From: Candidatus Mycolicibacterium alkanivorans
GTDB lineage: Bacteria > Actinomycetota > Actinomycetes > Mycobacteriales > Mycobacteriaceae
Assembly (NCBI RefSeq): GCF_022760805.1
Contig: NZ_JAIVFL010000001.1
Location: 3,906,001-3,970,000 of the forward strand
DNA: 64,000 nucleotides
Reading direction: 5' to 3'
Of the stretch, positions 1 through 64,000 are shown in pieces (the first letter of the stretch is position 1; every line of letters starts with the position of its first letter). The position numbers and the translations under genes are program-made. The notes beneath the pieces are model-generated. The model made no database searches. It was given only the letters and a program-made list of their open reading frames with translations, and was not told the DNA's origin.

Positions 1-203
1 AGTGGACGAATTACCTTACCCCGCAAGCACTTATCGACCTGGTGGCCTCGCGGAGCTACTGCATCACCTCCCCGGCGGAGGTCCGCACCCGTACGCTCGA
101 TCAGGTGCGTGAGCTGCTGGCCACCCATCCCGCGCTGGCCAACTCCAGCGGACTGGCGTTGCCCTACATCACCGTGTGCATCCGCGCGACCCTCGACGGC
201 TAG
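1..203 (+). CDS. SAM-dependent methyltransferase, C-terminal fragment
   Basis: An open frame enters from the left edge and ends at TAG 201-203, giving about 66 residues that start WTNYLTPQALIDLVASRS. The spacing of aromatic and small residues and the ending LPYITVCIRATLDG resemble the last part of class I methyltransferases of the Rv3342 type, which lie near the met genes in mycobacteria. The SAM-binding motifs would lie outside the window, so the assignment is by resemblance only. It converges on the DUF3017 gene with a one-base gap. Confidence 0.6.
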   Translation, partial: WTNYLTPQALIDLVASRSYCITSPAEVRTRTLDQVRELLATHPALANSSGLALPYITVCIRATLDG

Positions 204-204
204 G

Positions 205-534
205 CTAACCGGTGCCCAGCGGGTCGATGGTCGAGGCGATGTAGACCATCACCACACACACGGTGGTCATCGTGGCGAAGTCGACTCCCCGGGAGCGCAC
301 CACCAACAGGCCGGCCCGCTCATCGGACAGCAGCAGCCGGTAGGCGGCGGCCACCCCGACCCCGATGCCGATCAGCAGCGAACCCCGGCGCCAGAAGCCA
401 ACGGCCACCAGCACACACGCCAGCAGGAAGATCAGGAAGACGCTCAGGATCGGCCACTGCGCGCGCACCACGCGGCGGACGAAGTCGACCGCCTCTTCGC
501 GGGTCGGCAGCCGGCGCCGCGCCCGAGCGGTCAC
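205..534 (-). CDS. DUF3017 family small membrane protein
   Basis: A 109-residue protein starting [18 protein letters not shown]. It has a basic N-terminus and three hydrophobic segments (about residues 27-45, 50-66 and 86-103), so an inner-membrane protein is expected. It matches the DUF3017 family found directly after folD in mycobacteria (Rv3355c type); no function is known. The GTG start at 534 overlaps the folD stop in a GTGA junction, which implies translational coupling. Longer in-frame readings run through folD and are ignored. Confidence 0.8.
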
Positions 535-1397
535 AGCGCCCCTTCGGCCAGTTCGACGACGTTGGTGAGCAGGAACGCCCGGGTCAGCGGACCCACCCCA
601 CCCGGGTTGGGCGAGATGTGCCCGGCCACTTCCCACACGTCGGGGTGCACGTCGCCGGTGAGCTTGCCGTCCACCCGGCTCACACCGACGTCGACCACCG
701 CCGCGCCCGGACGGACCATGTCGGCGGTCAGCATGTGCGGCACACCCACGGCGGCGACGATGATGTCGGCCTGCCGGGTCAGCGAGGGCAGATCGCGAGT
801 TCCGGTGTGGCACAACGTAACTGTGGCATTCTCACTGCGGCGGGTAAGCAGCAGGCCCAGCGGGCGACCCACGGTGACACCGCGGCCGATCACCACCACG
901 TGCGCGCCGGCGATCGGTACGTCATAGCGGCGCAGCAGATGCACGATGCCGCGCGGCGTGCACGGCAGCGGGGCGTCCTTGCCCAGCACCAGGCGGCCGA
1001 GGTTGGTCGGGTGCAGCCCGTCGGCGTCCTTGGCCGGGTCCACCCGCTCCAGCGCGGCGTTCTCGTCGAGGTGATGAGGCAGCGGCAGTTGCACGATGTA
1101 GCCCGTGCACTCCGGGTTGGCGTTGAGCTCGTCGAGCGTCTCGTCGAGCTCGGCCTGGCTGACGTCGGCGGGCAGGTCGCGGCGGATCGAGGTGATGCCG
1201 ACCTTGGCGCAGTCGGAGTGCTTGCCGCGGACGTACGCGTGCGACCCGGGGTCGTCGCCCACCAGCACGGTGCCCAGCCCCGGGGTGCGGCCGGCGGCGG
1301 TCAGCGCCGCGACGCGCTCGGCGAGATCGACGAAGATCTCGTCGCGGGTGAGCTTGCCGTCCAGGGTGTCAGCGACCACGGCTGACCATTCTTCCAT
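531..1397 (-). CDS. folD: bifunctional methylenetetrahydrofolate dehydrogenase/cyclohydrolase FolD
   Basis: A 288-residue cytosolic enzyme interconverting 5,10-methylene-, methenyl- and 10-formyl-tetrahydrofolate with NADP, supplying one-carbon units for purines and formyl-Met. Visible hallmarks are the YVRGK segment with the catalytic Lys, the QLPLPHHL substrate loop, [14 protein letters not shown] of the Rossmann fold, and [13 protein letters not shown] near the end. The ATG at 1397 is chosen because GGAGGTG sits 9 bases upstream; a GTG at 1379 would match the shorter M. tuberculosis protein. It is the first gene of a two-gene unit with the DUF3017 protein. Confidence 0.96.
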
Positions 1398-1479
1398 TGA
1401 CCGCGACACCTCCGTTGACAGACCGGACGCCGCCGGCGCTGCCGCCTGACGGGCGAGCCGGGTCGCGACCGATACAGTT

Positions 1480-3945
1480 GTGGCGATGAGTCGACCAGCC
1501 GCGCCCGCGCTGACCGTTCGGTCCGACGGCTCGGAGCGCACCTTCGCCGCAGGGCACGACGTCGTGGTTGGCCGCGACCTTCGTGCTGACGTGCGCATCG
1601 CGCACCCGCTGATCTCGCGTGCCCATTTGGTGTTGCGCTTCGACCACGGCCGGTGGATGGCGATCGACAACGGGTCGCTCAACGGCATGTTCGTCAACGG
1701 CCGCCGGATGACGTCGGTCGACATCACCGACGGGACGACGGTCAACGTCGGCAACCCCGACGGGCCCACCATCAACTTCGGAGTCGGCCGGCACCAGGGT
1801 TCGGTGGGTCGTCCGCCGCAGACGTCCTCGGTGCGCATCTCGGCGCCGCCGTCGAGCCCGTCGTGGCCGAGCTACCAGCCGCCACCGCAACCGCAACCGA
1901 GCTACCAGCCGCCCGCGGCCGCGCCGACTCAGATGCGCCCGATCGAGAGCAGGTCCGGCGGTTCGTCGAACATCGCGACCTCGATGCTGAAGATCCTGCG
2001 GCCGGGTCCGCCGGCGGAGACCCCGCCCGGTGGCGTGACGATCGGCCGCGCCACCGACAACGACATCGTCATCCCCGACGTCCTCGCCTCACGCCATCAC
2101 GCCACGTTGATCCCCACCCCCGGCGGGACGGAGATCGCCGACAACCGCAGCATCAACGGCACCTTCGTCAACGGCACCCGGGTGGACACCGCCCTGCTGA
2201 ACGAAGGTGACGTGGTCACCATTGGCAACGTCGACCTCGTCTTCGCCGGCGGCACGCTGGTGCGCCGCACCGAGACCGAGGCCGCCACCGCGACCGGCGG
2301 GCTCGAGGTGCGGGCGGTGACGTGGACCATCGAGCACGACAAGACGCTGCTGGACAACATCTCGTTCTCGGCCCGTCCGGGCACGCTGACCGCGGTGATC
2401 GGCCCGTCGGGGGCCGGTAAGTCCACCCTGGCTCGGCTGATCGCCGGCTACACCCACCCGACCAGCGGCACGGTGGCGTTCGAGGGTCACAACATCCACG
2501 CCGAGTACGCCTCGCTGCGCTCCCGGATCGGGATGGTGCCGCAGGATGACGTGGTGCACGGCCAGCTGACGGTCGACCAGGCGCTGATGTACGCCGCCGA
2601 GCTGCGGCTGCCGCCGGACACCACCAAGGAGGACCGCCAGCAGGTGGTCGCCCAGGTGCTGGCCGAGTTGGAGATGACCCAGCACGCCGACACCCGGGTG
2701 GACAAACTGTCCGGCGGCCAGCGCAAGCGCGCCTCGGTGGCACTCGAGCTGCTGACCGGCCCGTCGCTGCTGATCCTCGACGAGCCCACCTCGGGTCTGG
2801 ACCCCGCCCTGGACCGTCAGGTGATGACGATGCTGCGCCAGCTGGCCGACGCCGGCCGCGTGGTGCTGGTGGTCACGCACTCGCTGACCTACCTCGACGT
2901 GTCCGACCAGGTACTGTTACTGGCTCCCGGCGGCAGGACCGCGTTCCGCGGGCCGCCCAGCCAGATCGGTCCCACGATGGGGACCACAAACTGGGCGGAC
3001 ATCTTCAGCAATGTCGCCAGTGACCCCGACGGCGCATATCGGCGCTATCAGGCGCTGACCGGGCCCACGCCCCCGCCGCCGCCGCTGGAGAAACCGTCCG
3101 ACATCGGCGAGCCGACTCACACCAGCCTGTTGCGGCAGTTCTCGACGATTGTGCGACGCCAGACCCGGCTGATCGTCTCCGACCGCGGCTACTTCGCATT
3201 CCTGGCGCTGCTGCCTTTCATCATGGGCGTGCTGTCCCTGGCAGTCCCCGGGACCGTCGGCCTCGGTGTCCCCGACCCGATGGGGTCCGCGCCCAACGAG
3301 CCGGGCCAGATCCTGGTGCTGCTCAACGTGGGCGCGATCTTCATGGGCACCGCATTGACCATCCGCGACCTGATCGGTGAGCGCGCGATCTTCCGCCGCG
3401 AGCAGGCGGTGGGGCTGTCCACGACGGCCTATCTGCTTGCCAAGGTCTTCGTGTACTCGGTGTTCGCGATCGCCCAGTCGTCGATCGCCACGGCCATCAC
3501 CGTCGCCGGCAAGGGCGCGCCGACCCAGGGCGCGACCGCGCTGGGTAGCCCCACCCTGGAACTCTTCGTCGGGATGGCCGCGACCACCGTCGCCTCGGCG
3601 ATGCTGGGCCTGCTGCTGTCCGCGGCGGCCCGGTCCAACGAGCAGATCATGCCGCTGCTGGTGGTGGCGATCATGAGCCAGCTGGTGTTCTCCGGCGGCA
3701 TGATCCCGGTGACGGATCGCCTCGTGCTCGACCAGTTGTCCTGGTTCACCCCGGCGCGTTGGGGTTTCGCCGCGTCGGCCTCGACGGTGGATTTGATCAA
3801 GCTGGTGCCCGGTCCGCTGACGCCGAAGGACCATTGGTGGGAGCACCGCGGTTCGATCTGGTGGTTCGACATCGGAATACTCTCGCTGTTGAGTCTGGGC
3901 TACCTGAGCTTTGTGCGGTGGAAGATCCGGCTGAAGGGGGCGTGA
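1480..3945 (+). CDS. FHA-domain ABC exporter (Rv1747 type)
   Basis: An 821-residue one-piece half-transporter. FHA domain 1 spans about 28-100 ([24 protein letters not shown]). A Pro/Gln-rich linker follows (about 108-165), then FHA domain 2 (about 187-255, [14 protein letters not shown]). The ATPase has Walker [10 protein letters not shown] at 308-316 and signature LSGGQRKR. An ABC2-type membrane domain with about six helices fills the C-terminus. In M. tuberculosis Rv1747 the linker threonines are phosphorylated by PknF and the transporter affects cell-envelope glycolipids; T150 (APTQMRP) and T167 (IATSML) here are the likely counterparts. No kinase gene adjoins it. GTG 1480 or ATG 1486 could be the start. 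It is divergent from folD. Confidence 0.92.
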
Positions 3946-4014
3946 CGACGGCGAGGAACGCGGGGCATGCGGCCTTCTCGAACTTTCGCACGCCCACGTC
4001 GATTTGGGCAAAGA

Positions 4015-4566
4015 TCACTGCCCGCTGACGTCCAGACCGTGGGCCGCGGCGTAGGCCAGCGCCTGGGCGACGTCGATCTTCGCGCCCCGGCACGCCGCGG
4101 TGGTCCACAACGTCGGATCGATCCGGGCACCCCGCAGGTCGGCCTGTTCCAGTCGCAGCCCGTCGGTGCGGGCGCCGGTGAGGTCCGCCCCGCGCAGCAC
4201 CGCCTTGCGCAGGTCGGCCTGCACCAGGCCGGCTTCGCGCAACCGGCAGCCGGACAGGTCGACCCCGCGCAGATCGGCAGCACCGAGGACGGCGAGGGTG
4301 AAGTCCACCTCGTCGAACACCGCCGGTCGCAGCCGGCAGTCCTCGAAGCTGGATCCCAGCATGCTGCAGTTTCGGAACGTGCTGTGCCACAGCGTCGTCC
4401 GCAGGAACCGACAGTTGCGGAAGGCGGTTCCGAGGTGTACCGACTCGGTCAGGTTCGCGCCGCCGAAGTCGCATTCGGTGAACACCACCCGCTCGGTCTG
4501 CAGTCCGGACAGGTCCTCGTCGCGCAAGTCACAGCCGGTGAACTCACGGTCGGTCCACTGCGCCAC
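4015..4566 (-). CDS. mfpA: pentapeptide repeat protein MfpA (fluoroquinolone resistance)
   Basis: A 183-residue protein built almost entirely of A(D/N)LXX-type pentapeptides (ADLRG, ADLTG, ADLRK, CRLRE, CDFGG), predicted to fold into a right-handed beta-helix that mimics B-form DNA and binds DNA gyrase, protecting it from quinolones. Length and the C-terminal dimerisation-like segment (about 150-183) fit mycobacterial MfpA (Rv3361c). In the usual arrangement it is the last gene of a conservon (mfpE-D-C-B-A) with a GTPase; here only 82 bp separate it from the divergent trmL gene, so the conservon is absent from this site. It converges with the ABC exporter gene. Confidence 0.92.
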   Translation of the reverse strand: MAQWTDREFTGCDLRDEDLSGLQTERVVFTECDFGGANLTESVHLGTAFRNCRFLRTTLWHSTFRNCSMLGSSFEDCRLRPAVFDEVDFTLAVLGAADLRGVDLSGCRLREAGLVQADLRKAVLRGADLTGARTDGLRLEQADLRGARIDPTLWTTAACRGAKIDVAQALAYAAAHGLDVSGQ

Positions 4567-4648
4567 CGGTACACCTTCTTCATCCAGAGACTCGTCTCGG
4601 CCATGGTGGAATTATCCCCGACCCGCAAGTCATCGAGGATGGGGCGTT

Positions 4649-5113
4649 GTGTTCAGGGTGATGTTCCATTCGCCGCGCATCGCGCCCAATACGGGGAACG
4701 CGATCCGCATGGTGGCGGCCACGGGATGTGAGCTGCACCTGGTCGAGCCGCTGGGCTTCGACCTCTCCGAGCCCAAACTGCGCCGCGCCGGTCTGGACTA
4801 CCACGACCTCGCCTCGGTGACCGTGCACCCGTCGCTGGCGGCGGCCTGGGCGGCGCTCGAGGGCGCCCGGGTCTTCGCGTTCACCGCCCACGCGCAGCGT
4901 TCGTTCGCCGACGTGGAATACCGGCCCGGCGACGTGCTGATGTTCGGCCCGGAACCCACCGGGCTGGACGACGCCACGCTGGCCGACCCGCACATCACCG
5001 GGCGGGTGCGCATCCCGATGCTGCCCGGCCGACGTTCCCTGAACCTGTCCAACGCCGCAGCCGTGGCCGCCTACGAGGCGTGGCGGCAGCACGGGTTCAG
5101 CGGTGGCCGCTGA
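4649..5113 (+). CDS. trmL: tRNA (cytidine(34)-2'-O)-methyltransferase TrmL (SPOUT)
   Basis: A 154-residue SPOUT-class methyltransferase that 2'-O-methylates the wobble base of certain tRNAs with SAM. Motifs seen are SPRIAPNTGNAIR at the N-terminus, LMFGPEPTGL, and the knotted SAM-binding C-terminus IPMLPGRRSLNLSNAAAVAAYE. GTG 4649 gives the family-typical VFRVMFHSPRIAPN start; the open frame upstream continues through antisense mfpA and is not used. Position between mfpA and dnaE2 matches Rv3366. A 26-codon in-frame stretch after its stop looks protein-like (see findings). Confidence 0.93.
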   Translation: MFRVMFHSPRIAPNTGNAIRMVAATGCELHLVEPLGFDLSEPKLRRAGLDYHDLASVTVHPSLAAAWAALEGARVFAFTAHAQRSFADVEYRPGDVLMFGPEPTGLDDATLADPHITGRVRIPMLPGRRSLNLSNAAAVAAYEAWRQHGFSGGR

Positions 5114-5190
5114 GAGTTGCCAGGTGTCCCAGTGGGTCAGCTGCTCGGCTCCGACATCGCAGCACAATTCGGCCTCACCGAGGCGATGGC

Positions 5191-8100
5191 CTAGCGGAAG
5201 TCGCGGCTTCGGGAGGCCGCCCGCATGCCGAGCCTGCCCATCCGCTCGGCGATCACGGTGACCGCCCCGGTGGCGTTCTGCACCTGGCCGCGGATCAGCA
5301 GGGCCGACGCCGTCTGCGCCAGCTTGCGGTGCCGGTTCCACACCCCCGGTGTGCACAGCACGTTGACCATTCCGGTCTCGTCCTCGATGTTCATGAACGT
5401 CACCCCCTGTGCGGTTGCCGGCCGTTGCCGGTGGGTCACCGCACCGGCGATCAGCACCCGGCTGCCGTCGGGAACGTCGAGAAGTTGGTCGGCCGGGACG
5501 ACGCCCATCGCATCGAGGTCTTCGCGCAGGAACTGCGTCGGGTAACTGTCCGGGGAGACCCCGGTGGCCCAGACGTCGGCGGCGGCCAGTTCCACCTCGG
5601 TCATTCCGGGCAGCGCCGGAACGTGCGACGACGACCCCACCCCGGGCAGCCGGCCGGGCCGCTGGGTGGCCGCCGCTCCGGCCGCCCACAGGCCCTCGCG
5701 TCGGGTGATCGAGAAGCAGCCCAGCGCCCCGGCGGTGGCCAGTGCTTCGGTCTGTGGCACCGAAAGCTGCACGCGCCCAGTCAGATCCAGCAGTGAGGCA
5801 TACGGACCGTCTGCCGTTCGCTCGTCAACGATCCGCTGGGCAAGCTCGTCACCGATGTGGCGCACCGCGCCCAAGCCCAGCCGCACCTCGAGCCCGTGGT
5901 TCTCCAGCGTGGCGTGGGCCAGGCTGGCGTTGACGTCGGGGCCGTGCACGGTGACACCGTGCCGACGGGCGTCGGCGACCAGCGACTGCGGCGAGTAGAA
6001 CCCCATCGGCTGGGCGCGCAGCAGCGCCGCGCAGAACGCCGCCGGATGGTGCAGCTTGAACCAGGACGAGTAGAACACCAGCGAGGCGAAGCTCAGCGAA
6101 TGACTCTCCGGGAAACCGAAATTGGCGAATGCCTCCAGCTTCTCGTAGATCCGGTCGGCGACCTCGCCGGTGATGCCGTGCCGCTGGGCCATGCCGGCAT
6201 AGAACCGGTCACGCAGTCGTCGCATCTTCTCGGTGGAGCGCTTGGACCCCATGGCCCGGCGCAGCTGGTCGGCCTCGGCAGCCGAGAAGCCGGCACAGTC
6301 CACCGCCAGTTGCATGAGTTGTTCCTGGAACAGCGGCACCCCCAACGTCTTTCGCAGCGCCGGCTCCATCGACGAATGGTCGTAGGTGACGGGTTCCAGG
6401 CCGTTGCGTCGCTTGATGTAGGGATGTACCGAACCGCCCTGGATGGGCCCGGGCCGGATCAGCGCCACCTCCACCACCAGGTCGTAGAACACCCGCGGCT
6501 TCAGCCGCGGCAGGGTGGCCATCTGTGCGCGGGACTCCACCTGGAACACTCCGACGGAGTCGGCCTTCTGCAGCATCTCGTAGACCGCGGGCTCGGAGAG
6601 GTCGAGACGGGCCAGGTCGACTTCGATGCCCTTGTGCTCGGCGAGCAGGTCGATGGCGTAGTGCAGCGCCGAGAGCATGCCGAGACCGAGCAGGTCGAAC
6701 TTCACCAAACCGATTGCCGCGCAATCGTCTTTGTCCCACTGCAGCACGCTGCGGTTCTCCATGCGCGCCCACTCCACCGGGCACACGTCGGCGATCGGAC
6801 GGTCGCAGATCACCATGCCCCCGGAGTGGATGCCCATGTGCCGGGGCAGGTTCCTGATCTGCGTCGCCAGGTCGATCACCGGCTCGGGAATGTCCTCGAC
6901 GTCCGGTGAGTCGGCCGCGCCGTCCAATTGCTGCTCTCGCAGCGTGTTCCAGCGGCTGATCTGCTTGCTCCAGGCATCCTGCTGACCCTGGGAAAAGCCG
7001 AGGGCGCGGGCCATGTCGCGCACCGCACTGCGCCCGCGATAGGTGATGACGTTGGCGACCTGCGCGGCGTAGTCGCGGCCGTAGCGGTCGTAGACGTACT
7101 GGATGGCCTTCTCGCGCAGGTCGGATTCGATGTCGATGTCGATGTCGGGTGGTCCGTCGCGGGCCAGGGACAGGAACCGTTCGAAGAGCAGACCGTTGGC
7201 GACCGGGTCGACGGCGGTGACCCCCAGCGCGTAGCAGACCGCCGAGTTGGCCGCCGATCCCCGGCCCTGGCACAGGATGTCGTTGCGCCGGCAGAACTGG
7301 GTGATGTCGTGCACCACCAGGAAGTAGCCCGGGAACTTCAGCTTGCCGATGACGTCGAGTTCCCGCTCGATCTGGGTGTACGCCTCCGGCGCGGAGGCGC
7401 GCGGGCCGTAGCGCGCAGCCGCGCCGAGCATGGTCAGCTCGCGCAGCCAGCTGCCCTCGGTGTGCCCGTCGGGTGTGTCGAACGGTGGCAGCTGCGGGGC
7501 GATCAGGGCAAGCTCGAAGGCACACTGCTCACCGAGATCGGCTGCCGCGGTGAGCACTTCGGGATACTGGAAGAACAGCCGGGCCATCTCGTCCCCCGAC
7601 CGCAGGTGCGCGCCACCCAGCGGCGCCAGCCACCCGGCGGCCTCCTCCAGTGACTGACGGGCGCGGATCGCGCCCATCGCCATGGCCAGTCTGCCGCGTT
7701 CAGGCTCGGCGACATGCGCGGCGGTGGTGGCCAGGACCGTCAGCCCGAACCTCGGGGCCAGCGCGGCCAGCGCGGCGTTGCGTTCGCCGTCGAGCGGATC
7801 ACCATGGTGAGTGAGTTCGATGCTGACCCGGTCACTTCCGAACCGATCGACCAGATCGGCTAGCGCTTTGACCGCGGCCTCCGGACCTCCGTTCGAAAGT
7901 GCTTGGCGTACATGTCCTTTGCGACATCCCGTCAGGATGTGCCAGTGCCCTCCGGCGGCCTCGGTGAGGCTGTCGTAGTCGTAGCGCGGCTTGCCCTTCT
8001 CACCGCCGGCCAGATGCGCCCGGGCGATCTGGCGGGACAACCGGCGGTATCCCTCGGGCCCGCGGGCCAACACCAGCAGGTGCGGCCCGGGTGGGTCGGG

Positions 8101-8508
8101 AACCTCGGTGCGCGCGGTATTACCCAGCGACAGCTCGGCGCCGAAGACGGTGCGCATGTCGAGTTCCTTGGCGGCCTCAGCGAACCGCACCACGCCGTAG
8201 AGCCCGTCGTGGTCGGTGAGCGCGATGGCCCGCAGGTCCAGCCGGACGGCCTCCTCGACAAGTTCCTCCGGGGTGCTTGCCCCGTCGAGGAAGCTGTAAG
8301 CCGAATGGGCGTGCAGTTCGGCGTAGGGAACGGTCGAGCGCAGTGGACGTTCGCCGGTCGGCTCGTAGGGTTCACGCCTGCGGGACCAGGCCGGGCTGTC
8401 GCCGCCGTCGGCATGCGGCTCCCCCAGCGACATGCCTGACCGGCGCGGCTTGCTGTTGAGCACCCGCTCCATCTCGCCCCAGCTCAGAGGCCCGTTACGC
8501 CAGTCCAT
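5191..8508 (-). CDS. dnaE2: error-prone DNA polymerase DnaE2
   Basis: A 1105-residue C-family polymerase subunit of the damage-induced mutasome, performing translesion synthesis with ImuA' and ImuB. Seen in order: PHP domain (ELHAHSAYSFLDG, residues 64-76), palm with catalytic aspartates PDIDIDIE (454-461), fingers (GSKRSTEKMRRLRDRF), helix-hairpin-helix, and an OB-fold near the end (ITHRQRP-like VTHRQRPATAQGVTF). ATG 8508 (MDWRNGPLSW) is preferred over the upstream ATG 8529, because the latter lies inside the LexA box and the DWRNG start matches Rv3370c. Induction by DNA damage is expected from that box. Confidence 0.96.
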   Translation of the reverse strand: MDWRNGPLSWGEMERVLNSKPRRSGMSLGEPHADGGDSPAWSRRREPYEPTGERPLRSTVPYAELHAHSAYSFLDGASTPEELVEEAVRLDLRAIALTDHDGLYGVVRFAEAAKELDMRTVFGAELSLGNTARTEVPDPPGPHLLVLARGPEGYRRLSRQIARAHLAGGEKGKPRYDYDSLTEAAGGHWHILTGCRKGHVRQALSNGGPEAAVKALADLVDRFGSDRVSIELTHHGDPLDGERNAALAALAPRFGLTVLATTAAHVAEPERGRLAMAMGAIRARQSLEEAAGWLAPLGGAHLRSGDEMARLFFQYPEVLTAAADLGEQCAFELALIAPQLPPFDTPDGHTEGSWLRELTMLGAAARYGPRASAPEAYTQIERELDVIGKLKFPGYFLVVHDITQFCRRNDILCQGRGSAANSAVCYALGVTAVDPVANGLLFERFLSLARDGPPDIDIDIESDLREKAIQYVYDRYGRDYAAQVANVITYRGRSAVRDMARALGFSQGQQDAWSKQISRWNTLREQQLDGAADSPDVEDIPEPVIDLATQIRNLPRHMGIHSGGMVICDRPIADVCPVEWARMENRSVLQWDKDDCAAIGLVKFDLLGLGMLSALHYAIDLLAEHKGIEVDLARLDLSEPAVYEMLQKADSVGVFQVESRAQMATLPRLKPRVFYDLVVEVALIRPGPIQGGSVHPYIKRRNGLEPVTYDHSSMEPALRKTLGVPLFQEQLMQLAVDCAGFSAAEADQLRRAMGSKRSTEKMRRLRDRFYAGMAQRHGITGEVADRIYEKLEAFANFGFPESHSLSFASLVFYSSWFKLHHPAAFCAALLRAQPMGFYSPQSLVADARRHGVTVHGPDVNASLAHATLENHGLEVRLGLGAVRHIGDELAQRIVDERTADGPYASLLDLTGRVQLSVPQTEALATAGALGCFSITRREGLWAAGAAATQRPGRLPGVGSSSHVPALPGMTEVELAAADVWATGVSPDSYPTQFLREDLDAMGVVPADQLLDVPDGSRVLIAGAVTHRQRPATAQGVTFMNIEDETGMVNVLCTPGVWNRHRKLAQTASALLIRGQVQNATGAVTVIAERMGRLGMRAASRSRDFR

Positions 8509-8521
8509 GCCAGCAGCATAA

Positions 8522-8537
8522 TCGAACATACGTTCTA
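8522..8537 (-). promoter_or_regulatory. LexA/SOS box of dnaE2
   Basis: TCGAACATACGTTCTA (plus strand) matches the mycobacterial LexA consensus TCGAAC-N4-GTTCGA at 11 of 12 specified bases. It lies 14-29 bp upstream of the chosen dnaE2 start, as expected for a repressor site overlapping the promoter. Confidence 0.9.
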
Positions 8538-8595
8538 GAGACAGGGTGGTGGGTATCTTGAGAGCTTCTGCCCCGTCAAACCATCAACGCACCCG

Positions 8596-8614
8596 CGGGC
8601 TTGCGGCAAGACCG
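8596..8614 (+). promoter_or_regulatory. rifamycin-associated element (RAE) upstream of helR
   Basis: The stretch CGGGCTTGCGGCAAGACCG contains the inverted repeat CTTGC-G-GCAAG (8600-8610) that forms the core of the 19-bp RAE found before rifamycin-inducible resistance genes in actinomycetes (consensus recalled as GGGGCTTGCGGCAAGGCCC). It matches about 16 of 19 positions and lies 56-74 bp upstream of the HelD-type gene. Placement and core are seen directly; the rifamycin response is inferred. Confidence 0.8.
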
Positions 8615-8669
8615 GGCCGTCGGCGCAAACTCACTGGTCGAACTACGAAATCGAGGGGGGAAGTGAGCC

Positions 8670-10877
8670 ATGTCGACTCACGCGCACGACCACGAACTGG
8701 AGTCTGAGCGCGGCTACCTGGCCGGGCTCTACGACCGGCTCGACACCAAGCGCATGCGGGTCATGGCCCAGTACCGCGCCGCGCTCGGGGGGCCGATCGA
8801 CGTCCAGGACGGAGGGACCCTGGTGGCCAGGGACGCCGAGGTCCAGGCGCTGGCCCGGTCGATGACGCGGCTGGACGTGGCCGACCATGGCCTGTGTTTC
8901 GGACGGTTGGACGCCATCTCGGGGGAACGGCTCTACGTCGGCCGCATCGGGATCTTCGACGAGCACAACGACCACGAACCGCTGCTGCTCGACTGGCGGG
9001 CACCGGCCGCACGCGCGTTCTACATCGCCACAGCGGCCAGCCCGGAGGGCATGCGCCGGCGCCGTCAGTTCCATTCCCGAGGACGCCGCCTGGTCGATTT
9101 CACCGACGAGGTCTTCGGCCGCCCAGACCCCGACGCCGTCGATGACAACCCGTTCAGCAGTGACGCGGCTCTGCTCGCCGCGGTCAACGCGTCCCGCGGT
9201 GACGGCATGCGCGACATCGTCGCGACGATCCAGGCCGAACAGGACGAGATCATCCGGCTCGATCACCCCGGTGTCCTGGTGATCGAGGGCGGCCCGGGTA
9301 CCGGCAAGACCGTGGTGGCCCTGCACCGCGTCGCCTATCTGCTCTACACCCAGCGGGCCCGGATCGAACGCCACGGTGTGCTGGTCGTCGGCCCCAACGA
9401 GGCGTTCATGAACCACATCGGACGCGTGCTTCCGTCGCTGGGTGAGTCGGAGGTCGTGTTCATGACAGTCGGCGACCTGGTTCCCGGACTGCACGTCACC
9501 GCCGAGGACACCGCGGACGTCGCCCGGATCAAAGGCTCCCTGGCCATGCTCGATGTGCTCGCGGCGGCGGTCGCCGACCGTCAACGCCTGCCCGAGCATC
9601 CGCTGGAGATCCCGTTGGCCGACGTCACGATGCGGATCGAGGCCGACACCGCCCAGTGGGCCGTCGATGAGGCCCGCTCCAGCGGGCTACCGCACAACGC
9701 GGCCCGCGCGGTGTTCCGCGAGATCGTCACCTATGTGCTGACCGAGCGGGCCATCGCCCGGATCGGGCGCGGCTGGCTGACCCGCGACAACCGCGAGGCC
9801 TGGGAGAAGGTGCGGGCCGATCTGCTCAGCGAGCTCGACGACAACCCCCGGTTCGTCGCCGCGCTCGACCAGCTCTGGCCCATCCTGACCCCGCAGGAGC
9901 TGCTGGCCACGTTGTGCACCTCGGCGGAGCGGCTGCATGCGGCCGGTGCCGACCCGGCGCTACAGCGGGAAGTCGGGGATGCCTGGACGGTGTCGGACGT
10001 GCCGCTGCTCGACGAACTGGTCGATCTGCTGGGCCGCGACAAGCCCGACGATGATGCCGGCGAACGGGTACGCAGGGCCGAGACCCGTTATGCCGCAGGG
10101 GTGTTGGAGAACATGATCGCCCGCGAGGACCTGATGGACGACGAGGACCATCTGCTTGCCCAGGACTTGATCGGCGCCGAGGACTTAGCGGAGCGATTCC
10201 TCGAGCGTGACACCCGCGAACTCGCCGAACGCGCGGCCGCCGACCGCGACTGGACGTATCGCCACGTCGTTGTCGACGAGGCACAGGAACTGTCCGAGAT
10301 GGACTGGCGGGTGTTGATGCGCCGCTGCCCGAGCCGGTCGTTCACTGTGGTCGGCGATCTGGCGCAACGGCGTTCGCCGGCCGGGGCGACGTCGTGGGCC
10401 GCGATGCTGGAACCGTACGTGCCCGACCGCTGGGTCTATCGGTCGCTGTCGGTGAACTACCGCACCCCCGCCGAGATCATGGCGGTCGCCGCGTCGCTGC
10501 TCGCCGAGTTCGCACCCGGCGTCCGGCCACCGGAGTCGGTGCGCGCGTGCGGCATTCGGCCCTGGTCGCGGCGCGTCACCGCCGACCAGCTGTCCGCCGC
10601 CGTCGACGACTTCGTGGCGCAGGAGGCTGCCCGCGACGGCACCAGCATCGTGATCGGGCCACCGGACGTGCCCGGCGCGGTGGCACCGTCGGAGACCAAG
10701 GGCCTGGAGTTCGACGCTGTCCTGGTGGCGGAGCCGGACCGGATCCTGGCCGACGGACCGCGTGGCGCGGCCGACCTCTACGTCGCCCTCACCCGGGCCA
10801 CCCAGCGCCTCGGCGTGGTACATCAGGGCCCGCTGCCTCCGGCGCTGGCCGGGCTAAGGCCTACGATTCACTCGTGA
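8670..10877 (+). CDS. helR: HelD-family RNA polymerase recycling ATPase, probable HelR
   Basis: A 735-residue UvrD-like superfamily 1 ATPase. An N-terminal coiled-coil-like arm (about 1-70) is followed by Walker A GGPGTGKT (207-214), a long HelD-specific insertion (about 290-500), the Walker B/motif II VVVDEAQE (533-540), and C-terminal motifs NYRTP and ETKGLEFD plus LYVALTRATQRLG. HelD proteins pull stalled RNA polymerase off DNA; the HelR subtype also displaces bound rifampicin and gives resistance. The RAE upstream favours HelR. ATG 8670 follows the purine-rich GAGGGGGGAAG. The stop overlaps the next gene (GTGA). Confidence 0.9.
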   Translation: MSTHAHDHELESERGYLAGLYDRLDTKRMRVMAQYRAALGGPIDVQDGGTLVARDAEVQALARSMTRLDVADHGLCFGRLDAISGERLYVGRIGIFDEHNDHEPLLLDWRAPAARAFYIATAASPEGMRRRRQFHSRGRRLVDFTDEVFGRPDPDAVDDNPFSSDAALLAAVNASRGDGMRDIVATIQAEQDEIIRLDHPGVLVIEGGPGTGKTVVALHRVAYLLYTQRARIERHGVLVVGPNEAFMNHIGRVLPSLGESEVVFMTVGDLVPGLHVTAEDTADVARIKGSLAMLDVLAAAVADRQRLPEHPLEIPLADVTMRIEADTAQWAVDEARSSGLPHNAARAVFREIVTYVLTERAIARIGRGWLTRDNREAWEKVRADLLSELDDNPRFVAALDQLWPILTPQELLATLCTSAERLHAAGADPALQREVGDAWTVSDVPLLDELVDLLGRDKPDDDAGERVRRAETRYAAGVLENMIAREDLMDDEDHLLAQDLIGAEDLAERFLERDTRELAERAAADRDWTYRHVVVDEAQELSEMDWRVLMRRCPSRSFTVVGDLAQRRSPAGATSWAAMLEPYVPDRWVYRSLSVNYRTPAEIMAVAASLLAEFAPGVRPPESVRACGIRPWSRRVTADQLSAAVDDFVAQEAARDGTSIVIGPPDVPGAVAPSETKGLEFDAVLVAEPDRILADGPRGAADLYVALTRATQRLGVVHQGPLPPALAGLRPTIHS

Positions 10878-11608
10878 CCGCGACACCCGATTCGTCTGAT
10901 CCGCAGCTGCATCCCGCCGAGCCACACCACAGCGGCATCGGTAGCCGGCTGAACTGGCTTCGCGCCGGGGTGCTCGGCGCCAACGACGGCATCGTGTCGA
11001 CCGCCGGAATCGTCGTCGGCGTCGCAGCCGCCACCATGGACCGCGGCCCCATCTTCACCGCGGGCATCGCCGGACTGGCGGCCGGTGCGCTGTCGATGGC
11101 GGTCGGCGAGTACGTCTCGGTGAGCACCCAGCGCGACACCGAGAAGGCCCTGCTCAAGAAGGAACGCGGTGAACTGACCACCCAGCCGGACGCCGAGTTC
11201 GAGGAGCTCACCGCGCTCTACGAGGCCAAGGGGCTGTCGGCGGCCACCGCCCGCACCGTGGCCCAGGAGCTGACCGATCACGACGCGTTCGCCGCGCACA
11301 TCGACGCCGAGCTGGGCATCGACCCCGAGGAGCTGACCAATCCGTGGCAGGCCGCGTTCTCCTCGGCCATCGCCTTCACCGTGGGCGCGATCCTGCCGCT
11401 GCTGGCAATCCTGCTGCCGCCGCCACCGGTTCGCATACCCATCACGTTCGTCGCCGTGCTCACCGCCCTGGCGTTCACCGGCTGGGCCAGCGCCCGCCTG
11501 GGCGGAGCCAACGTCGCCCGCGCGATTCAGCGGGTGGTCATCGGCGGGGCGCTGGCCATGCTGATCACCTTCGGCATCGGCCACCTGGTGGGCGGCGCGG
11601 TCGGCTGA
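10874..11608 (+). CDS. VIT1/CCC1 family iron/manganese transporter
   Basis: A 244-residue membrane protein. It has a soluble N-terminus, then helix 1 with the family motif ANDGIVSTAGIVVGVAAA, helix 2 with MAVGEYVSVSTQRD (metal-ligand Met/Glu region), a cytosolic helical domain (about 95-155) rich in Glu/Asp, and three C-terminal helices. Family members export Fe(II) or Mn(II) from the cytosol. The GTG start at 10874 overlaps the helR stop, so it should be co-transcribed and coupled with helR; the longer in-frame extension inside helR is a shadow. Confidence 0.9.
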   Translation: MTATPDSSDPQLHPAEPHHSGIGSRLNWLRAGVLGANDGIVSTAGIVVGVAAATMDRGPIFTAGIAGLAAGALSMAVGEYVSVSTQRDTEKALLKKERGELTTQPDAEFEELTALYEAKGLSAATARTVAQELTDHDAFAAHIDAELGIDPEELTNPWQAAFSSAIAFTVGAILPLLAILLPPPPVRIPITFVAVLTALAFTGWASARLGGANVARAIQRVVIGGALAMLITFGIGHLVGGAVG

Positions 11609-11717
11609 CCGTCGGCGCTACGGCACCGAGAGCGTAGAGATCGTGTCTCGCTCGGTCCATTCGTCGCACTGCTGAAAATCTCACCCGCCGAGGCCGTCGA
11701 CAAGGCACGCTATTCCC

Positions 11718-12425
11718 ATGCACCTGTCGCGAACCCGATCCATCCTCGCGGTGATCGCCGCTCTCTTCGCGGTCTTCCTCGTCGCCTCGTGCAGTACTCC
11801 CGCACCCAAGGAACGCACTATCACGCTGACGTTCATCCGGCACGCGGAGTCGCAGTCCAATGCCGACGGGGTGATCAACACCGAGGTCCCGGGACCGTCG
11901 CTGACCGCTGCCGGGGAGCAGCAGGCGGCAGCGGTGGCCAACCGGCTGAAGGGCAACGGCTACGACGGCATCTACGCCTCGGAGATGGTCCGCACCCAGC
12001 AGACTGCCGCACCGATGTCCATGGCGCTGGGTGAACCCGTCAACGTGCTGCCAGGACTCAACGAGATATCCGCGGGCTGGTTCAACGGCGAGCAGATGGA
12101 CCGCGCCGGCGCGACGTACATGGTGGCGCCGATGGACTGGATGCGAGGCGACACCAACTTCAGCATCCCGGGATCGGTCAGCGGGCGGGAGTTCAATGGC
12201 AAGTTCACCTCCGCGGTGCAGCGCATCTACGAAAGCGGGGACACCAAGCCCGTCGCCTTCTCCAGCGCCGCGTCGATCATGCTGTGGACACTGATGAACG
12301 TGCGCAACGGCAAGGACAGCCTGATGACCGACCACCCGCTGCCCAACACCGGCCGGGTGGTGATCACCGGCAATCCGGTGATCGGCTGGACGCTCGCAGA
12401 CTGGGACGGCATCGGCTCGTTCTGA
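11718..12425 (+). CDS. histidine phosphatase family lipoprotein
   Basis: A 235-residue protein with a signal sequence and lipobox VASC (Cys about residue 25), so it is probably anchored on the outer face of the membrane. The histidine phosphatase hallmark TFIRHAESQSN follows at about 38-48 with its catalytic His, then SEMVRTQQTA. The usual second GHG/SHG histidine motif reads AFSSAASIM, so catalysis by the standard route is uncertain. No convincing ribosome binding site precedes ATG 11718. It lies 6 bp before the nucleoside hydrolase, probably one transcript. The physiological substrate is unknown. Confidence 0.82.
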   Translation: MHLSRTRSILAVIAALFAVFLVASCSTPAPKERTITLTFIRHAESQSNADGVINTEVPGPSLTAAGEQQAAAVANRLKGNGYDGIYASEMVRTQQTAAPMSMALGEPVNVLPGLNEISAGWFNGEQMDRAGATYMVAPMDWMRGDTNFSIPGSVSGREFNGKFTSAVQRIYESGDTKPVAFSSAASIMLWTLMNVRNGKDSLMTDHPLPNTGRVVITGNPVIGWTLADWDGIGSF

Positions 12426-12431
12426 GCTGAC

Positions 12432-13493
12432 ATGGCCCATCACGAGGCGCTGCCCGTCTTCGCCGATGTCGACACCGGCGTCGACGATGCGATGGCACTG
12501 GTCTATCTGATCGCCAGTTCCGACGCCGAGTTGGTGGGCGTCGCCTCCACGGGCGGCAACGTCGACGTCGACCAGGTCTGCCGCAACAACCTCGGGCTGC
12601 TCGAACTATGCCGGGCCGGTGACATCCCGGTCTCGCGGGGAGCCGAACAGCCGCTGGCTGACACGATGCGAACCGCCGAAGATACCCATGGCCCTGCGGG
12701 TCTGGGTTACGCCGAGCTACCCGCCCACGACCGCAAACTCACGTCCTACGACTCCGCCGAGGCCTGGGTCCGCGCCGCGCACGCCCACCCCGGTGAGCTG
12801 ATCGGCCTGGTGACCGGTCCGCTGACCAACCTCGCGCTGGCCGCCCGCGCCGAACCTGAGCTGCCGTCGCTGTTGCGGCGGCTGGCCATCATGGGCGGAT
12901 CGTTCGATTACCGCGGCAACACCACGCCGGTGTCCGAGTGGAACATCAGCGTCGACCCTGAGGCCGCCGCCGAGGTATTCGCCGTGTGGGGGCGGGCCGC
13001 GGAATCGAAAGCGATTGAACCGCATCAGCTTCCGACAGTGTGCGGGCTGAACCTGACCGAGAACATCGCGCTGACGCCGGCGATATTGAGCCGGCTGGCC
13101 AATGCAGCCGAGGCGTCGTCGGTGGCGATGAGTGTGCTCGACGCCAGGGGAACCCGTTCGGTGGCCGACAACCCGCTGATCCGCGCACTCGAGGACGCGA
13201 TGCGGTTCTACTTCGAGTTCCACTTCGACCAGGGCGAGGGCTATCTGGCCCATCTGCACGACCCCCTGGCGGCGGCGGTGGCACTGGATCCCGGCATCGT
13301 CGCGACCCGGGCGACCACCGTCGACGTCGAACTGACCGGGACACTGACACGCGGTATGACGATCGCCGACTGGAGCCGGCGGTGGGGTCGGGAACCCAAC
13401 GCGCACATCGGGGTCGACGTCGACCCGGCAGCCTTCTTCGACCGGTTCATCGAGCGGGTCGGCCCGTTCGCGCGGCGTCTGGTTCATTCGTAG
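12432..13493 (+). CDS. iunH: nucleoside hydrolase (inosine-uridine preferring type)
   Basis: A 353-residue IU-nucleoside hydrolase that cleaves the N-glycosidic bond of ribonucleosides for base salvage. The calcium-binding aspartate cluster DVDTGVDDAMAL is at 11-22; MGGSF and EWNISVDPEAA carry further active-site residues (Asn/Asp); HDPLAAAVALDP near the end supplies the active-site His and Asp. Matches Rv3393. Its last 10 bases overlap the tail of imuB on the opposite strand. Confidence 0.9.
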   Translation: MAHHEALPVFADVDTGVDDAMALVYLIASSDAELVGVASTGGNVDVDQVCRNNLGLLELCRAGDIPVSRGAEQPLADTMRTAEDTHGPAGLGYAELPAHDRKLTSYDSAEAWVRAAHAHPGELIGLVTGPLTNLALAARAEPELPSLLRRLAIMGGSFDYRGNTTPVSEWNISVDPEAAAEVFAVWGRAAESKAIEPHQLPTVCGLNLTENIALTPAILSRLANAAEASSVAMSVLDARGTRSVADNPLIRALEDAMRFYFEFHFDQGEGYLAHLHDPLAAAVALDPGIVATRATTVDVELTGTLTRGMTIADWSRRWGREPNAHIGVDVDPAAFFDRFIERVGPFARRLVHS

Positions 13494-15064
13494 ACCCCTT
13501 CGAGGTACCACCGCCGCTGGCGATAACACAGCAGCAGCGCGGTCCCCGGTTCTTCATCGGACCGGTTGCCCACCAACACCTGAACGCGCGCCGTGCGGCC
13601 TGCCCGGGATTGCTCGGCCTGGTCCCACCACCGTTCGTCGACCGGCCACGGCCCGGCCCACCAACTCAGCTCACCCCGGTACTGGCCGTCCAGCCGGGCC
13701 GGCTCGGCGCTGAAGATCCCGCGCGAGGTCACCCGGACCGGATTGCCCTGGGCGTCAAGCAGTTCCACCGGATCGTCGAGAAGCACGGTCGGCGCCGGCT
13801 CGGGCAGCCGCCCCGGCCACGGCCGGTCGGGGTCGGCCCTGGGCACCAACTCGTCGCCGAGCGGGGTCAAGGTGATGCGCTCGGCGGGCCCGCGACCGCC
13901 GGACAGGACCGGCAGCTGCACGGCCTCCTGCCCCAGCAGGCCCTGCACCCGCACCAGTGCCCGCCGGGCCCGCAACCGGTCCTCCTCCCCGACGCCGCCC
14001 CACAGCGGCAGCTGAAGCGCCTCTGCGGAAACAACTTCCACCGGCTGCAGCCGCAGCATCGTCACCGGGGCACTCGGCCGGTCGGTGGGCCTGGCTCGAG
14101 TGAGCCAGCCGTCGAGCTGCCAGCGCACCCGGTCGGCGGTGGCGTCCTCGGTCAACGGCTCGGCGCACCGCCACACCCGGGTCAGCTCGCCGCCGTTGGC
14201 GGTGACGGCGTGGATGGCCAGCCGGGTGCAGCCGACCCCGGCCGACCCCAGCCTGGAGTGCAGGCTCGCGGCCAGCGTCCGCCCCGCGAATGCCGCCGCG
14301 TCGACCCGGTCGATCGGCGGATCGCAGGTGAGCACGGCGTCGAGTTCCGGCGGCGGCTCGCGGCCCGACGGTCCGCGCACCGGCTCAGCGCGGGCGAACC
14401 GATGGGCGGCCACCGCGTCGGCCCCGAACCGGGAGGCGACGTCGCTACGGGACAGCTCGGCGAACTGACCCAGAGTGCGAATACCCATGCGCCACAACAG
14501 ATCGGCCAGCTCTTCGCGACCGGGACCGGACAGGCTCGGTTCGGTGGCCAGCTGCCGGATCGACAGCCCCGACAGGAACGCCGCATCCGCACCGGGCTCG
14601 AGCACACGTCCGGCCCGGGCGGCGAACACGGCCGTCGCCATCTGATCGGCGACTCCCACCTGGCATTCGGCGCCGGCCGCGGCGACGGCGTCCACCAGCC
14701 GCTCGGCGGCCACCTGCTCGGAGCCGAAGTAGCGGGCGGCCCCGCGAACCGAAAGCACCAGCAGGCCCGGCCGCAGCACCTCCGCACGGGGCACCACCTC
14801 GTCGACCGCCGCCGTCACCCCTTCGAAGAACCGGGCATCACGGGCCGGGTCGGCGGTGACCACATGCAGCTGCGGACAGCGCGCCTGCGACTCGCGCCGG
14901 CGCAGCCCGCGACGCACACCGGTCGCGCGTGCCGCCGCCGAACAGGCGATCACCCGGTTGGCCAAGGTGACCGCGACGGGGGCTGTCGCCGGCAGCCCCG
15001 CCGCCACGGCCGCGGCGACGGCCGGCCAGTCCATGCACCAGATCGCCAGCACCCGGGCGGTCAC
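13484..15064 (-). CDS. imuB: mutasome Y-family polymerase-like protein ImuB
   Basis: A 526-residue Y-family fold (palm, fingers, little finger) that lacks the acidic catalytic residues; the N-terminal motif reads VLAIWCMDWPAV. It serves as the hub that links DnaE2 and ImuA' to the sliding clamp. The clamp-binding motif QLPLWGG is visible at about 351-357. GTG 15064 is chosen because it lies one base after the imuA' stop and gives the family-typical start. The C-terminus ends LCYRQRRWYLEGVYE as in Rv3394c. Confidence 0.95.
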   Translation of the reverse strand: MTARVLAIWCMDWPAVAAAVAAGLPATAPVAVTLANRVIACSAAARATGVRRGLRRRESQARCPQLHVVTADPARDARFFEGVTAAVDEVVPRAEVLRPGLLVLSVRGAARYFGSEQVAAERLVDAVAAAGAECQVGVADQMATAVFAARAGRVLEPGADAAFLSGLSIRQLATEPSLSGPGREELADLLWRMGIRTLGQFAELSRSDVASRFGADAVAAHRFARAEPVRGPSGREPPPELDAVLTCDPPIDRVDAAAFAGRTLAASLHSRLGSAGVGCTRLAIHAVTANGGELTRVWRCAEPLTEDATADRVRWQLDGWLTRARPTDRPSAPVTMLRLQPVEVVSAEALQLPLWGGVGEEDRLRARRALVRVQGLLGQEAVQLPVLSGGRGPAERITLTPLGDELVPRADPDRPWPGRLPEPAPTVLLDDPVELLDAQGNPVRVTSRGIFSAEPARLDGQYRGELSWWAGPWPVDERWWDQAEQSRAGRTARVQVLVGNRSDEEPGTALLLCYRQRRWYLEGVYE

Positions 15065-15065
15065 A

Positions 15066-15752
15066 TCAGCCCACCCTCGACCGGACGGCGCGCCCCCGCG
15101 CACGCACGGACAACTGCACCCGGCTGATCCGGCCACAACCCGGTACCGGAACACCTGCGCGACCAGCGGTCATCTCGTAGCCGCGCACCCGGGCATCGAG
15201 CCGGATCGAGGCGTCCTGCCACTCCCCCCGAGTGACCACCACGGTGCAGCCCTTCTGCCGGGCCCGGGCCACCACTGCCCGCGCCCGGGTGGCGGTCACG
15301 GTTCGGCCGGCCAAGCCGACCACCACCAGGTCCATCCCGTCCATCAGCACCGCGGCCACCTCGACGGGGTCGGTTCCCGGATCCGGGATCACCGCGAGCC
15401 GGCTCAGGTCGGCACCCATCTCCGCGGCGGCCAGCAGACCGAAATCCGGCAGTCCGACGACGGCCACATGGCCACCGCCGGCCGTCACCGCGGCGGCCAT
15501 GCTCACCGGCAGCGAGAGGGCTCCGGAAGCCACCGCCACCGCGCCGCGGGGCAACCCTGCCGGGAGCACGTCAGCCAGCGATTCTGGCACCGGCAGCAAA
15601 GTTTCCGAGGCCGGAAGAAGCTCGTCGTCCCGCTCGGTGACAGGGCGGGTGCCACCCACCTTCCCGGACACCGCCGCCATCTGGCGACGGAGCTGTTGTA
15701 GCTGCTCAGCACGGTCAAGCTGCCGCTTTTCCAGGGCAATCGCCGCCGTCAT
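15066..15752 (-). CDS. imuA: mutasome RecA-like accessory protein ImuA'
   Basis: A 228-residue RecA-fold-like protein ([34 protein letters not shown]) related to ImuA and Rv3395c, needed with ImuB and DnaE2 for damage-induced mutagenesis. Start ATG 15752 is supported by GGAGGTG just upstream (about 4 bases) and by the family N-terminus [18 protein letters not shown]. First gene of the imuA'-imuB operon, with a LexA box 36-51 bp upstream. Longer in-frame extensions run antisense into the aldolase gene and are not used. Confidence 0.93.
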
Positions 15753-15787
15753 CGCCCACCTCCAGCTGCGATCGACATCCACTGTGT

Positions 15788-15803
15788 TCGAATGTATGTT
15801 CGA
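15788..15803 (-). promoter_or_regulatory. LexA/SOS box of imuA'-imuB
   Basis: TCGAATGTATGTTCGA (plus strand; TCGAACATACATTCGA on the coding strand) matches the mycobacterial SOS consensus TCGAAC-N4-GTTCGA with one half-site change. It lies in the 184-bp divergent region between imuA' and the aldolase gene, 36-51 bp before the imuA' start. Confidence 0.88.
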
Positions 15804-15936
15804 CTCTATGAGTAAACACCAACCCCCCGACAGCGTCAAGCGATCAGCCAGCCCCCACCCAGCCGACGATCGGCGTGCTGGCACCATGCATTCAAGCGGC
15901 AAACCCAATGACGGAACCGCAGGGAAAGGGGAACAC

Positions 15937-16821
15937 ATGAATACCGAGCAGGCCGACAAGATCGCCAACGGAGCTGGCTTCGTCGCCGCGCTCGACCAGA
16001 GCGGGGGCAGCACACCGAAGGCGCTGAAACTCTACGGCATCGCCGAGGACGCGTACTCCGGTGACGAGCAGATGTTCGACCTGGTTCACCAGATGCGGAC
16101 CCGGATCATCACCAGCCCGAGCTTCGACGGCGACCGGATCCTGGCCGCGATCCTGTTCGAGATGACCATGGACCGCGACATCGAGGGCCGCCCCACCGCC
16201 GACTACCTCTGGAACGTCAAGAAGGTCGTGCCGATCCTCAAGGTCGACAAGGGTCTTGCCGCCGAGGAGGACGGCGGGCAGGTGATGAAGCCCATCGCCG
16301 GCCTGGACGACCTGCTGGCCCGCGCCGTGGACAAGGGCATCTTCGGCACCAAGATGCGCTCGGTCATCAAGCTGCCCGGCGGCGGCCTCGATGCGGTGGT
16401 GGACCAGCAGTTCGAGGTGGCCCGCCAGATCCTGGCCGCCGGTCTGGTGCCGATCATCGAACCCGAGGTCGACATCCACAGCCCCAAGAAGGGCGAGGCC
16501 GAAGACCAGCTCAAAGCCGCGATCATCGACCACCTCGGCGCGCTCGGCGACGACCAGCAGGTGATGCTCAAGTTGACGCTGCCCGACACCGACGACCTCT
16601 ATCGCGATCTGGTGGACCACCCGAAGGTGATGCGGGTGCTCGCACTGTCCGGTGGCTACACCCGCGCGGAGGCCTGCGAGCGGCTGGCCCGCAACCACGG
16701 TGTCATCGCCAGCTTCTCGCGGGCGTTGACCGAGGGGTTGACCGCCCAGCAGAGCGACGAGGAGTTCGACAAGGCGCTGGACGAGGCGATCGCCGAAATC
16801 GCCGCTGCCTCAAGGACGTAA
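15937..16821 (+). CDS. fda: class I fructose-bisphosphate aldolase
   Basis: A 294-residue class I (Schiff base) aldolase of the bacterial FbaB/Fda type, cleaving fructose-1,6-bisphosphate to triose phosphates. Seen: [17 protein letters not shown] at the N-terminus, [28 protein letters not shown] (catalytic Glu region), MLKLTLP with the Schiff-base Lys, and [11 protein letters not shown] phosphate loop. ATG 15937 follows AGGGAAAGGGG. It is divergent from imuA' and ends 5 bp from the convergent guaA stop. Confidence 0.9.
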
Positions 16822-16826
16822 CGAGC

Positions 16827-18395
16827 CTATTCCCACTCGATGGTGCCGGGTGGCTTGCTCGTGACATCGAGCACCACCCGGTTCACCTCGGGCACCTCGT
16901 TGGTGATGCGCGTCGAGATTCGCTCGAGCACCTCGTAGGGCACCCGCGTCCAGTCCGCGGTCATCGCGTCCTCACTGGAGACCGGGCGCAGCACGATCGG
17001 GTGGCCGTAGGTGCGCCCGTCGCCCTGCACACCCACCGAGCGGATGTCGGCCAGCAGCACCACCGGGCACTGCCAGATCTGGCCGTCCAGGCCGGCCGAG
17101 GTCAGCTCCTCACGGGCGATCAGGTCGGCGCGCCGCAGCGTGTCCAGCCGGCCCGCCGTCACCTCACCGACGATCCGGATGCCCAAGCCTGGCCCCGGGA
17201 AGGGTTGGCGCGCAACGATTTCCTCGGGCAGGCCCAGTTCGCGACCGACCGCACGCACCTCGTCCTTGAACAGCAGCCGCAGCGGTTCGACGAGCTTGAA
17301 CTTCAGGTCGGCGGGCAGGCCGCCGACGTTGTGGTGACTCTTGATGTTCGCCGTTCCGGTACCGCCGCCGGACTCGACGACGTCGGGATACAGGGTGCCC
17401 TGCACCAGGAACTCGATGGGGTGGCCGTCGGAGTCGCCCTCGGCCAATAGGTCGCGCACCGCACCTTCGAATGCGCGGATGAACTCCCGGCCGATGATCT
17501 TGCGCTTGCCCTCCGGGTCGTGCACGCCTGAAAGTGCTTGCAGGAAACGGCCTTCGGCATCCACGGTGACCAGCCGGGCGCCGGTGGCCGCCACGAAATC
17601 GCGCTGCACCTGGGCCCGTTCGCCGGCACGCAACAGGCCGTGGTCGACGAACACACAGGTCAACCGGTCACCGATGGCGCGCTGCACCAGAGCGGCGGCC
17701 ACCGCGGAGTCCACGCCGCCGGACAGACCGCACATGGCCGTACCGTCGCCGATCTGCTCGCGCACCTGCTCGATCAGGGTTTCGGCGATGTTGGCCGGGG
17801 TCCAGGCCGCGCCGATCCCCGCGAAGTCGTGCAGGAACCGGCTGAGCACCTGCTGGCCGTGCGGGGTGTGCATCACCTCGGGGTGGTACTGCACCCCGGC
17901 CAGTCGGCGGGCGCGGTCCTCGAACGCTGCGACGGGCGCACCGGAACTGGTCGCGACGACCTCGAAGCCCGCCGGCGCGGACGTCACCGCGTCGCCGTGG
18001 CTCATCCACACCGGCTGCTTGCCGGGAAGCCCCGAATGCAGTTCCCCGCCAAGGACTTCCATCTCGGTGCGGCCGTACTCACTGGTGCCGGTGCGAGCAA
18101 CGGAGCCGCCCAGCGCCTGGGCCATGGCCTGAAATCCGTAGCAGATGCCGAACACCGGGACACCGAGGTCGAACAGGGCGGGATCGAGTTGCGGAGCGCC
18201 GTCGGCGTACACGCTGGCCGGACCGCCAGAGAGCACGATCGCCTGCGGGTCCTTGGCCTTGATCTCCTCGACGGTCGCGGTGTGCGGGACAACCTCGGAG
18301 AACACCCGGGCCTCCCGGACGCGGCGGGCGATCAGCTGGGCGTACTGCGCGCCGAAGTCGACCACCAAGACGGGACGAGGAGATTCCGATGTCAC
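16827..18395 (-). CDS. guaA: GMP synthase (glutamine-hydrolysing)
   Basis: A 522-residue enzyme converting XMP to GMP with ATP and glutamine. N-terminal class I amidotransferase: [16 protein letters not shown] carries the nucleophilic Cys (about residue 83), QYHPEV the catalytic His. ATP pyrophosphatase P-loop [14 protein letters not shown] at about 224-237, and dimerisation domain ending [12 protein letters not shown]. Full length. It is one of three guanine-nucleotide genes in this stretch with guaB3 and guaB2, with choD in between. Confidence 0.97.
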
Positions 18396-18426
18396 CGGCT
18401 CAGTCTAGTGGCGAGGCGGTAGGCGG

Positions 18427-20163
18427 CTAACCCGCCGTGTTGACCGGCGTGATCGGAAGATGGCGCAGCCCACCGGGGGCGTCGACCGGGACGACCGGGT
18501 TCTTCGGCGCGATCGGTGCCAGCCGCTGGTAGGCCTGGCCCTGCACGGGCCGCTGGTCGTCCTCACCCCGGTTGGGCCACAACGACGTTGCGCGCTCGGC
18601 CTGTGCGGTGATCGACAGTGACGGGTTCACACCGAGGTTGGCCGAGATCGCCGCGCCGTCCATCACATGCAGCGTCGGATAGTTGTACACCCGCTGATAC
18701 GGGTCGATGACACCGTGCTCGGGGCTGTCGCCGATCGCCGCGCCACCGAGGAAGTGCGCGGTGAGCGGGATGTTGAACAGCTCGCCCCATGTCCCACCGG
18801 CCACACCGTCGATCTTCTCGGCGATGCGGCGGGTGACCTCGTTGCCGACCGGGATCCACGTCGGATTCGGCTCGCCGTGACCCTGCTTGCTGGTGATCCG
18901 GCGCAGCCCCAGCACACCCCTCTTGGTGTAGGTGGTGATCGAGTTGTCCAACTGCTGCATCACCAGCGAGATCATGGTGCGCTCACTCCAGCGCCGCGGG
19001 GACAGCATGCGCAGCATGGCACGCGGATCCCCGCCGGCGTTGATGAACAGCTGCTTCCAGCGCGGCACGTCGCTGCCTTCCGGGCCGGGCCCGTCGGTCA
19101 TCAGCGTCTGCAGCAGGCCCATCGCGTTGGAGCCCTTGCCGTAGCGGCAGGGCTCGACGTGGGTGTCGGGGGTGGGATGGATCGACGACGTGATCGCCAC
19201 ACCGTGGGTGAGGTCCAGGTCGGGACGGGCCTCCCGCCGGGCGGCGCCGACGATGGACTCCGAGTTGGTGCGGGTGAGCACACCGAGCTTGTCGGACAGC
19301 TTGGGCAGCTTGCCGGTGTCGCGCATCTTGAACAGCAGGTTCTGGGTGCCCCACGTGCCTGCGGCCAAGATCAGCTGGCGCGCGGTGAACGTCCGGGTGT
19401 TCTTGCGGGCCCACCGCCCGGTGCGCATGCTGTGGATCTCCCAGGTCCCGTCGGGACGCTGCTCGAAGCCAGTCACCGTCGCCATCGGAAAGACTTGCGC
19501 CCCAGCCTTTTCCGCGAGACCAAGATAGTTCTTGACCAGAGTGTTCTTCGCGCCGTGCCGGCAGCCGGTCATGCATTCGCCGCATTCGATGCAGCCGGTG
19601 CGGGCCGGGCCCACACCCCCGAAGTAGGGATCGGGCACCGTCTTGCCCGGCGTCGTCTCGCCGTCGGGTCCGAAGAACACCCCGACCGGAGTAGGCCTGA
19701 AGGTGTCACCGACACCCATCTCGTCGGCCACCTCCTTCATGATGCGGTCGGCGTCGGTGAAGGTCGGGTTCTTGACCACGCCGAGCATCCGCTGGGCTTG
19801 GTCGTAGTGCGGCATCAGTTCGGCGCGCCAGTCGGTGATGTTCTTCCACTGCGGGTCGTTGAAGAACGGGTCCGGCGGAACGTAGAGGGTGTTGGCGTAG
19901 TTCAGCGATCCGCCGCCGACGCCGGCGCCGGCCAGGATCATCACGTTGCGCAGCAGGTGAATTCGCTGGATGCCGTAGCAGCCCAGCCGCGGCGCCCACA
20001 GGAACTCCCGCAGCCGCCAGGAGGTCTTGGCGAATTCGTGGTCGGCGAACCGGCGGCCTGCCTCCAGCACGCCGACCTGGTAGCCCTTCTCGGTGAGTCG
20101 CAGGGCGCTGACGCTGCCGCCGAAGCCCGAACCGATGACGAGAACATCGAAATCCGGTTCCAT
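18427..20163 (-). CDS. choD: GMC-family flavoprotein oxidoreductase ChoD
   Basis: A 578-residue protein with an N-terminal FAD-binding Rossmann motif VLVIGSGFGGSVSALRL, the GMC signatures GAGVGGGSLNYANT and the cysteine-rich CIECGECMTGC region, and a C-terminal HVMDGAAISANLGVNPSLSI flavin loop. It corresponds to Rv3409c, annotated as cholesterol oxidase; other work suggests such proteins may act differently on steroids, so the exact reaction is open. It sits between guaA and guaB3, as in M. tuberculosis. Confidence 0.92.
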   Translation of the reverse strand: MEPDFDVLVIGSGFGGSVSALRLTEKGYQVGVLEAGRRFADHEFAKTSWRLREFLWAPRLGCYGIQRIHLLRNVMILAGAGVGGGSLNYANTLYVPPDPFFNDPQWKNITDWRAELMPHYDQAQRMLGVVKNPTFTDADRIMKEVADEMGVGDTFRPTPVGVFFGPDGETTPGKTVPDPYFGGVGPARTGCIECGECMTGCRHGAKNTLVKNYLGLAEKAGAQVFPMATVTGFEQRPDGTWEIHSMRTGRWARKNTRTFTARQLILAAGTWGTQNLLFKMRDTGKLPKLSDKLGVLTRTNSESIVGAARREARPDLDLTHGVAITSSIHPTPDTHVEPCRYGKGSNAMGLLQTLMTDGPGPEGSDVPRWKQLFINAGGDPRAMLRMLSPRRWSERTMISLVMQQLDNSITTYTKRGVLGLRRITSKQGHGEPNPTWIPVGNEVTRRIAEKIDGVAGGTWGELFNIPLTAHFLGGAAIGDSPEHGVIDPYQRVYNYPTLHVMDGAAISANLGVNPSLSITAQAERATSLWPNRGEDDQRPVQGQAYQRLAPIAPKNPVVPVDAPGGLRHLPITPVNTAG

Positions 20164-20212
20164 TCGGCCAGCCTACCCACGAGTAGGGAGGCCTCATTCA
20201 TCGCGGCCGAAC

Positions 20213-21376
20213 TCAGGCGCCGACGATCAGGCCGACCTTCTGGAATTCCTTGAGGTCGCAGTACCCGGCCTTGGCCATCGACCGGCGCAGGCCGCCGACG
20301 AGGTTCAGCGAGCCGAACGGGTCGTCGGACGGGCCGTTGAGCACCCGGTCCAGCGACGGCCGCTCCCCCACCGCCACCTGCAACAGCGCGCCACGCGGCA
20401 GGGACGGGTGCGCGGCGGCCGACGGCCAGAACCAGCCGTCGCCGAGCGACTCCGCCGCCGAGGCCAGCGGCGTGCCGAGCACCACCGCGTCCGCGCCGCA
20501 GGCGATCGCCTTGGCCAGGTCACCGGAGGTGTGGATGTCGCCGTCGGCCAGCACGTGGACGTAGCGACCGCCGGTCTCGTCGAGGTACTCGCGGCGGGCG
20601 GCGGCCGCGTCGGCGATCGCGGTGGCCATCGGCACGCTGATGCCCAGCACCTCGTCGCTGGTGGTCACCCCGGAGGTGGAGCCGTATCCGACGATGACGC
20701 CTGCGGCGCCGGTGCGCATCAGATGCAGCGCGGTGCGGTGGTCGAGAACGCCGCCGGCGACCACCGGTACGTCGAGCTCGGAGATGAACGTCTTGAGGTT
20801 CAGCGGCTCACCGTCGCTGGCCACCCGCTCGGCGGAGATGATCGTGCCCTGGATGACCAGCAGATCGATGCCCGCAGCCACCAGCGTCGGCGTCAACAGC
20901 TGGGCGTTCTGCGGGCTGACCCGCACCGCCGTGGTGACCCCGGCGTCGCGGATCTGGGCGACGGCCGTACCGAGCAGCTCGGGATCCAGCGGCGCGGCAT
21001 GCAGCTGTTGGAGCAGCCGGATCGCGGCGGTGGGCGCCCGCGGGCAGGAGCGGAGCGACCCGGGGGCGGGTCCTTGCTCCTTCTCGGCCGCCTCGATGAC
21101 CTGGGCGATCTTCTCCCCGACATCGGCGTGCCGGCCGATCAGCCCCTCGCCGTTGAGCACACCGAGCCCGCCGAGGCGACCCAGCTCGATGGCGAACTCC
21201 GGCGACACCAGCGCGTCGGTCGGATGTGCCACTACGGGGATCTCGAAGCGGTAGGCGTCGAGCTGCCAGCCCGTCGAGACGTCCTGTGACGAGCGGGTGC
21301 GCCGGGACGGCACGATGTTGATGTCGTCGAGTTCATAGGTACGGCGGGCGGTTCTGCCCATGCCGATTTCAACCAT
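20213..21376 (-). CDS. guaB3: GuaB3 family IMP dehydrogenase-like protein
   Basis: A 387-residue TIM-barrel protein of the IMPDH/GMPR superfamily starting MVEIGMGRTARRTYEL, as in Rv3410c; it lacks the CBS pair and the Cys catalytic loop of GuaB2. Recent work on related GuaB3 proteins points to GMP reductase activity. ATG 21376 fits the family start. A segment of roughly ten extra residues (GPAPGSLRSCPRAP, near 21035-21080) interrupts the region before TAAIRLLQQLHAAPL. It lies 19 bp downstream of guaB2, one operon. Confidence 0.92.
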   Translation of the reverse strand: MVEIGMGRTARRTYELDDINIVPSRRTRSSQDVSTGWQLDAYRFEIPVVAHPTDALVSPEFAIELGRLGGLGVLNGEGLIGRHADVGEKIAQVIEAAEKEQGPAPGSLRSCPRAPTAAIRLLQQLHAAPLDPELLGTAVAQIRDAGVTTAVRVSPQNAQLLTPTLVAAGIDLLVIQGTIISAERVASDGEPLNLKTFISELDVPVVAGGVLDHRTALHLMRTGAAGVIVGYGSTSGVTTSDEVLGISVPMATAIADAAAARREYLDETGGRYVHVLADGDIHTSGDLAKAIACGADAVVLGTPLASAAESLGDGWFWPSAAAHPSLPRGALLQVAVGERPSLDRVLNGPSDDPFGSLNLVGGLRRSMAKAGYCDLKEFQKVGLIVGA

Positions 21377-21395
21377 GTCACGCACTGATCGGCAC

Positions 21396-23060
<1,665 letters not shown>

Positions 23061-23073
23061 CTAGTGTGGAGGC

Positions 23074-23478
23074 GTGCGCGACCACTTTCCACCAGGCCTG
23101 CCGCCAGACCCGTTCGCCGACGACCCCTACGATCCGTCGGCTGCCCTTGATGCTCTGGAGCCTGGTCAGCCGCTGGACCCCCAGGAGCGCGCCGCGGTCG
23201 AAGCCGATCTCGCCGACCTCGCGGTCTACGAGGCGCTGCTGGCGCACCGCGGGGTGCGTGGCCTGGTGGTGTGCTGCGACGAATGCCAGCAGGATCATTA
23301 CCACGACTGGGATATGTTGCGCGCCAACCTTCTTCAACTTCTGGTCGACGGCACCGTGCGCCCGCACGAGCCGGCCTACGATCCGGAGCCGGATGCCTAC
23401 GTGACGTGGGACTACTGCCGCGGATACGCCGACGCCTCACTCAACGAGGCGACGTCCGATTACGAGGGGCATCGCTGA
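23074..23478 (+). CDS. DUF5319 family conserved protein
   Basis: A 134-residue acidic soluble protein starting at GTG 23074 (VRDHFPPGLPPDPFADDP). It contains a VVCCDECQQDHYHDWDMLR motif whose paired Cys and His residues could bind a metal, and WDYCRGYADAS near the end. It matches the conserved Rv3412 type found beside guaB2 throughout mycobacteria; function is unknown. It converges on rsdA with a 2-bp gap. Confidence 0.85.
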   Translation: MRDHFPPGLPPDPFADDPYDPSAALDALEPGQPLDPQERAAVEADLADLAVYEALLAHRGVRGLVVCCDECQQDHYHDWDMLRANLLQLLVDGTVRPHEPAYDPEPDAYVTWDYCRGYADASLNEATSDYEGHR

Positions 23479-23480
23479 CC

Positions 23481-24788
23481 TCAGTTTCCGCCGAGCCGCG
23501 GTAGCAGCGGCATCGCTGTGGTGGTGATCACGATTTGCGGAGGCGCCGTTGGCGCCTCCGCTGGTGACGGCACGGTCGCGACGGCAGTGGGCGCAGTGGC
23601 GGGCGCGGGAGCCGGAACGAATGCGACCGCAGGCGCCGACGGCGGTGCCGAGGCCGCTGCACTGGAGGTGGTGGTGGCCGGCGCGGCCGTGGTGGTCGTG
23701 GTGGTGCTCGTCGGCGTAGTGGTGCTCGTCGGCGTAGTGGTGCTCGTCGGCGTAGTGGTGCTCGTCGGCGTAGTGGTGCTCGTCGGCGTAGTGGTGCTCG
23801 TCGGCGTAGTGGTGCTCGTCGGCGTAGTGGTGCTCGTCGGCGTAGTGGTGCTCGTCGGCGTAGTGCCGGTAGTGGTCGTGGCCGCCGTTGTCGAGGTGGG
23901 CGTCGGCGTCGACGATGTCGTGGGCGCCGAAGACGTGCTCGACGGGGCCTGCGTCGTGGTCGGGGCCGCCGTGGTGGTGGTCGGCGGCTGCGTCTGCTCA
24001 GTGGGCGAGGTTGGCACCGTCGTCGAACCGTCCGACGGAGTCGTGGAGATCGTGATGGGCGGCAGACCGGGCACGCTCGTTGGTGGGACGCCGGGACCTT
24101 CGCTCGGGGTGACGACGGCAGGAACCAGCTCGGTGGCCGACGGCGGCACCGTGTAGGTGATGCCGGGCGGCACCGTCGCTTCCGGATCCTTCTGAACGAC
24201 CTTGGCGGACAACTGATTCCACTGATCGAGCAGCTGCTGCTTCTGCTGTGGGTCGGCGAGGCCGTCCACCTGGGTGCTCACCGCGACCAGCTTGTCCTGC
24301 GCCTGCTGCCAGTCCCCCTTGGCGATGAGGTCCTGCACCTGGGTCAGCTGGGTCTGCGCGGCGAGCGCGATCTGGTCATCGCGGACCTGCTTGGGTGCAC
24401 CGAAGAGCATCGTGCGCAGGCCGTAGAGCGCGTCACCGGGACCCGCCCCGGCCACGACCGCGCCGAACCCGCCGATCGCCAGCACACCTGCGGCGGCCGC
24501 GCCGACGAGACTCAGGCCGCGACGGCCGCGCACGGTGGTGTGCTTCTGCTTCTCGGCCACGCCCGCGCGCAGCGCGGTGACCGCGTCCCGCTCGGTGATC
24601 AAGCCGGTGGCCGGCGGCCAGCGCATCTCGTCGCGCCACCCGCCGAGCATGGAAGCCAGCATGGCGTCGGCGCGATCCTGCGGGGCCACCGGAGCGCCGG
24701 TGGCCAGCGCGTCGATCAACTGGTCGCTGCGGACGATGGCGTCCAACGACGATTCGTCGTTACGGGAGTTGCGTCCGAAGTCAGGCAT
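23481..24788 (-). CDS. rsdA: anti-sigma-D factor RsdA
   Basis: A 435-residue single-pass membrane protein. The cytosolic N-terminus (1-88) should bind and hold SigD; it carries SDQLIDALATG and a RWPP segment. A transmembrane helix lies at about 90-115, then an extracytoplasmic helical part (about 120-205) and a very long Pro/Thr/Ser-rich tail that includes nine exact TPTSTT hexapeptides. ATG 24788 overlaps the sigD stop by 8 bases (ATGCCTGA), indicating coupled synthesis. The longer tail than in Rv3413c is due mainly to the repeats. Confidence 0.93.
   Translation of the reverse strand: MPDFGRNSRNDESSLDAIVRSDQLIDALATGAPVAPQDRADAMLASMLGGWRDEMRWPPATGLITERDAVTALRAGVAEKQKHTTVRGRRGLSLVGAAAAGVLAIGGFGAVVAGAGPGDALYGLRTMLFGAPKQVRDDQIALAAQTQLTQVQDLIAKGDWQQAQDKLVAVSTQVDGLADPQQKQQLLDQWNQLSAKVVQKDPEATVPPGITYTVPPSATELVPAVVTPSEGPGVPPTSVPGLPPITISTTPSDGSTTVPTSPTEQTQPPTTTTAAPTTTQAPSSTSSAPTTSSTPTPTSTTAATTTTGTTPTSTTTPTSTTTPTSTTTPTSTTTPTSTTTPTSTTTPTSTTTPTSTTTPTSTTTTTTAAPATTTSSAAASAPPSAPAVAFVPAPAPATAPTAVATVPSPAEAPTAPPQIVITTTAMPLLPRLGGN
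23701..23862 (+). repeat. minisatellite, 9 exact copies of 18 bp, inside rsdA
   Basis: The unit GTGGTGCTCGTCGGCGTA is repeated nine times without any base change across 162 bp. Because 18 is a multiple of three, changes in copy number keep the rsdA frame and only alter the length of the TPTSTT-repeat tail of the anti-sigma factor. Confidence 0.98.
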
Positions 24789-25362
24789 AGTCCTGCCCAC
24801 CTGCCGCGGTGATCTCGGACTTGAGTTTGGCCAGGGCGCGGTGCTGCGCGACCCGGACCGCGCCCGGTGTGCTGCCGACGGCGTCGGCGGTCTCCTCAGC
24901 GGACAGGCCCACGACAATGCGCAGGATCAGGATGTCGCGCTGTTTGTCGGGCAGCACGGATAGCAGCTTGTTCATCCGCGCCGAGGTGTCGGCCTGCATG
25001 GCCATCTGTTCAGGACCCGCGTCCAGCGAGTACCGCTCCGGCACCACATCGGTGGGATCGGATCGGTTACGGGCCGCGGCGCGGTGAGCGTCTGCGACCT
25101 TGTGCGCAGCGATGCCGTACACGAAGGCCAGGAAGGGGCGACCCTGATCCTGGTAGCGCGGCAGCGCCTGAATGGCGGCCAAGCAAACCTCCTGTGCGAC
25201 GTCATCGGCTGAGAGGCCTACCCGCTCCGTGGCCCCCAGGCGGGCCCGGATGTAACGGACCACGATGGGGCGGATGGTCTCCACCACTTCCCGGAGCGCA
25301 TCGCGACTGCCGGCCACAGCTTCCGCAACGGCGGCGTCGAGACGTTCTCCTGGAATTGTCAT
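24781..25362 (-). CDS. sigD: ECF-type RNA polymerase sigma factor SigD
   Basis: A 193-residue ECF sigma factor. Region 2: GLSADDVAQEVCLAAIQALPRY and FLAFVYGIAAHKVADAHR (core binding, -10 recognition). Region 4: LPDKQRDILILRIVVGL, AEETADAVGSTPGAVR and VAQHRALAKLK (-35 recognition helix-turn-helix). ATG 25362 (MTIPGERLDAAV) is used; the M. tuberculosis protein is annotated longer with LEISPSMT upstream, so a TTG start about 24 bases earlier is possible. It is held inactive by RsdA, which is encoded directly downstream with an overlap. Confidence 0.92.
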   Translation of the reverse strand: MTIPGERLDAAVAEAVAGSRDALREVVETIRPIVVRYIRARLGATERVGLSADDVAQEVCLAAIQALPRYQDQGRPFLAFVYGIAAHKVADAHRAAARNRSDPTDVVPERYSLDAGPEQMAMQADTSARMNKLLSVLPDKQRDILILRIVVGLSAEETADAVGSTPGAVRVAQHRALAKLKSEITAAGGQDYA

Positions 25363-25449
25363 CGACGGCGATATCTCCAACGTTACGAACTGGGCGCTAC
25401 CTGGCAGCCATTCAGCTAGACAATATCGGCCCATCCGGGCGACCGGGCG

Positions 25450-26247
25450 CTAGCCGCGGCACCACTGCCCGCCGCGCCGTGTAATGGCCGCGGCGCATTC
25501 GTCCCGGATCGCCGAGACTTGCGGTGATGTAAGCGTTGCACTTCCGATATCGAACAGTAGACATGCCAGCGCCCACCGCAGGGGCACAAGACCGTAGGTC
25601 TGGGTGTCGGCCAGGGCGGCGTCGGCAACCTCCCGCGAGCGCCCCGGCGACCCCGCGCTGCACAGCGCGGCCGCTAGCACCACGTCACTTTTGACCCGGT
25701 GCCGTCGCAGCTCCGGCAGCGCCGCCTCGGCGAGTTCCACCCCGCGCCGGGCATGGTTCAGCGCGCTCTCCCCCTGGCCGCCGGCCATCGCCAGCTCGGC
25801 GCTGACCCACGCCTGCCGGATCGCCAGCCGGGGCGCCGGCGCGTCGGTGTCGCCGAGGACGTCGGCGGCGAGACCGAGCAACCGGGCCGCGGCCGCCAGC
25901 CGGCCGATGCCCAGTGCGTCGGCCGCCAGACCGACGAGCGCGTCGACCATCGCCTCACCGGGAGCCGGAGCCAACGCCAATGCGCGCCCGTCCCAGCCGC
26001 GTGCCAGCCGGTGACCGCCCAGTTGCCGCAGAAAGGACGCCGCAGTGCTCAGAGCTAACGACGCCCGCGCACCGGACGGCTGCAGCCGCCGCATCGCCGC
26101 GAGGTCGACGCGGGCGCTGCTGTAGCGCCCCTGACCGCCGGCGGCCACCGCCCGCAGCCACAGCTGTTCGGGCGTGTGTGCGGCGGGCAGCGGCCAGCGG
26201 CCCGGGTCGCCGCCGAACGCGGCAGCGGTTAGCGTGGTGGTCGCCAT
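25450..26247 (-). CDS. conserved alanine-rich TPR-like protein (Rv3415c type)
   Basis: A 265-residue protein of successive Ala/Leu-rich helices (for example QLWLRAVAAGGQGRYSSARVD, AVDALVGLAADALGIGRL-like pairs), a pattern typical of TPR or other alpha-solenoid repeats. No catalytic motif or signal peptide is seen. Start ATG 26247 (MATTTLTAAAFGGDP). It is positioned between sigD and whiB3 as in M. tuberculosis, divergent from whiB3. Function unknown. Confidence 0.82.
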   Translation of the reverse strand: MATTTLTAAAFGGDPGRWPLPAAHTPEQLWLRAVAAGGQGRYSSARVDLAAMRRLQPSGARASLALSTAASFLRQLGGHRLARGWDGRALALAPAPGEAMVDALVGLAADALGIGRLAAAARLLGLAADVLGDTDAPAPRLAIRQAWVSAELAMAGGQGESALNHARRGVELAEAALPELRRHRVKSDVVLAAALCSAGSPGRSREVADAALADTQTYGLVPLRWALACLLFDIGSATLTSPQVSAIRDECAAAITRRGGQWCRG

Positions 26248-26625
26248 ATGTCCGGCGACGCTATCAACACCGCCGAACAAATTCGTCAGTTAACAGTTAG
26301 TGGTCGTCACGTTACGGCCGTGTCAACGACCTATTGCGCGCTAGGCAATCGAGCGCTGACGACGCCCAGGCCATCCTGGGTAAATCACGGAAGTTTCACG
26401 TCGGCGCCGGATCGCATAGCACCTCAGCCGGCGGCGGGGGGGCGCAATGATGAACGTGACGTAAATTCTCAAGCTGCAGTTATGCGATTGCGCACAGGGC
26501 GCGGCTATTGACGCGCTTCACAGGCCACCCCTAATTTTGTGGGCACGAGTAGTCATCGGCGACAGTGCTCGGACCGGTTCCACAACTCACGCGTTCGAAA
26601 GATGCGCGGGGAGAGGGGTTTTCCA
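26248..26625. other. 378-bp divergent intergenic region before whiB3
   Basis: No credible reading frame is present. It must hold the promoter of the Rv3415c-type gene on the left and a long leader for whiB3 on the right. AT-richer patches occur at about 26275-26300 and 26460-26480, and GGGGAGAGGGG directly before 26626 is a strong ribosome binding site for whiB3. I see no clear operator. Confidence 0.6.
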
Positions 26626-26916
26626 ATGCCACAGCCGCAGCAGCTGCCCGGACCAAACGCAGACGTCTGGGATTGGCAAATCCAAGGCCTTTGCCGAGGT
26701 GTCGACTCGTCGATGTTCTTCCACCCCGACGGTGAACGCGGCCGCGCCCGGGCACAGCGGGAGATGCGCGCCAAGGAGATGTGCCGGAGCTGTCCGGTGA
26801 TCGCCCAGTGCCGTTCGCACGCACTGACCGTCGGTGAGCCCTACGGAATCTGGGGCGGGCTGTCCGAGTCCGAGCGCGAGCTGTTGCTCAAGCGCGGGAT
26901 CCGCCGCACCGCCTGA
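26626..26916 (+). CDS. whiB3: redox-sensing transcription factor WhiB3
   Basis: A 96-residue WhiB-family protein. The four iron-sulfur cluster ligands are Cys23, Cys53, Cys56 and Cys62 (LC, MCRSC, QC), followed by the GIWGG turn (74-78) and a basic C-terminus GIRRTA that contacts DNA. WhiB3 in M. tuberculosis senses NO/O2, controls lipid anabolism and binds SigA. The C-terminal linker before GIRRTA is about six residues shorter than I recall for the M. tuberculosis protein. ATG 26626 fits both the ribosome binding site and MPQPQQLPGPNADVW. A strong terminator follows. Confidence 0.95.
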   Translation: MPQPQQLPGPNADVWDWQIQGLCRGVDSSMFFHPDGERGRARAQREMRAKEMCRSCPVIAQCRSHALTVGEPYGIWGGLSESERELLLKRGIRRTA

Positions 26917-26932
26917 CCGTCAGCTAACGTTG

Positions 26933-26970
26933 AAAGTGGCCCGTCCGGACTCGGATGGGCCACTTTTATT
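26933..26970 (+). terminator. intrinsic terminator after whiB3
   Basis: A perfect 10-bp stem, AAAGTGGCCC (26933-26942) and GGGCCACTTT (26957-26966), with a 14-base loop, ends in a short T run (TTTTATT). It starts 17 bases after the whiB3 stop. The following 155 bp up to 27125 hold no gene that I can support. Confidence 0.9.
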
Positions 26971-27125
26971 GCCCTGCCCAGTCGAGCGGGCGCATGACCG
27001 CGGTCACCGGCACCGGCAGGCGCTGGATCGCCAGCATCACGGAATCCGTGGCGCCAGATCACGTGCAGCACTCCCCAGCGTTTGGCGTTCGCCAGCGCAG
27101 CATCGTCAACTAGCCGCCTCGACGC

Positions 27126-27377
27126 TCAGGTGACCCGGGTCCACGGTTGACAGTTGTGCGACTCGAACGCCTTGACCGTCGAATTGATCCAGACCCCGAA
27201 GGTCGAGGCCGTGCCGCCCGTGTTGTACAGGCCCGGCGAGATGTCTGACCCGACGAGAAAGAAGCCTTCTCCGGGAATTGGGTTCACCGGGTCGGCGCCG
27301 GCGGGGGACGCAAACACGAAGGCGGCCAACGAGGCAACGAGCCCCGCCGCCGCGTAACGCAGACGTGTTGGAGGCAT
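27126..27377 (-). CDS. small secreted mycobacterial protein
   Basis: An 83-residue protein with a signal peptide (RLRYAAAGLVASLAAFVFA, cleavage probably after SPAGA) and a short mature part containing GFFLVGSDISPGLYNTGG. The pattern VGxDIxPGxY is found in several exported mycobacterial proteins of unknown function; this one keeps a single copy and seems short. AGGAGGT lies immediately before the ATG, closer than usual spacing. Not recognised beyond this. Confidence 0.65.
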   Translation of the reverse strand: MPPTRLRYAAAGLVASLAAFVFASPAGADPVNPIPGEGFFLVGSDISPGLYNTGGTASTFGVWINSTVKAFESHNCQPWTRVT

Positions 27378-27428
27378 ACCTCCTCGTCGCGACCGTGTAG
27401 GCCTCAGGTACGCTCGGTGAGCCCGCTG

Positions 27429-27767
27429 TCACGACGGCTCATCAGCACCTGATTTCTCGCCACCCTGCTTTTTCAGCGTCTCACTCGCGCTGCTGACGAC
27501 GCTTCGGATGAAGTCGAACTGGGTCTTGACGAGTTTGTCGGCCATATCGAGCGCGGCCTCAACGATGGTCTCGCGTCTCGACGGGTGATCGTCGTCATGC
27601 CCCGGCAACGACTCTTCCACGGCGCCAACGAATTTGCGTACGGCATCGATCGCGCTCCGTTGTCCGGATTCAACCGATTTGAGCACTTCGTCAGACAAGC
27701 CTGCTGCCCGTTGCGCCAGGTCGGACGCACGCTCGGCAGGCGAATTCTTCTCGGTCCCCTCCGCCAT
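27429..27767 (-). CDS. helical phasin-like conserved protein
   Basis: A 112-residue charged protein, predicted almost wholly helical (ERASDLAQRAAGLSDEVLKS, ALDMADKLVKTQFDFIRSVV), without signal peptide. The amphipathic pattern and FDFIRSVVSSASETL resemble phasin- or HbhA-like coating proteins, but this is only a similarity of type. ATG 27767 has AGGAGTG at good distance. The longer upstream in-frame extension lacks a ribosome binding site and is not used. Confidence 0.65.
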   Translation of the reverse strand: MAEGTEKNSPAERASDLAQRAAGLSDEVLKSVESGQRSAIDAVRKFVGAVEESLPGHDDDHPSRRETIVEAALDMADKLVKTQFDFIRSVVSSASETLKKQGGEKSGADEPS

Positions 27768-27896
27768 GATCACTCCTGAAGGATTGAGTGCAGAAACGAG
27801 CCTCGAGCGACTCGCCATCAGGATGCGCTCCGACGTCGCGCCCCCATAGGGCCGATGGTCCCTTCTTGAGCTGCACCTCACCCGAGCACTGAATGC

Positions 27897-27954
27897 CGAA
27901 CGTGGGGCTTATGCAGGAGACTCGACGAAATCACCTGCATAAGCCCCACATTCG
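27897..27954. repeat. 21-bp inverted repeat downstream of groEL1
   Basis: Arms CGAACGTGGGGCTTATGCAGG (27897-27917, positions only quoted in part by stem core GTGGGGCTTATGCAGG) and 27934-27954 pair at 20 of 21 positions around a 16-base loop. The central 16 bp are perfect. It begins 17 bp past the groEL1 stop on the minus strand. It has no T run, so it may be a non-canonical terminator, a short repetitive element, or both. Confidence 0.85.
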
Positions 27955-27970
27955 AGGCCGCAACTGCTAC

Positions 27971-29602
<1,632 letters not shown>

Positions 29603-29688
29603 ATGTATTGCCTGACTCTCGCTTCAGCGCGGTCCGCCCCGGAAACCGTCCGCGACGAGCGCGGGATTTCCGGGGCGGTTCACGGGTG

Positions 29689-29991
29689 CTACTTGTTGAC
29701 GACCGCCAGCACGTCGCGGGCCGACAGGATCAGGTACTCCTCGCCGTCGTACTTGATCTCGGTGCCGCCGTACTTGCTGTAGATGACGGTGTCGCCTTCG
29801 TGGACATCCAGCGGGATCCGCTTCTCGCCATCCTCGTCCCACCGGCCGGGGCCGACGGCGACGACGGTGCCTTCCTGCGGCTTCTCCTTGGCGGTGTCCG
29901 GGATGACCAGACCCGACGCGGTGGTCGTCTCGGCCTCGTTGGCCTGTACGAGGATCTTGTCCTCGAGTGGCTTGATGTTCACGCTCGCCAC
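29689..29991 (-). CDS. groES: co-chaperonin GroES
   Basis: A 100-residue GroES, from GTG 29991 ([16 protein letters not shown]) preceded by GGAGGG at 7 bases. The mobile loop [19 protein letters not shown] and the ending [15 protein letters not shown] are typical. It forms the lid of the chaperonin chamber. First gene of the groES-groEL1 operon; heat-shock repression by HrcA is expected from the CIRCE element. Confidence 0.97.
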
Positions 29992-30127
29992 GATGGAGCC
30001 CTCCACTGTTAGGGGTGCGGGTCCGGGGCTTTTCCCCGGACCTGTCGTTCAACCAGGTGTTCGGCATACATTCGAGCCTTTGCACCGTCGTCGCGGGTGC
30101 CGGCGCAGGGGATCGTCCGCGTGCCAC

Positions 30128-30154
30128 CTAGCACTCTATACGTGAGAGTGCTAA
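30128..30154 (-). promoter_or_regulatory. CIRCE element (HrcA operator) of groES-groEL1
   Basis: CTAGCACTC (30128-30136), a 9-base spacer and GAGTGCTAA (30146-30154) match the consensus TTAGCACTC-N9-GAGTGCTAA with one mismatch. It lies 137 bp upstream of the groES start in the only non-coding region before the operon. Confidence 0.95.
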
Positions 30155-30232
30155 CACTCAAGGGCGCCGCCGAAGGAGGCACGCACCAGCAGCCGTCCCG
30201 CGCCGTCGAAGTCGCCGGCATCGATCAGTCGC

Positions 30233-31255
30233 TCATGCCACCTGCCCGGCGATGACGGGCAGACCCGGGTCGGTTGGCACGTCCAGCGGCGAGGGGGCCG
30301 CCCCGGCGGCGATCAGATGCGCGGCGAAGGAGGCCATCATCGCCCCATTGTCGGTGCACAGCCGCGGCCGCGGGATTCGTAGCGTCAATCCGGCGGCGGC
30401 GCAACGCTCTTCGGCCAACTCGCGCAGGCGCGTGTTGGCCGCCACGCCGCCGGCGATGAGCAGGGTGCTCACCTCCATCTCGACGGCCGCCCGCACCGCC
30501 TTGGCGGTCAGCACGTCGGCGACAGCCTCCTGGAATCCGGCCGCCACATCTGCCGCGTGGTAGTCCGGATGGCTCTCGACGTATCGTGCGACCGCCGTCT
30601 TGAGCCCGGAGAAGCTGAACGCGAACCGCTCGTCGCGCGGGCCGGTCATGCCGCGCGGGAACACGACGGCCGCCGGGTCACCGGTGCGCGCCAGGTCGTC
30701 GAGGGCCTTGCCGCCGGGGTAGCCGAGGCCCAGCAGTCGGGCCACCTTGTCGTAGGCCTCCCCCGCCGCGTCGTCGACGGTGCTGCCGAGTTCCTCGATG
30801 GGCTCGCCCAGCGAACGCACGTACAGCAGGTGGGTGTGCCCGCCTGAGACCAGCAGGCCGACACTCTCGGGCAGCGGACCGTGGTCGTAGACGTCGGCGG
30901 CCAGGTGCCCCCCGAGGTGGTTGACGGCATAGAACGGCACATCCCAGGCCGCGGCGTAGGCCTTTGCGGCGGCGACACCGACGAGCAACGCCCCGGCCAG
31001 TCCCGGTCCGATGGTGGCGGCGACGACATCGGGTTTGTCGATGCCGGCCGTGGCCAGCGCGCGCCGCATGGTCGGGCCGAGTGCTTCGAGGTGGGCCCGC
31101 GAGGCGATCTCGGGGACCACCCCGCCGTAGCGGGCGTGTTCGTCGACGCTGGAGGCGACCTCGTCGGCCAGCAGCGTCACCGTCCCGTCGGCACCGAGAC
31201 TGGCGATACCGACTCCGGTTTCATCACAGGAACTTTCGATGGCCAGAACCTTCAT
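30233..31255 (-). CDS. tsaD: tRNA N6-threonylcarbamoyladenosine transferase TsaD
   Basis: A 340-residue ASKHA-fold enzyme that transfers threonylcarbamoyl from TC-AMP to A37 of ANN-decoding tRNAs, acting with TsaB and TsaE. Seen: [15 protein letters not shown] start, [25 protein letters not shown] metal-binding region, and [14 protein letters not shown] with [12 protein letters not shown]. The ATG start overlaps the rimI stop (ATGA). Last gene of the coupled t6A cluster. Confidence 0.96.
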
Positions 31256-31707
31256 TGCGCATCCCGCCGCATCGTGTAGGCATCGGCGCCGCTGACCTGG
31301 TAGTAGCGCTTGCGCACGCCGATCTTGTCGAAACCGAGGCTGGTGTAGAGCGCGATCGCCGGCTCGTTGTCGGTGCGCACCTCCAGGTAGACCACCGAAC
31401 CCGGACCAACTTCGCCGAGCAGTTCGGTCATCATGCGCCGGCCGATCCCCTTGCCCTGATAGGCGGGATCGACGCCGATGGTGTGGATCTCGTACTCGAA
31501 CGGCGGCACCCGGCCCAGCCGTGAGATGCCGGCATAACCGACGAGTTTGTCATCCACCCGGGCCGCGACGTAGCGGTTGTGCGGGGCGGCCAGCTCACGG
31601 ACGAAGGAAAACTCCGGCCAGGGGTCGTCACCCTCGAACAGCATCATCTCCAACTCCGCACAGCGAGCGGCGTCAGTCTTGCGCAGCGGCCCGTAGCCGA
31701 CGTTCAT
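31252..31707 (-). CDS. rimI: ribosomal protein S18-alanine N-acetyltransferase RimI
   Basis: A 151-residue GNAT acetyltransferase. The acetyl-CoA loop reads [16 protein letters not shown], followed by [20 protein letters not shown]. RimI acetylates the N-terminus of S18 and other proteins. ATG 31707 overlaps the tsaB stop (ATGA) and its own stop overlaps the tsaD start, so three genes are coupled. Confidence 0.92.
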
Positions 31708-32354
31708 CGCGGCACCGTTATCCCGCGCTCGGCCAGCGTCCTGGCGTCGGGGCGCCGCAGATACAGCGGCACCAGCGGGCCCGGCTCGGCGGGCCAATCG
31801 GCCACGGCGGCAACCAAACCCACCGGGGTGGGGTACGCCACATCGATGCGTGGCAGGTCGAACCAGGCCGCATGATCCGGTGATCCGGCCACCGCCTCGG
31901 CCGTGCCGACCGGCACGTCGGCCGGCGCATTCACCTCGGGTCCCTCGATGCGCACGCCGTCGCGGTAGCGCGCCCAGTACACCTCGCGGCGCCGGGCGTC
32001 GGTCACCACCAGCACCTCGCCGCGACTCCCGACGCCGATCGCGTCCAGAGTGCACACCCCGTACACCGGCACACCCAGCGCATGTCCGTAGGCGGCGGCG
32101 GATGCCATCCCGACCCGCAGGCCGGTGAACGGTCCCGGACCGCATCCCACGACGACCGCATCCAGATCACCCATGGTCAGGCCCGCCCCGGCGATCGAGG
32201 CCACCACGTTGGGCGTGAGCATTTCGGCGTGGGCGCGGCCGTTGATGGTGATCCGTTGCGCTAGAACATGATTGCGCGCCCGGCTGTCATGGGCCACCAC
32301 CGCCGCGGTGACCGCCGCGGTGGCCGTGTCGATCGCCAGGACGGTGCGCTTCAT
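31704..32354 (-). CDS. tsaB: t6A synthesis scaffold protein TsaB
   Basis: A 216-residue ASKHA-fold protein, catalytically inactive paralogue of TsaD that forms the core dimer with it. Seen: VLAIDTATAAVTAAVV, GCGPGPFTGLRVGM and VVTDARRREVYWARY. ATG 32354 (MKRTVLAIDT) overlaps the tsaE stop in an ATGA junction, better than the in-frame ATG 32372 upstream. Confidence 0.93.
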   Translation of the reverse strand: MKRTVLAIDTATAAVTAAVVAHDSRARNHVLAQRITINGRAHAEMLTPNVVASIAGAGLTMGDLDAVVVGCGPGPFTGLRVGMASAAAYGHALGVPVYGVCTLDAIGVGSRGEVLVVTDARRREVYWARYRDGVRIEGPEVNAPADVPVGTAEAVAGSPDHAAWFDLPRIDVAYPTPVGLVAAVADWPAEPGPLVPLYLRRPDARTLAERGITVPR

Positions 32355-32824
32355 CCGCGGTGCCACCGCCATGTCGCTGTGCGCACGTCGCTGTCGGCGC
32401 TGCGGTGCAGTGCGATGTCGAGGTGGTTCTGCGAGAGGCGCTCGGCAAGACCCTCGCCCCACTCGACCACCACCACCGCGTCGTCGAGATCGGCATCGAG
32501 GTCCAGGGAGTCCAGTTCGCCCAGCAGGTCAGCGCCGTCGGTGTCGAGCAGTCGGTAGAAGTCCGCGTGGACCATCGCCGGGTGGCCGGGCCGGCGCGCA
32601 CGGTGTACCCGGGCGAGCACGAAAGTCGGTGAGTTGATCGGGCCCTCGACGTCCAGGCCGACCGCGATTCCCTTTGCCAGAGCGGTCTTTCCGGCACCGA
32701 GTGGGCCGGAGAGCACCACGACGTCGCCGGCGCGCAACTGCTCACCCAGCCGCGCGCCCCACGCAATGGTGTCGTCGAGTGTCGGCAACTCGACGGTGCC
32801 GCTCTTCGCCCGGGTACTAGCCAC
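32351..32824 (-). CDS. tsaE: t6A ATPase TsaE
   Basis: A 157-residue P-loop ATPase with Walker A SGPLGAGKTALAKG, NSPTFVLARVH and a DFYRL motif, and VVVVEWGEGLAERL as Walker B-like region. It resets the TsaBD complex after each cycle. The GTG start at 32824 overlaps the stop of the preceding hydrolase gene by 8 bases. Confidence 0.93.
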   Translation of the reverse strand: MASTRAKSGTVELPTLDDTIAWGARLGEQLRAGDVVVLSGPLGAGKTALAKGIAVGLDVEGPINSPTFVLARVHRARRPGHPAMVHADFYRLLDTDGADLLGELDSLDLDADLDDAVVVVEWGEGLAERLSQNHLDIALHRSADSDVRTATWRWHRG

Positions 32825-34025
32825 CTGCCCGGTCCTTCAGGCGGCGGGCGAAGGCGACCAGCTTCGACGGTGTCGCCCGTTCGACCAGACGCACCAGCGC
32901 GTCGTTGATGATGTCGGGCCGTTCGAGCTGCACCAGATGGCCGGCACCGGAAACGATCACCAGCTCGGTGTCGGGCAGGACCGCGGCCATCTCCTCGGAG
33001 TGCTTAACCGGGGTGAGCACGTCGTGGTCGCCGCAGGCGATCATCGTGGGGACAGGGGCCAGCACCGGCAGGGCGGCGCTTTCGTCGTGCACCTCCAGCG
33101 CATGCAGGAACTCCACCAGAGTGGCGATGGGTGTGTCGTGAATCATGGCTTCGGAGAACGCCACAACGCTGGGACTCACGTTGTCGTCGCCGAAGGAGGC
33201 GGTCCGCAGGATGGGCCGCAGCACCGCGCGGGCGGCCCCGCGGGTGCGGTGCACCATCCTGGGCGCGTACCGCGCGGCAAAGCGCACCGCCTCCAGCGCC
33301 GGGTTCTGCAGGATCTCACCGAGCGGTGAGCGCGACAGACCCTCCGCGGCCGAAGAGATCAGCGCCGCACCGACGATGCGACGACCGTAGTGCTGCGGGA
33401 ACTGGCGAGCATGCGAGAGCACCGTCATGCCGCCCATCGAATGGCCGATGAGAACCACCGGTCCGCGTGGAACCATCACCTGCAGAATGATTTCCAGATC
33501 CTGACCCAGCTGCGTGACGGTATAGGTGTCGACCGGGGCCGCACCGGACTGGCCGTGGCCGCGCTGGTCGTAGAACACCATCCGTACCTGATCGCCCCAC
33601 CTCTCGGCGAGCGCCGCGCGCTGGAAGTGAAACGATCCCATCCGCAGGCAGAAGCCGTGGGCGAAGACGACGGTCAGCGGCGCTGTGACGGGGCCGACCT
33701 CGCGAACAACCAGGGGCACGCCGTCAGCGGTGGTCACCACACATCCGCGGTCGGCTTCCAGCAGCGCGAAATCCTCGCCGGCGTAGGCGTCCCGGATGAA
33801 GCTCCGGTGCCGGAGCGCCCGGGCGGCCGACACTCCGGCGGCGGTCCCGACAGCACTGAGGCCGGCCACCCCGGCAAGCAGTCCGGCCTTCTTGCCGACG
33901 CCGAGGCCCGGGTGGTCGGCCTTGCGAGCCAGCCGTGCGGCGCTCTTCTCGGCACTGCGGGCGAGCCGTTCGTCGATCCCATTGGCGCGCTCGGGTTTCG
34001 GCGCCGCTCCTGAGTCACCGGCCAC
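32817..34025 (-). CDS. alpha/beta hydrolase of the epoxide hydrolase-like type
   Basis: A 402-residue protein: a basic, Ala-rich N-terminus with one hydrophobic helix (about 43-63, [20 protein letters not shown]), then an alpha/beta hydrolase. The oxyanion region is FAHGFCL, the nucleophile elbow GHSMGG, the acid [10 protein letters not shown], and the His [11 protein letters not shown]. It is therefore probably membrane-tethered and active, substrate unknown. GTG 34025 overlaps the alr stop by 11 bases; the stop overlaps tsaE. It is conserved between alr and tsaE in mycobacteria. Confidence 0.85.
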
Positions 34026-35202
34026 CGGCGTCGACCCCCCGGTAGGTCCGCACGACCCGGCCGCGCGGACTGGTGAGGACCTCGTAGTGGATGGTGCCGA
34101 GCAGGTCGGCCCAGTCCTGGGCGGTGGACTCACCGGATGTGCCGGGGCCGAACAGGATCGCTTCGTCACCCTCGGCGACGTCGGGGGTTCCCGGGCCCAG
34201 GTTGACCACGAGCTGGTCCATGCAGATGCGGCCCACGTTGCGGCGCAGCCGGCCGTTGATCAGCACGTCGATGCGGCCGCCGAGGGTGCGGTAGACGCCG
34301 TCGGCGTAACCGATCGGCAGCAGCGCCAGGTTGGTGTCCTCCTCGGCGACCCAGGTGTGCCCGTAGGACACTCCTTCGCCCGCCTTGACCGGCTTCACCA
34401 TCGCCACAGTGCATTTCAGCGTCATCGCCGGACGCAGCCCCATGTCACCCTGCTCGGGGATCGGGCTGAGACCGTAGACGGCGATACCGGGGCGGACCAT
34501 GTCGAAGCCCAGGTCGGGACGCGTCAGTGCCGATGGAGAGTTCGACAGGTGGGCCACCTCGAACCCGATGCCGCGGCTGCGGGCCTCTGCGATCATGTCG
34601 GTGAACCGCTGGGCCTGAAGGTCGTTGAGCGGATCGTCCGGAACGTCACCACTGGCCAGGTGCGACATGATGCCGCGGATCCGGATAGCGTCGGCGGCCG
34701 CGGCGCGCCGCAGCGCGGTGAGCACCGCGGGATAGTCCGCCGGGCTCACTCCGCTGCGGTTGAGCCCGGTGTCCACCTTGACGGTGACCTCGGCGGTGCG
34801 CCCGGTGCGCTCGACGGCGTCGAGGAGGTCGACGACCTGGCGAGCCGACGACACCCCGATCTGCACATCGGCGGTCAGCGCGGGCGCGAAGTCGGTGCCC
34901 GGCGGGTGCAGCCAGGACAGCACCGGGGCGGTGATGCCCGAACGCCGCAGCGCCAGCGCCTCGTCGATGGTGGCGACGCCGAGTTCGGCGGCGCCTGCCG
35001 CCACCGCGGCGCGCGCCACCTGCGGGGCGCCGTGCCCGTAGGCGTCGGCTTTTACGACGGCCATCACCTGTGCGGATCCCGCGCGCTCGCGCAGAACCCG
35101 CACGTTGTCGACGATCGCCCCGAGATCGACGAGTGCCTCCGCACCTGCGCCGGAAACCTGAGATCGCGTCGATGGGGTCAGCGAAGTTGTGTGCATGTCC
35201 AT
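34015..35202 (-). CDS. alr: alanine racemase
   Basis: A 395-residue PLP fold-type III racemase making D-alanine for peptidoglycan. The PLP Lys lies in [31 protein letters not shown] and SYGHTW, together with GYADGVYR near the second active-site region, are present. ATG 35202 is preferred to the first ATG at 35268, which adds a non-conserved stretch; ATG 35196 is also possible. It is the first gene of the coupled alr-hydrolase-tsaE-tsaB-rimI-tsaD run. Confidence 0.95.
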
Positions 35203-35486
35203 GTCACCGCCGCCAATTGTCCCAGAACCGGGCCGATAACCACCCAACCGGGCCGCCCATGCCCGCATCGCCGCCTGGCTTGGAGAAACTCATCGTCGCG
35301 GCCCGGCTCGCACACCTGGCGACAAGCTGCCCGCTGAGGTGGCAGGTCCCCTAGCGTTTCACGCAGCGAAAGCCGATATGGCTCATGCCGGTATCGACCA
35401 TCTGGGGTCGGCGGCGAGATCTAGGCCGCGGAACCCCTCCGGTCCATATCCATTACAATTATGTAACGAACTTCAGGCGCAGGACA
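35203..35486. other. 284-bp region between gadB and alr
   Basis: No supported gene. It must hold the alr promoter. The notable part is the AT-rich TTACA-ATTA-TGTAA dyad at 35453-35466, only about 20 bases after the gadB stop; on the minus strand CATAAT within it resembles a -10 hexamer, but it lies about 255 bp from the alr start, so I do not assign it. Confidence 0.4.
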
Positions 35487-36866
35487 CTAGTGCGCGAAGT
35501 GCTGCTCGTCGAAGTGGCCGCCGGGCTTGATCGCATCCAGGTGGCCCAGCACCGCGTTGAGGTCTTCCCACAGCGAGCGGGCCAGGTCGGCGGAGAAGCC
35601 TTCGCGCACCACCACTCGTAGCACCGACACGTCCTCGGCCCCGTCGGGCATGGTGTAGGCGGGCACCTGCCAGCCGTAGGAGCGCAGCGCGTTGGACACG
35701 TCGAACTCGGTGTAGCCGAAGTCGCCGGACAGCTTGAACGCCACCACCGGGATCGCCGACCCGTCGGAGATCACCGTGAAGTGCTGGCAGTTGGCCAGCC
35801 GATCGGACAGCCACCGCGCGGTGCCCGAAAGGCATTGCATCACATAGGTATAGCCCGCGCGGCCAAGGCGAAGGAAGTTGTAGTACTGCCCCACCACCTG
35901 ATTGCCCGGCCGGGAGAAGTTCAGCGTGAACGTCGGCATGTCACCGCCAAGGTAGTTGACCCGGAAGACCAGCTCCTCGGGCAGGTGATCGGCGTTGCGC
36001 CACACCACGAACCCGATGCCGGGGTAGGTCAGGCCGTACTTGTGGCCGCTGACGTTGATCGAGGCCACCCGCGGTAACCGGAAATCCCACACCAGGCCCG
36101 GGTGCAGGAACGGCACCACGAACCCTCCGCTGGCCGCATCGACGTGCACCGGGATGTCGAGATCCTGCTCCGCCGCCAGAGTGTCCAGGGCGGCGCAGAT
36201 CTCGGCGATGGGCTCGAGTTCACCGGTGTAGGTCGTGCCCAGGATGGCCACCACACCGATGGTGTCTTCGTCGACGTGCTCCAGCACCTGCTCGGGGGTG
36301 ATGACGTAGCGGTCCTCGGCCATCGGGAGGTAGCGCGGCTCGACCTCGAAGTAGCGGCAGAACTTCTCCCACACCACCTGCACGTTGGCGCCCATCACCA
36401 GGTTGGGGGTGCGGGTCTTCCACTCGTCCCCGACGCGCTGCTTCCATCTCCACTTCAGCGCCAGGCCGCCGAGCATCACCGCCTCCGAGGAGCCGATGGT
36501 CGACACCCCGACCGCGCTGGAGGAGTCGTCGTCGCGCAGGTTCTCGGCATGAAAAAGGTCGGCAACCATTGATACACAACGTGATTCGATCGCCGCAGTC
36601 GCCGGATACTCGTCCTTGTCGATCATGTTCTTGTCGAACGTCTCGGCCATCAGCTTCTCGGCCTCCGGGTCCATCCACGTCGTCACGAACGTCGCGAGGT
36701 TGAGCCGGGAACTGCCGTCGAGCATCAGCTCGTCGTGGACGAACCGGTAGGCCGCAGCCGGTTCCATCGACTCGTCGGGTAACCGCAACGACGGGATCGG
36801 GTCGGTGGACAACCGCCCCGTGTAGGCAGGCGCGATCGACGGGGAGCGGTACTTGACGTGCGGCAT
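35487..36866 (-). CDS. gadB: glutamate decarboxylase
   Basis: A 459-residue PLP-dependent decarboxylase turning glutamate into GABA and CO2, consuming a proton. Seen: HVDAASGGFVVPF and the PLP Lys in SGHKYGLTYPG, plus LGTTYTGELEPI and LNFSRPG. Full length for the family. No antiporter gene (gadC) is nearby, so a role in GABA-shunt metabolism rather than acid resistance is as likely. It starts 14 bp after the stop of the NAD(P)HX repair gene, same transcript. Confidence 0.95.
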   Translation of the reverse strand: MPHVKYRSPSIAPAYTGRLSTDPIPSLRLPDESMEPAAAYRFVHDELMLDGSSRLNLATFVTTWMDPEAEKLMAETFDKNMIDKDEYPATAAIESRCVSMVADLFHAENLRDDDSSSAVGVSTIGSSEAVMLGGLALKWRWKQRVGDEWKTRTPNLVMGANVQVVWEKFCRYFEVEPRYLPMAEDRYVITPEQVLEHVDEDTIGVVAILGTTYTGELEPIAEICAALDTLAAEQDLDIPVHVDAASGGFVVPFLHPGLVWDFRLPRVASINVSGHKYGLTYPGIGFVVWRNADHLPEELVFRVNYLGGDMPTFTLNFSRPGNQVVGQYYNFLRLGRAGYTYVMQCLSGTARWLSDRLANCQHFTVISDGSAIPVVAFKLSGDFGYTEFDVSNALRSYGWQVPAYTMPDGAEDVSVLRVVVREGFSADLARSLWEDLNAVLGHLDAIKPGGHFDEQHFAH

Positions 36867-36880
36867 GCTTCCTTCTCTCT

Positions 36881-38302
36881 CTAGAGTGCTGCAACGGCTG
36901 AACGGATGTGGGCCAGGATGCGCGACGCCGAGGTGGGTACGGATGCGGGGCCGGGATCGGCCGCCGAGGCGTTGGCGGCGCGGGCGTGCACGAAGGCCGC
37001 GGCGGCCGCGGCCTCGATCGGCGGCAGCCCGGCGGCCAGCAGTGCGCCGATCATGCCGGACAGCACATCCCCGGACCCGGCGGTGGCGGCCCAGGATCCT
37101 CCCGCAGGGTTGAGGTAGACGGGTCCGTCCGGATCGGCGATGACGGTGACGTTGCCTTTGAGAAGGACGGTGGCGCCCAGCCCGTCGGCCAGCCGCCGGG
37201 TCGCGGCGATCCGGTCCGGTCCGGGCGGCGCGCCGGCCAGCCGGGCGAACTCGCCGGCGTGCGGCGTCACGACGGTCGGCGCGTCACGCCCGGACACCAG
37301 GTGTGGATGGGCCGCCAGGATCGTCAGGGCGTCGGCGTCGACGATCACCGGCAGGTCGGTGTTGAGCGCGAATGTCAATGCGGTCACTGCGTTTTCGTCG
37401 GAGCCCAGGCCGGGCCCGACCACCCAGGCCTGCACCCGCCCGGCGGCCGACGCGCTGGGTGCGGCAACCACCTCCGGCCAGTGCGACACCACCTCGGCCG
37501 CCGCGGATCCGGCGTAGCGCTTCATCCCCGAGGTTGCCGCCACCGCGGCCCCGGTGCACAGGATCGCGGCGCCGGGATAGGTCGAGGAACCGGCCAGGAT
37601 TCCGGTGACGCCCTGGGTGAATTTGTCGTCATGCGCACGCGGCACCGGCCAGCGGGCCTTGACGTCGGCGGCCTGGAAGCCGACCACATCGGTGGCGGGC
37701 AGGTCCAGCCCGATGTCGACGAGTTCGACTCGGCCGCAGTCGGCCAGTGCGTGTACGGGTTTCAGCCCGCCGAAGGTGACGGTCAGCGCGGCGCGCACGG
37801 CCGGGCCGGTGACGGCACCGGTGTGCACGTCGATGCCGCTGGGGACGTCGACGGCCACCACCGGAATCCCGCTCGCCTCGACCGCGGCGAACACGTCGGC
37901 GGCCGCGGGGCGCAGCGGGCCGGTGCCGGAGATGCCGACAACCCCGTCGATCACCAGATTGGTACCCGGCGGCACCGCCTGCACCACCCGGCCGCCCGCG
38001 GCGCGGAATGCGGCGAGGGCCTTGGCGTGGGTGTGCTCGGGGTTGAGCAGCACGGCGGTGGCCGTTGCGCCGCGGCGGCGCAGGAAGGTCGCCGCCCACA
38101 GCGCGTCACCGCCGTTGTCACCGGAGCCGACGACGGCGCAGACCTGACGGCCCGCGATGGCACCGGTGCGGCTGCGCAACTCCCGCGCGATCGCGGCGGC
38201 CAAACCGTAGGCGGCACGACGCATCAGCACGCCATCGGGCAGGCTGGCCAACAAGGGCGCCTCGGCGGCGCGGATCGCGTCGGCGGTGTAGTAGTGCCGC
38301 AT
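36881..38302 (-). CDS. nnr: bifunctional NAD(P)HX epimerase/dehydratase
   Basis: A 473-residue repair enzyme for hydrated NADH/NADPH. The N-terminal epimerase domain (about 1-210) shows VGSGDNGGDALWAATFLRRRG; the C-terminal ADP-dependent dehydratase (about 225-470) shows VTPHAGEFARLAG, VLLKGNVTVIADP and ATAGSGDVLSGMIGALLA. Start ATG 38302 (MRHYYTADAIRAAE) is typical; the TTG three codons earlier is unlikely. Forms an operon with gadB, as in Rv3433c-Rv3432c. Confidence 0.94.
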   Translation of the reverse strand: MRHYYTADAIRAAEAPLLASLPDGVLMRRAAYGLAAAIARELRSRTGAIAGRQVCAVVGSGDNGGDALWAATFLRRRGATATAVLLNPEHTHAKALAAFRAAGGRVVQAVPPGTNLVIDGVVGISGTGPLRPAAADVFAAVEASGIPVVAVDVPSGIDVHTGAVTGPAVRAALTVTFGGLKPVHALADCGRVELVDIGLDLPATDVVGFQAADVKARWPVPRAHDDKFTQGVTGILAGSSTYPGAAILCTGAAVAATSGMKRYAGSAAAEVVSHWPEVVAAPSASAAGRVQAWVVGPGLGSDENAVTALTFALNTDLPVIVDADALTILAAHPHLVSGRDAPTVVTPHAGEFARLAGAPPGPDRIAATRRLADGLGATVLLKGNVTVIADPDGPVYLNPAGGSWAATAGSGDVLSGMIGALLAAGLPPIEAAAAAAFVHARAANASAADPGPASVPTSASRILAHIRSAVAAL

Positions 38303-38364
38303 CGGCACCAAGGTTACGTGCTGCAGCGGTGATAGCAGCCGACTCGGCGCGGGTATTCACCCGC

Positions 38365-38742
38365 ATGACCGATCAGCAGTTACTCGTTGAACTTCTCGCC
38401 ATCGAACGCGCGGGCTGGTGGGCGTTGTGTGAGTCCACCGGCGACCGCTTCTACGGCGAGTTGATGACCGACGACGCGGTGATGGTGCTGGCCAACGGTA
38501 CGGTGATGGACCGGGCCGCGGTCACCGCCGCGCTCGGTCAGGCACCGCCGTGGCAGCGCTTCGGCCTGTCCGACCCGCGAGTCATCCCGGCCGGCCCCGA
38601 CACCGCGGCGCTGGTGTATGTCGGCACCGCCGAACGCGACGGTGCCGAAGAACCGTTCGTCGGAGCGATGTCGTCGGTGTATCAGCGCGTCGATGGCACG
38701 TGGCGGCTGGTGTTGTATCAGCAGACCGCCGTAACTGGATGA
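38365..38742 (+). CDS. SnoaL/NTF2-like fold protein (DUF4440 type)
   Basis: A 125-residue single-domain protein: helix MTDQQLLVELLAIERAGWWAL, then FYGELMTDDAVMVLANGTVMDRAA, and alternating strands ending TWRLVLYQQTAV. This is the cone-shaped NTF2-like fold used by small enzymes and binding proteins. Start ATG 38365. It stands 18 bp before a TetR regulator gene, so a shared transcript is likely. Ligand unknown. Confidence 0.78.
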   Translation: MTDQQLLVELLAIERAGWWALCESTGDRFYGELMTDDAVMVLANGTVMDRAAVTAALGQAPPWQRFGLSDPRVIPAGPDTAALVYVGTAERDGAEEPFVGAMSSVYQRVDGTWRLVLYQQTAVTG

Positions 38743-38747
38743 CCCCG

Positions 38748-38762
38748 CTACCATTTTGGAGT
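38748..38762. promoter_or_regulatory. candidate operator of the TetR gene
   Basis: CTACCATTTTGGAGT overlaps the GTG start of the TetR gene and shares the element CCATTTT plus ACTCC/GGAGT half-sites with a sequence before the peroxiredoxin gene at 39448-39462. Both look like imperfect forms of an ACTCCA-TTT-TGGAGT dyad. Assignment is inference. Confidence 0.35.
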
Positions 38763-39432
38763 GACTGAACCAGATCTGACCCCCACGGCTGCGGCGGTCA
38801 ACGGCCATAGGCTGACTCCCAAGGGCATCCAGACCCGCGATCGGATCGTCGCGGTGGCCGCCAACCTGATGCAGGAACGCGGCGTGGCGCGGACCACGAT
38901 CGAAGACATTCAGGCCGCGGCCGGAATCAGCTCGTCGCAGCTGTACCACTACTTCGCCGACAAGGGCGCCCTGGTGGCCGCCGTCATCGAACTGCAGGGC
39001 CAGCGGGTGCTCGACGTCCAACATTTGGGCCTGGACCGGCTGACATGCGTCGATGACCTGTGGCGCTGGCGCGATCTCGTGGTTGGCATCCGCACAGCTC
39101 AGAACTGTGTCGGCGGATGCCCGCTGGGCTCGCTCGCCGCGGATCTGTCGGAAACAGACGCCCTGGCCCGAGCCCAGCTGGCGCGCTGGTTCGCCGCGTG
39201 GGACCGCATGTTGCGCGACGGTCTGGCGTCGATGGCTGCCGCCGGTCAGTTCACCGCGGGCACCGACACAGATCGTCTGGCGCTGGCGTTACTCGCCGCC
39301 ACCCAGGGCGGGCTGTTGCTCAGTCAGGTCAACCGGGACACCGCTGCGTTGACGGCGGCGATGGACACCGTGATCGCCCAGATCAGTGCGCACTTAACCG
39401 AGGCGGCTGACAAGGCCGTTCGGCGACGCTAA
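38761..39432 (+). CDS. TetR/AcrR family transcriptional regulator
   Basis: A 223-residue regulator. The N-terminal helix-turn-helix spans about 22-70 (ARTTIEDIQAAAGISSSQLYHYFADK); the C-terminal ligand domain includes CVGGCPLGSLAADLSE, a pattern with two cysteines three apart that could be redox-active or metal-binding. GTG start at 38761. The peroxiredoxin gene follows after 67 bp and is its likely target. Confidence 0.88.
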   Translation: MTEPDLTPTAAAVNGHRLTPKGIQTRDRIVAVAANLMQERGVARTTIEDIQAAAGISSSQLYHYFADKGALVAAVIELQGQRVLDVQHLGLDRLTCVDDLWRWRDLVVGIRTAQNCVGGCPLGSLAADLSETDALARAQLARWFAAWDRMLRDGLASMAAAGQFTAGTDTDRLALALLAATQGGLLLSQVNRDTAALTAAMDTVIAQISAHLTEAADKAVRRR

Positions 39433-39447
39433 ATTTTTGGTATTGAC

Positions 39448-39462
39448 ACTCCATTTTTTACT
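39448..39462. promoter_or_regulatory. candidate TetR operator overlapping the peroxiredoxin promoter
   Basis: TTGACA (39443-39448) is a good -35 hexamer and runs directly into ACTCCATTTTTTACT, which shares ACTCCATTTT with the site before the TetR gene. Binding here would block the promoter of the peroxiredoxin gene at 39500. Confidence 0.4.
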
Positions 39463-39499
39463 CGCCACCATCGGCCATGAACCAACGAGGGGAGTCAGC

Positions 39500-40168
39500 G
39501 TGTCCACCACCGAACCCGACACGATCGCCACCCAGGTCGCCCAACTGCAGGAGGGTATGGCGGGCCATTTGCCCGCCGAGGCCATCGAGGTGTTCACCGC
39601 CGACCAGAAGCGAATGGTCGACGCGGGCGTAGCGCCCGGTGCAGCCCGGCCCGGAACCCTGCTACCCGACCCTGAACTGCTTGATGCACGAGGGAATCCG
39701 ACCAGGATCGGCACTCTGCGCGTAAACCGCCCGGCGGTCGTGGTCTTCTACCGTGGCGCGTGGTGCCCGTACTGCAATCTGGCACTGAAGGCCTACCAGG
39801 ACCAGCTGGTCCCGGTACTCGCCGAGCAGGGTATCCCGCTGATCGCCATCAGTCCGCAAAAGCCCGACGGCTCGTTGTCGACCGCGGAAGCCAACGCACT
39901 GACCTTCGACGTGGTATCCGACCCCGGCAATCAGATCGCCTCCGTGCTCGGCATCGTCATCACACCGTCGGAGGCGTCGCGGTCGCTGACCCAGCAGCTC
40001 GGTATCGATCTGCGGGAGGCCAACGCCGACGGCGGCTACGAGCTGCCGATGCCGACTGTCTTGGTGGTCGACCGTGAGGGCGTCATCGCATGGAGCGACA
40101 TCCACCCCGACTACACCACCCGCACCGAGGTTGCACAGATTCTGGCCGCCGTCGGCCGACTGGGCTGA
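39500..40168 (+). CDS. AhpC/TSA-type peroxiredoxin-like protein
   Basis: A 222-residue thioredoxin-fold protein with FYRGAWCPYCNLALKAYQ, where the CxxC replaces the single peroxidatic Cys context of most peroxiredoxins; IPLIAISPQKPD and LPMPTVLVVDREGVI fit the AhpC/TSA superfamily. It probably reduces peroxides or disulfides in the cytosol. GTG 39500 has GAGGGGAG at good spacing. It follows a TetR gene whose ligand domain has two cysteines, suggesting oxidant control. Converges on glmS. Confidence 0.85.
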   Translation: MSTTEPDTIATQVAQLQEGMAGHLPAEAIEVFTADQKRMVDAGVAPGAARPGTLLPDPELLDARGNPTRIGTLRVNRPAVVVFYRGAWCPYCNLALKAYQDQLVPVLAEQGIPLIAISPQKPDGSLSTAEANALTFDVVSDPGNQIASVLGIVITPSEASRSLTQQLGIDLREANADGGYELPMPTVLVVDREGVIAWSDIHPDYTTRTEVAQILAAVGRLG

Positions 40169-40175
40169 CCGTCGC

Positions 40176-42044
40176 CTATTCGACGGTGACGGACTTGGCC
40201 AGGTTGCGCGGCTTGTCGACGTCGTAGCCGCGGGCCCGGGCCACCGCGGCAGCGAACACCTGCAGCGGGACCGTGGACAGCAGCGGCTGGAAAAGCGTTG
40301 ACACCGCGGGAATTTCGAAGATGTGGTCGGCGTAGGGGCGCACGGTGTCGTCGCCCTCCTCGGCGATCACGATGGTGATCGCGCCGCGGGCCTGGATCTC
40401 GCGGATGTTGCTCAGCAGCTTGGCGTGCAGCGTGGCGGCGTTCTTGGGCGAGGGCATCACCACGATGACCGGCAGACCTTCGTCGATGAGCGCGATCGGC
40501 CCGTGCTTGAGCTCGCCGGCGGCGAAGCCCTCGGCGTGCATGTAGGCCAGTTCCTTGAGCTTGAGCGCACCCTCCAGGGCCACCGGGTAGCCGACGTGGC
40601 GGCCCAGGAACAGCACCGTCGTCGACTGGGCGAACTGCTGGCCCAGTTTGATGATCGGGTCGAGATGCTCGAGTACCCGGGCCACCAGGTCGGGCATCGA
40701 CTCCAGCTCGCCGTACTCACGCTCGACCTCGTCGGGGTACTTGGTGCCGCGGGCCTGTGCCAGCGCCAGGCCGACGAGGTAGTTGGCGGCGATCTGGGCC
40801 AGGAACGTCTTGGTGGCCGCCACCCCGATCTCGGGGCCGGCGCGGGTGTACAGGACGGCGTCGGCCTCGCGCGGGATCTGGCTGCCGTTGGTGTTGCAGA
40901 TGGCCAGCACCTTGGCCTTCTGGGCCTTGGCGTGCCGGACGGCTTCCAGGGTGTCGGCGGTCTCGCCGGACTGCGAGATCGCAATCACCAGCGTGCCGCG
41001 GTCGAGCACCGGGTCGCGGTAGCGGAACTCGCTGGCCAGCTCGACCTCGACGGGCAGCCGGGTCCAGTGCTCGATGGCGTATTTGGCCAGCAGCCCGGAG
41101 TGGAAGGCGGTGCCGCAGGCCACGATGAAGACCTTGTCGACCTCGCGCAGCTCCTGATCACTCAGCCGCTGCTCGTCGAGAACGATGCGGCCGTCAACGA
41201 AATGGCCCAGCAGCGTGTCGGCGACCGCCGCCGGCTGCTCGGCGATCTCCTTGAACATGAAGTAGTCGTAGCCGCCCTTCTCGGCGGCCGACAGGTCCCA
41301 GTCGATGTGGAACACCCGGGCGTTGGCGGCGTCGTCGTTGCCGTCGAAGTCGGTGATCCGGTAGCCGTCGGCGGTGATGACGACGGCCTGATCCTGGCCG
41401 AGCTCCACGGCGTCGCGGGTGTATTCGATGAAGGCCGCGACATCGGAGCCGACGAACATCTCGTCCTGGCCGATGCCGACCACCAGCGGGGTGGACCGGC
41501 GCGCAGCCACGATCGTGCCCGGGTTGTCGGCATTGCCGAAGACCAGGGTGAAGTGGCCCTCCAGCCGGCGCAGTACCGACAGCACCGACGCGACGAAATC
41601 ACCTGCGGTGGGCCCCTCGTGGTACGCGTGGGCGACCAGGTGGACGGCCACCTCGGTGTCGGTGTCGCTGGCGAACTCCACACCGACGGCTTCCAGCTCG
41701 TGGCGCAGAGTCGCGAAGTTCTCGATGATCCCGTTGTGGACGACGGCGAACTTGCCGGCGGCGTCGCGATGCGGGTGGGCGTTGCGGTCGGTGGGCCGGC
41801 CGTGGGTGGCCCACCGGGTGTGGCCCAGGCCTGCGGTTCCGGCGAGTGCGGCGGCGTCGGTCTCGGCCAGCGCCTCCTCGAGATTGGTCAGCCGGCCCGC
41901 GCGCCGGCGCACGATCAGACCGCCCGCACCGTCGAGCAGAGCCAGGCCGGAGGAGTCGTAGCCGCGGTACTCCATCCGGCGCAGTGCGTCGACCACCACG
42001 TCTCGGGCAGGACGATGCCCGACGTAGGCCACGATTCCGCACAT
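40176..42044 (-). CDS. glmS: glucosamine-fructose-6-phosphate aminotransferase (isomerising)
   Basis: A 622-residue enzyme making glucosamine-6-phosphate from fructose-6-phosphate and glutamine, first step to UDP-GlcNAc. The start MCGIVAYVGHRPAR exposes Cys2 as glutaminase nucleophile after Met removal; RWATHGRPTDRNAHPH follows. The two SIS sugar-binding domains show ACGTAFHSG, SQSGETADTLEA and LGRHVGYPVALEGALKLKE. It ends KPRNLAKSVTVE. ATG 42044 is fixed by the Cys2 requirement. glmM lies 3.7 kb away on the same strand. Confidence 0.97.
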   Translation of the reverse strand: MCGIVAYVGHRPARDVVVDALRRMEYRGYDSSGLALLDGAGGLIVRRRAGRLTNLEEALAETDAAALAGTAGLGHTRWATHGRPTDRNAHPHRDAAGKFAVVHNGIIENFATLRHELEAVGVEFASDTDTEVAVHLVAHAYHEGPTAGDFVASVLSVLRRLEGHFTLVFGNADNPGTIVAARRSTPLVVGIGQDEMFVGSDVAAFIEYTRDAVELGQDQAVVITADGYRITDFDGNDDAANARVFHIDWDLSAAEKGGYDYFMFKEIAEQPAAVADTLLGHFVDGRIVLDEQRLSDQELREVDKVFIVACGTAFHSGLLAKYAIEHWTRLPVEVELASEFRYRDPVLDRGTLVIAISQSGETADTLEAVRHAKAQKAKVLAICNTNGSQIPREADAVLYTRAGPEIGVAATKTFLAQIAANYLVGLALAQARGTKYPDEVEREYGELESMPDLVARVLEHLDPIIKLGQQFAQSTTVLFLGRHVGYPVALEGALKLKELAYMHAEGFAAGELKHGPIALIDEGLPVIVVMPSPKNAATLHAKLLSNIREIQARGAITIVIAEEGDDTVRPYADHIFEIPAVSTLFQPLLSTVPLQVFAAAVARARGYDVDKPRNLAKSVTVE

Positions 42045-42098
42045 GTGTACCCAGGGTAGTGCAGCACCGGTGGCCGGGGCGTCCGCTACGGTCATGGG

Positions 42099-42950
42099 GT
42101 GGCCCGGACCCGGAAGCTCTTCGCGGCGCTCACCCGCCGCGGCCCGCATCAGGTGTTGCGCGGTGACCTGGCATTTGCCGGCCTTCCCGGCACCGTCTAC
42201 ACCCCTGCCTCCGGCTTCAATCTGCCCGGCGTGGCCTTCGGGCACGATTGGCTCACATCGGTCGATCGTTACGAGAAGACCCTGCAGCACCTGGCGTCGT
42301 GGGGCATCGTCGCGGCGGCCCCCAACACCGAGCGCGGACCCGCCCCCTCGGTGCTGAACCTGGCATTCGACCTGGGCACGACGCTGGACATCATCACCGG
42401 GGTGCGGCTGGGCCCGGGCAAGATCAGCGTCCACCCGACCAAACTGGGGGTGGCCGGGCACGGTTTCGGCGGATCGGCGGCGGTATTCGCCGCGGCCGGG
42501 ATGTCCGGGGCCGGGAAGACGGCCCCCAAGGCGGTCGCGGCATTGTTCCCGTCAGTGACCAAACCTGCTGCTCAGCAGCCCGCAGCGGCCCTGAAGATTC
42601 CTGGCCTGGTGCTCAGCTCGCCGGATGACCCGCAGTCGCTGCGGACCGACGCCCAGGACCTCGCCGAGGCGTGGCCCGGGGCCGTCCTGCACATCGTCCG
42701 CAAGGGCAAGTCGGCCGGGCTGGCCGAGAAGCGGCACTTCACCCGGGTCCTGGGCGTGCCCGGTTCGGACCGGCGCACCCAGAAGACGGTGCGGGCGCTG
42801 CTCACCGGCTTCCTGCTGTTCCACCTCACCGGCGACAAGGCCTACCAGGAGTTCGCCGACCCCGAAGTGGTGCTGCCCAACACCGAGAAGCCCGATCCGG
42901 CGGCCGAACCGGTGACGCCCGAGGACCGGATCGTCGCCCTCCTCAAGTAG
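42099..42950 (+). CDS. alpha/beta hydrolase-fold protein without the usual serine (Rv3438 type)
   Basis: A 283-residue protein related to chlorophyllase/PET hydrolase-like folds: GVAFGHDWLTSVDRYEKTLQHLASWG near the oxyanion region, then VAGHGFGGSAAVFAAAG where a nucleophile elbow GHSxGG is expected; the Ser position is Gly. DDP and HF could be remnants of the acid and His. It may have lost hydrolase activity or use another residue. GTG start 42099, 54 bp from the divergent glmS start. Matches the conserved Rv3438 position. Confidence 0.75.
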   Translation: MARTRKLFAALTRRGPHQVLRGDLAFAGLPGTVYTPASGFNLPGVAFGHDWLTSVDRYEKTLQHLASWGIVAAAPNTERGPAPSVLNLAFDLGTTLDIITGVRLGPGKISVHPTKLGVAGHGFGGSAAVFAAAGMSGAGKTAPKAVAALFPSVTKPAAQQPAAALKIPGLVLSSPDDPQSLRTDAQDLAEAWPGAVLHIVRKGKSAGLAEKRHFTRVLGVPGSDRRTQKTVRALLTGFLLFHLTGDKAYQEFADPEVVLPNTEKPDPAAEPVTPEDRIVALLK

Positions 42951-42971
42951 CCGACCACCCACGCGTCCCCA

Positions 42972-42985
42972 ACCAACCGGTTGGT
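42972..42985. promoter_or_regulatory. palindromic operator before the F420 oxidoreductase gene
   Basis: ACCAACCGGTTGGT is a perfect 14-bp palindrome ending 14 bp before the ATG at 43000. TATAAC at 42988-42993 follows it as a -10-like hexamer, placing transcription start close to the ATG. A TetR-type repressor site is likely; the repressor is not identified here. Confidence 0.6.
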
Positions 42986-42999
42986 GATATAACTCGGTG

Positions 43000-44040
43000 A
43001 TGCGTACCGGCGTGTTTCTGGATTATTCGGCTGGCTTCCGCGAGGCCGTCGAGCACATCGTGGTGTTGGAGAAGGTGGGCGTGGACATCGCCCTGGTGGC
43101 CGAGGCCTACTCCTTCGACGCCGTCAGCCAACTCGGCTACCTGGCAGCCAAGACCTCGACCATCGAACTGGGCACGGGTGTCGTGCCGATCTACACCCGC
43201 ACCCCCAGCCTGCTCGCCATGACCGCTGCGGGCCTGGACTACGTCTCCGACGGCCGCTTCAACCTGGGTATCGGCACCTCGGGGCCACAGGTCGTCGAGG
43301 GCTTTCACGGCGTGCCCTTCGACGCCCCGCTGGGCCGCACCCGCGAGGTGGTCGACATCTGCCGCCAGGTGTGGCGCCGGGAGCGCGTGCAGCACCAGGG
43401 CAAGGGCTACCAGATCCCGCTGCCCGCCGACCGCGGCACTGGCCTGGGAAAGCCGCTGCAGCTCATCAATCATCCGGTGCGGGAACGGATTCCGATCCAC
43501 ATCGCTGCACTGGGCCCCAAGAACGTCGAGCTGACTGCCGAGATCGCCGAGGGCTGGCAGCCGGTGTTCTTCCACCCGGAAAAGGCCGACGACGTTTGGG
43601 GCGATGCGCTACGGGCCGGAAAGGCCAAGCGCGACAAGATGCTCGGTGAACTCGACGTCATGGTGGGCGTGTCCTTGGCGGTCGGTGACGACGTGGCGGA
43701 CCGGCTGAACTGGACCAAACCCCATCTGGCCCTGTACATCGGCGGAATGGGCGCCAAGGGACAGAACTTCTACCACAGGCTGGCCACCCGTTACGGGTAC
43801 GGCGAGGTGGCCGACCACATCCAGGACCTGTTCCTGTCCGGGCGCAAGGCCGAGGCCGTCGCCGCAGTGCCCGACGAACTGGTTCGCCAGGTCTCGCTGA
43901 TCGGCCCGCGTGGCTACGTCAGGGAGCGCATTGCCGCGTTCGCGGAGGCCGGCGTCACCACCCTGCTGGCCACCCCGGTCACCGCCGACGGCGCCGAATA
44001 CGTCAGCTACGTCGAGGAATTGCAGCAGCTGCTGCCCTGA
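43000..44040 (+). CDS. LLM-class F420-dependent oxidoreductase
   Basis: A 346-residue luciferase-like monooxygenase-family TIM barrel: VFLDYSAGFREAVEHIV, ALVAEAYSFDAVSQLGYLAA, IELGTGVVPIYTRTP, GRFNLGIGTSGPQVVEGFHG, and a C-terminal HIAALGPKNVELTAEIAEGW phosphate-site region. This subgroup uses coenzyme F420 in mycobacteria; the substrate is unknown. ATG 43000 is preferred, possibly leaderless; the GTG at 42997 is the adjacent alternative. Controlled probably through the palindrome just upstream. Confidence 0.88.
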   Translation: MRTGVFLDYSAGFREAVEHIVVLEKVGVDIALVAEAYSFDAVSQLGYLAAKTSTIELGTGVVPIYTRTPSLLAMTAAGLDYVSDGRFNLGIGTSGPQVVEGFHGVPFDAPLGRTREVVDICRQVWRRERVQHQGKGYQIPLPADRGTGLGKPLQLINHPVRERIPIHIAALGPKNVELTAEIAEGWQPVFFHPEKADDVWGDALRAGKAKRDKMLGELDVMVGVSLAVGDDVADRLNWTKPHLALYIGGMGAKGQNFYHRLATRYGYGEVADHIQDLFLSGRKAEAVAAVPDELVRQVSLIGPRGYVRERIAAFAEAGVTTLLATPVTADGAEYVSYVEELQQLLP

Positions 44041-44096
44041 TCACCGGTGGCGTGGCGGCTCGCTGCTGATCGGCCGGGCGCAGCACGCGGCGCTGT

Positions 44097-44114
44097 GATG
44101 CCGGTACCGGCATC
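44097..44114. terminator. perfect palindrome between convergent genes
   Basis: GATGCCGGTACCGGCATC is an 18-bp perfect palindrome, lying 57 bp after the oxidoreductase stop and 11 bp before the end of the proline-rich gene on the other strand. No T run follows. A bidirectional transcription end is the simplest reading. Confidence 0.5.
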
Positions 44115-44124
44115 CGTTGATCGT

Positions 44125-45447
44125 TCACTGTCCGACCTGCGGTAGCTCGTCGGCGGCGATCTCACAGGGCGTCGGTTCAACGACCGGCTCTGCTGACGGT
44201 GGCGGCGGCGCTGCCGGCGGGTCTGCCGGCGGCGGTGGTGGCGGTGGCGGTTCCGGCGCGGGAGCGTCGTCGGCCGGGGCATCCTCGACGGGTGTCGCCG
44301 GTTCAGCTTCCTCGGGTTCTGGCGAATCCGGCTCTGGTTGCGCGTCTTTCGGGTCATCGGTGGCGGGCTGGGCGTCGTCGGGCTGGGGATCCGTGACCTG
44401 GTCGACCTGATCGGCTGTCGGCGGTGCGTCGACTGGGTCGGGCTGGCCACTCAGCAGGCCGCCGAGCGCGTCGGAGATCTGGCCGGCCAGGCCGGACAAG
44501 CCGCCGCCGAGGTCCCCTGCCGCGGGGAGGCCGGCTGGCGCCGCTCCCCCGATGCCCGCCGGCTCGGGCAGTGTGGTCTGCGGAACAGGCGGAGGCACAG
44601 CCATATTCGCCGGATCTGCCGCTGCGAGCGGCGGCGGCGGTGGCGGTGGCGCAGCGGATGGTTCGACGGCCGCCGCCGCGGGCACCGTGACAGCGGGTGG
44701 TACCACCGCCGGGACCGGCACCGCCGGCGCTGCGGTCCGTGCCGGCTGTGGCGCCGGTGGGCCGAGTTGTCCCGGGATCTCGAACGATGCCGTCGCAACG
44801 CCGGTCAGCCGGCGCACCGCGTCGTCGTAGGCGTTCGCCACCGACGTCGTCGCGGCCCGCATCGCACCAACCCAGTCGCTACGGATGTCGGCGTCCACGT
44901 ACGGCGTGATCTGATGGGCCACGACGTCGACGGCCTCGGTGCGGTCCGCGGCGCCGCTCATCACCGTCTGCGCCGCGGTCAGCCAGGCCGCCCGGACCTC
45001 GGCGCGCCGGTCGTCGATCACCACCGCGGTGTGCGCCTTGTCTCCGACCAGCCGCCACAGCGTGTCACGAAGCGCTGCGCAGCCATCAGCCGCGGTACGC
45101 AGCATGTTCACCAACGCCGCGCCGGACGCACCATGTCGTTGCACGAAAGCTACTGCGTCCGAGGCGGACTCACCCGCCCACCCGTCCGCGAGGGCCGCCC
45201 CGGCTTCCCGCGTGAGCCGCAGCGCCTCCTCCGCGGCGGAGGCCGCGGCACGCAGTCTGGCGCAGTCGGCGTCCAACGCGGCCAAGTCCATCCCGTCTTC
45301 GGCGCCGTACCACTCGATGACCTGCGCAGCGTGTGCGGTCAGGTCCTGGTGTTGATAGCCGAGTGTGTGACAGGCCGCCACATAGATCTGGGTATGCGAC
45401 ACCGACGGCCGGCCCTGATCGAGACGCCCCGTGACGTCGAACGTCAT
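44125..45447 (-). CDS. WXG/PPE-like type VII secretion-associated protein with Pro-rich tail
   Basis: A 440-residue protein. The N-terminal half (about 1-225) is helical and has a WxG motif in ALADGWAGESASDAVAFVQRHG, like ESX substrates of the WXG100/PPE class. The rest is low complexity: Ala/Pro-rich (about 230-330), then Asp/Glu/Pro-rich (PEPDSPEPEEAEPATP), with runs of up to nine prolines. Corresponds to the Rv3439c type. The ATG overlaps the stop of the EspC-like gene (ATGA). Signal peptide absent, so export, if any, would be by an ESX system; ESX-4 lies 3 kb away. Confidence 0.75.
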   Translation of the reverse strand: MTFDVTGRLDQGRPSVSHTQIYVAACHTLGYQHQDLTAHAAQVIEWYGAEDGMDLAALDADCARLRAAASAAEEALRLTREAGAALADGWAGESASDAVAFVQRHGASGAALVNMLRTAADGCAALRDTLWRLVGDKAHTAVVIDDRRAEVRAAWLTAAQTVMSGAADRTEAVDVVAHQITPYVDADIRSDWVGAMRAATTSVANAYDDAVRRLTGVATASFEIPGQLGPPAPQPARTAAPAVPVPAVVPPAVTVPAAAAVEPSAAPPPPPPPLAAADPANMAVPPPVPQTTLPEPAGIGGAAPAGLPAAGDLGGGLSGLAGQISDALGGLLSGQPDPVDAPPTADQVDQVTDPQPDDAQPATDDPKDAQPEPDSPEPEEAEPATPVEDAPADDAPAPEPPPPPPPPADPPAAPPPPSAEPVVEPTPCEIAADELPQVGQ

Positions 45448-45740
45448 CCCAGCACCGCGGCCGCGCGCCATTCGGCGTCGGCGTATCGGTCGGCGCCGGC
45501 CCGCAGTGCGGCGCCGATCTCCTCAGCGGCGCGGGACCACTGGGCCAGCTCGGCGCCGATCCGACGCAGAGCCATGCCCACCGCCTCACCCCGAGCGGTG
45601 TGCGCCCGACCGGCCTTGGACCCACCGAAAGCCGGTTCGCCCAGGTGATTTCGCAGTGCGCTGTCGAGGATCTGTGCGACGGCGTCGAAACGCTGCGCTG
45701 CGGCCCGCACAGCGGCGGTGTCCACGCGGGTATTGCCCAT
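45444..45740 (-). CDS. EspC-like type VII secretion target protein
   Basis: A 98-residue helical protein with VDTAAVRAAAQRFDAVAQIL and AEEIGAALRAGADRYADAEW, which fits the ESX-1 secretion-associated EspC/DUF2580-type family (helix-turn-helix hairpin with a C-terminal Yxxx(D/E)-like YADAE signal). First gene of a two-gene unit with the WXG/PPE-like protein. Matches the Rv3440c position. A secreted partner role is inferred. Confidence 0.72.
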   Translation of the reverse strand: MGNTRVDTAAVRAAAQRFDAVAQILDSALRNHLGEPAFGGSKAGRAHTARGEAVGMALRRIGAELAQWSRAAEEIGAALRAGADRYADAEWRAAAVLG

Positions 45741-45766
45741 GCCCTATATGACGCGGGGCGGGGCTC

Positions 45767-45783
45767 GCCGGTTCCGAACCGGC
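45767..45783 (-). terminator. hairpin just after glmM
   Basis: GCCGGTT-CCG-AACCGGC forms a perfect 7-bp stem directly after the glmM stop (5 bp away on the minus strand). There is no T run. Likely a weak or factor-assisted terminator before the EspC-like gene start at 45740. Confidence 0.45.
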
Positions 45784-45788
45784 TGGAA

Positions 45789-47126
45789 TCAGCCTTCGGC
45801 GCTGACCGACTCTGCCACCCGGACGGCCAGTTGCCGAGCGGTGTCCTCGTCCGCGGCCTCGACCATGACCCGCACCATCTGCTCAGTCCCCGAGGGCCGC
45901 AACAGAATACGGCCGGTGTCACCGAGCTCAGCCTCGGCCTGGCGCACCGCGCTCTGCACCGCGGGCGCTTCTGCGACGGTGGCCTTGTCCGCCACCTCGA
46001 CGTTGATCAGGACCTGGGGCAGCGATTGCATCGGCGCCGCCAGCGCGGCCAGCGAGGAGCGGGCCTGCGCCATCCGCGACATCAACCGGAGCCCGGTGAC
46101 GATGCCGTCGCCGGTTGTGGCCAGCGAGGGCATGACGATGTGTCCGGATTGCTCCCCACCCAGGGAGTACTCACCGGCGCGCAGTTCCTCGAGAACGTAA
46201 CGGTCACCGACGCCTGTGGTGCGCACCGTGATTCCGGCCTCGCGCATGGCCAGGTGCAGACCCAGGTTGCTCATGACGGTGGCGACCAGGGTGTTGGACG
46301 CCAGCTCGCCGGACTCTTGCATGGCCAGCGCCAGCACCACCATGATGGCGTCGCCGTCGACGATCTGACCCGAGGCGTCCACGGCCAGGCAACGGTCTGA
46401 GTCACCGTCGTGGGCCAGACCCAGATCGGCTCCGTGGGCGATGACGGCGGCCTGTACCTGCTCGAGGTGCGTCGAGCCGCAGCCGTCGTTGATGTTGAGC
46501 CCGTTGGGTTCGGCGTTGATGGCGATGACATGGGCGCCGGCGGCGCGGTAGGCGCGCGGTGCGGCGGCCGAGGCGGCTCCGTTGGCGCAGTCGACGACGA
46601 CGGTCAGGCCGTCGAGCCGCACCGGGGCCGCGGCACGGACGTGCTGGAGGTAGCGCTCGATGGCGTCGGGCGCATCCAGCGTCCGGCCGATCTCGGCCCC
46701 GACGGGGCGAAGGCCGGGACCCTGGGCGACGAGGTCTTCGATGCGGTCTTCGGTGGCGTCGTCCAGCTTGTGACCGCCGGGTCCGAAGATCTTGATGCCG
46801 TTGTCCGGCATCGGGTTGTGCGACGCGGAGATCATCACGCCGAAGCCGGCGTCATAGGCGCCGGTCAGGTAGGCCACCGCCGGGGTGGGTAGGACGCCGA
46901 CGCGCAGGGCGTCCACGCCTTCACTGGTCACACCGGCGATCACGGCGGCCTCGAGCATCTCGCCGCTGGCCCGCGGGTCTCGGCCGATAACCGCCACGGG
47001 GCGGGCCGACCGTGTCGTGGAGGCGAGCCGCCGCGCCGCCGCGGCCCCGAGCGCCAGCGCCAGCTCGGCTGTCAGTTCAAGGTTGGCGACACCACGGACG
47101 CCATCGGTCCCGAACAGTCGACCCAT
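45789..47126 (-). CDS. glmM: phosphoglucosamine mutase
   Basis: A 445-residue mutase converting glucosamine-6-phosphate to glucosamine-1-phosphate. The phosphoserine loop is [17 protein letters not shown] (active Ser102); the metal loop reads DGDSDRC; EQSGHIV and [15 protein letters not shown] complete the sugar and phosphate sites. Works after GlmS (40.2-42.0 kb) on the route to UDP-GlcNAc. ATG 47126 ([15 protein letters not shown]) is family-typical. It lies 133 bp downstream of rpsI. Confidence 0.96.
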
Positions 47127-47259
47127 GCGGACAAACCTCTCACAAACACCGGCGCAATCCCCAACCGACGAGGTTATCGGCCATGTCGACGCTAAACCGA
47201 CATTCTGTCGAGACACGCCCGCCAGCAAATCCAGCACACAAAGAGCGCGATGCGTCGGA

Positions 47260-47787
47260 TCAGCGCTTGCTGTACTGCGGCGCCTTGCGGGCCTTCTTCA
47301 GGCCGTACTTCTTGCGTTCGATGGCACGCGGGTCACGCGTGAGGAATCCGGCCTTCTTCAGCGCCGGCCGGTCCTCCGGCTGCACCAGGATCAGCGCACG
47401 GGCGATCGCCAGGCGAAGCGCACCGGCTTGGCCCGAGGGGCCGCCGCCGTCGAGGTGGGCGTAGATGTCGAAGCTGTCCGCCCGGTCGACGGTCACCAGC
47501 GGGGCCTTGATCAGCTGCTGGTGGACCTTGTTAGGGAAGTAGCCCTCGAGGGTGCGGCCGTCGAGGTGGAACTTGCCGGTGCCGGGAACCAGCCGCACGC
47601 GCACGACGGCCTCCTTGCGGCGGCCGACGGTCTGAATCGGACGGTCGAAGATCACCGGCTCGCGCGGGGCGGCCTGCTCGGTGACCTCGGGAACCTCAGG
47701 GGTCTCGGGAACCTCGGGGGTCTCGACAACCTCGGTCACCTCGGTGACCTCGGTGACCTCAGTCGTCACGTCTGTCGTCTCGCTCAC
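47260..47787 (-). CDS. rpsI: 30S ribosomal protein S9
   Basis: A 175-residue S9. The conserved domain starts at [19 protein letters not shown] and ends with the [12 protein letters not shown] tail that reaches the P-site tRNA. An acidic N-terminal extension of about 45 residues is made of TEV and PE(V/T) repeats ([21 protein letters not shown]), longer than in most bacteria but common in form in mycobacteria. GTG 47787 overlaps the rplM stop (GTGA). Confidence 0.96.
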
Positions 47788-48227
47788 TGGTCCACCTGCT
47801 TGATCTCGAACGGAATCGGCTGCTGGGCGGCATGCGGATGATCCGGCCCAGCGTAGACCTTGAGCTTCTTCTGGATCTGGCGGCTCAGCTTGTTGTGCGG
47901 CAGCATGCCGACGATCGCCTTCTCGACCACACGATCGGCGTGCTTCTGCAGTTCGTCGCCGAGCGAGCGGGACCGCAGGCCGCCGGGGTAACCCGAGTGG
48001 CGGTAGGCCATCTTGCTCTTCAGTTTGTCGCCGCTGACGGCGATCTTGTCGGCGTTGATGACGATGACGAAGTCGCCACCGTCGACATTCGGCGCGAATG
48101 TCGGCTTGTGCTTGCCGCGCAGCAGGGTTGCTGCCGCAACGGCGAGCCGGCCGAGCACCACGTCGGTGGCGTCGATGACGTACCACGAACGTGTGGTGTC
48201 ACCCGCCTTCGGCGTGTACGTAGGCAC
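47784..48227 (-). CDS. rplM: 50S ribosomal protein L13
   Basis: A 147-residue L13 with [34 protein letters not shown] and [21 protein letters not shown]. The GTG start at 48227 ([11 protein letters not shown]) follows a purine-rich AAGGTAGC stretch. It leads the rplM-rpsI operon, coupled by the stop/start overlap. Confidence 0.96.
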
Positions 48228-48431
48228 AGCGCTACCTTCTTCTCTTCTCGGGTGAGTCCCGGTATGACCCGGGTGCCGGTCGGGGCGAGACGGTGGGGTT
48301 TTGTCTCTCGGCGACCAACACTGACCCGAGATCCCGGCTTACCCCGCGGACAACGCCGCGGCGTACCGCACGCCAACGAGGCAGCTTACCTGCGGCGATA
48401 GATGCCGGTCAAAACGCGCGTGCCCGGTCGA

Positions 48432-48472
48432 CTGTGCGACCCCGGCGGCTCTCCTCCGCCGGGGTCGCACAG
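48432..48472. terminator. 17-bp perfect hairpin downstream of esxT
   Basis: Arms CTGTGCGACCCCGGCGG (48432-48448) and its exact complement (48456-48472) enclose a 7-base loop. It is the most stable hairpin I see in the window. On the minus strand it follows the ESX-4 genes and precedes rplM, with no T run; a U-less terminator is likely. Confidence 0.75.
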
Positions 48473-48473
48473 G

Positions 48474-48543
48474 GTTCAACGCGGGCCGTTCAACGCGGGC
48501 CGTTCAACGCGGGCCGTTCAACGCGGGCCGTTCAACGCGGGCC
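48474..48543. repeat. tandem repeat, 5 exact copies of 14 bp, after esxT
   Basis: The unit GTTCAACGCGGGCC occurs five times without change (70 bp), ending 5 bp from the esxT stop codon and starting 1 bp from the hairpin. Fourteen is not a multiple of three and the array is non-coding. Confidence 0.97.
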
Positions 48544-48548
48544 GCGGA

Positions 48549-48842
48549 TCAGCCCCACAAGCGTGCCGCGTGCCGGTCGGCCTCGGCGACGTCGACCGCG
48601 CCGTCGCGGACCGCAGTGCCCAGCCGGACGAGGATGTCGTGCAGGGCGGTGGCCGCCTGCCGCCAGCGGGCCTGCTCGGCGTGGAAGGCCGAGGCCGCCT
48701 CGCGGGTCCATACCTGGTGCAGTGGCGCAATCTGGCGAGCCAGATCGTCGAGCGCCGCGCCGAGCCGCGTCGACGTGGCCTGGATGTCGGCAAGCACGGC
48801 GGCGTCGATCTCGGCGAAGTCGTAGGACAGGATGGGGTCCAC
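48549..48842 (-). CDS. esxT: ESX-4 WXG100 protein EsxT
   Basis: A 97-residue helical hairpin protein (VDPILSYDFAEIDAAVLADI, QIAPLHQVWTREAASAFHAE). The turn has W-T-R instead of W-x-G, as in Rv3444c, and the C-terminal VAEADRHAARLW fits an ESX export signal region. GTG start at 48842. It pairs with EsxU, 12 bp upstream, as a likely heterodimer secreted through ESX-4. Confidence 0.92.
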   Translation of the reverse strand: MDPILSYDFAEIDAAVLADIQATSTRLGAALDDLARQIAPLHQVWTREAASAFHAEQARWRQAATALHDILVRLGTAVRDGAVDVAEADRHAARLWG

Positions 48843-48854
48843 GGTGGTGCCTTT

Positions 48855-49163
48855 CTACAGTTCGGTGGTGACGCCGGCGATGCGCTGGGCGTGCTGGTGA
48901 GCGGCCTCGCGAAGCGTGTGTTCGTTGTTCCTGATCGTTTCAGCGATGCCGGTGAGCGCCTGCGACAGCCGGACCGACTCGGCGTTCCATTGCGCGACAA
49001 CATCTTTGAAACGCGCTGCCGCCTGGCCGCCCCACACACTGGGTGGTACCGATTGCATTCGCCCGATGAATCCTCCCAGGAGGGCCCGGATTTCGTCATT
49101 GCGCGCGTCGGCGCTCGCCGCGACCGAGCGCATGAGGTCGAAGTCGGTGTTCAGAGTCGTCAC
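48855..49163 (-). CDS. esxU: ESX-4 WXG100 protein EsxU
   Basis: A 102-residue WXG100 protein: [23 protein letters not shown], then the turn [13 protein letters not shown], then a second long helix ending [15 protein letters not shown] 49163 gives the Rv3445c-like start; longer in-frame readings overlap the upstream gene antisense and are not used. Partner of EsxT. Confidence 0.93.
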
Positions 49164-49212
49164 GGCACTGTCCTGTCGGCTGAGTTGGGCACGCTTACAA
49201 TGGATTCGACGT

Positions 49213-50400
49213 TCACGGCTTCCTTTCGGTTCCCCCGAGTTCGCGGGCGGACCTGATTGCTTCCTCGCACGCGTCGTCGACGGTGTCCTGGCGGCCAGGG
49301 GTGCTCTGGCAGCCGATGCTGATGCGTGTGGATCCCGCAAGAACCACCGACCACCGGATGTCCCGGCCCGCGCGAATCTCGCGGTAGGTGACCGCGTCGC
49401 GGCCGGCCCGTTGGTCGGCGGGTTCGAAGTCCACGAAGGTGCCCGGCTCCTCCTTGGCAATCGCCCTGCGCAGCGCTTCTGCCGCGGCCCCCAGCGTCTC
49501 CTGTGGCGCATAGGACTGGGTCAGGTGTAGTGCCGTGGAATGATCCACCGGAGAACCGATTTCGACGCGTCGGGAACCCGGTCCGGCGGTGACCCGGGTG
49601 ACCGTCCAGCCGGCCGGGATACGCATGCTGACGCGACCCTCCACCAGGCTGACCGCAGCCGTGGTGACCGGCGACACCGCCGCGGACGGCCGGGTGGTGG
49701 CCACGCCGACTCCGCACATCACGATCGCCACGGCGGCCGCGGCGCCGACCTGGGCGGGCAGCCAGGAACGGCGCGCCGACAACGACGGTTCGGTGGCCGA
49801 GTACGCCACCTCGTCCCCGACGTGCGCGGGGGACGCCGTCACCCCGAGGTGGCGCAACGCCGTTCGGATAGCGCCGCTGAACTCCCGGGCATTGCGCACC
49901 CCGTGCGGCGCATCGATCAGGACTGAGGCCGGGCCGCCGAGGGCGGCCACCTTGGCGGCGATCGCGTCGGCGCCGACCGACCGGGCAAGCAGCGTGGGCG
50001 TCCCGGATTCCGGACAGATTGCGACGGCGTCGTCGTTGATCTCGACAACCGTTGCCGCAGAATCATTCCGGGCGGTCAGCAGGGCCGCCCTCGGGATGGC
50101 CTGAACATCCGCGGCCACGCCGGATGCGGCATCGACGATGCGGGCGACCCGCCCTGGTGGCCACCACGAGGGGTGCAGGAGGGTCAGCGACCCGGCCCGC
50201 CCTTCCGCGCTCGAAGAGATCGTGCTCGAAGCGATTATGTGCCGCCAGAGGGAATCGACGGCGACCGGCCGCTCGTCGAGGAGCACGGTGGTGTCGTCGA
50301 TACCGGCGAGCGCCTGCGTGATCATCCCGCTTCCCGGGGTGACACCCCCGGTGGGTGGAAGCCGTCGCACGGTCGACGGGCCGACTTCGAGCACCGTCAT
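49213..50400 (-). CDS. type VII secretion-associated protein (Rv3446c type)
   Basis: A 395-residue protein of the ESX-4 locus. The N-terminal part (about 1-200) lies in the cytosol and has an actin/ASKHA-like feel ([30 protein letters not shown]) without clear catalytic motifs; a transmembrane helix is at about 218-240 ([20 protein letters not shown]), followed by an external domain (about 255-395) typical of the T7SS-associated family. ATG 50400 overlaps the eccC4 stop (ATGA). Function unknown. Confidence 0.85.
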
Positions 50401-53400
50401 GGCGGACACCAGCCGACCTGGATTCGACGCGCGGCGTCCCGGGTCACCAGCAGCCCACGCCCGGGCGGTTGCGGTGTGGCGCGGTGTGTTCCGATCACCG
50501 CGCCCTCCTCGGCCGACCCGCTCATCACCAGGGTCATGCAGCCGATGTCGCGCAGGTGTGCCAGCACCGGGTCGTACATCGCGCGGGCCAATCCCGCGCA
50601 GCGGCGGGCGACGATGAGGTGCAGCCCGATGTCCGTCGCGTGGGGCAGTACGTCGAGCAGCGCGGCCAGGGCATCACCGGAGCCGGATGCGAGAAGATCG
50701 TAGTCGTCGACCACGATGTACACCTCGGGCCCGCTCCACCACGACCGGGCGCGAAACTGCTCGACGGTGACATCCGGGGTGGGCAACCGGTTTCGCAGCG
50801 CATCGTGCAGCGCAGACAGGTGCTCGGTGACAGCGGCCGGGGAGAACGCGTAACCGTGCAGATGCCCCGGATCGACGATCCCCAGCAGCGTGCGCCGATA
50901 GTCGACGACGAACAGCTGGCCGCTCTGCGGTGTTGTGCGGCGGACGATTTCGCGGCACAGCGTTCGCAGCGTCGCGGTCTTCCCACATCCGGGATCACCC
51001 ACGACCAGCAGGTGCGGTTGACGCCCGAAGTCCACGGCCAGTGGCATCAGGTCTGGTTCGCCGATGCCGAGCACAACGCCGGGATCGCCGTCCGCCTGAT
51101 CGCGGACCGAGGCGTGGTCGACCATGTCCGGGAGAAGCCGCACCGCCGGCGCCCGCCACGATCCCCGGCACGCCACGTCGGAGGCGCTCGAGGTGGCGAT
51201 GGTGAAGTGGTGACCGTCGCGGGTGACTCCCCGGCCCGGAGCGCCGACCGGGACGAGCGCCGCCTGCTTGCGGTCCATCTCGGAATCGATTGGGTCACCG
51301 AGCCGCAACTCGATCCGCGTGCCGATCTGGTCCTTCAGGCTCGGCCGCAGATCGGCCCACCTGCCCGCGGTGAGGATCACGTGGATGCCGAACGACAAAC
51401 CCTGCGAGGCCAGCCCGGTGATCGTCGGATCCAGATCGGCGAACTCCTCTCGCAGCACCGCCCAGCCGTCGACCACCAGGAAGACATCGCCGTACCCGTC
51501 GGTGACGCCCGCCTCGCGAGACCGCATGACGGCGTCGACATGGCCGACGATCCGGCGCACGAGTTCCCGCTCGGCGCGGGTGGCCACCGATCCGACATGC
51601 GGCAGTGCGCGCACGTCATCGAGGGTTCCGCCGCCGAAATCCAGACAGTAGAACTGGATTCGACGCGCGTCGTGCCCGAAGGCCAGTGCGGTGATCAGGG
51701 TGCGGACCGTCTGCGACTTGCCGCTCTGCGGTGACCCGACCACCGCCACGTTGCCACCGGCACCGCCGGTCTCGACCACCAACGGCACCCGCTTCTGGTC
51801 GAACGGGCGGTCGACGAGACCGATCCGGGCGCGCAGTTCGCCGTGGTCGGTATCAGGCAACTCGGACAGCCGCGGTGATCTCGGCAACGGCGGCAGCCAG
51901 ACCTGGTGAGCCCGCGGCCCCCGACCGGTGAACCGGTCGACCAGGGTGTCCGCGACGCTCTGGTGGCCGCCACGAGGTACGGCGATCGTGGCGGGCAGCG
52001 AGGTGAACAACCGCACGGCGGGACGTTCCTCGGGACGATCTGCGGCTGCGGCAGGCGCGGGGGCTCCGAGGTAGGCGGCCCTAAACCGGAGCAGACGGCC
52101 GTCGGCGCCGCACAGATACGCCGCGCCCGGGGTGGTGGGCAACTCTGCGGCGTCGGGCACCCCCAGGACCGCCCGCGACTCCGCGGCCGTCGAGGTCTTC
52201 AGGCAGATGCGGTAGGACAGGTGCGACTCCAGGCCCCGCAGCCGCCCTTCGTCGAGTCGTTGGCTGGCGAGCAGTAGGTGCACTCCCAGCGACCGGCCCA
52301 CCCTGCCGATCATCGCGAACACCTCGGCGAAATCCGGATGATGGTGCAGCAGTTCGGCGAACTCGTCGACGACGACGAACAACGACGGCAGTGCGGGCAG
52401 GTTGTGGTCGCCACCGCGCAGCAGACGGTAGGCGCCGAGGTTCACGACGTTGCCGGCGCGGCGCAGCAACTGCTGGCGGCGGTGGATCTCGCCGGCGAGC
52501 GCAGCACCGGCGCGTGCCACCAACTGGGCCTCGTCGGACAGATTGGTGATGATGGCCGCGATGTGGTGCAGGCCGGCCAGCCCGAGGAAGGTCGCGCCGC
52601 CCTTGAAGTCGATCAGCACCAGGTTGAGGTCCTCCGGCGAATGCCGCGCGACCATCCCCAGCACGATGGTTCTCAGCAGTTCGGACTTGCCCGAGCCGGT
52701 CGCACCGACGCACAGCCCATGCGGGCCATGGCCGCCGTCGGCCGCTTCCTTGATGTCGAGGTCGACCGTGGCCCCGTCGGCGGCGAACCCCAGCGGGACG
52801 CGCAGCCGGTCGCGCGGGGACCGCCGAGTCCAGGCGTCGTCCAAACCTGCTTGGGCGCACCATCGGGCGATGTCGTCGGAGGCCGGCTGACTGGCCCGGT
52901 AGCGGGCCAGCCGGCGGGCGCAGACCCGCGCTTCGGGCAGGGACATGCTGTCGGCGCGGGCGAACCGCTCGCCTTCGCAGACCAGCTGTCCATCCTCGAG
53001 ATGCAGCCGAAGACCGCTGTCCCCGAACGCCTCTCCAACGACGACGGTGGTGACCGGCGCTGGGCCGGCGGGCGGTTCCGGCGGTGCACCGTCGATGACG
53101 AGGACGACATGCCGCCGGCTCACCTCGGCGGTCACGTCACCGAGCGCGGACCCGTCGTCGTACACCATCGGGGCGCCCCGCGACGGATGTCGGTTGTGTG
53201 GCAGCCACTTCAGCCAGTCCCAGTCCTCGCGACGACCGGGCCCGACCACTGCGGCGATCAGGATCGAACCCGGGTCGTGCAACACCGCCAACTGACAGAG
53301 CATCGACCGCACCAGCGCGCGCACCTCCAGTAGCGGGCCGGTGACCGAGACGGCGGGGAGCGCACATAACGCCAACGCGGTCGGGACATCGTCGAGGGTG

Positions 53401-53996
53401 GCGTGACTGTGCACGAAGCGGCGCAGCGCGTCGGCGGTGACGGGGTCGAGGTCGGCCACCGGGGCGACCGGCGGCACGGTGATGGCGCGGCACAGCCGTT
53501 GCGTTGCCAGACCCACCCGCACATGACCGAAGTCCGAGTCGGCGACCGATCGTTCCCACATCCGCGGCCCACCTGCCAGCGTCCACAGCGCGGTGGGCGC
53601 CGGATGAACCCACGTCATTGAAAGCCGTTGCCGCTCGGCGGCATCCAACAGATCCCGGCTCAGCGAGTCGAGGTGGTCGAGGTAGCGCCGGCGCTGCTCG
53701 TCCAGCCGGCCGGTGTCGCGTCGGCTCCGGCCCTGCAGCAGCATGCCGAACGTCGAGATCATCGTCACCGCAGGCAACGTCAGCATCATCGGGCTCAGCC
53801 CGCTTCCCGACCTCGAGAACCACAACAGCGCACCGGTGCCCGCAATCGCCACGAGCGCCACAAGCGGCACCAGTCGCGACGACCCGCCGCCGCCCTGCGG
53901 TGGGACGGGCGGGGCGTCGACGGCGACGTCGTCGGTGGGAAACGGCGGCGGGGGCAACCGCTCACCCCGCGCGAAGTCCACCGAAGTCGTGACCAT
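50397..53996 (-). CDS. eccC4: ESX-4 ATPase EccC4 (FtsK/SpoIIIE type)
   Basis: A 1199-residue motor of the ESX-4 secretion machine. Two transmembrane helices lie at about 42-60 and 70-88. Three ATPase domains follow, each with a Walker A: GATGSGKS (431-438), GSPQSGKS (754-761) and GDPGCGKT (1000-1007). Walker B-like VVVDEFAELL at about 541-550. It recognises EsxT/EsxU-type substrates. Divergent from eccD4 across an 89-bp promoter region. Confidence 0.95.
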   Translation of the reverse strand: MVTTSVDFARGERLPPPPFPTDDVAVDAPPVPPQGGGGSSRLVPLVALVAIAGTGALLWFSRSGSGLSPMMLTLPAVTMISTFGMLLQGRSRRDTGRLDEQRRRYLDHLDSLSRDLLDAAERQRLSMTWVHPAPTALWTLAGGPRMWERSVADSDFGHVRVGLATQRLCRAITVPPVAPVADLDPVTADALRRFVHSHATLDDVPTALALCALPAVSVTGPLLEVRALVRSMLCQLAVLHDPGSILIAAVVGPGRREDWDWLKWLPHNRHPSRGAPMVYDDGSALGDVTAEVSRRHVVLVIDGAPPEPPAGPAPVTTVVVGEAFGDSGLRLHLEDGQLVCEGERFARADSMSLPEARVCARRLARYRASQPASDDIARWCAQAGLDDAWTRRSPRDRLRVPLGFAADGATVDLDIKEAADGGHGPHGLCVGATGSGKSELLRTIVLGMVARHSPEDLNLVLIDFKGGATFLGLAGLHHIAAIITNLSDEAQLVARAGAALAGEIHRRQQLLRRAGNVVNLGAYRLLRGGDHNLPALPSLFVVVDEFAELLHHHPDFAEVFAMIGRVGRSLGVHLLLASQRLDEGRLRGLESHLSYRICLKTSTAAESRAVLGVPDAAELPTTPGAAYLCGADGRLLRFRAAYLGAPAPAAAADRPEERPAVRLFTSLPATIAVPRGGHQSVADTLVDRFTGRGPRAHQVWLPPLPRSPRLSELPDTDHGELRARIGLVDRPFDQKRVPLVVETGGAGGNVAVVGSPQSGKSQTVRTLITALAFGHDARRIQFYCLDFGGGTLDDVRALPHVGSVATRAERELVRRIVGHVDAVMRSREAGVTDGYGDVFLVVDGWAVLREEFADLDPTITGLASQGLSFGIHVILTAGRWADLRPSLKDQIGTRIELRLGDPIDSEMDRKQAALVPVGAPGRGVTRDGHHFTIATSSASDVACRGSWRAPAVRLLPDMVDHASVRDQADGDPGVVLGIGEPDLMPLAVDFGRQPHLLVVGDPGCGKTATLRTLCREIVRRTTPQSGQLFVVDYRRTLLGIVDPGHLHGYAFSPAAVTEHLSALHDALRNRLPTPDVTVEQFRARSWWSGPEVYIVVDDYDLLASGSGDALAALLDVLPHATDIGLHLIVARRCAGLARAMYDPVLAHLRDIGCMTLVMSGSAEEGAVIGTHRATPQPPGRGLLVTRDAARRIQVGWCPP

Positions 53997-54085
53997 GAGC
54001 GGACGGTAGGCACCGAGCCCGCCGACGGCAATTCACCTGTGGACAACGGAGTTCACCATCCGGCCCCGCTGGCTACGGTCCGCTC

Positions 54086-55357
54086 ATGGTTGCCAGTTCC
54101 GACACCTGCCGGGTGACGATCCGATCCGCACACCGCGACACCGACCTTGCGGTGCCAACTCAGCTTCCGCTCTGCGAGGTGCTGCCGTCGGTGCTCGACG
54201 TCGTCGGTGACGACCTCGGCGGGCGCGACGTCCGTCTGGCCCGGGTGGACGGCACGGTCCTCGAGCCGGACCGATCACTGGCTGCCTGCGCCGTACACGA
54301 CGGCGAGGTGCTGATCCTGACAGCGAGGACCCACGAGGCACCCCCGCCGAGGTTCGACCTGGGCGCGTCGGTCGCCGACGCGGTCACCCCCACGAAACCA
54401 GCACTTTCGGTCGTGACGATGGTGGGGGTGCTGTGGTCGGCTGCCGCGGTGGCGGTACTGCTCGGGCACGGGCTCTTCGACTATCGGGCCGGCGATCTCG
54501 GTGCGGCCGGCACTGCGACGGCCGCGGCGCTGATGGCGGCGATCCTGTTGCAAACGCAGCCCGCCATGTCGGCGGCCCTCGGCCTGGCGGGCGCCGCGCT
54601 AGCAGGGCTTACCGCGCTGCTCGCCGCGCCCGGCCTGCCGGGCGTTCTGCTCGCGATGTCGGCAGTCTCGGCGACCTCCCTCATCGTCTGGCGCTGTACC
54701 GGGTGTGCGACCGAGATCGTGCTGCCGGTGGCCGCCACGACGATGGCAGCGGCCGCGGCCTTTCTGGCCGCGGCACTGGGGTGGCTGCCCGCGACCAGTG
54801 TCGGTCCGATGCTGACGACGACGTCCCTGGCAGTCCTGACGATCTCACCGCGGCTGGCCGCGCGACTGGCCGGGCTGTCCTCCTCGGCATGGCCCGACGA
54901 CGTCGAGGACCGCGCGAGGAGCGCACACCGAATGCTGGCCCTGCTCGTCGCGGCATCGGCCGCCGCCGCCGCGCTGGGCGCGTCGGTCACCGCCGTTCTC
55001 ACTGCGCGGCCAACCGAAGCGGCCTGCTTCATCGCCGCGGTGGCCGCGACACTACTGCTGCGCGCACGAACGTACACAGACCGTTATCCTGCTGCAGCAC
55101 TGCTGCTTTCATCAGCAGTCGCGGTGTCGGCGCTGCTCGCCACCGTGGTCCGCGCCGCACCGTGGACCACCCCCTGGCTGTGCGGGCCGCTGATGGCCGC
55201 TGCAGCAGCGGCAATCCTGCTCGGCTCGACCGACCTCGGCACCTCCCCCGCCGCCGATCGAGTGGTCGCGGCGGTCGAGTTCGCCAGCGGCGCTGCCGTC
55301 GTTCCGCTGGGATGCGCGGCGGCCGGTCTCTTCTCGACCATTCGGGCGCTGCTGTGA
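54086..55357 (+). CDS. eccD4: ESX-4 membrane channel component EccD4
   Basis: A 423-residue protein: N-terminal ubiquitin-like domain (CRVTIRSAHRDTDLAVPTQL to GEVLILT, about 7-80) and then about eleven hydrophobic helices (about 110-420), as expected for EccD dimers that line the ESX membrane pore. Start ATG 54086. The stop overlaps the mycP4 start (GTGA). Confidence 0.94.
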   Translation: MVASSDTCRVTIRSAHRDTDLAVPTQLPLCEVLPSVLDVVGDDLGGRDVRLARVDGTVLEPDRSLAACAVHDGEVLILTARTHEAPPPRFDLGASVADAVTPTKPALSVVTMVGVLWSAAAVAVLLGHGLFDYRAGDLGAAGTATAAALMAAILLQTQPAMSAALGLAGAALAGLTALLAAPGLPGVLLAMSAVSATSLIVWRCTGCATEIVLPVAATTMAAAAAFLAAALGWLPATSVGPMLTTTSLAVLTISPRLAARLAGLSSSAWPDDVEDRARSAHRMLALLVAASAAAAALGASVTAVLTARPTEAACFIAAVAATLLLRARTYTDRYPAAALLLSSAVAVSALLATVVRAAPWTTPWLCGPLMAAAAAAILLGSTDLGTSPAADRVVAAVEFASGAAVVPLGCAAAGLFSTIRALL

Positions 55358-56676
55358 ACGTTCGGCCACCCCGCATTCTCGCGGCGACCGCCGCCGTCCT
55401 TCTGGTCGCACCGCACTGCGCACCATCCGCGTTCGCCGTCGGACCGCCCGCCGTCGACAACACGATGCTGCCCGCCCCAGCGCCGCCGGCCCCGCCCGAA
55501 CCCACCGAACAACGGGAGCCCTGCACCATAGGGTTGCCCGCGGGCGGAAACCAGCCCCGCTCGGGTCAGTTGAATGGCGTTGACCTTCCGGCGATGTGGC
55601 GTCTGACCCGGGGCGCAGGCCAGCGGGTCGCCGTGATCGACACCGGGGTGCAGCCACATCGGCGGCTGCCCGGTGTGGTCGCCGGCGGCGACTACGTGTC
55701 GACAGGTGACGGCAGACAGGATTGCGACGGGCACGGGACCATCGTCGCGGGCATCATCGCGGCGACTCCCGACCCGGCGGACCGCACCGGGTTCAGCGGG
55801 GTGGCCCCGGAGGCCACGATCATCGCGATTCGTCAGTCCAGCAACACGTTCGGGCCACTGTCGGAGCCGTCTAGCCGGGGCTTCGGTGACGTGACGACAC
55901 TGGCGATGGCCGTGCGCACCGCTGCCGACATGGGTGCCTCGGTGATCAACATCTCGTCGGTCGCCTGCACCGAAGGGATGCTCGACGACCGGATCCTGGG
56001 TGCCGCGCTGTCCTACGCGGTGGACGTCAAGGATGCGGTCGTGGTTGCGGCCGCGGGGAATCTGGGCGGAAGCGGACAGTGCCCGGCACAGAACACCACC
56101 GCGCAGCCGACGGTGATCGCCAGCCCCGCCTGGTACGACGACTACGTGTTGACCGTCGCGTCGGTGGCCGCCGACGGCACCCCGTCACCGTTCAGCCTCA
56201 ACGGGCCGTGGGTCGACGTCGCAGCCCACGGGGAAGACGTTGTGTCCCTTGACCGTGACGGTGCCGACACCATCACCACCATGCCGGGGACCTCCGGTCC
56301 GATGCCGATCTCCGGCACCAGTTACGCCGCGCCGGTCGTCAGCGGTGTGGTGGCGCTGGTGCGCGCACGCTACCCGCGGATGCCGGCCCGTCAGGTCATG
56401 GCGCGAATCGAGGCCACCGCCCACCGACCGCCTCGCGGTCGCGACTCGGCGGTCGGCAGCGGTGTCGTCGACGGTCGTGCCGCGTTGAGCGACCAACCCG
56501 CCGAGCCACCGTCGCCCCGACCGGCTACACCGCCTCCGGTGTCCGGGGCCCCACGCCGGCCCGCCCCGGCCTCCGGTGTCGTCGCGGCCGGAGCCGGACT
56601 GTGTCTGGCGGGTCTGGTCGCGGCGGGCTCGGCACGACTACGGCGACGCGGCCGCGACGACGTCCCCGGCAACTGA
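55354..56676 (+). CDS. mycP4: ESX-4 mycosin (subtilisin-like protease) MycP4
   Basis: A 440-residue membrane-anchored protease. Signal peptide at 1-28, catalytic triad Asp96 (VIDTGVQ), His127 (DGHGTIVAG) and Ser323 (SGTSYAAPVV), oxyanion Asn in AAGNLGG, a proline-rich linker (about 383-404) and a C-terminal transmembrane helix (about 405-425) ending in basic residues. Mycosins stabilise the ESX membrane complex. GTG 55354 overlaps the eccD4 stop. Its last 39 bases overlap the tail of eccB4 on the opposite strand. Confidence 0.95.
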   Translation: MNVRPPRILAATAAVLLVAPHCAPSAFAVGPPAVDNTMLPAPAPPAPPEPTEQREPCTIGLPAGGNQPRSGQLNGVDLPAMWRLTRGAGQRVAVIDTGVQPHRRLPGVVAGGDYVSTGDGRQDCDGHGTIVAGIIAATPDPADRTGFSGVAPEATIIAIRQSSNTFGPLSEPSSRGFGDVTTLAMAVRTAADMGASVINISSVACTEGMLDDRILGAALSYAVDVKDAVVVAAAGNLGGSGQCPAQNTTAQPTVIASPAWYDDYVLTVASVAADGTPSPFSLNGPWVDVAAHGEDVVSLDRDGADTITTMPGTSGPMPISGTSYAAPVVSGVVALVRARYPRMPARQVMARIEATAHRPPRGRDSAVGSGVVDGRAALSDQPAEPPSPRPATPPPVSGAPRRPAPASGVVAAGAGLCLAGLVAAGSARLRRRGRDDVPGN

Positions 56677-57792
56677 GGCGGCCTCCCGGCTGAGTTCGGG
56701 GCCTGAGGGCAACGCGGCGAGAATCACCCAGGGCACCCGGCTCGGCGCCGGTCCCAGCCCGAGCGCTGCGGCAGCGGCCGAATCCCGCACGGGGAAACGC
56801 ACTCCGGCCTCGGTTATCAGATACCGGCCGGATGTTCCGCCGTCCGTGGTCAGTGCGCCGGCGGTCACGTCGACCCAGCGCCCCGCGGGTAGCCGGATCG
56901 CGTCGACGTTGGGCCCGCCCCCGTCGCCGATCGCCAGCCTCACGGCAGCCGGCCGGGCCTCACCGACCGCGATGGTGACGCGTCCCGCCCGCCACGTCGC
57001 ACACACCTCGCCGGACGGGTCGAGAAGCGTCGGCGAATCGTCGGGCATCGTGGCCACCGGCAGACTGTCGGCTACGGCGTTGCCTGCGATCTGTGGCGGT
57101 GCGATCGCGGGCACCTCGGGAACGGCGTTGAGCAACGTCGAGGACACCGGCCGCGGTGTCACCATGTCGAGACGCAGCGTCCGCGCGACCGCTGGATCGT
57201 CGGGATCGACCGATGCCCGCCGGCCGTCGTAGAGCAGGTACACCGACCCGTCGACCGCTGTCACCAAAACCCCCTGGCGCGCAGGAAGTTCCGGTACATC
57301 ATCGGCGGTCGCGGCGGTGATGGTGGTCGAACCGTCACGGTCGTCGCACACGGTCCACCGCAGATCCGTCGACGACATGGCTGCCCCGGCCGACGGGGGC
57401 GCGCCCGGAATGCCGAGAACGGGGCCGCGTGGAATCCCGGTGAGCCCGGCGTCGTCGACGAGTCGCGGCGTGGCGGGACGGCCCAGGATCAGGTAGGCCG
57501 AGGCCAGGTTGGCCACCGGATGAAGTCGGTCACCGGACCGGACGAACAACTCTCCGGACTGGCGTGACATGACCAGCGGGGCGTCGCCGGCCACCGGACG
57601 CAGCACGGCCAGACCGACCGTCACCACCGCGACCGCGACCGCACCGGCACACCCGGCCAGCAGTGCGAGCCGATGCGCGTGAAGGGTGTCGGCGCCAGCC
57701 GGCATCGCCCGCCCGAGGATCGCGTAGTCCATCCTGCGCATCAGGAAGCGATGCGCGCCGAACTGACGTCGCGGTGATCCGGGACGCACCAT
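56638..57792 (-). CDS. eccB4: ESX-4 component EccB4, internally shortened
   Basis: A 384-residue protein with the EccB N-terminus RRQFGAHRFLMRRMDYAIL, one transmembrane helix (about 41-65) and a periplasmic domain (VMSRQSGELFVRSGDRLHPV, LASAYLILG, GPVLGIPGAPP, TLPSGPELSR). EccB4 of M. tuberculosis is about 470 residues by my recollection; here PAIAPPQIAGNA runs at about residue 233 directly into VADSLPVATMP, leaving out roughly 70 residues that normally contain a VVLEDGVQ-type repeat and AdlLr segment. The frame is intact on both sides. ATG 57792. Whether the core subunit still works is open. Confidence 0.9.
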   Translation of the reverse strand: MVRPGSPRRQFGAHRFLMRRMDYAILGRAMPAGADTLHAHRLALLAGCAGAVAVAVVTVGLAVLRPVAGDAPLVMSRQSGELFVRSGDRLHPVANLASAYLILGRPATPRLVDDAGLTGIPRGPVLGIPGAPPSAGAAMSSTDLRWTVCDDRDGSTTITAATADDVPELPARQGVLVTAVDGSVYLLYDGRRASVDPDDPAVARTLRLDMVTPRPVSSTLLNAVPEVPAIAPPQIAGNAVADSLPVATMPDDSPTLLDPSGEVCATWRAGRVTIAVGEARPAAVRLAIGDGGGPNVDAIRLPAGRWVDVTAGALTTDGGTSGRYLITEAGVRFPVRDSAAAAALGLGPAPSRVPWVILAALPSGPELSREAASVAGDVVAAASP

Positions 57793-57827
57793 GTCCCAAC
57801 GTTAGAATAGTTGCGGCATAGCCGAAT

Positions 57828-58409
57828 TCAGCGATCAACAGCCTCGCCGGTCTCTTTGGAGCGCCGCTCGCGGTATGCGGCGACATGCTGGCGGTTGCCG
57901 CAGTTGCCGGCGTCGCAGAACATTCGGGAACGGTTGCGCGACAGGTCGACCAGCACCGCGTCACAGTCCGGTGCCGCGCAGATCTTCAGCCGGCGAAGCT
58001 CTCCGGAGCGCACCAGATCGGCCAGCGACATCGCCATCTCTGCACCCATCCGCTGGGCCAGCGGATCGTGGATCGAAGCCAGGTGCAGATGCCACTCCGG
58101 CATCTCGGGGTGCCGGGTCAGCCACGGGGCGGCCTTGGTGTCGGCGAGCAGCGCGTTGATCTGGCCGACCGCGCGCACCTCGTCGTCGGCGGCCGCCCAG
58201 ATCCGCCCCAATCGCCTGCGCAGCTTGTGGACCGACTCCAGTTCGGCCTCGTCGTGGTCACGCCGCCCCGTCCAGCCCCAGCTGTTCAGGTAGGCGTCCA
58301 GGGCAGGTTGGTCGCCCATCTGTTCGCCGTCGGCTCGGTCACTGTTGACCAGCGCACACGCGGCACGCAACGTGACTTCGGTGTCATGACTGAAAAGCAT
58401 TTGACTCAT
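57828..58409 (-). CDS. CGNR zinc finger (ABATE domain) regulator
   Basis: A 193-residue protein: an N-terminal stress-binding (ABATE) domain (about 1-135) and a C-terminal CGNR zinc finger, ICAAPDCDAVLVDLSRNRSR followed by MFCDAGNCGNRQHVAAYRERR, with four zinc-ligand Cys. Proteins of this kind are thought to be transcription regulators. ATG 58409 has GAGGGGG upstream; ATG 58400 is possible. It is divergent from an EamA exporter gene, 65 bp apart, suggesting that it controls that gene. Confidence 0.88.
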   Translation of the reverse strand: MSQMLFSHDTEVTLRAACALVNSDRADGEQMGDQPALDAYLNSWGWTGRRDHDEAELESVHKLRRRLGRIWAAADDEVRAVGQINALLADTKAAPWLTRHPEMPEWHLHLASIHDPLAQRMGAEMAMSLADLVRSGELRRLKICAAPDCDAVLVDLSRNRSRMFCDAGNCGNRQHVAAYRERRSKETGEAVDR

Positions 58410-58431
58410 GACCCCCTCGGAACGTAGTGTC

Positions 58432-58446
58432 ATGACCAATAGTCAT
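58432..58446. promoter_or_regulatory. candidate operator between CGNR and EamA genes
   Basis: ATGAC-CAATA-GTCAT is an inverted repeat in the 65-bp divergent region. TCATGAC also occurs at 58406-58412 and 58384-58390, so up to three half-site clusters flank both starts. Autoregulation by the CGNR protein is inferred. Confidence 0.4.
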
Positions 58447-58474
58447 TTTACTCATTACAGGCCGGGGGTGCCTC

Positions 58475-59479
58475 ATGTCGACGACGGTTCGTGGCGAGAA
58501 CCACTTCCGGCTCGGTCTGCTGTTCGCGATCGGGTCGGCGTTCACGTTCGGCATGTCCGGCCCCTTCGCCAAGTCGCTGATGGGGGCCGGTTGGTCCCCG
58601 ACCGCCGCAGTCACCGCCCGCCTCGCCGGCGGCGCGCTGGTCATGGCGATCTTCGCCACCGTAGTCAAACCCGACTGGATTCGGGAGGCTCGCGAGCACG
58701 CCCGCATCGTCGTCGCGTACGGCCTGGTCCCCATCGCCGCCGCGCAGCTCTGCTACTACAACGCCGTCTCTCACCTGTCCGTCGGTGTCGCGCTGCTGCT
58801 GGAGTACACCGCGCCGATCCTGGTGGTCGGCTGGATCTGGGCCACCACCCGCCGCCGGCCGCGCGGCGCCACCTTGGCCGGGGTCGGCCTGGCGGTCGCG
58901 GGCATCATGCTGGTGCTCAACATCTCCAGCGGCACCGCCCGCGTCGACGCCGCCGGAGTGGCATGGGGGCTGGCCGCCGCGATCTGCGCGGTCTGCTACT
59001 TCATGATGTCCGACGAGGTCAGCGCCGACGGCAGCGGGCTCAGCTCGATCACACTGTCGGCCGGGGGCCTGGTGGTCGGCGCCGTCGCCGTGGCCCTGCT
59101 GGGTCTTTCCGGTGTGATGCCGCTGACCTTCACCGCCAATGACGCCGTGCTGGCCGGGATGACGGTGCCGTGGTGGGTGCCGGTGATCATGCTGGCCGTG
59201 GTTGCCACCGCGGTCGCCTACACGCTGGGCATCAGTGGCGTGGCACGGCTGCGACCGAGCTTCGCGTCGCTGGTGGGCCTCGGTGAGGTGCTGTTCGCGG
59301 TGCTCTCGGCGTGGGTGCTGCTCGGCGAGGCCGTCACCGTGACCCAGGCGGTCGGCGGTGTGGTGGTGCTGGCCGGGCTGACACTGGCCCGCCAAGCTGA
59401 CCGCAGCGCCGAGGTGACCGCTGCCACCTGGCCTGATGCCGGACCGATCGAAGAGCTCGCCGCGGGCGCCCGCACCTGA
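58475..59479 (+). CDS. EamA/DMT family transporter
   Basis: A 334-residue membrane protein with ten hydrophobic helices in two EamA repeats (about 12-145 and 155-295), for example LLFAIGSAFTFGMSGPFAKSL, VGVALLLEYTAPILVVGWIW and LFAVLSAWVLLGEAVTVTQAVGG. Such proteins export amino acids or related metabolites. ATG 58475. Divergent from the CGNR regulator; the substrate is unknown. Confidence 0.9.
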   Translation: MSTTVRGENHFRLGLLFAIGSAFTFGMSGPFAKSLMGAGWSPTAAVTARLAGGALVMAIFATVVKPDWIREAREHARIVVAYGLVPIAAAQLCYYNAVSHLSVGVALLLEYTAPILVVGWIWATTRRRPRGATLAGVGLAVAGIMLVLNISSGTARVDAAGVAWGLAAAICAVCYFMMSDEVSADGSGLSSITLSAGGLVVGAVAVALLGLSGVMPLTFTANDAVLAGMTVPWWVPVIMLAVVATAVAYTLGISGVARLRPSFASLVGLGEVLFAVLSAWVLLGEAVTVTQAVGGVVVLAGLTLARQADRSAEVTAATWPDAGPIEELAAGART

Positions 59480-59538
59480 GCGCGGCACGCAAGCAAACGT
59501 CGGGAATGAAACCCGCTTCCTATCTGTAACATCACGAT

Positions 59539-60198
59539 GTGACGTCTAACGCCGTGTCGAATCGTTCCCTCCGGGCCGCCTTCGCCGCCGTCGTGGTAGC
59601 CGGTTCCGCGCTGTTCACCCCGGCGATGCTCCCGATCGCCAACGCCGCCGCCTGCAAAGACATCCAGGTGGTGTTCGCCCGCGGAACCGGCGAACCGCCG
59701 GGCCTCGGACGGGTGGGTCAGGCCTTCGTCGATTCGCTGCGCGGCAGGCTCGGCAACCGCTCGGTCGGCGTGTATGCCGTCAACTATCCGGCTACTTACG
59801 ACTTCCTGGCCGCCGCCGACGGCGCCAACGACGCCAGCGCGTTCATCCAGGACGTGGTCAACAGCTGCCCGGACACCAAACTGGTGCTCGGCGGCTACTC
59901 CCAAGGTGCGGCGATCATCGACGTCATCACTTCGGTGCCGTTCCCGGCGGTCGGGTTCAACAACCCGCTTCCGCCCAACGTGCCCGACCGGGTCGCCGGC
60001 CTCGCCGTCTTCGGGAACCCGACCACGAAGGTGGGGCTGCCCCTGACGTCCAGCCCGGTCTACGGCGGCAAGGCCATCGACCTGTGCAACCCCGGCGACC
60101 CGGTGTGCTCGGACGGCAATGACGTCCCCGCGCACCGCAGCTACGGACCGGACGGAACGGCCGGCCAGGCCGCCGCGTTCGTCGCCAGCCTGCTCTAA
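59539..60198 (+). CDS. cutinase-family serine hydrolase (Culp3 type)
   Basis: A 219-residue secreted hydrolase: signal peptide (about 1-38, ending ANAAA), VVFARGTGEPPGLGRVG oxyanion region, nucleophile elbow GGYSQGAA, catalytic Asp in CNPGDPVC and His in VPAHRSYG. The paired cysteines are conserved. Mycobacterial cutinase-like proteins act as lipases or esterases. GTG start. First of three tandem cutinase genes; corresponds to the Rv3451 position. Confidence 0.92.
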   Translation: MTSNAVSNRSLRAAFAAVVVAGSALFTPAMLPIANAAACKDIQVVFARGTGEPPGLGRVGQAFVDSLRGRLGNRSVGVYAVNYPATYDFLAAADGANDASAFIQDVVNSCPDTKLVLGGYSQGAAIIDVITSVPFPAVGFNNPLPPNVPDRVAGLAVFGNPTTKVGLPLTSSPVYGGKAIDLCNPGDPVCSDGNDVPAHRSYGPDGTAGQAAAFVASLL

Positions 60199-60268
60199 AT
60201 GTTTGGCGGCCACCGCCGCGGTGTGTGACTATTAGCCGACCGTTCACCACCGAGGGGGTCCATTCAGC

Positions 60269-60946
60269 GTGTCCGACCCGACCATGACACCAGCCCGCAG
60301 ACTGGGCGTTGCTGGCGCGGCGATGTTCGCCGCGATCGCGCCACTGGCCGGCTGCCCCGTCCCGAGCGCCGCGGCCGCCCCCTGTCCCGACGTCGACGTG
60401 GTGTTCGCCCGTGGCACCAGCGAGCCGCCCGGGATCGGACGTGTCGGCCAGGCGCTGACCGACACGCTGCAGTCGCAGTTGGGCGGTCGCAACATCGCGA
60501 CCTACGGGGTGAACTATCCGGCCACCTACGACTTCCGCGCGGCCGCCGTCGGCGCCACCGACGCGACCAACCACATTCTGGCCACCGCCGTGGCGTGCCC
60601 GTCGACCCGCTTCGTCCTCGGCGGCTACTCCCAAGGTGCGGCGGTGGTTGACATGCTGCTCGGCATTCCGCCCCTGGGCAACAAGGTCGGCGACATCGGT
60701 TCGGCGCCTCCGCTGCCGTCCAGCGTCGCCAGCAAGGTCGCCGCTGCGGCGGTGTTCGGCAACCCCGCCACCAAGTTCGGCAACCCGATCTCGGTGGCGG
60801 GTGCTCCCTTCGCGGGCAAGGGGATCGACCTGTGCAATTACGGTGACCCGATCTGCTCGCCGGGCCGCAACCCGTTCGCGCACACCGACTACGAGAGCTC
60901 CCCGCTGCCGGGGCAGGCAGCCGGCTTCATCGCCGGACTCTTGTAG
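60269..60946 (+). CDS. cutinase-family serine hydrolase (Culp4 type)
   Basis: A 225-residue paralogue of the preceding gene with signal peptide (about 1-35, cleavage near SAAAA), VVFARGTSEPPGIGRVG, GGYSQGAAVVD, catalytic Asp in CNYGDPIC and His in FAHTDYE. GTG start at 60269. The 70-bp gap to the first cutinase allows co-transcription. Corresponds to the Rv3452 position. Confidence 0.92.
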   Translation: MSDPTMTPARRLGVAGAAMFAAIAPLAGCPVPSAAAAPCPDVDVVFARGTSEPPGIGRVGQALTDTLQSQLGGRNIATYGVNYPATYDFRAAAVGATDATNHILATAVACPSTRFVLGGYSQGAAVVDMLLGIPPLGNKVGDIGSAPPLPSSVASKVAAAAVFGNPATKFGNPISVAGAPFAGKGIDLCNYGDPICSPGRNPFAHTDYESSPLPGQAAGFIAGLL

Positions 60947-61002
60947 ATCACTTAACTTATTTGCTGGCGGCAGCGCCCTCGCGGGTCGTCTACCATGGCA
61001 GG

Positions 61003-61692
61003 ATGCGTATCGGTCGGCTCGTGACCAGCGCGGTAGGGGTGATGTCCGCTGCCGCCGCCATGTTGCTCGCCCCGGCGATGTCGCCGCACGAATCGTCTCG
61101 AATTCTTGCTGCGGCGCAGGCCGCCGCGTGCCCGGACGTCGAAGTGATCTTCGCCCGCGGCCGGCTGGAGCCCCCCGGTACGGGCCGCCTCGGCGAGGCG
61201 TTCGTCAACGCGTTGCGCGCCAAGACCTCCAAGAAGGTCGGCTTCTACGCGGTGAACTACCCCGCCGACTACCAGGTCGACCTCGGCGCCAACGACATGA
61301 GCAAGCACATCCAGTACATGGCGTCCAGTTGCCCCAACACGCGGCTGGTCCTCGGCGGCTACTCACTGGGCGCCGCCGTCACCGACGTGGTGCTGGCCGT
61401 GCCCTCACCGGTGTTCGGTTACAACAACCCACTGCCGCTGGGCATGGACCAACACGTAGCCGCGGTCGCCCTGTTCGGCAACGGGACGCGGAAGGTGTTC
61501 GGGCCGGTGTCCGACGTCAGCCCGCTCTACGGCGACAAGACGATCGACCTGTGCACCCCTGACGACCCGGTCTGCAACAACAATATGGATCCGGAGAGTT
61601 GGGGCGACAACTGGAACGCCCATCTGCAGGCCGCCTACATCGACTCCGGGTTGGTCGACCAGGCCGCCGGATTCGTGGCGGGCAAGCTCTGA
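61003..61692 (+). CDS. third, more diverged cutinase-family hydrolase
   Basis: A 229-residue secreted protein with signal peptide (about 1-42), VIFARGRLEPPGTGRLG, nucleophile elbow GGYSLGAA (Leu instead of Gln), Asp in CTPDDPVC and His in WNAHLQAAY; triad apparently complete. It differs clearly from its two neighbours, nearer to Cfp21/Culp1-type proteins by impression. ATG 61003. M. tuberculosis has only two cutinases here. It ends exactly where convergent truA ends. Confidence 0.88.
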   Translation: MRIGRLVTSAVGVMSAAAAMLLAPAMSPHESSRILAAAQAAACPDVEVIFARGRLEPPGTGRLGEAFVNALRAKTSKKVGFYAVNYPADYQVDLGANDMSKHIQYMASSCPNTRLVLGGYSLGAAVTDVVLAVPSPVFGYNNPLPLGMDQHVAAVALFGNGTRKVFGPVSDVSPLYGDKTIDLCTPDDPVCNNNMDPESWGDNWNAHLQAAYIDSGLVDQAAGFVAGKL

Positions 61693-62565
61693 TCAGATGC
61701 TGCGCAGGTCGCGGGTGACCGCGACCCGGGCGGCCAGCTGGCCGTCGGGCGGATAGTCGACACCCGCCAGCGTGAGGCCGCGCGCCGGCGCCGCGGCGAA
61801 CGCGCTCGAGCGGTGATCTGCCTCCAACAGCGTTGCGCACCAAGCCGGTTCGCGTCGGCCCTCCCCCACCGCCAGCAGCGCACCGACCAGTGAGCGAACC
61901 ATCGACCAGCAGAACGCGTCGGCGGTGACGACGGCGGTGATCATGTCGCCGTCACGAACCCACTCCAGGCGCTGCAGGTCGCGGATCGTCGTCGCCCCGG
62001 CCCGGTGCCGGCAGAACGCGGCGAAGTCATGCAGTCCCAGCAGATTTCGTGACGCCTCGGTCATCGCCGCGATGTCCAGCGGCCGCGGCCATGCTGTCAC
62101 GTAGCGCGCCAGATCGGGGTCGACCCCGTAGGGTGCCGACGACAACCGATAGACGTAGTGCCGGCGAAGGGCCGAGAACCTGGCGTCGAATCCGGCTGGC
62201 GCCCTGGTGATCTCACGCACCCGGACATCGGCGGGCAGGAACCGGCCCAGCCGGCGCACCAGCGGCAGAAATTCGGCTTCACCCGGCCGGGTGTGACGGG
62301 GATAGGCCTGGACCAGCGCCTCGGCGGGGACGTCGACGTGGGCCACCTGGCCGCTGGCGTGGACACCGCTGTCGGTGCGGCCGGCGGCGAACAACCGGAC
62401 CGGCACCCGGAAGACGGTCGAGAAGGCCTCGTCCAGAACACCGGCGACGGTCCGATGTCCGTCCTGCACCGCCCAGCCGGTGAAATCGGTTCCGTCGTAA
62501 GCGATGTCGAGCCGCAGACGAACGTGCCCGCCACCGGAGTCGGCGGCGGGCACGTTCGTCGTCAC
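61693..62565 (-). CDS. truA: tRNA pseudouridine(38-40) synthase TruA
   Basis: A 290-residue synthase that isomerises uridines 38-40 in tRNA anticodon arms. Seen: [19 protein letters not shown], the catalytic Asp in [17 protein letters not shown], and [19 protein letters not shown] 62565, 4 bp after the rplQ stop, is used; the first 17 codons are variable in the family and here lie in a long hairpin. GTG 62553 is an alternative. Last gene of the rpoA-rplQ-truA unit. Confidence 0.93.
62517..62560 (-). promoter_or_regulatory. hairpin over the truA 5' end
   Basis: A perfect 16-bp stem, 62517-62532 with 62545-62560, and a 12-base loop cover codons 2-17 of truA, starting three bases after the GTG. 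It could lower truA translation or end some transcripts after rplQ. Confidence 0.6.
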
Positions 62566-62569
62566 AGTC

Positions 62570-63136
62570 TCAGGACTCGTCAGTGTCCGAACCCTCGGCC
62601 TGCTCCTCTGCGACGTCCTCGGCCTTGATCTCCTCGGCGCTGTCCTCCGCCTCCGGACCGGCCGCGACCTCGGGCTCGACCGCAGCCTCGGGCTCGACCG
62701 CAGCCTGCGGCGCGGCAGCAGCCGCCACCGACACCTTCTTGGCTGCACGCCTGGCCCGGTCTGCCTCCGAGGTCACCGTCTTCTCCCGCACCAGCTCGAT
62801 GACGGCCATCGGGGCGTTGTCGCCCTTGCGTGCCTCCACCTTGATGATTCGGGTGTAGCCGCCGTTACGGTCGGCGAAGAACGGGCCGATCTCGGCGAAC
62901 AAGGTGTGCACCACGTCCTTGTCGCGGATCTTCTTCATCACCTCACGCCGGTTGTGCAGCGCGCCCTTCTTGGCGTGGGTGATGAGCTTCTCGGCGTACG
63001 GCCGCAGCGCCCTGGCCTTGGGCTCGGTCGTCTTGATCCGGCCGTGCTCGAAGAGCGACGTGGCCAGGTTGGCCAGAATCGCCTTCTGGTGCGAGGACGA
63101 CCCGCCGAGGCGAGGGCCCTTGGTGGGCTTGGGCAT
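62570..63136 (-). CDS. rplQ: 50S ribosomal protein L17
   Basis: A 188-residue L17: [20 protein letters not shown], then [20 protein letters not shown] and [20 protein letters not shown]. An extra C-terminal tail of about 60 residues is acidic and Ala-rich ([18 protein letters not shown]). It follows rpoA by 52 bp. Confidence 0.96.
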
Positions 63137-63188
63137 TGCAATCTCCTAGGTGAGCCGATCTCCGTATCAGGTAAGACCGGGAAGGGAT

Positions 63189-64000
<812 letters not shown>

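Follow-up and report, generated by a model that had tools for sequence, protein, structure and literature searches.

Position of mycobacterial helR beside SOS-type genes, with and without an RAE promoter element

Genes and promoter elements around helR

The DNA analysed here (the window, 64,000 nucleotides of Candidatus Mycolicibacterium alkanivorans) carries two divergent genes, dnaE2 and helR, separated by a 161 bp spacer (8509-8669). dnaE2 (5191-8508, minus strand) is predicted to encode the error-prone DNA polymerase of the SOS mutasome and scores 1596.6 bits against PRK05672 (cut-off 939). Its start is most plausibly the ATG at 8508, and the ATG at 8529 given by the ORF listing falls within a LexA box. 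This box, TCGAACATACGTTCTA (8522-8537), has one mismatch to TCGAACN4GTTCGA and lies 132 bp from helR. It is adjoined by a candidate dnaE2 -10 element, TATGCT (8515-8520, minus strand), which occupies a comparable place in relatives. On the other side, 16 nt past the box, the hexamer TATCTT (8554-8559, plus strand) is a weak candidate for a -10 element directed towards helR.

A second group of mutasome genes is found about 5 kb from the helR region. The gene at 13484-15064 (minus strand; PF00817, 51.2 bits) is, judging by its sequence and its neighbours, putatively imuB, the mutasome partner of dnaE2. Next to it, an ORF at 15066-15785 (minus strand, start approximate) that gave no match in a Pfam scan is presumably imuA′, judging by its position. 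This pair has a LexA box of its own (15788-15803).

The product of helR (8670-10877, plus strand; 735 aa) is predicted from family profiles and alignment to be a class II HelD, an ATPase that recycles RNA polymerase and protects against rifamycins. It exceeds the cut-offs of the NCBIfam profiles HelD_MYCSM (1347.5 bits, cut-off 1051) and motor_HelR_2 (1343.8 bits, cut-off 1100), which confirms the naming of this HelD-type gene as helR in the initial annotation. Walker A (GPGTGKT) and DEAQ(E/D) motifs are present in all 150 mycobacterial HelR rows aligned, and the window protein has the acidic PCh-loop tip. In the alignment this tip is intact and reads MDDEDH, as in M. smegmatis HelD, where DDED is placed at 482-485 (PMC7749160).

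An exact RAE core, CTTGCGGCAAG (8600-8610, plus strand), is embedded in cccGCGGG-core-ACCGGGC within the spacer, and the coordinates first assigned to it and to the LexA box are borne out. The core is the sole exact copy in the 4,050,246-base genome; however, the backwards control pattern occurs three times in the same genome, so a single copy is not significant by itself and was dropped as stand-alone evidence. Support for the element comes from its place and conservation, not from genomic copy number. When we made the conservation check that the initial annotation had proposed, 84 of 150 mycobacterial loci had a match with at most one mismatch in the 300 bp preceding helR. The P2 -10 element, CAAACT (8626-8631, plus strand), follows the core by 15 nt and fits a CANNNT pattern seen in 82 of these 84 loci. 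The P1 -10 place (8583-8588, plus strand), occupied by TATAgC in the family, reads ATCAAC here and is degenerate. With an RAE palindrome upstream and the P2 anatomy both present, the window gene is, judged by its sequence, a typical member of class II HelD/HelR that bears RAE promoter anatomy.

Downstream of helR lies a gene for a VIT1/CCC1-family transporter (10874-11608, plus strand; PF01988, 236.4 bits over the full profile), whose GTG start overlaps the helR stop by 4 nt (GTGA). The initial annotation had reported this overlap, which is indeed present, and had proposed that the transporter is induced with helR. The overlap is missing from all 14 relatives in which VIT1 falls within the stretch examined, and the gap there measures 370-2287 bp; in 9 of 24 dnaE2-type loci VIT1 is beyond that stretch. 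A DUF899-type ORF stands between the two genes in 9 of 10 relatives with ORFs listed (one such protein was profile-scanned), and a search without a positive control gave no match to this protein in the genome of the window. Moreover, a leaderless VIT1 -10 element (TANGNT-N6-GTG) is found in 15 of 15 loci, and in the window its counterpart, TACGAT (10862-10867, plus strand), now sits inside the 3′ end of helR. The absence of adjacency in all 14 relatives and the intervening ORF rule out helR-VIT1 as a conserved unit, and the metal transporter probably came to lie beside helR by accident. A deletion seen in this genome alone would have brought the two together, with VIT1 transcribed mostly from its own leaderless promoter. 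Read-through from helR into VIT1 is possible.

LexA boxes and RAE loss upstream of helR across the genus

We compared 150 helR loci, the best-scoring among 235 genomes with a match out of 396 genomes of the genus searched. Of these, 63 carry a LexA box in the 300 bp before helR, against about 1.6 expected from the background rate (32 sites across 905,625 bp, the remaining sequence of the same loci); 60 permuted half-sites matched in 0-4 loci each. The genes adjoining helR in the 63 linked loci are dnaE2 (24), an Rv2578c-type radical SAM gene (35), 13E12-like genes (2) and unassigned genes (2). All 24 loci of the dnaE2-helR type have a box with at most one mismatch. When the loci are collapsed to 29 upstream contexts, at least 4 contexts retain a LexA box (p=2.4e-4, or 0.013 at a tripled background rate).

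The box belongs to the neighbouring gene. Among the 30 best-scoring loci from 60 genomes searched for each gene, a LexA box accompanies dnaE2 in 30 of 30 and the SAM gene in 28 of 30, and just 6 and 4 of these loci, respectively, include helR in the stretch. Because the boxes serve divergent genes, the fact that they are conserved does not demonstrate that they control helR. The 300-bp rule also misses some links: when the 27 loci in which it detects neither an RAE nor a LexA box were scanned up to 1000 bp upstream, two proved to have boxes, at 457 bp (L168) and 333 bp (L255) from helR. In a further locus (L151) the SAM gene is 316 bp from helR, with no LexA box within 300 bp.

An RAE was not found in 39 of the 63 LexA-linked loci, a class that depends on the threshold: four members (L113, L167, L178 and L216) hold a two-mismatch match within 300 bp, and a fifth locus in the class (L190) has just 90 bp upstream. 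Environmental species of this class include M. rhodesiae (L033/L034). The LexA box lies 24-89 bp from helR in 34 of these 39 loci and 113-191 bp away in the 24 RAE-plus linked loci, window included. The medians are 59 and 65 bp for RAE-minus loci versus 135.5 and 135 bp for RAE-plus loci (p=1.8e-8, kinship ignored). At the longer distances, the box may fail to reach the helR promoter. The dnaE2-helR region differs by 80 bp between L117, where the RAE is kept, and its close relative L119, where it is lost. Parsimony on a quick HelR tree, in which 38 of 147 inner branches were drawn open for low support, counts 14 RAE changes among LexA-linked loci. Across 148 rows (L116 and L190, with less than 250 bp upstream, excluded), RAE is missing from 38 of 62 linked versus 26 of 86 non-linked loci (Fisher p=2e-4); on independent pairs the association is not significant (6 pairs, median p 1).

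Candidate -10 hexamers differ between the two main locus types. In a count that covers all 35 SAM-type linked loci and ignores kinship, 11 of 20 RAE-minus loci have a TANNNT 16-29 nt beyond the LexA box, versus 1 of 15 RAE-plus loci and 5.8% of random windows. The 60 nt that follow the box hold no TANNNT in any of the 18 dnaE2-type RAE-minus loci, nor does one occur at 16-29 nt in any of the 23 dnaE2-type loci other than the window. By eye, a GACGA(A/G)GATGG-like stretch was spotted in dnaE2-type RAE-minus loci.

The initial annotation overlooked that helR neighbours SOS-type genes across much of the genus, in many cases lacking its RAE. The distribution suggests repeated loss of the antibiotic switch of helR, with the gene left next to a DNA-damage switch, and we infer that in many mycobacteria the regulation of helR has shifted towards the SOS response.

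Possible explanations for the arrangement

In the explanation we put forward, the RAE would overlie the -35 region and CAAACT would be the -10 element of P2, such that rifamycin raises HelR, which is expected from the known function of its class to clear and strip stalled RNA polymerase. In one mycobacterial clade helR lies back to back with dnaE2 over a single region with a LexA box, and elsewhere in the genus next to other SOS-type genes. In many such lineages the RAE has been lost by deletion or decay, leaving helR beside the LexA box; LexA would then limit helR transcription, and RNA polymerase recycling would join the DNA-damage response. The window retains both elements, and VIT1 would abut helR through a deletion and be served mostly by its own promoter. 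We give this whole account an even chance of being correct. Its strongest form, in which helR of dozens of species no longer belongs to the rifamycin regulon and is instead an SOS gene under LexA, owing to several independent deletions that put its promoter next to the LexA operator of a divergent dnaE2- or Rv2578c-type gene, is a more tentative proposal that we consider somewhat improbable.

The genes could instead be mere neighbours, the LexA box controlling only dnaE2 or another SOS gene, helR using its own promoters, and the RAE often being lost where there is no rifamycin exposure. The absence of RAE at threshold from 26 of 86 non-linked loci and the outcome with independent pairs are consistent with this reading, as are the LexA boxes of dnaE2 and the SAM gene in stretches without helR and the lack of a helR-directed TANNNT in dnaE2-type RAE-minus loci. 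However, LexA contexts exceed chance even after collapse, RAE loss is accompanied by a box that is nearer by about 70-76 bp in the medians, and in SAM-type lineages a TANNNT is seen 16-29 nt past the box. We hold mere neighbourhood to be a serious contender whose chances fall a little below even.

The window itself might have been built for two inputs, rifamycin acting through RAE and P2 and DNA damage through a LexA-limited start after TATCTT (8554), which would pair target protection with mutation supply by the mutasome. The spacing of TATCTT from the box, the co-occurrence of LexA box and RAE/P2, and the separate LexA box of imuA′-imuB agree with such a design. It is nonetheless unlikely, given that the -35 region for TATCTT is poor, that the other dnaE2-type loci lack a hexamer at this distance, and that a single hexamer can arise by chance. 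Less probable still is an RAE-driven helR-VIT1 operon coupling RNA polymerase protection to metal export: the stop/start overlap hints at it and co-transcription would follow from read-through, but the wide gap in every relative with VIT1 in reach, the intervening DUF899-type ORF and the leaderless VIT1 -10 element all speak against it.

The genus offers a natural promoter series: RAE, RAE with LexA box, and LexA box alone. The series makes it testable how the RAE senses rifamycin, with deletion relatives showing which parts are dispensable, and whether HelR originally served DNA-damage-linked clearance of RNA polymerase and not defence against drugs. Should helR be SOS-induced as proposed, clearing stalled RNA polymerase would belong to the cell's response to DNA damage. 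DNA-damaging drugs or other SOS inducers, fluoroquinolones among them, could then increase rifamycin tolerance together with the mutation supply from DnaE2.

Relation to known systems

The initial annotation regarded the combination of helR, a metal transporter and a mutagenic polymerase as possibly undescribed. In the collection of papers searched we found no report linking HelR with dnaE2, in agreement with this view, and none linking Rv2578c with LexA; the VIT1 part of the combination is not supported as a meaningful coupling, with the overlap seen in no relative. The paper on the S. venezuelae LexA regulon (PMC9380542) does not mention helR in its main text, where “held” occurs once, as a verb.

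The transporter fits PF01988 as a member of the VIT1/CCC1 family, and it is its position against helR that sets it apart. The LexA box near helR and the neighbouring genes are of the same kind as the mycobacterial SOS regulon, which comprises dnaE2, imuA′-imuB, a photolyase-like gene and HNH endonucleases. For M. tuberculosis, the RecA-dependent genes listed in PMC8151990 include dnaE2, a “DNA repair photolyase” and HNH endonucleases.

The window HelR belongs to the same family as HelR/class II HelD of M. abscessus (MAB_3189c) and Streptomyces venezuelae, and matches M. smegmatis HelD (MSMEG_2174) over its whole length (1148 bits) with the same PCh tip, DDED. Actinobacterial rifampicin-protection genes have an RAE according to PMC12802891, and PMC10719064 describes an RAE with two promoters in M. 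smegmatis and M. abscessus; the window likewise has RAE anatomy. Closest to M. smegmatis HelD is L254 (97% over a 149-aa segment); this locus carries an RAE but lacks a LexA box in the 300 bp upstream, whereas the window gene has its upstream region in common with dnaE2. In B. subtilis, PMC12802891 attributes rifampicin induction of helD, a class I gene, to a promoter architecture of two convergent promoters, whereas helR of the window is of class II.

The helR locus and its predicted promoters

All of the parts named in the initial annotation were recovered in place by motif, ORF and profile searches. The dnaE2 gene occupies 5191-8508 on the minus strand, its most plausible ATG, judged from the ORF listing and the sequence, being at 8508; its mechanical ORF start, 8529, falls within the LexA box (8522-8537, one mismatch). 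On the plus strand, helR (8670-10877) encodes a full-length class II HelD (HelD_MYCSM, 1347.5 bits; motor_HelR_2, 1343.8 bits; NCBI profiles). Among solved structures the protein matches M. smegmatis HelD at 1148 bits, and the tip of its PCh loop, DDED, is the same. The Arr rifamycin ADP-ribosyltransferase (PF12120) was not found in the window's own genome.

The rifamycin-linked element (RAE) noted upstream of helR is also in place. Its core (8600-8610, zero mismatches) is the sole exact copy in the 4.05 Mb genome by whole-genome motif search, and is accompanied by a P2 -10 element, CAAACT, and a degenerate P1 -10. A search of 396 genomes of the genus gave helR matches in 235, and the best 150 of these were taken. 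An RAE with at most one mismatch is kept within 300 bp upstream in 84 of these best 150 of 235. The consensus of the 84 is TATAgCGcacccGGGGG-CTTGCGGCAAG-GCCcGGGTgATGgCGCACAATCGCTGgCC, with the P1 -10 at -17 and the P2 -10 fifteen nucleotides past the core. This agrees with the two-promoter layout described in PMC10719064. The P2 -10 begins with C in 83 of the 84 loci and reads CANNNT in 82 and TANNNT in none.

In the window, the mutasome genes dnaE2 and imuB/imuA', which together span 5191-15803, are only ~5 kb apart, and each has a LexA box (8522-8537 and 15788-15803). Between them lie helR, VIT1, a phosphoglycerate-mutase-like lipoprotein gene and a nucleoside hydrolase gene, the last two named by eye.

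LexA boxes upstream of helR across the genus

What is seen at dnaE2-helR recurs across the genus: helR lies beside SOS-type genes, and the RAE is repeatedly lost. A LexA box (at most one mismatch) occurs within 300 bp upstream of helR in 63 of the best 150 of 235 loci, where ~1.6 would be expected from the 32 LexA-type sites in the remaining 905,625 bp of the same loci; 60 permuted half-sites reached 0-4 loci. In a second set of 80 loci from named contigs the box is present in 19, all from records named as mycobacterial. Of these 63 LexA-linked loci, 24 have dnaE2 as the divergent neighbour and 35 a radical SAM gene of the Rv2578c family (the query protein matches NF038135 rSAM_Rv2578c, 521 bits); two have a 13E12-like gene, and in two the neighbour is unassigned. 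Across all of the best 150 of 235, helR has the SAM gene beside it in 37 loci and a 13E12-like gene in three, the latter a class made partly by eye (one of two queries matches DUF222, the other has no Pfam match).

The box belongs to the divergent neighbours themselves, because it is present in their loci mostly without helR in the stretch: among the 30 best-scoring loci per protein from 60 genomes searched, it accompanies dnaE2 in 30/30 (helR in only six) and the SAM gene in 28/30 (helR in only four). In M. tuberculosis, a published list of RecA-dependent genes (PMC8151990) contains dnaE2 together with five HNH endonucleases and a "DNA repair photolyase"; our guess is that this photolyase is Rv2578c.

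Similarity of the upstream 1.5 kb divides 146 loci into 29 contexts. The SAM loci occupy one place, with the downstream side also common to 36 of 37, the dnaE2 loci a second, and the two boxed 13E12-like loci a third and fourth; the box of one further helR locus, L137, may mark a fifth. The probability of at least four boxed contexts among 29 is 2.4e-4 under the background rate and 0.013 if that rate is tripled, context counting being rough.

Loss of the RAE and candidate replacement promoters

With one mismatch allowed, the RAE is absent from 39 of the 63 LexA-linked loci, four of these 39 retaining a two-mismatch match. The box lies within 89 bp of helR in 34 of these 39, versus 113-191 bp in the 24 RAE-plus linked loci, with medians of 59 bp (n=18) versus 135.5 bp (n=6) for the dnaE2 type and 65 bp (n=20) versus 135 bp (n=15) for the SAM type (p=1.8e-8, kinship ignored). 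Between the close relatives L117 and L119 the 80 bp difference is the very stretch that held P1, RAE and P2; in five RAE-minus loci the spacer is still long (118-157 bp) and the RAE decayed or unrecognisable. Parsimony on a quick HelR tree gives 14 RAE changes among LexA-linked loci, four in the dnaE2 group and nine in the SAM group.

The RAE is also missing from 26 of the 86 loci that have no LexA box. The excess in LexA-linked loci (38/62, p=2e-4) loses its significance across six independent pairs (median p 1).

A TANNNT hexamer stands 16-29 nt past the box in 11/20 SAM-type RAE-minus loci; the frequency is 1/15 where SAM-type loci keep the RAE, and 5.8% in random windows. In nine of the 11, on at least three tree branches, it lies 29-43 nt before the helR start codon, where P2 is expected; three other loci have a C/GANNNT remnant of P2 32-44 nt past the box (these nine and three rows were chosen by us). 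Among dnaE2-type RAE-minus loci, none of 18 has a helR TANNNT within 60 nt past the box. On the few branches concerned, the SAM-type pattern would fit a repressor replacing an inducible element.

By eye, a GACGA(A/G)GATGG-like stretch lies past the box, before helR, in many dnaE2-helR loci in L112-L135, RAE-plus or RAE-minus; it was not seen in the window. The PCh-loop tip is altered to SMDDEEQLRAQH or SMEDEEQLRAQH in L167, L190, L245 and L253, all RAE-minus by the rule used here and LexA-linked, and two more loci of this kind carry ADED. The helR of L196, with neither RAE nor LexA box within 300 bp upstream, has an internal stop at residue 431 of the aligned stretch and is probably a broken gene.

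VIT1 and comparison with known systems

The initial annotation was right in what it observed, but its proposal that VIT1 is coupled to helR is not supported. In the window, VIT1 (10874-11608, plus strand; PF01988 profile match) starts within the helR stop codon, a gap of -4 bp. Throughout the clade sharing the dnaE2-helR arrangement VIT1 is downstream of helR and not abutting: the gap is 370-2287 bp in 14/14 relatives with VIT1 in reach, none overlapping (for the remaining nine of the 24 loci of dnaE2 type, the fetched stretch did not include VIT1). A DUF899-type ORF of ~230 aa intervenes in 9/10 relatives with ORFs listed, L130 being the exception; the only such protein scanned, from L035, matches PF05988 (186 bits) and had no match in the window's genome in a search run without a positive control. 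Moreover, TANGNT-N6-GTG, which has the layout of a leaderless mycobacterial promoter, marks the VIT1 start in 15/15 loci, with ~0.05 per kb over the same loci; the window's hexamer (10862-10867) lies within the 3′ end of helR. We read the overlap as the result of a putative deletion, which among the loci compared is private to the window's genome. Any co-induction of VIT1 with helR would then possibly be read-through rather than conserved design.

Literature searches, which covered few subscription papers, found none on HelR together with dnaE2 ("HelD" being confounded with the verb) or on Rv2578c together with LexA. The helR-LexA link may have gone unnoticed because the locus nearest to M. 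smegmatis HelD carries an RAE without a LexA box, whereas the window's helR shares its upstream region with dnaE2.
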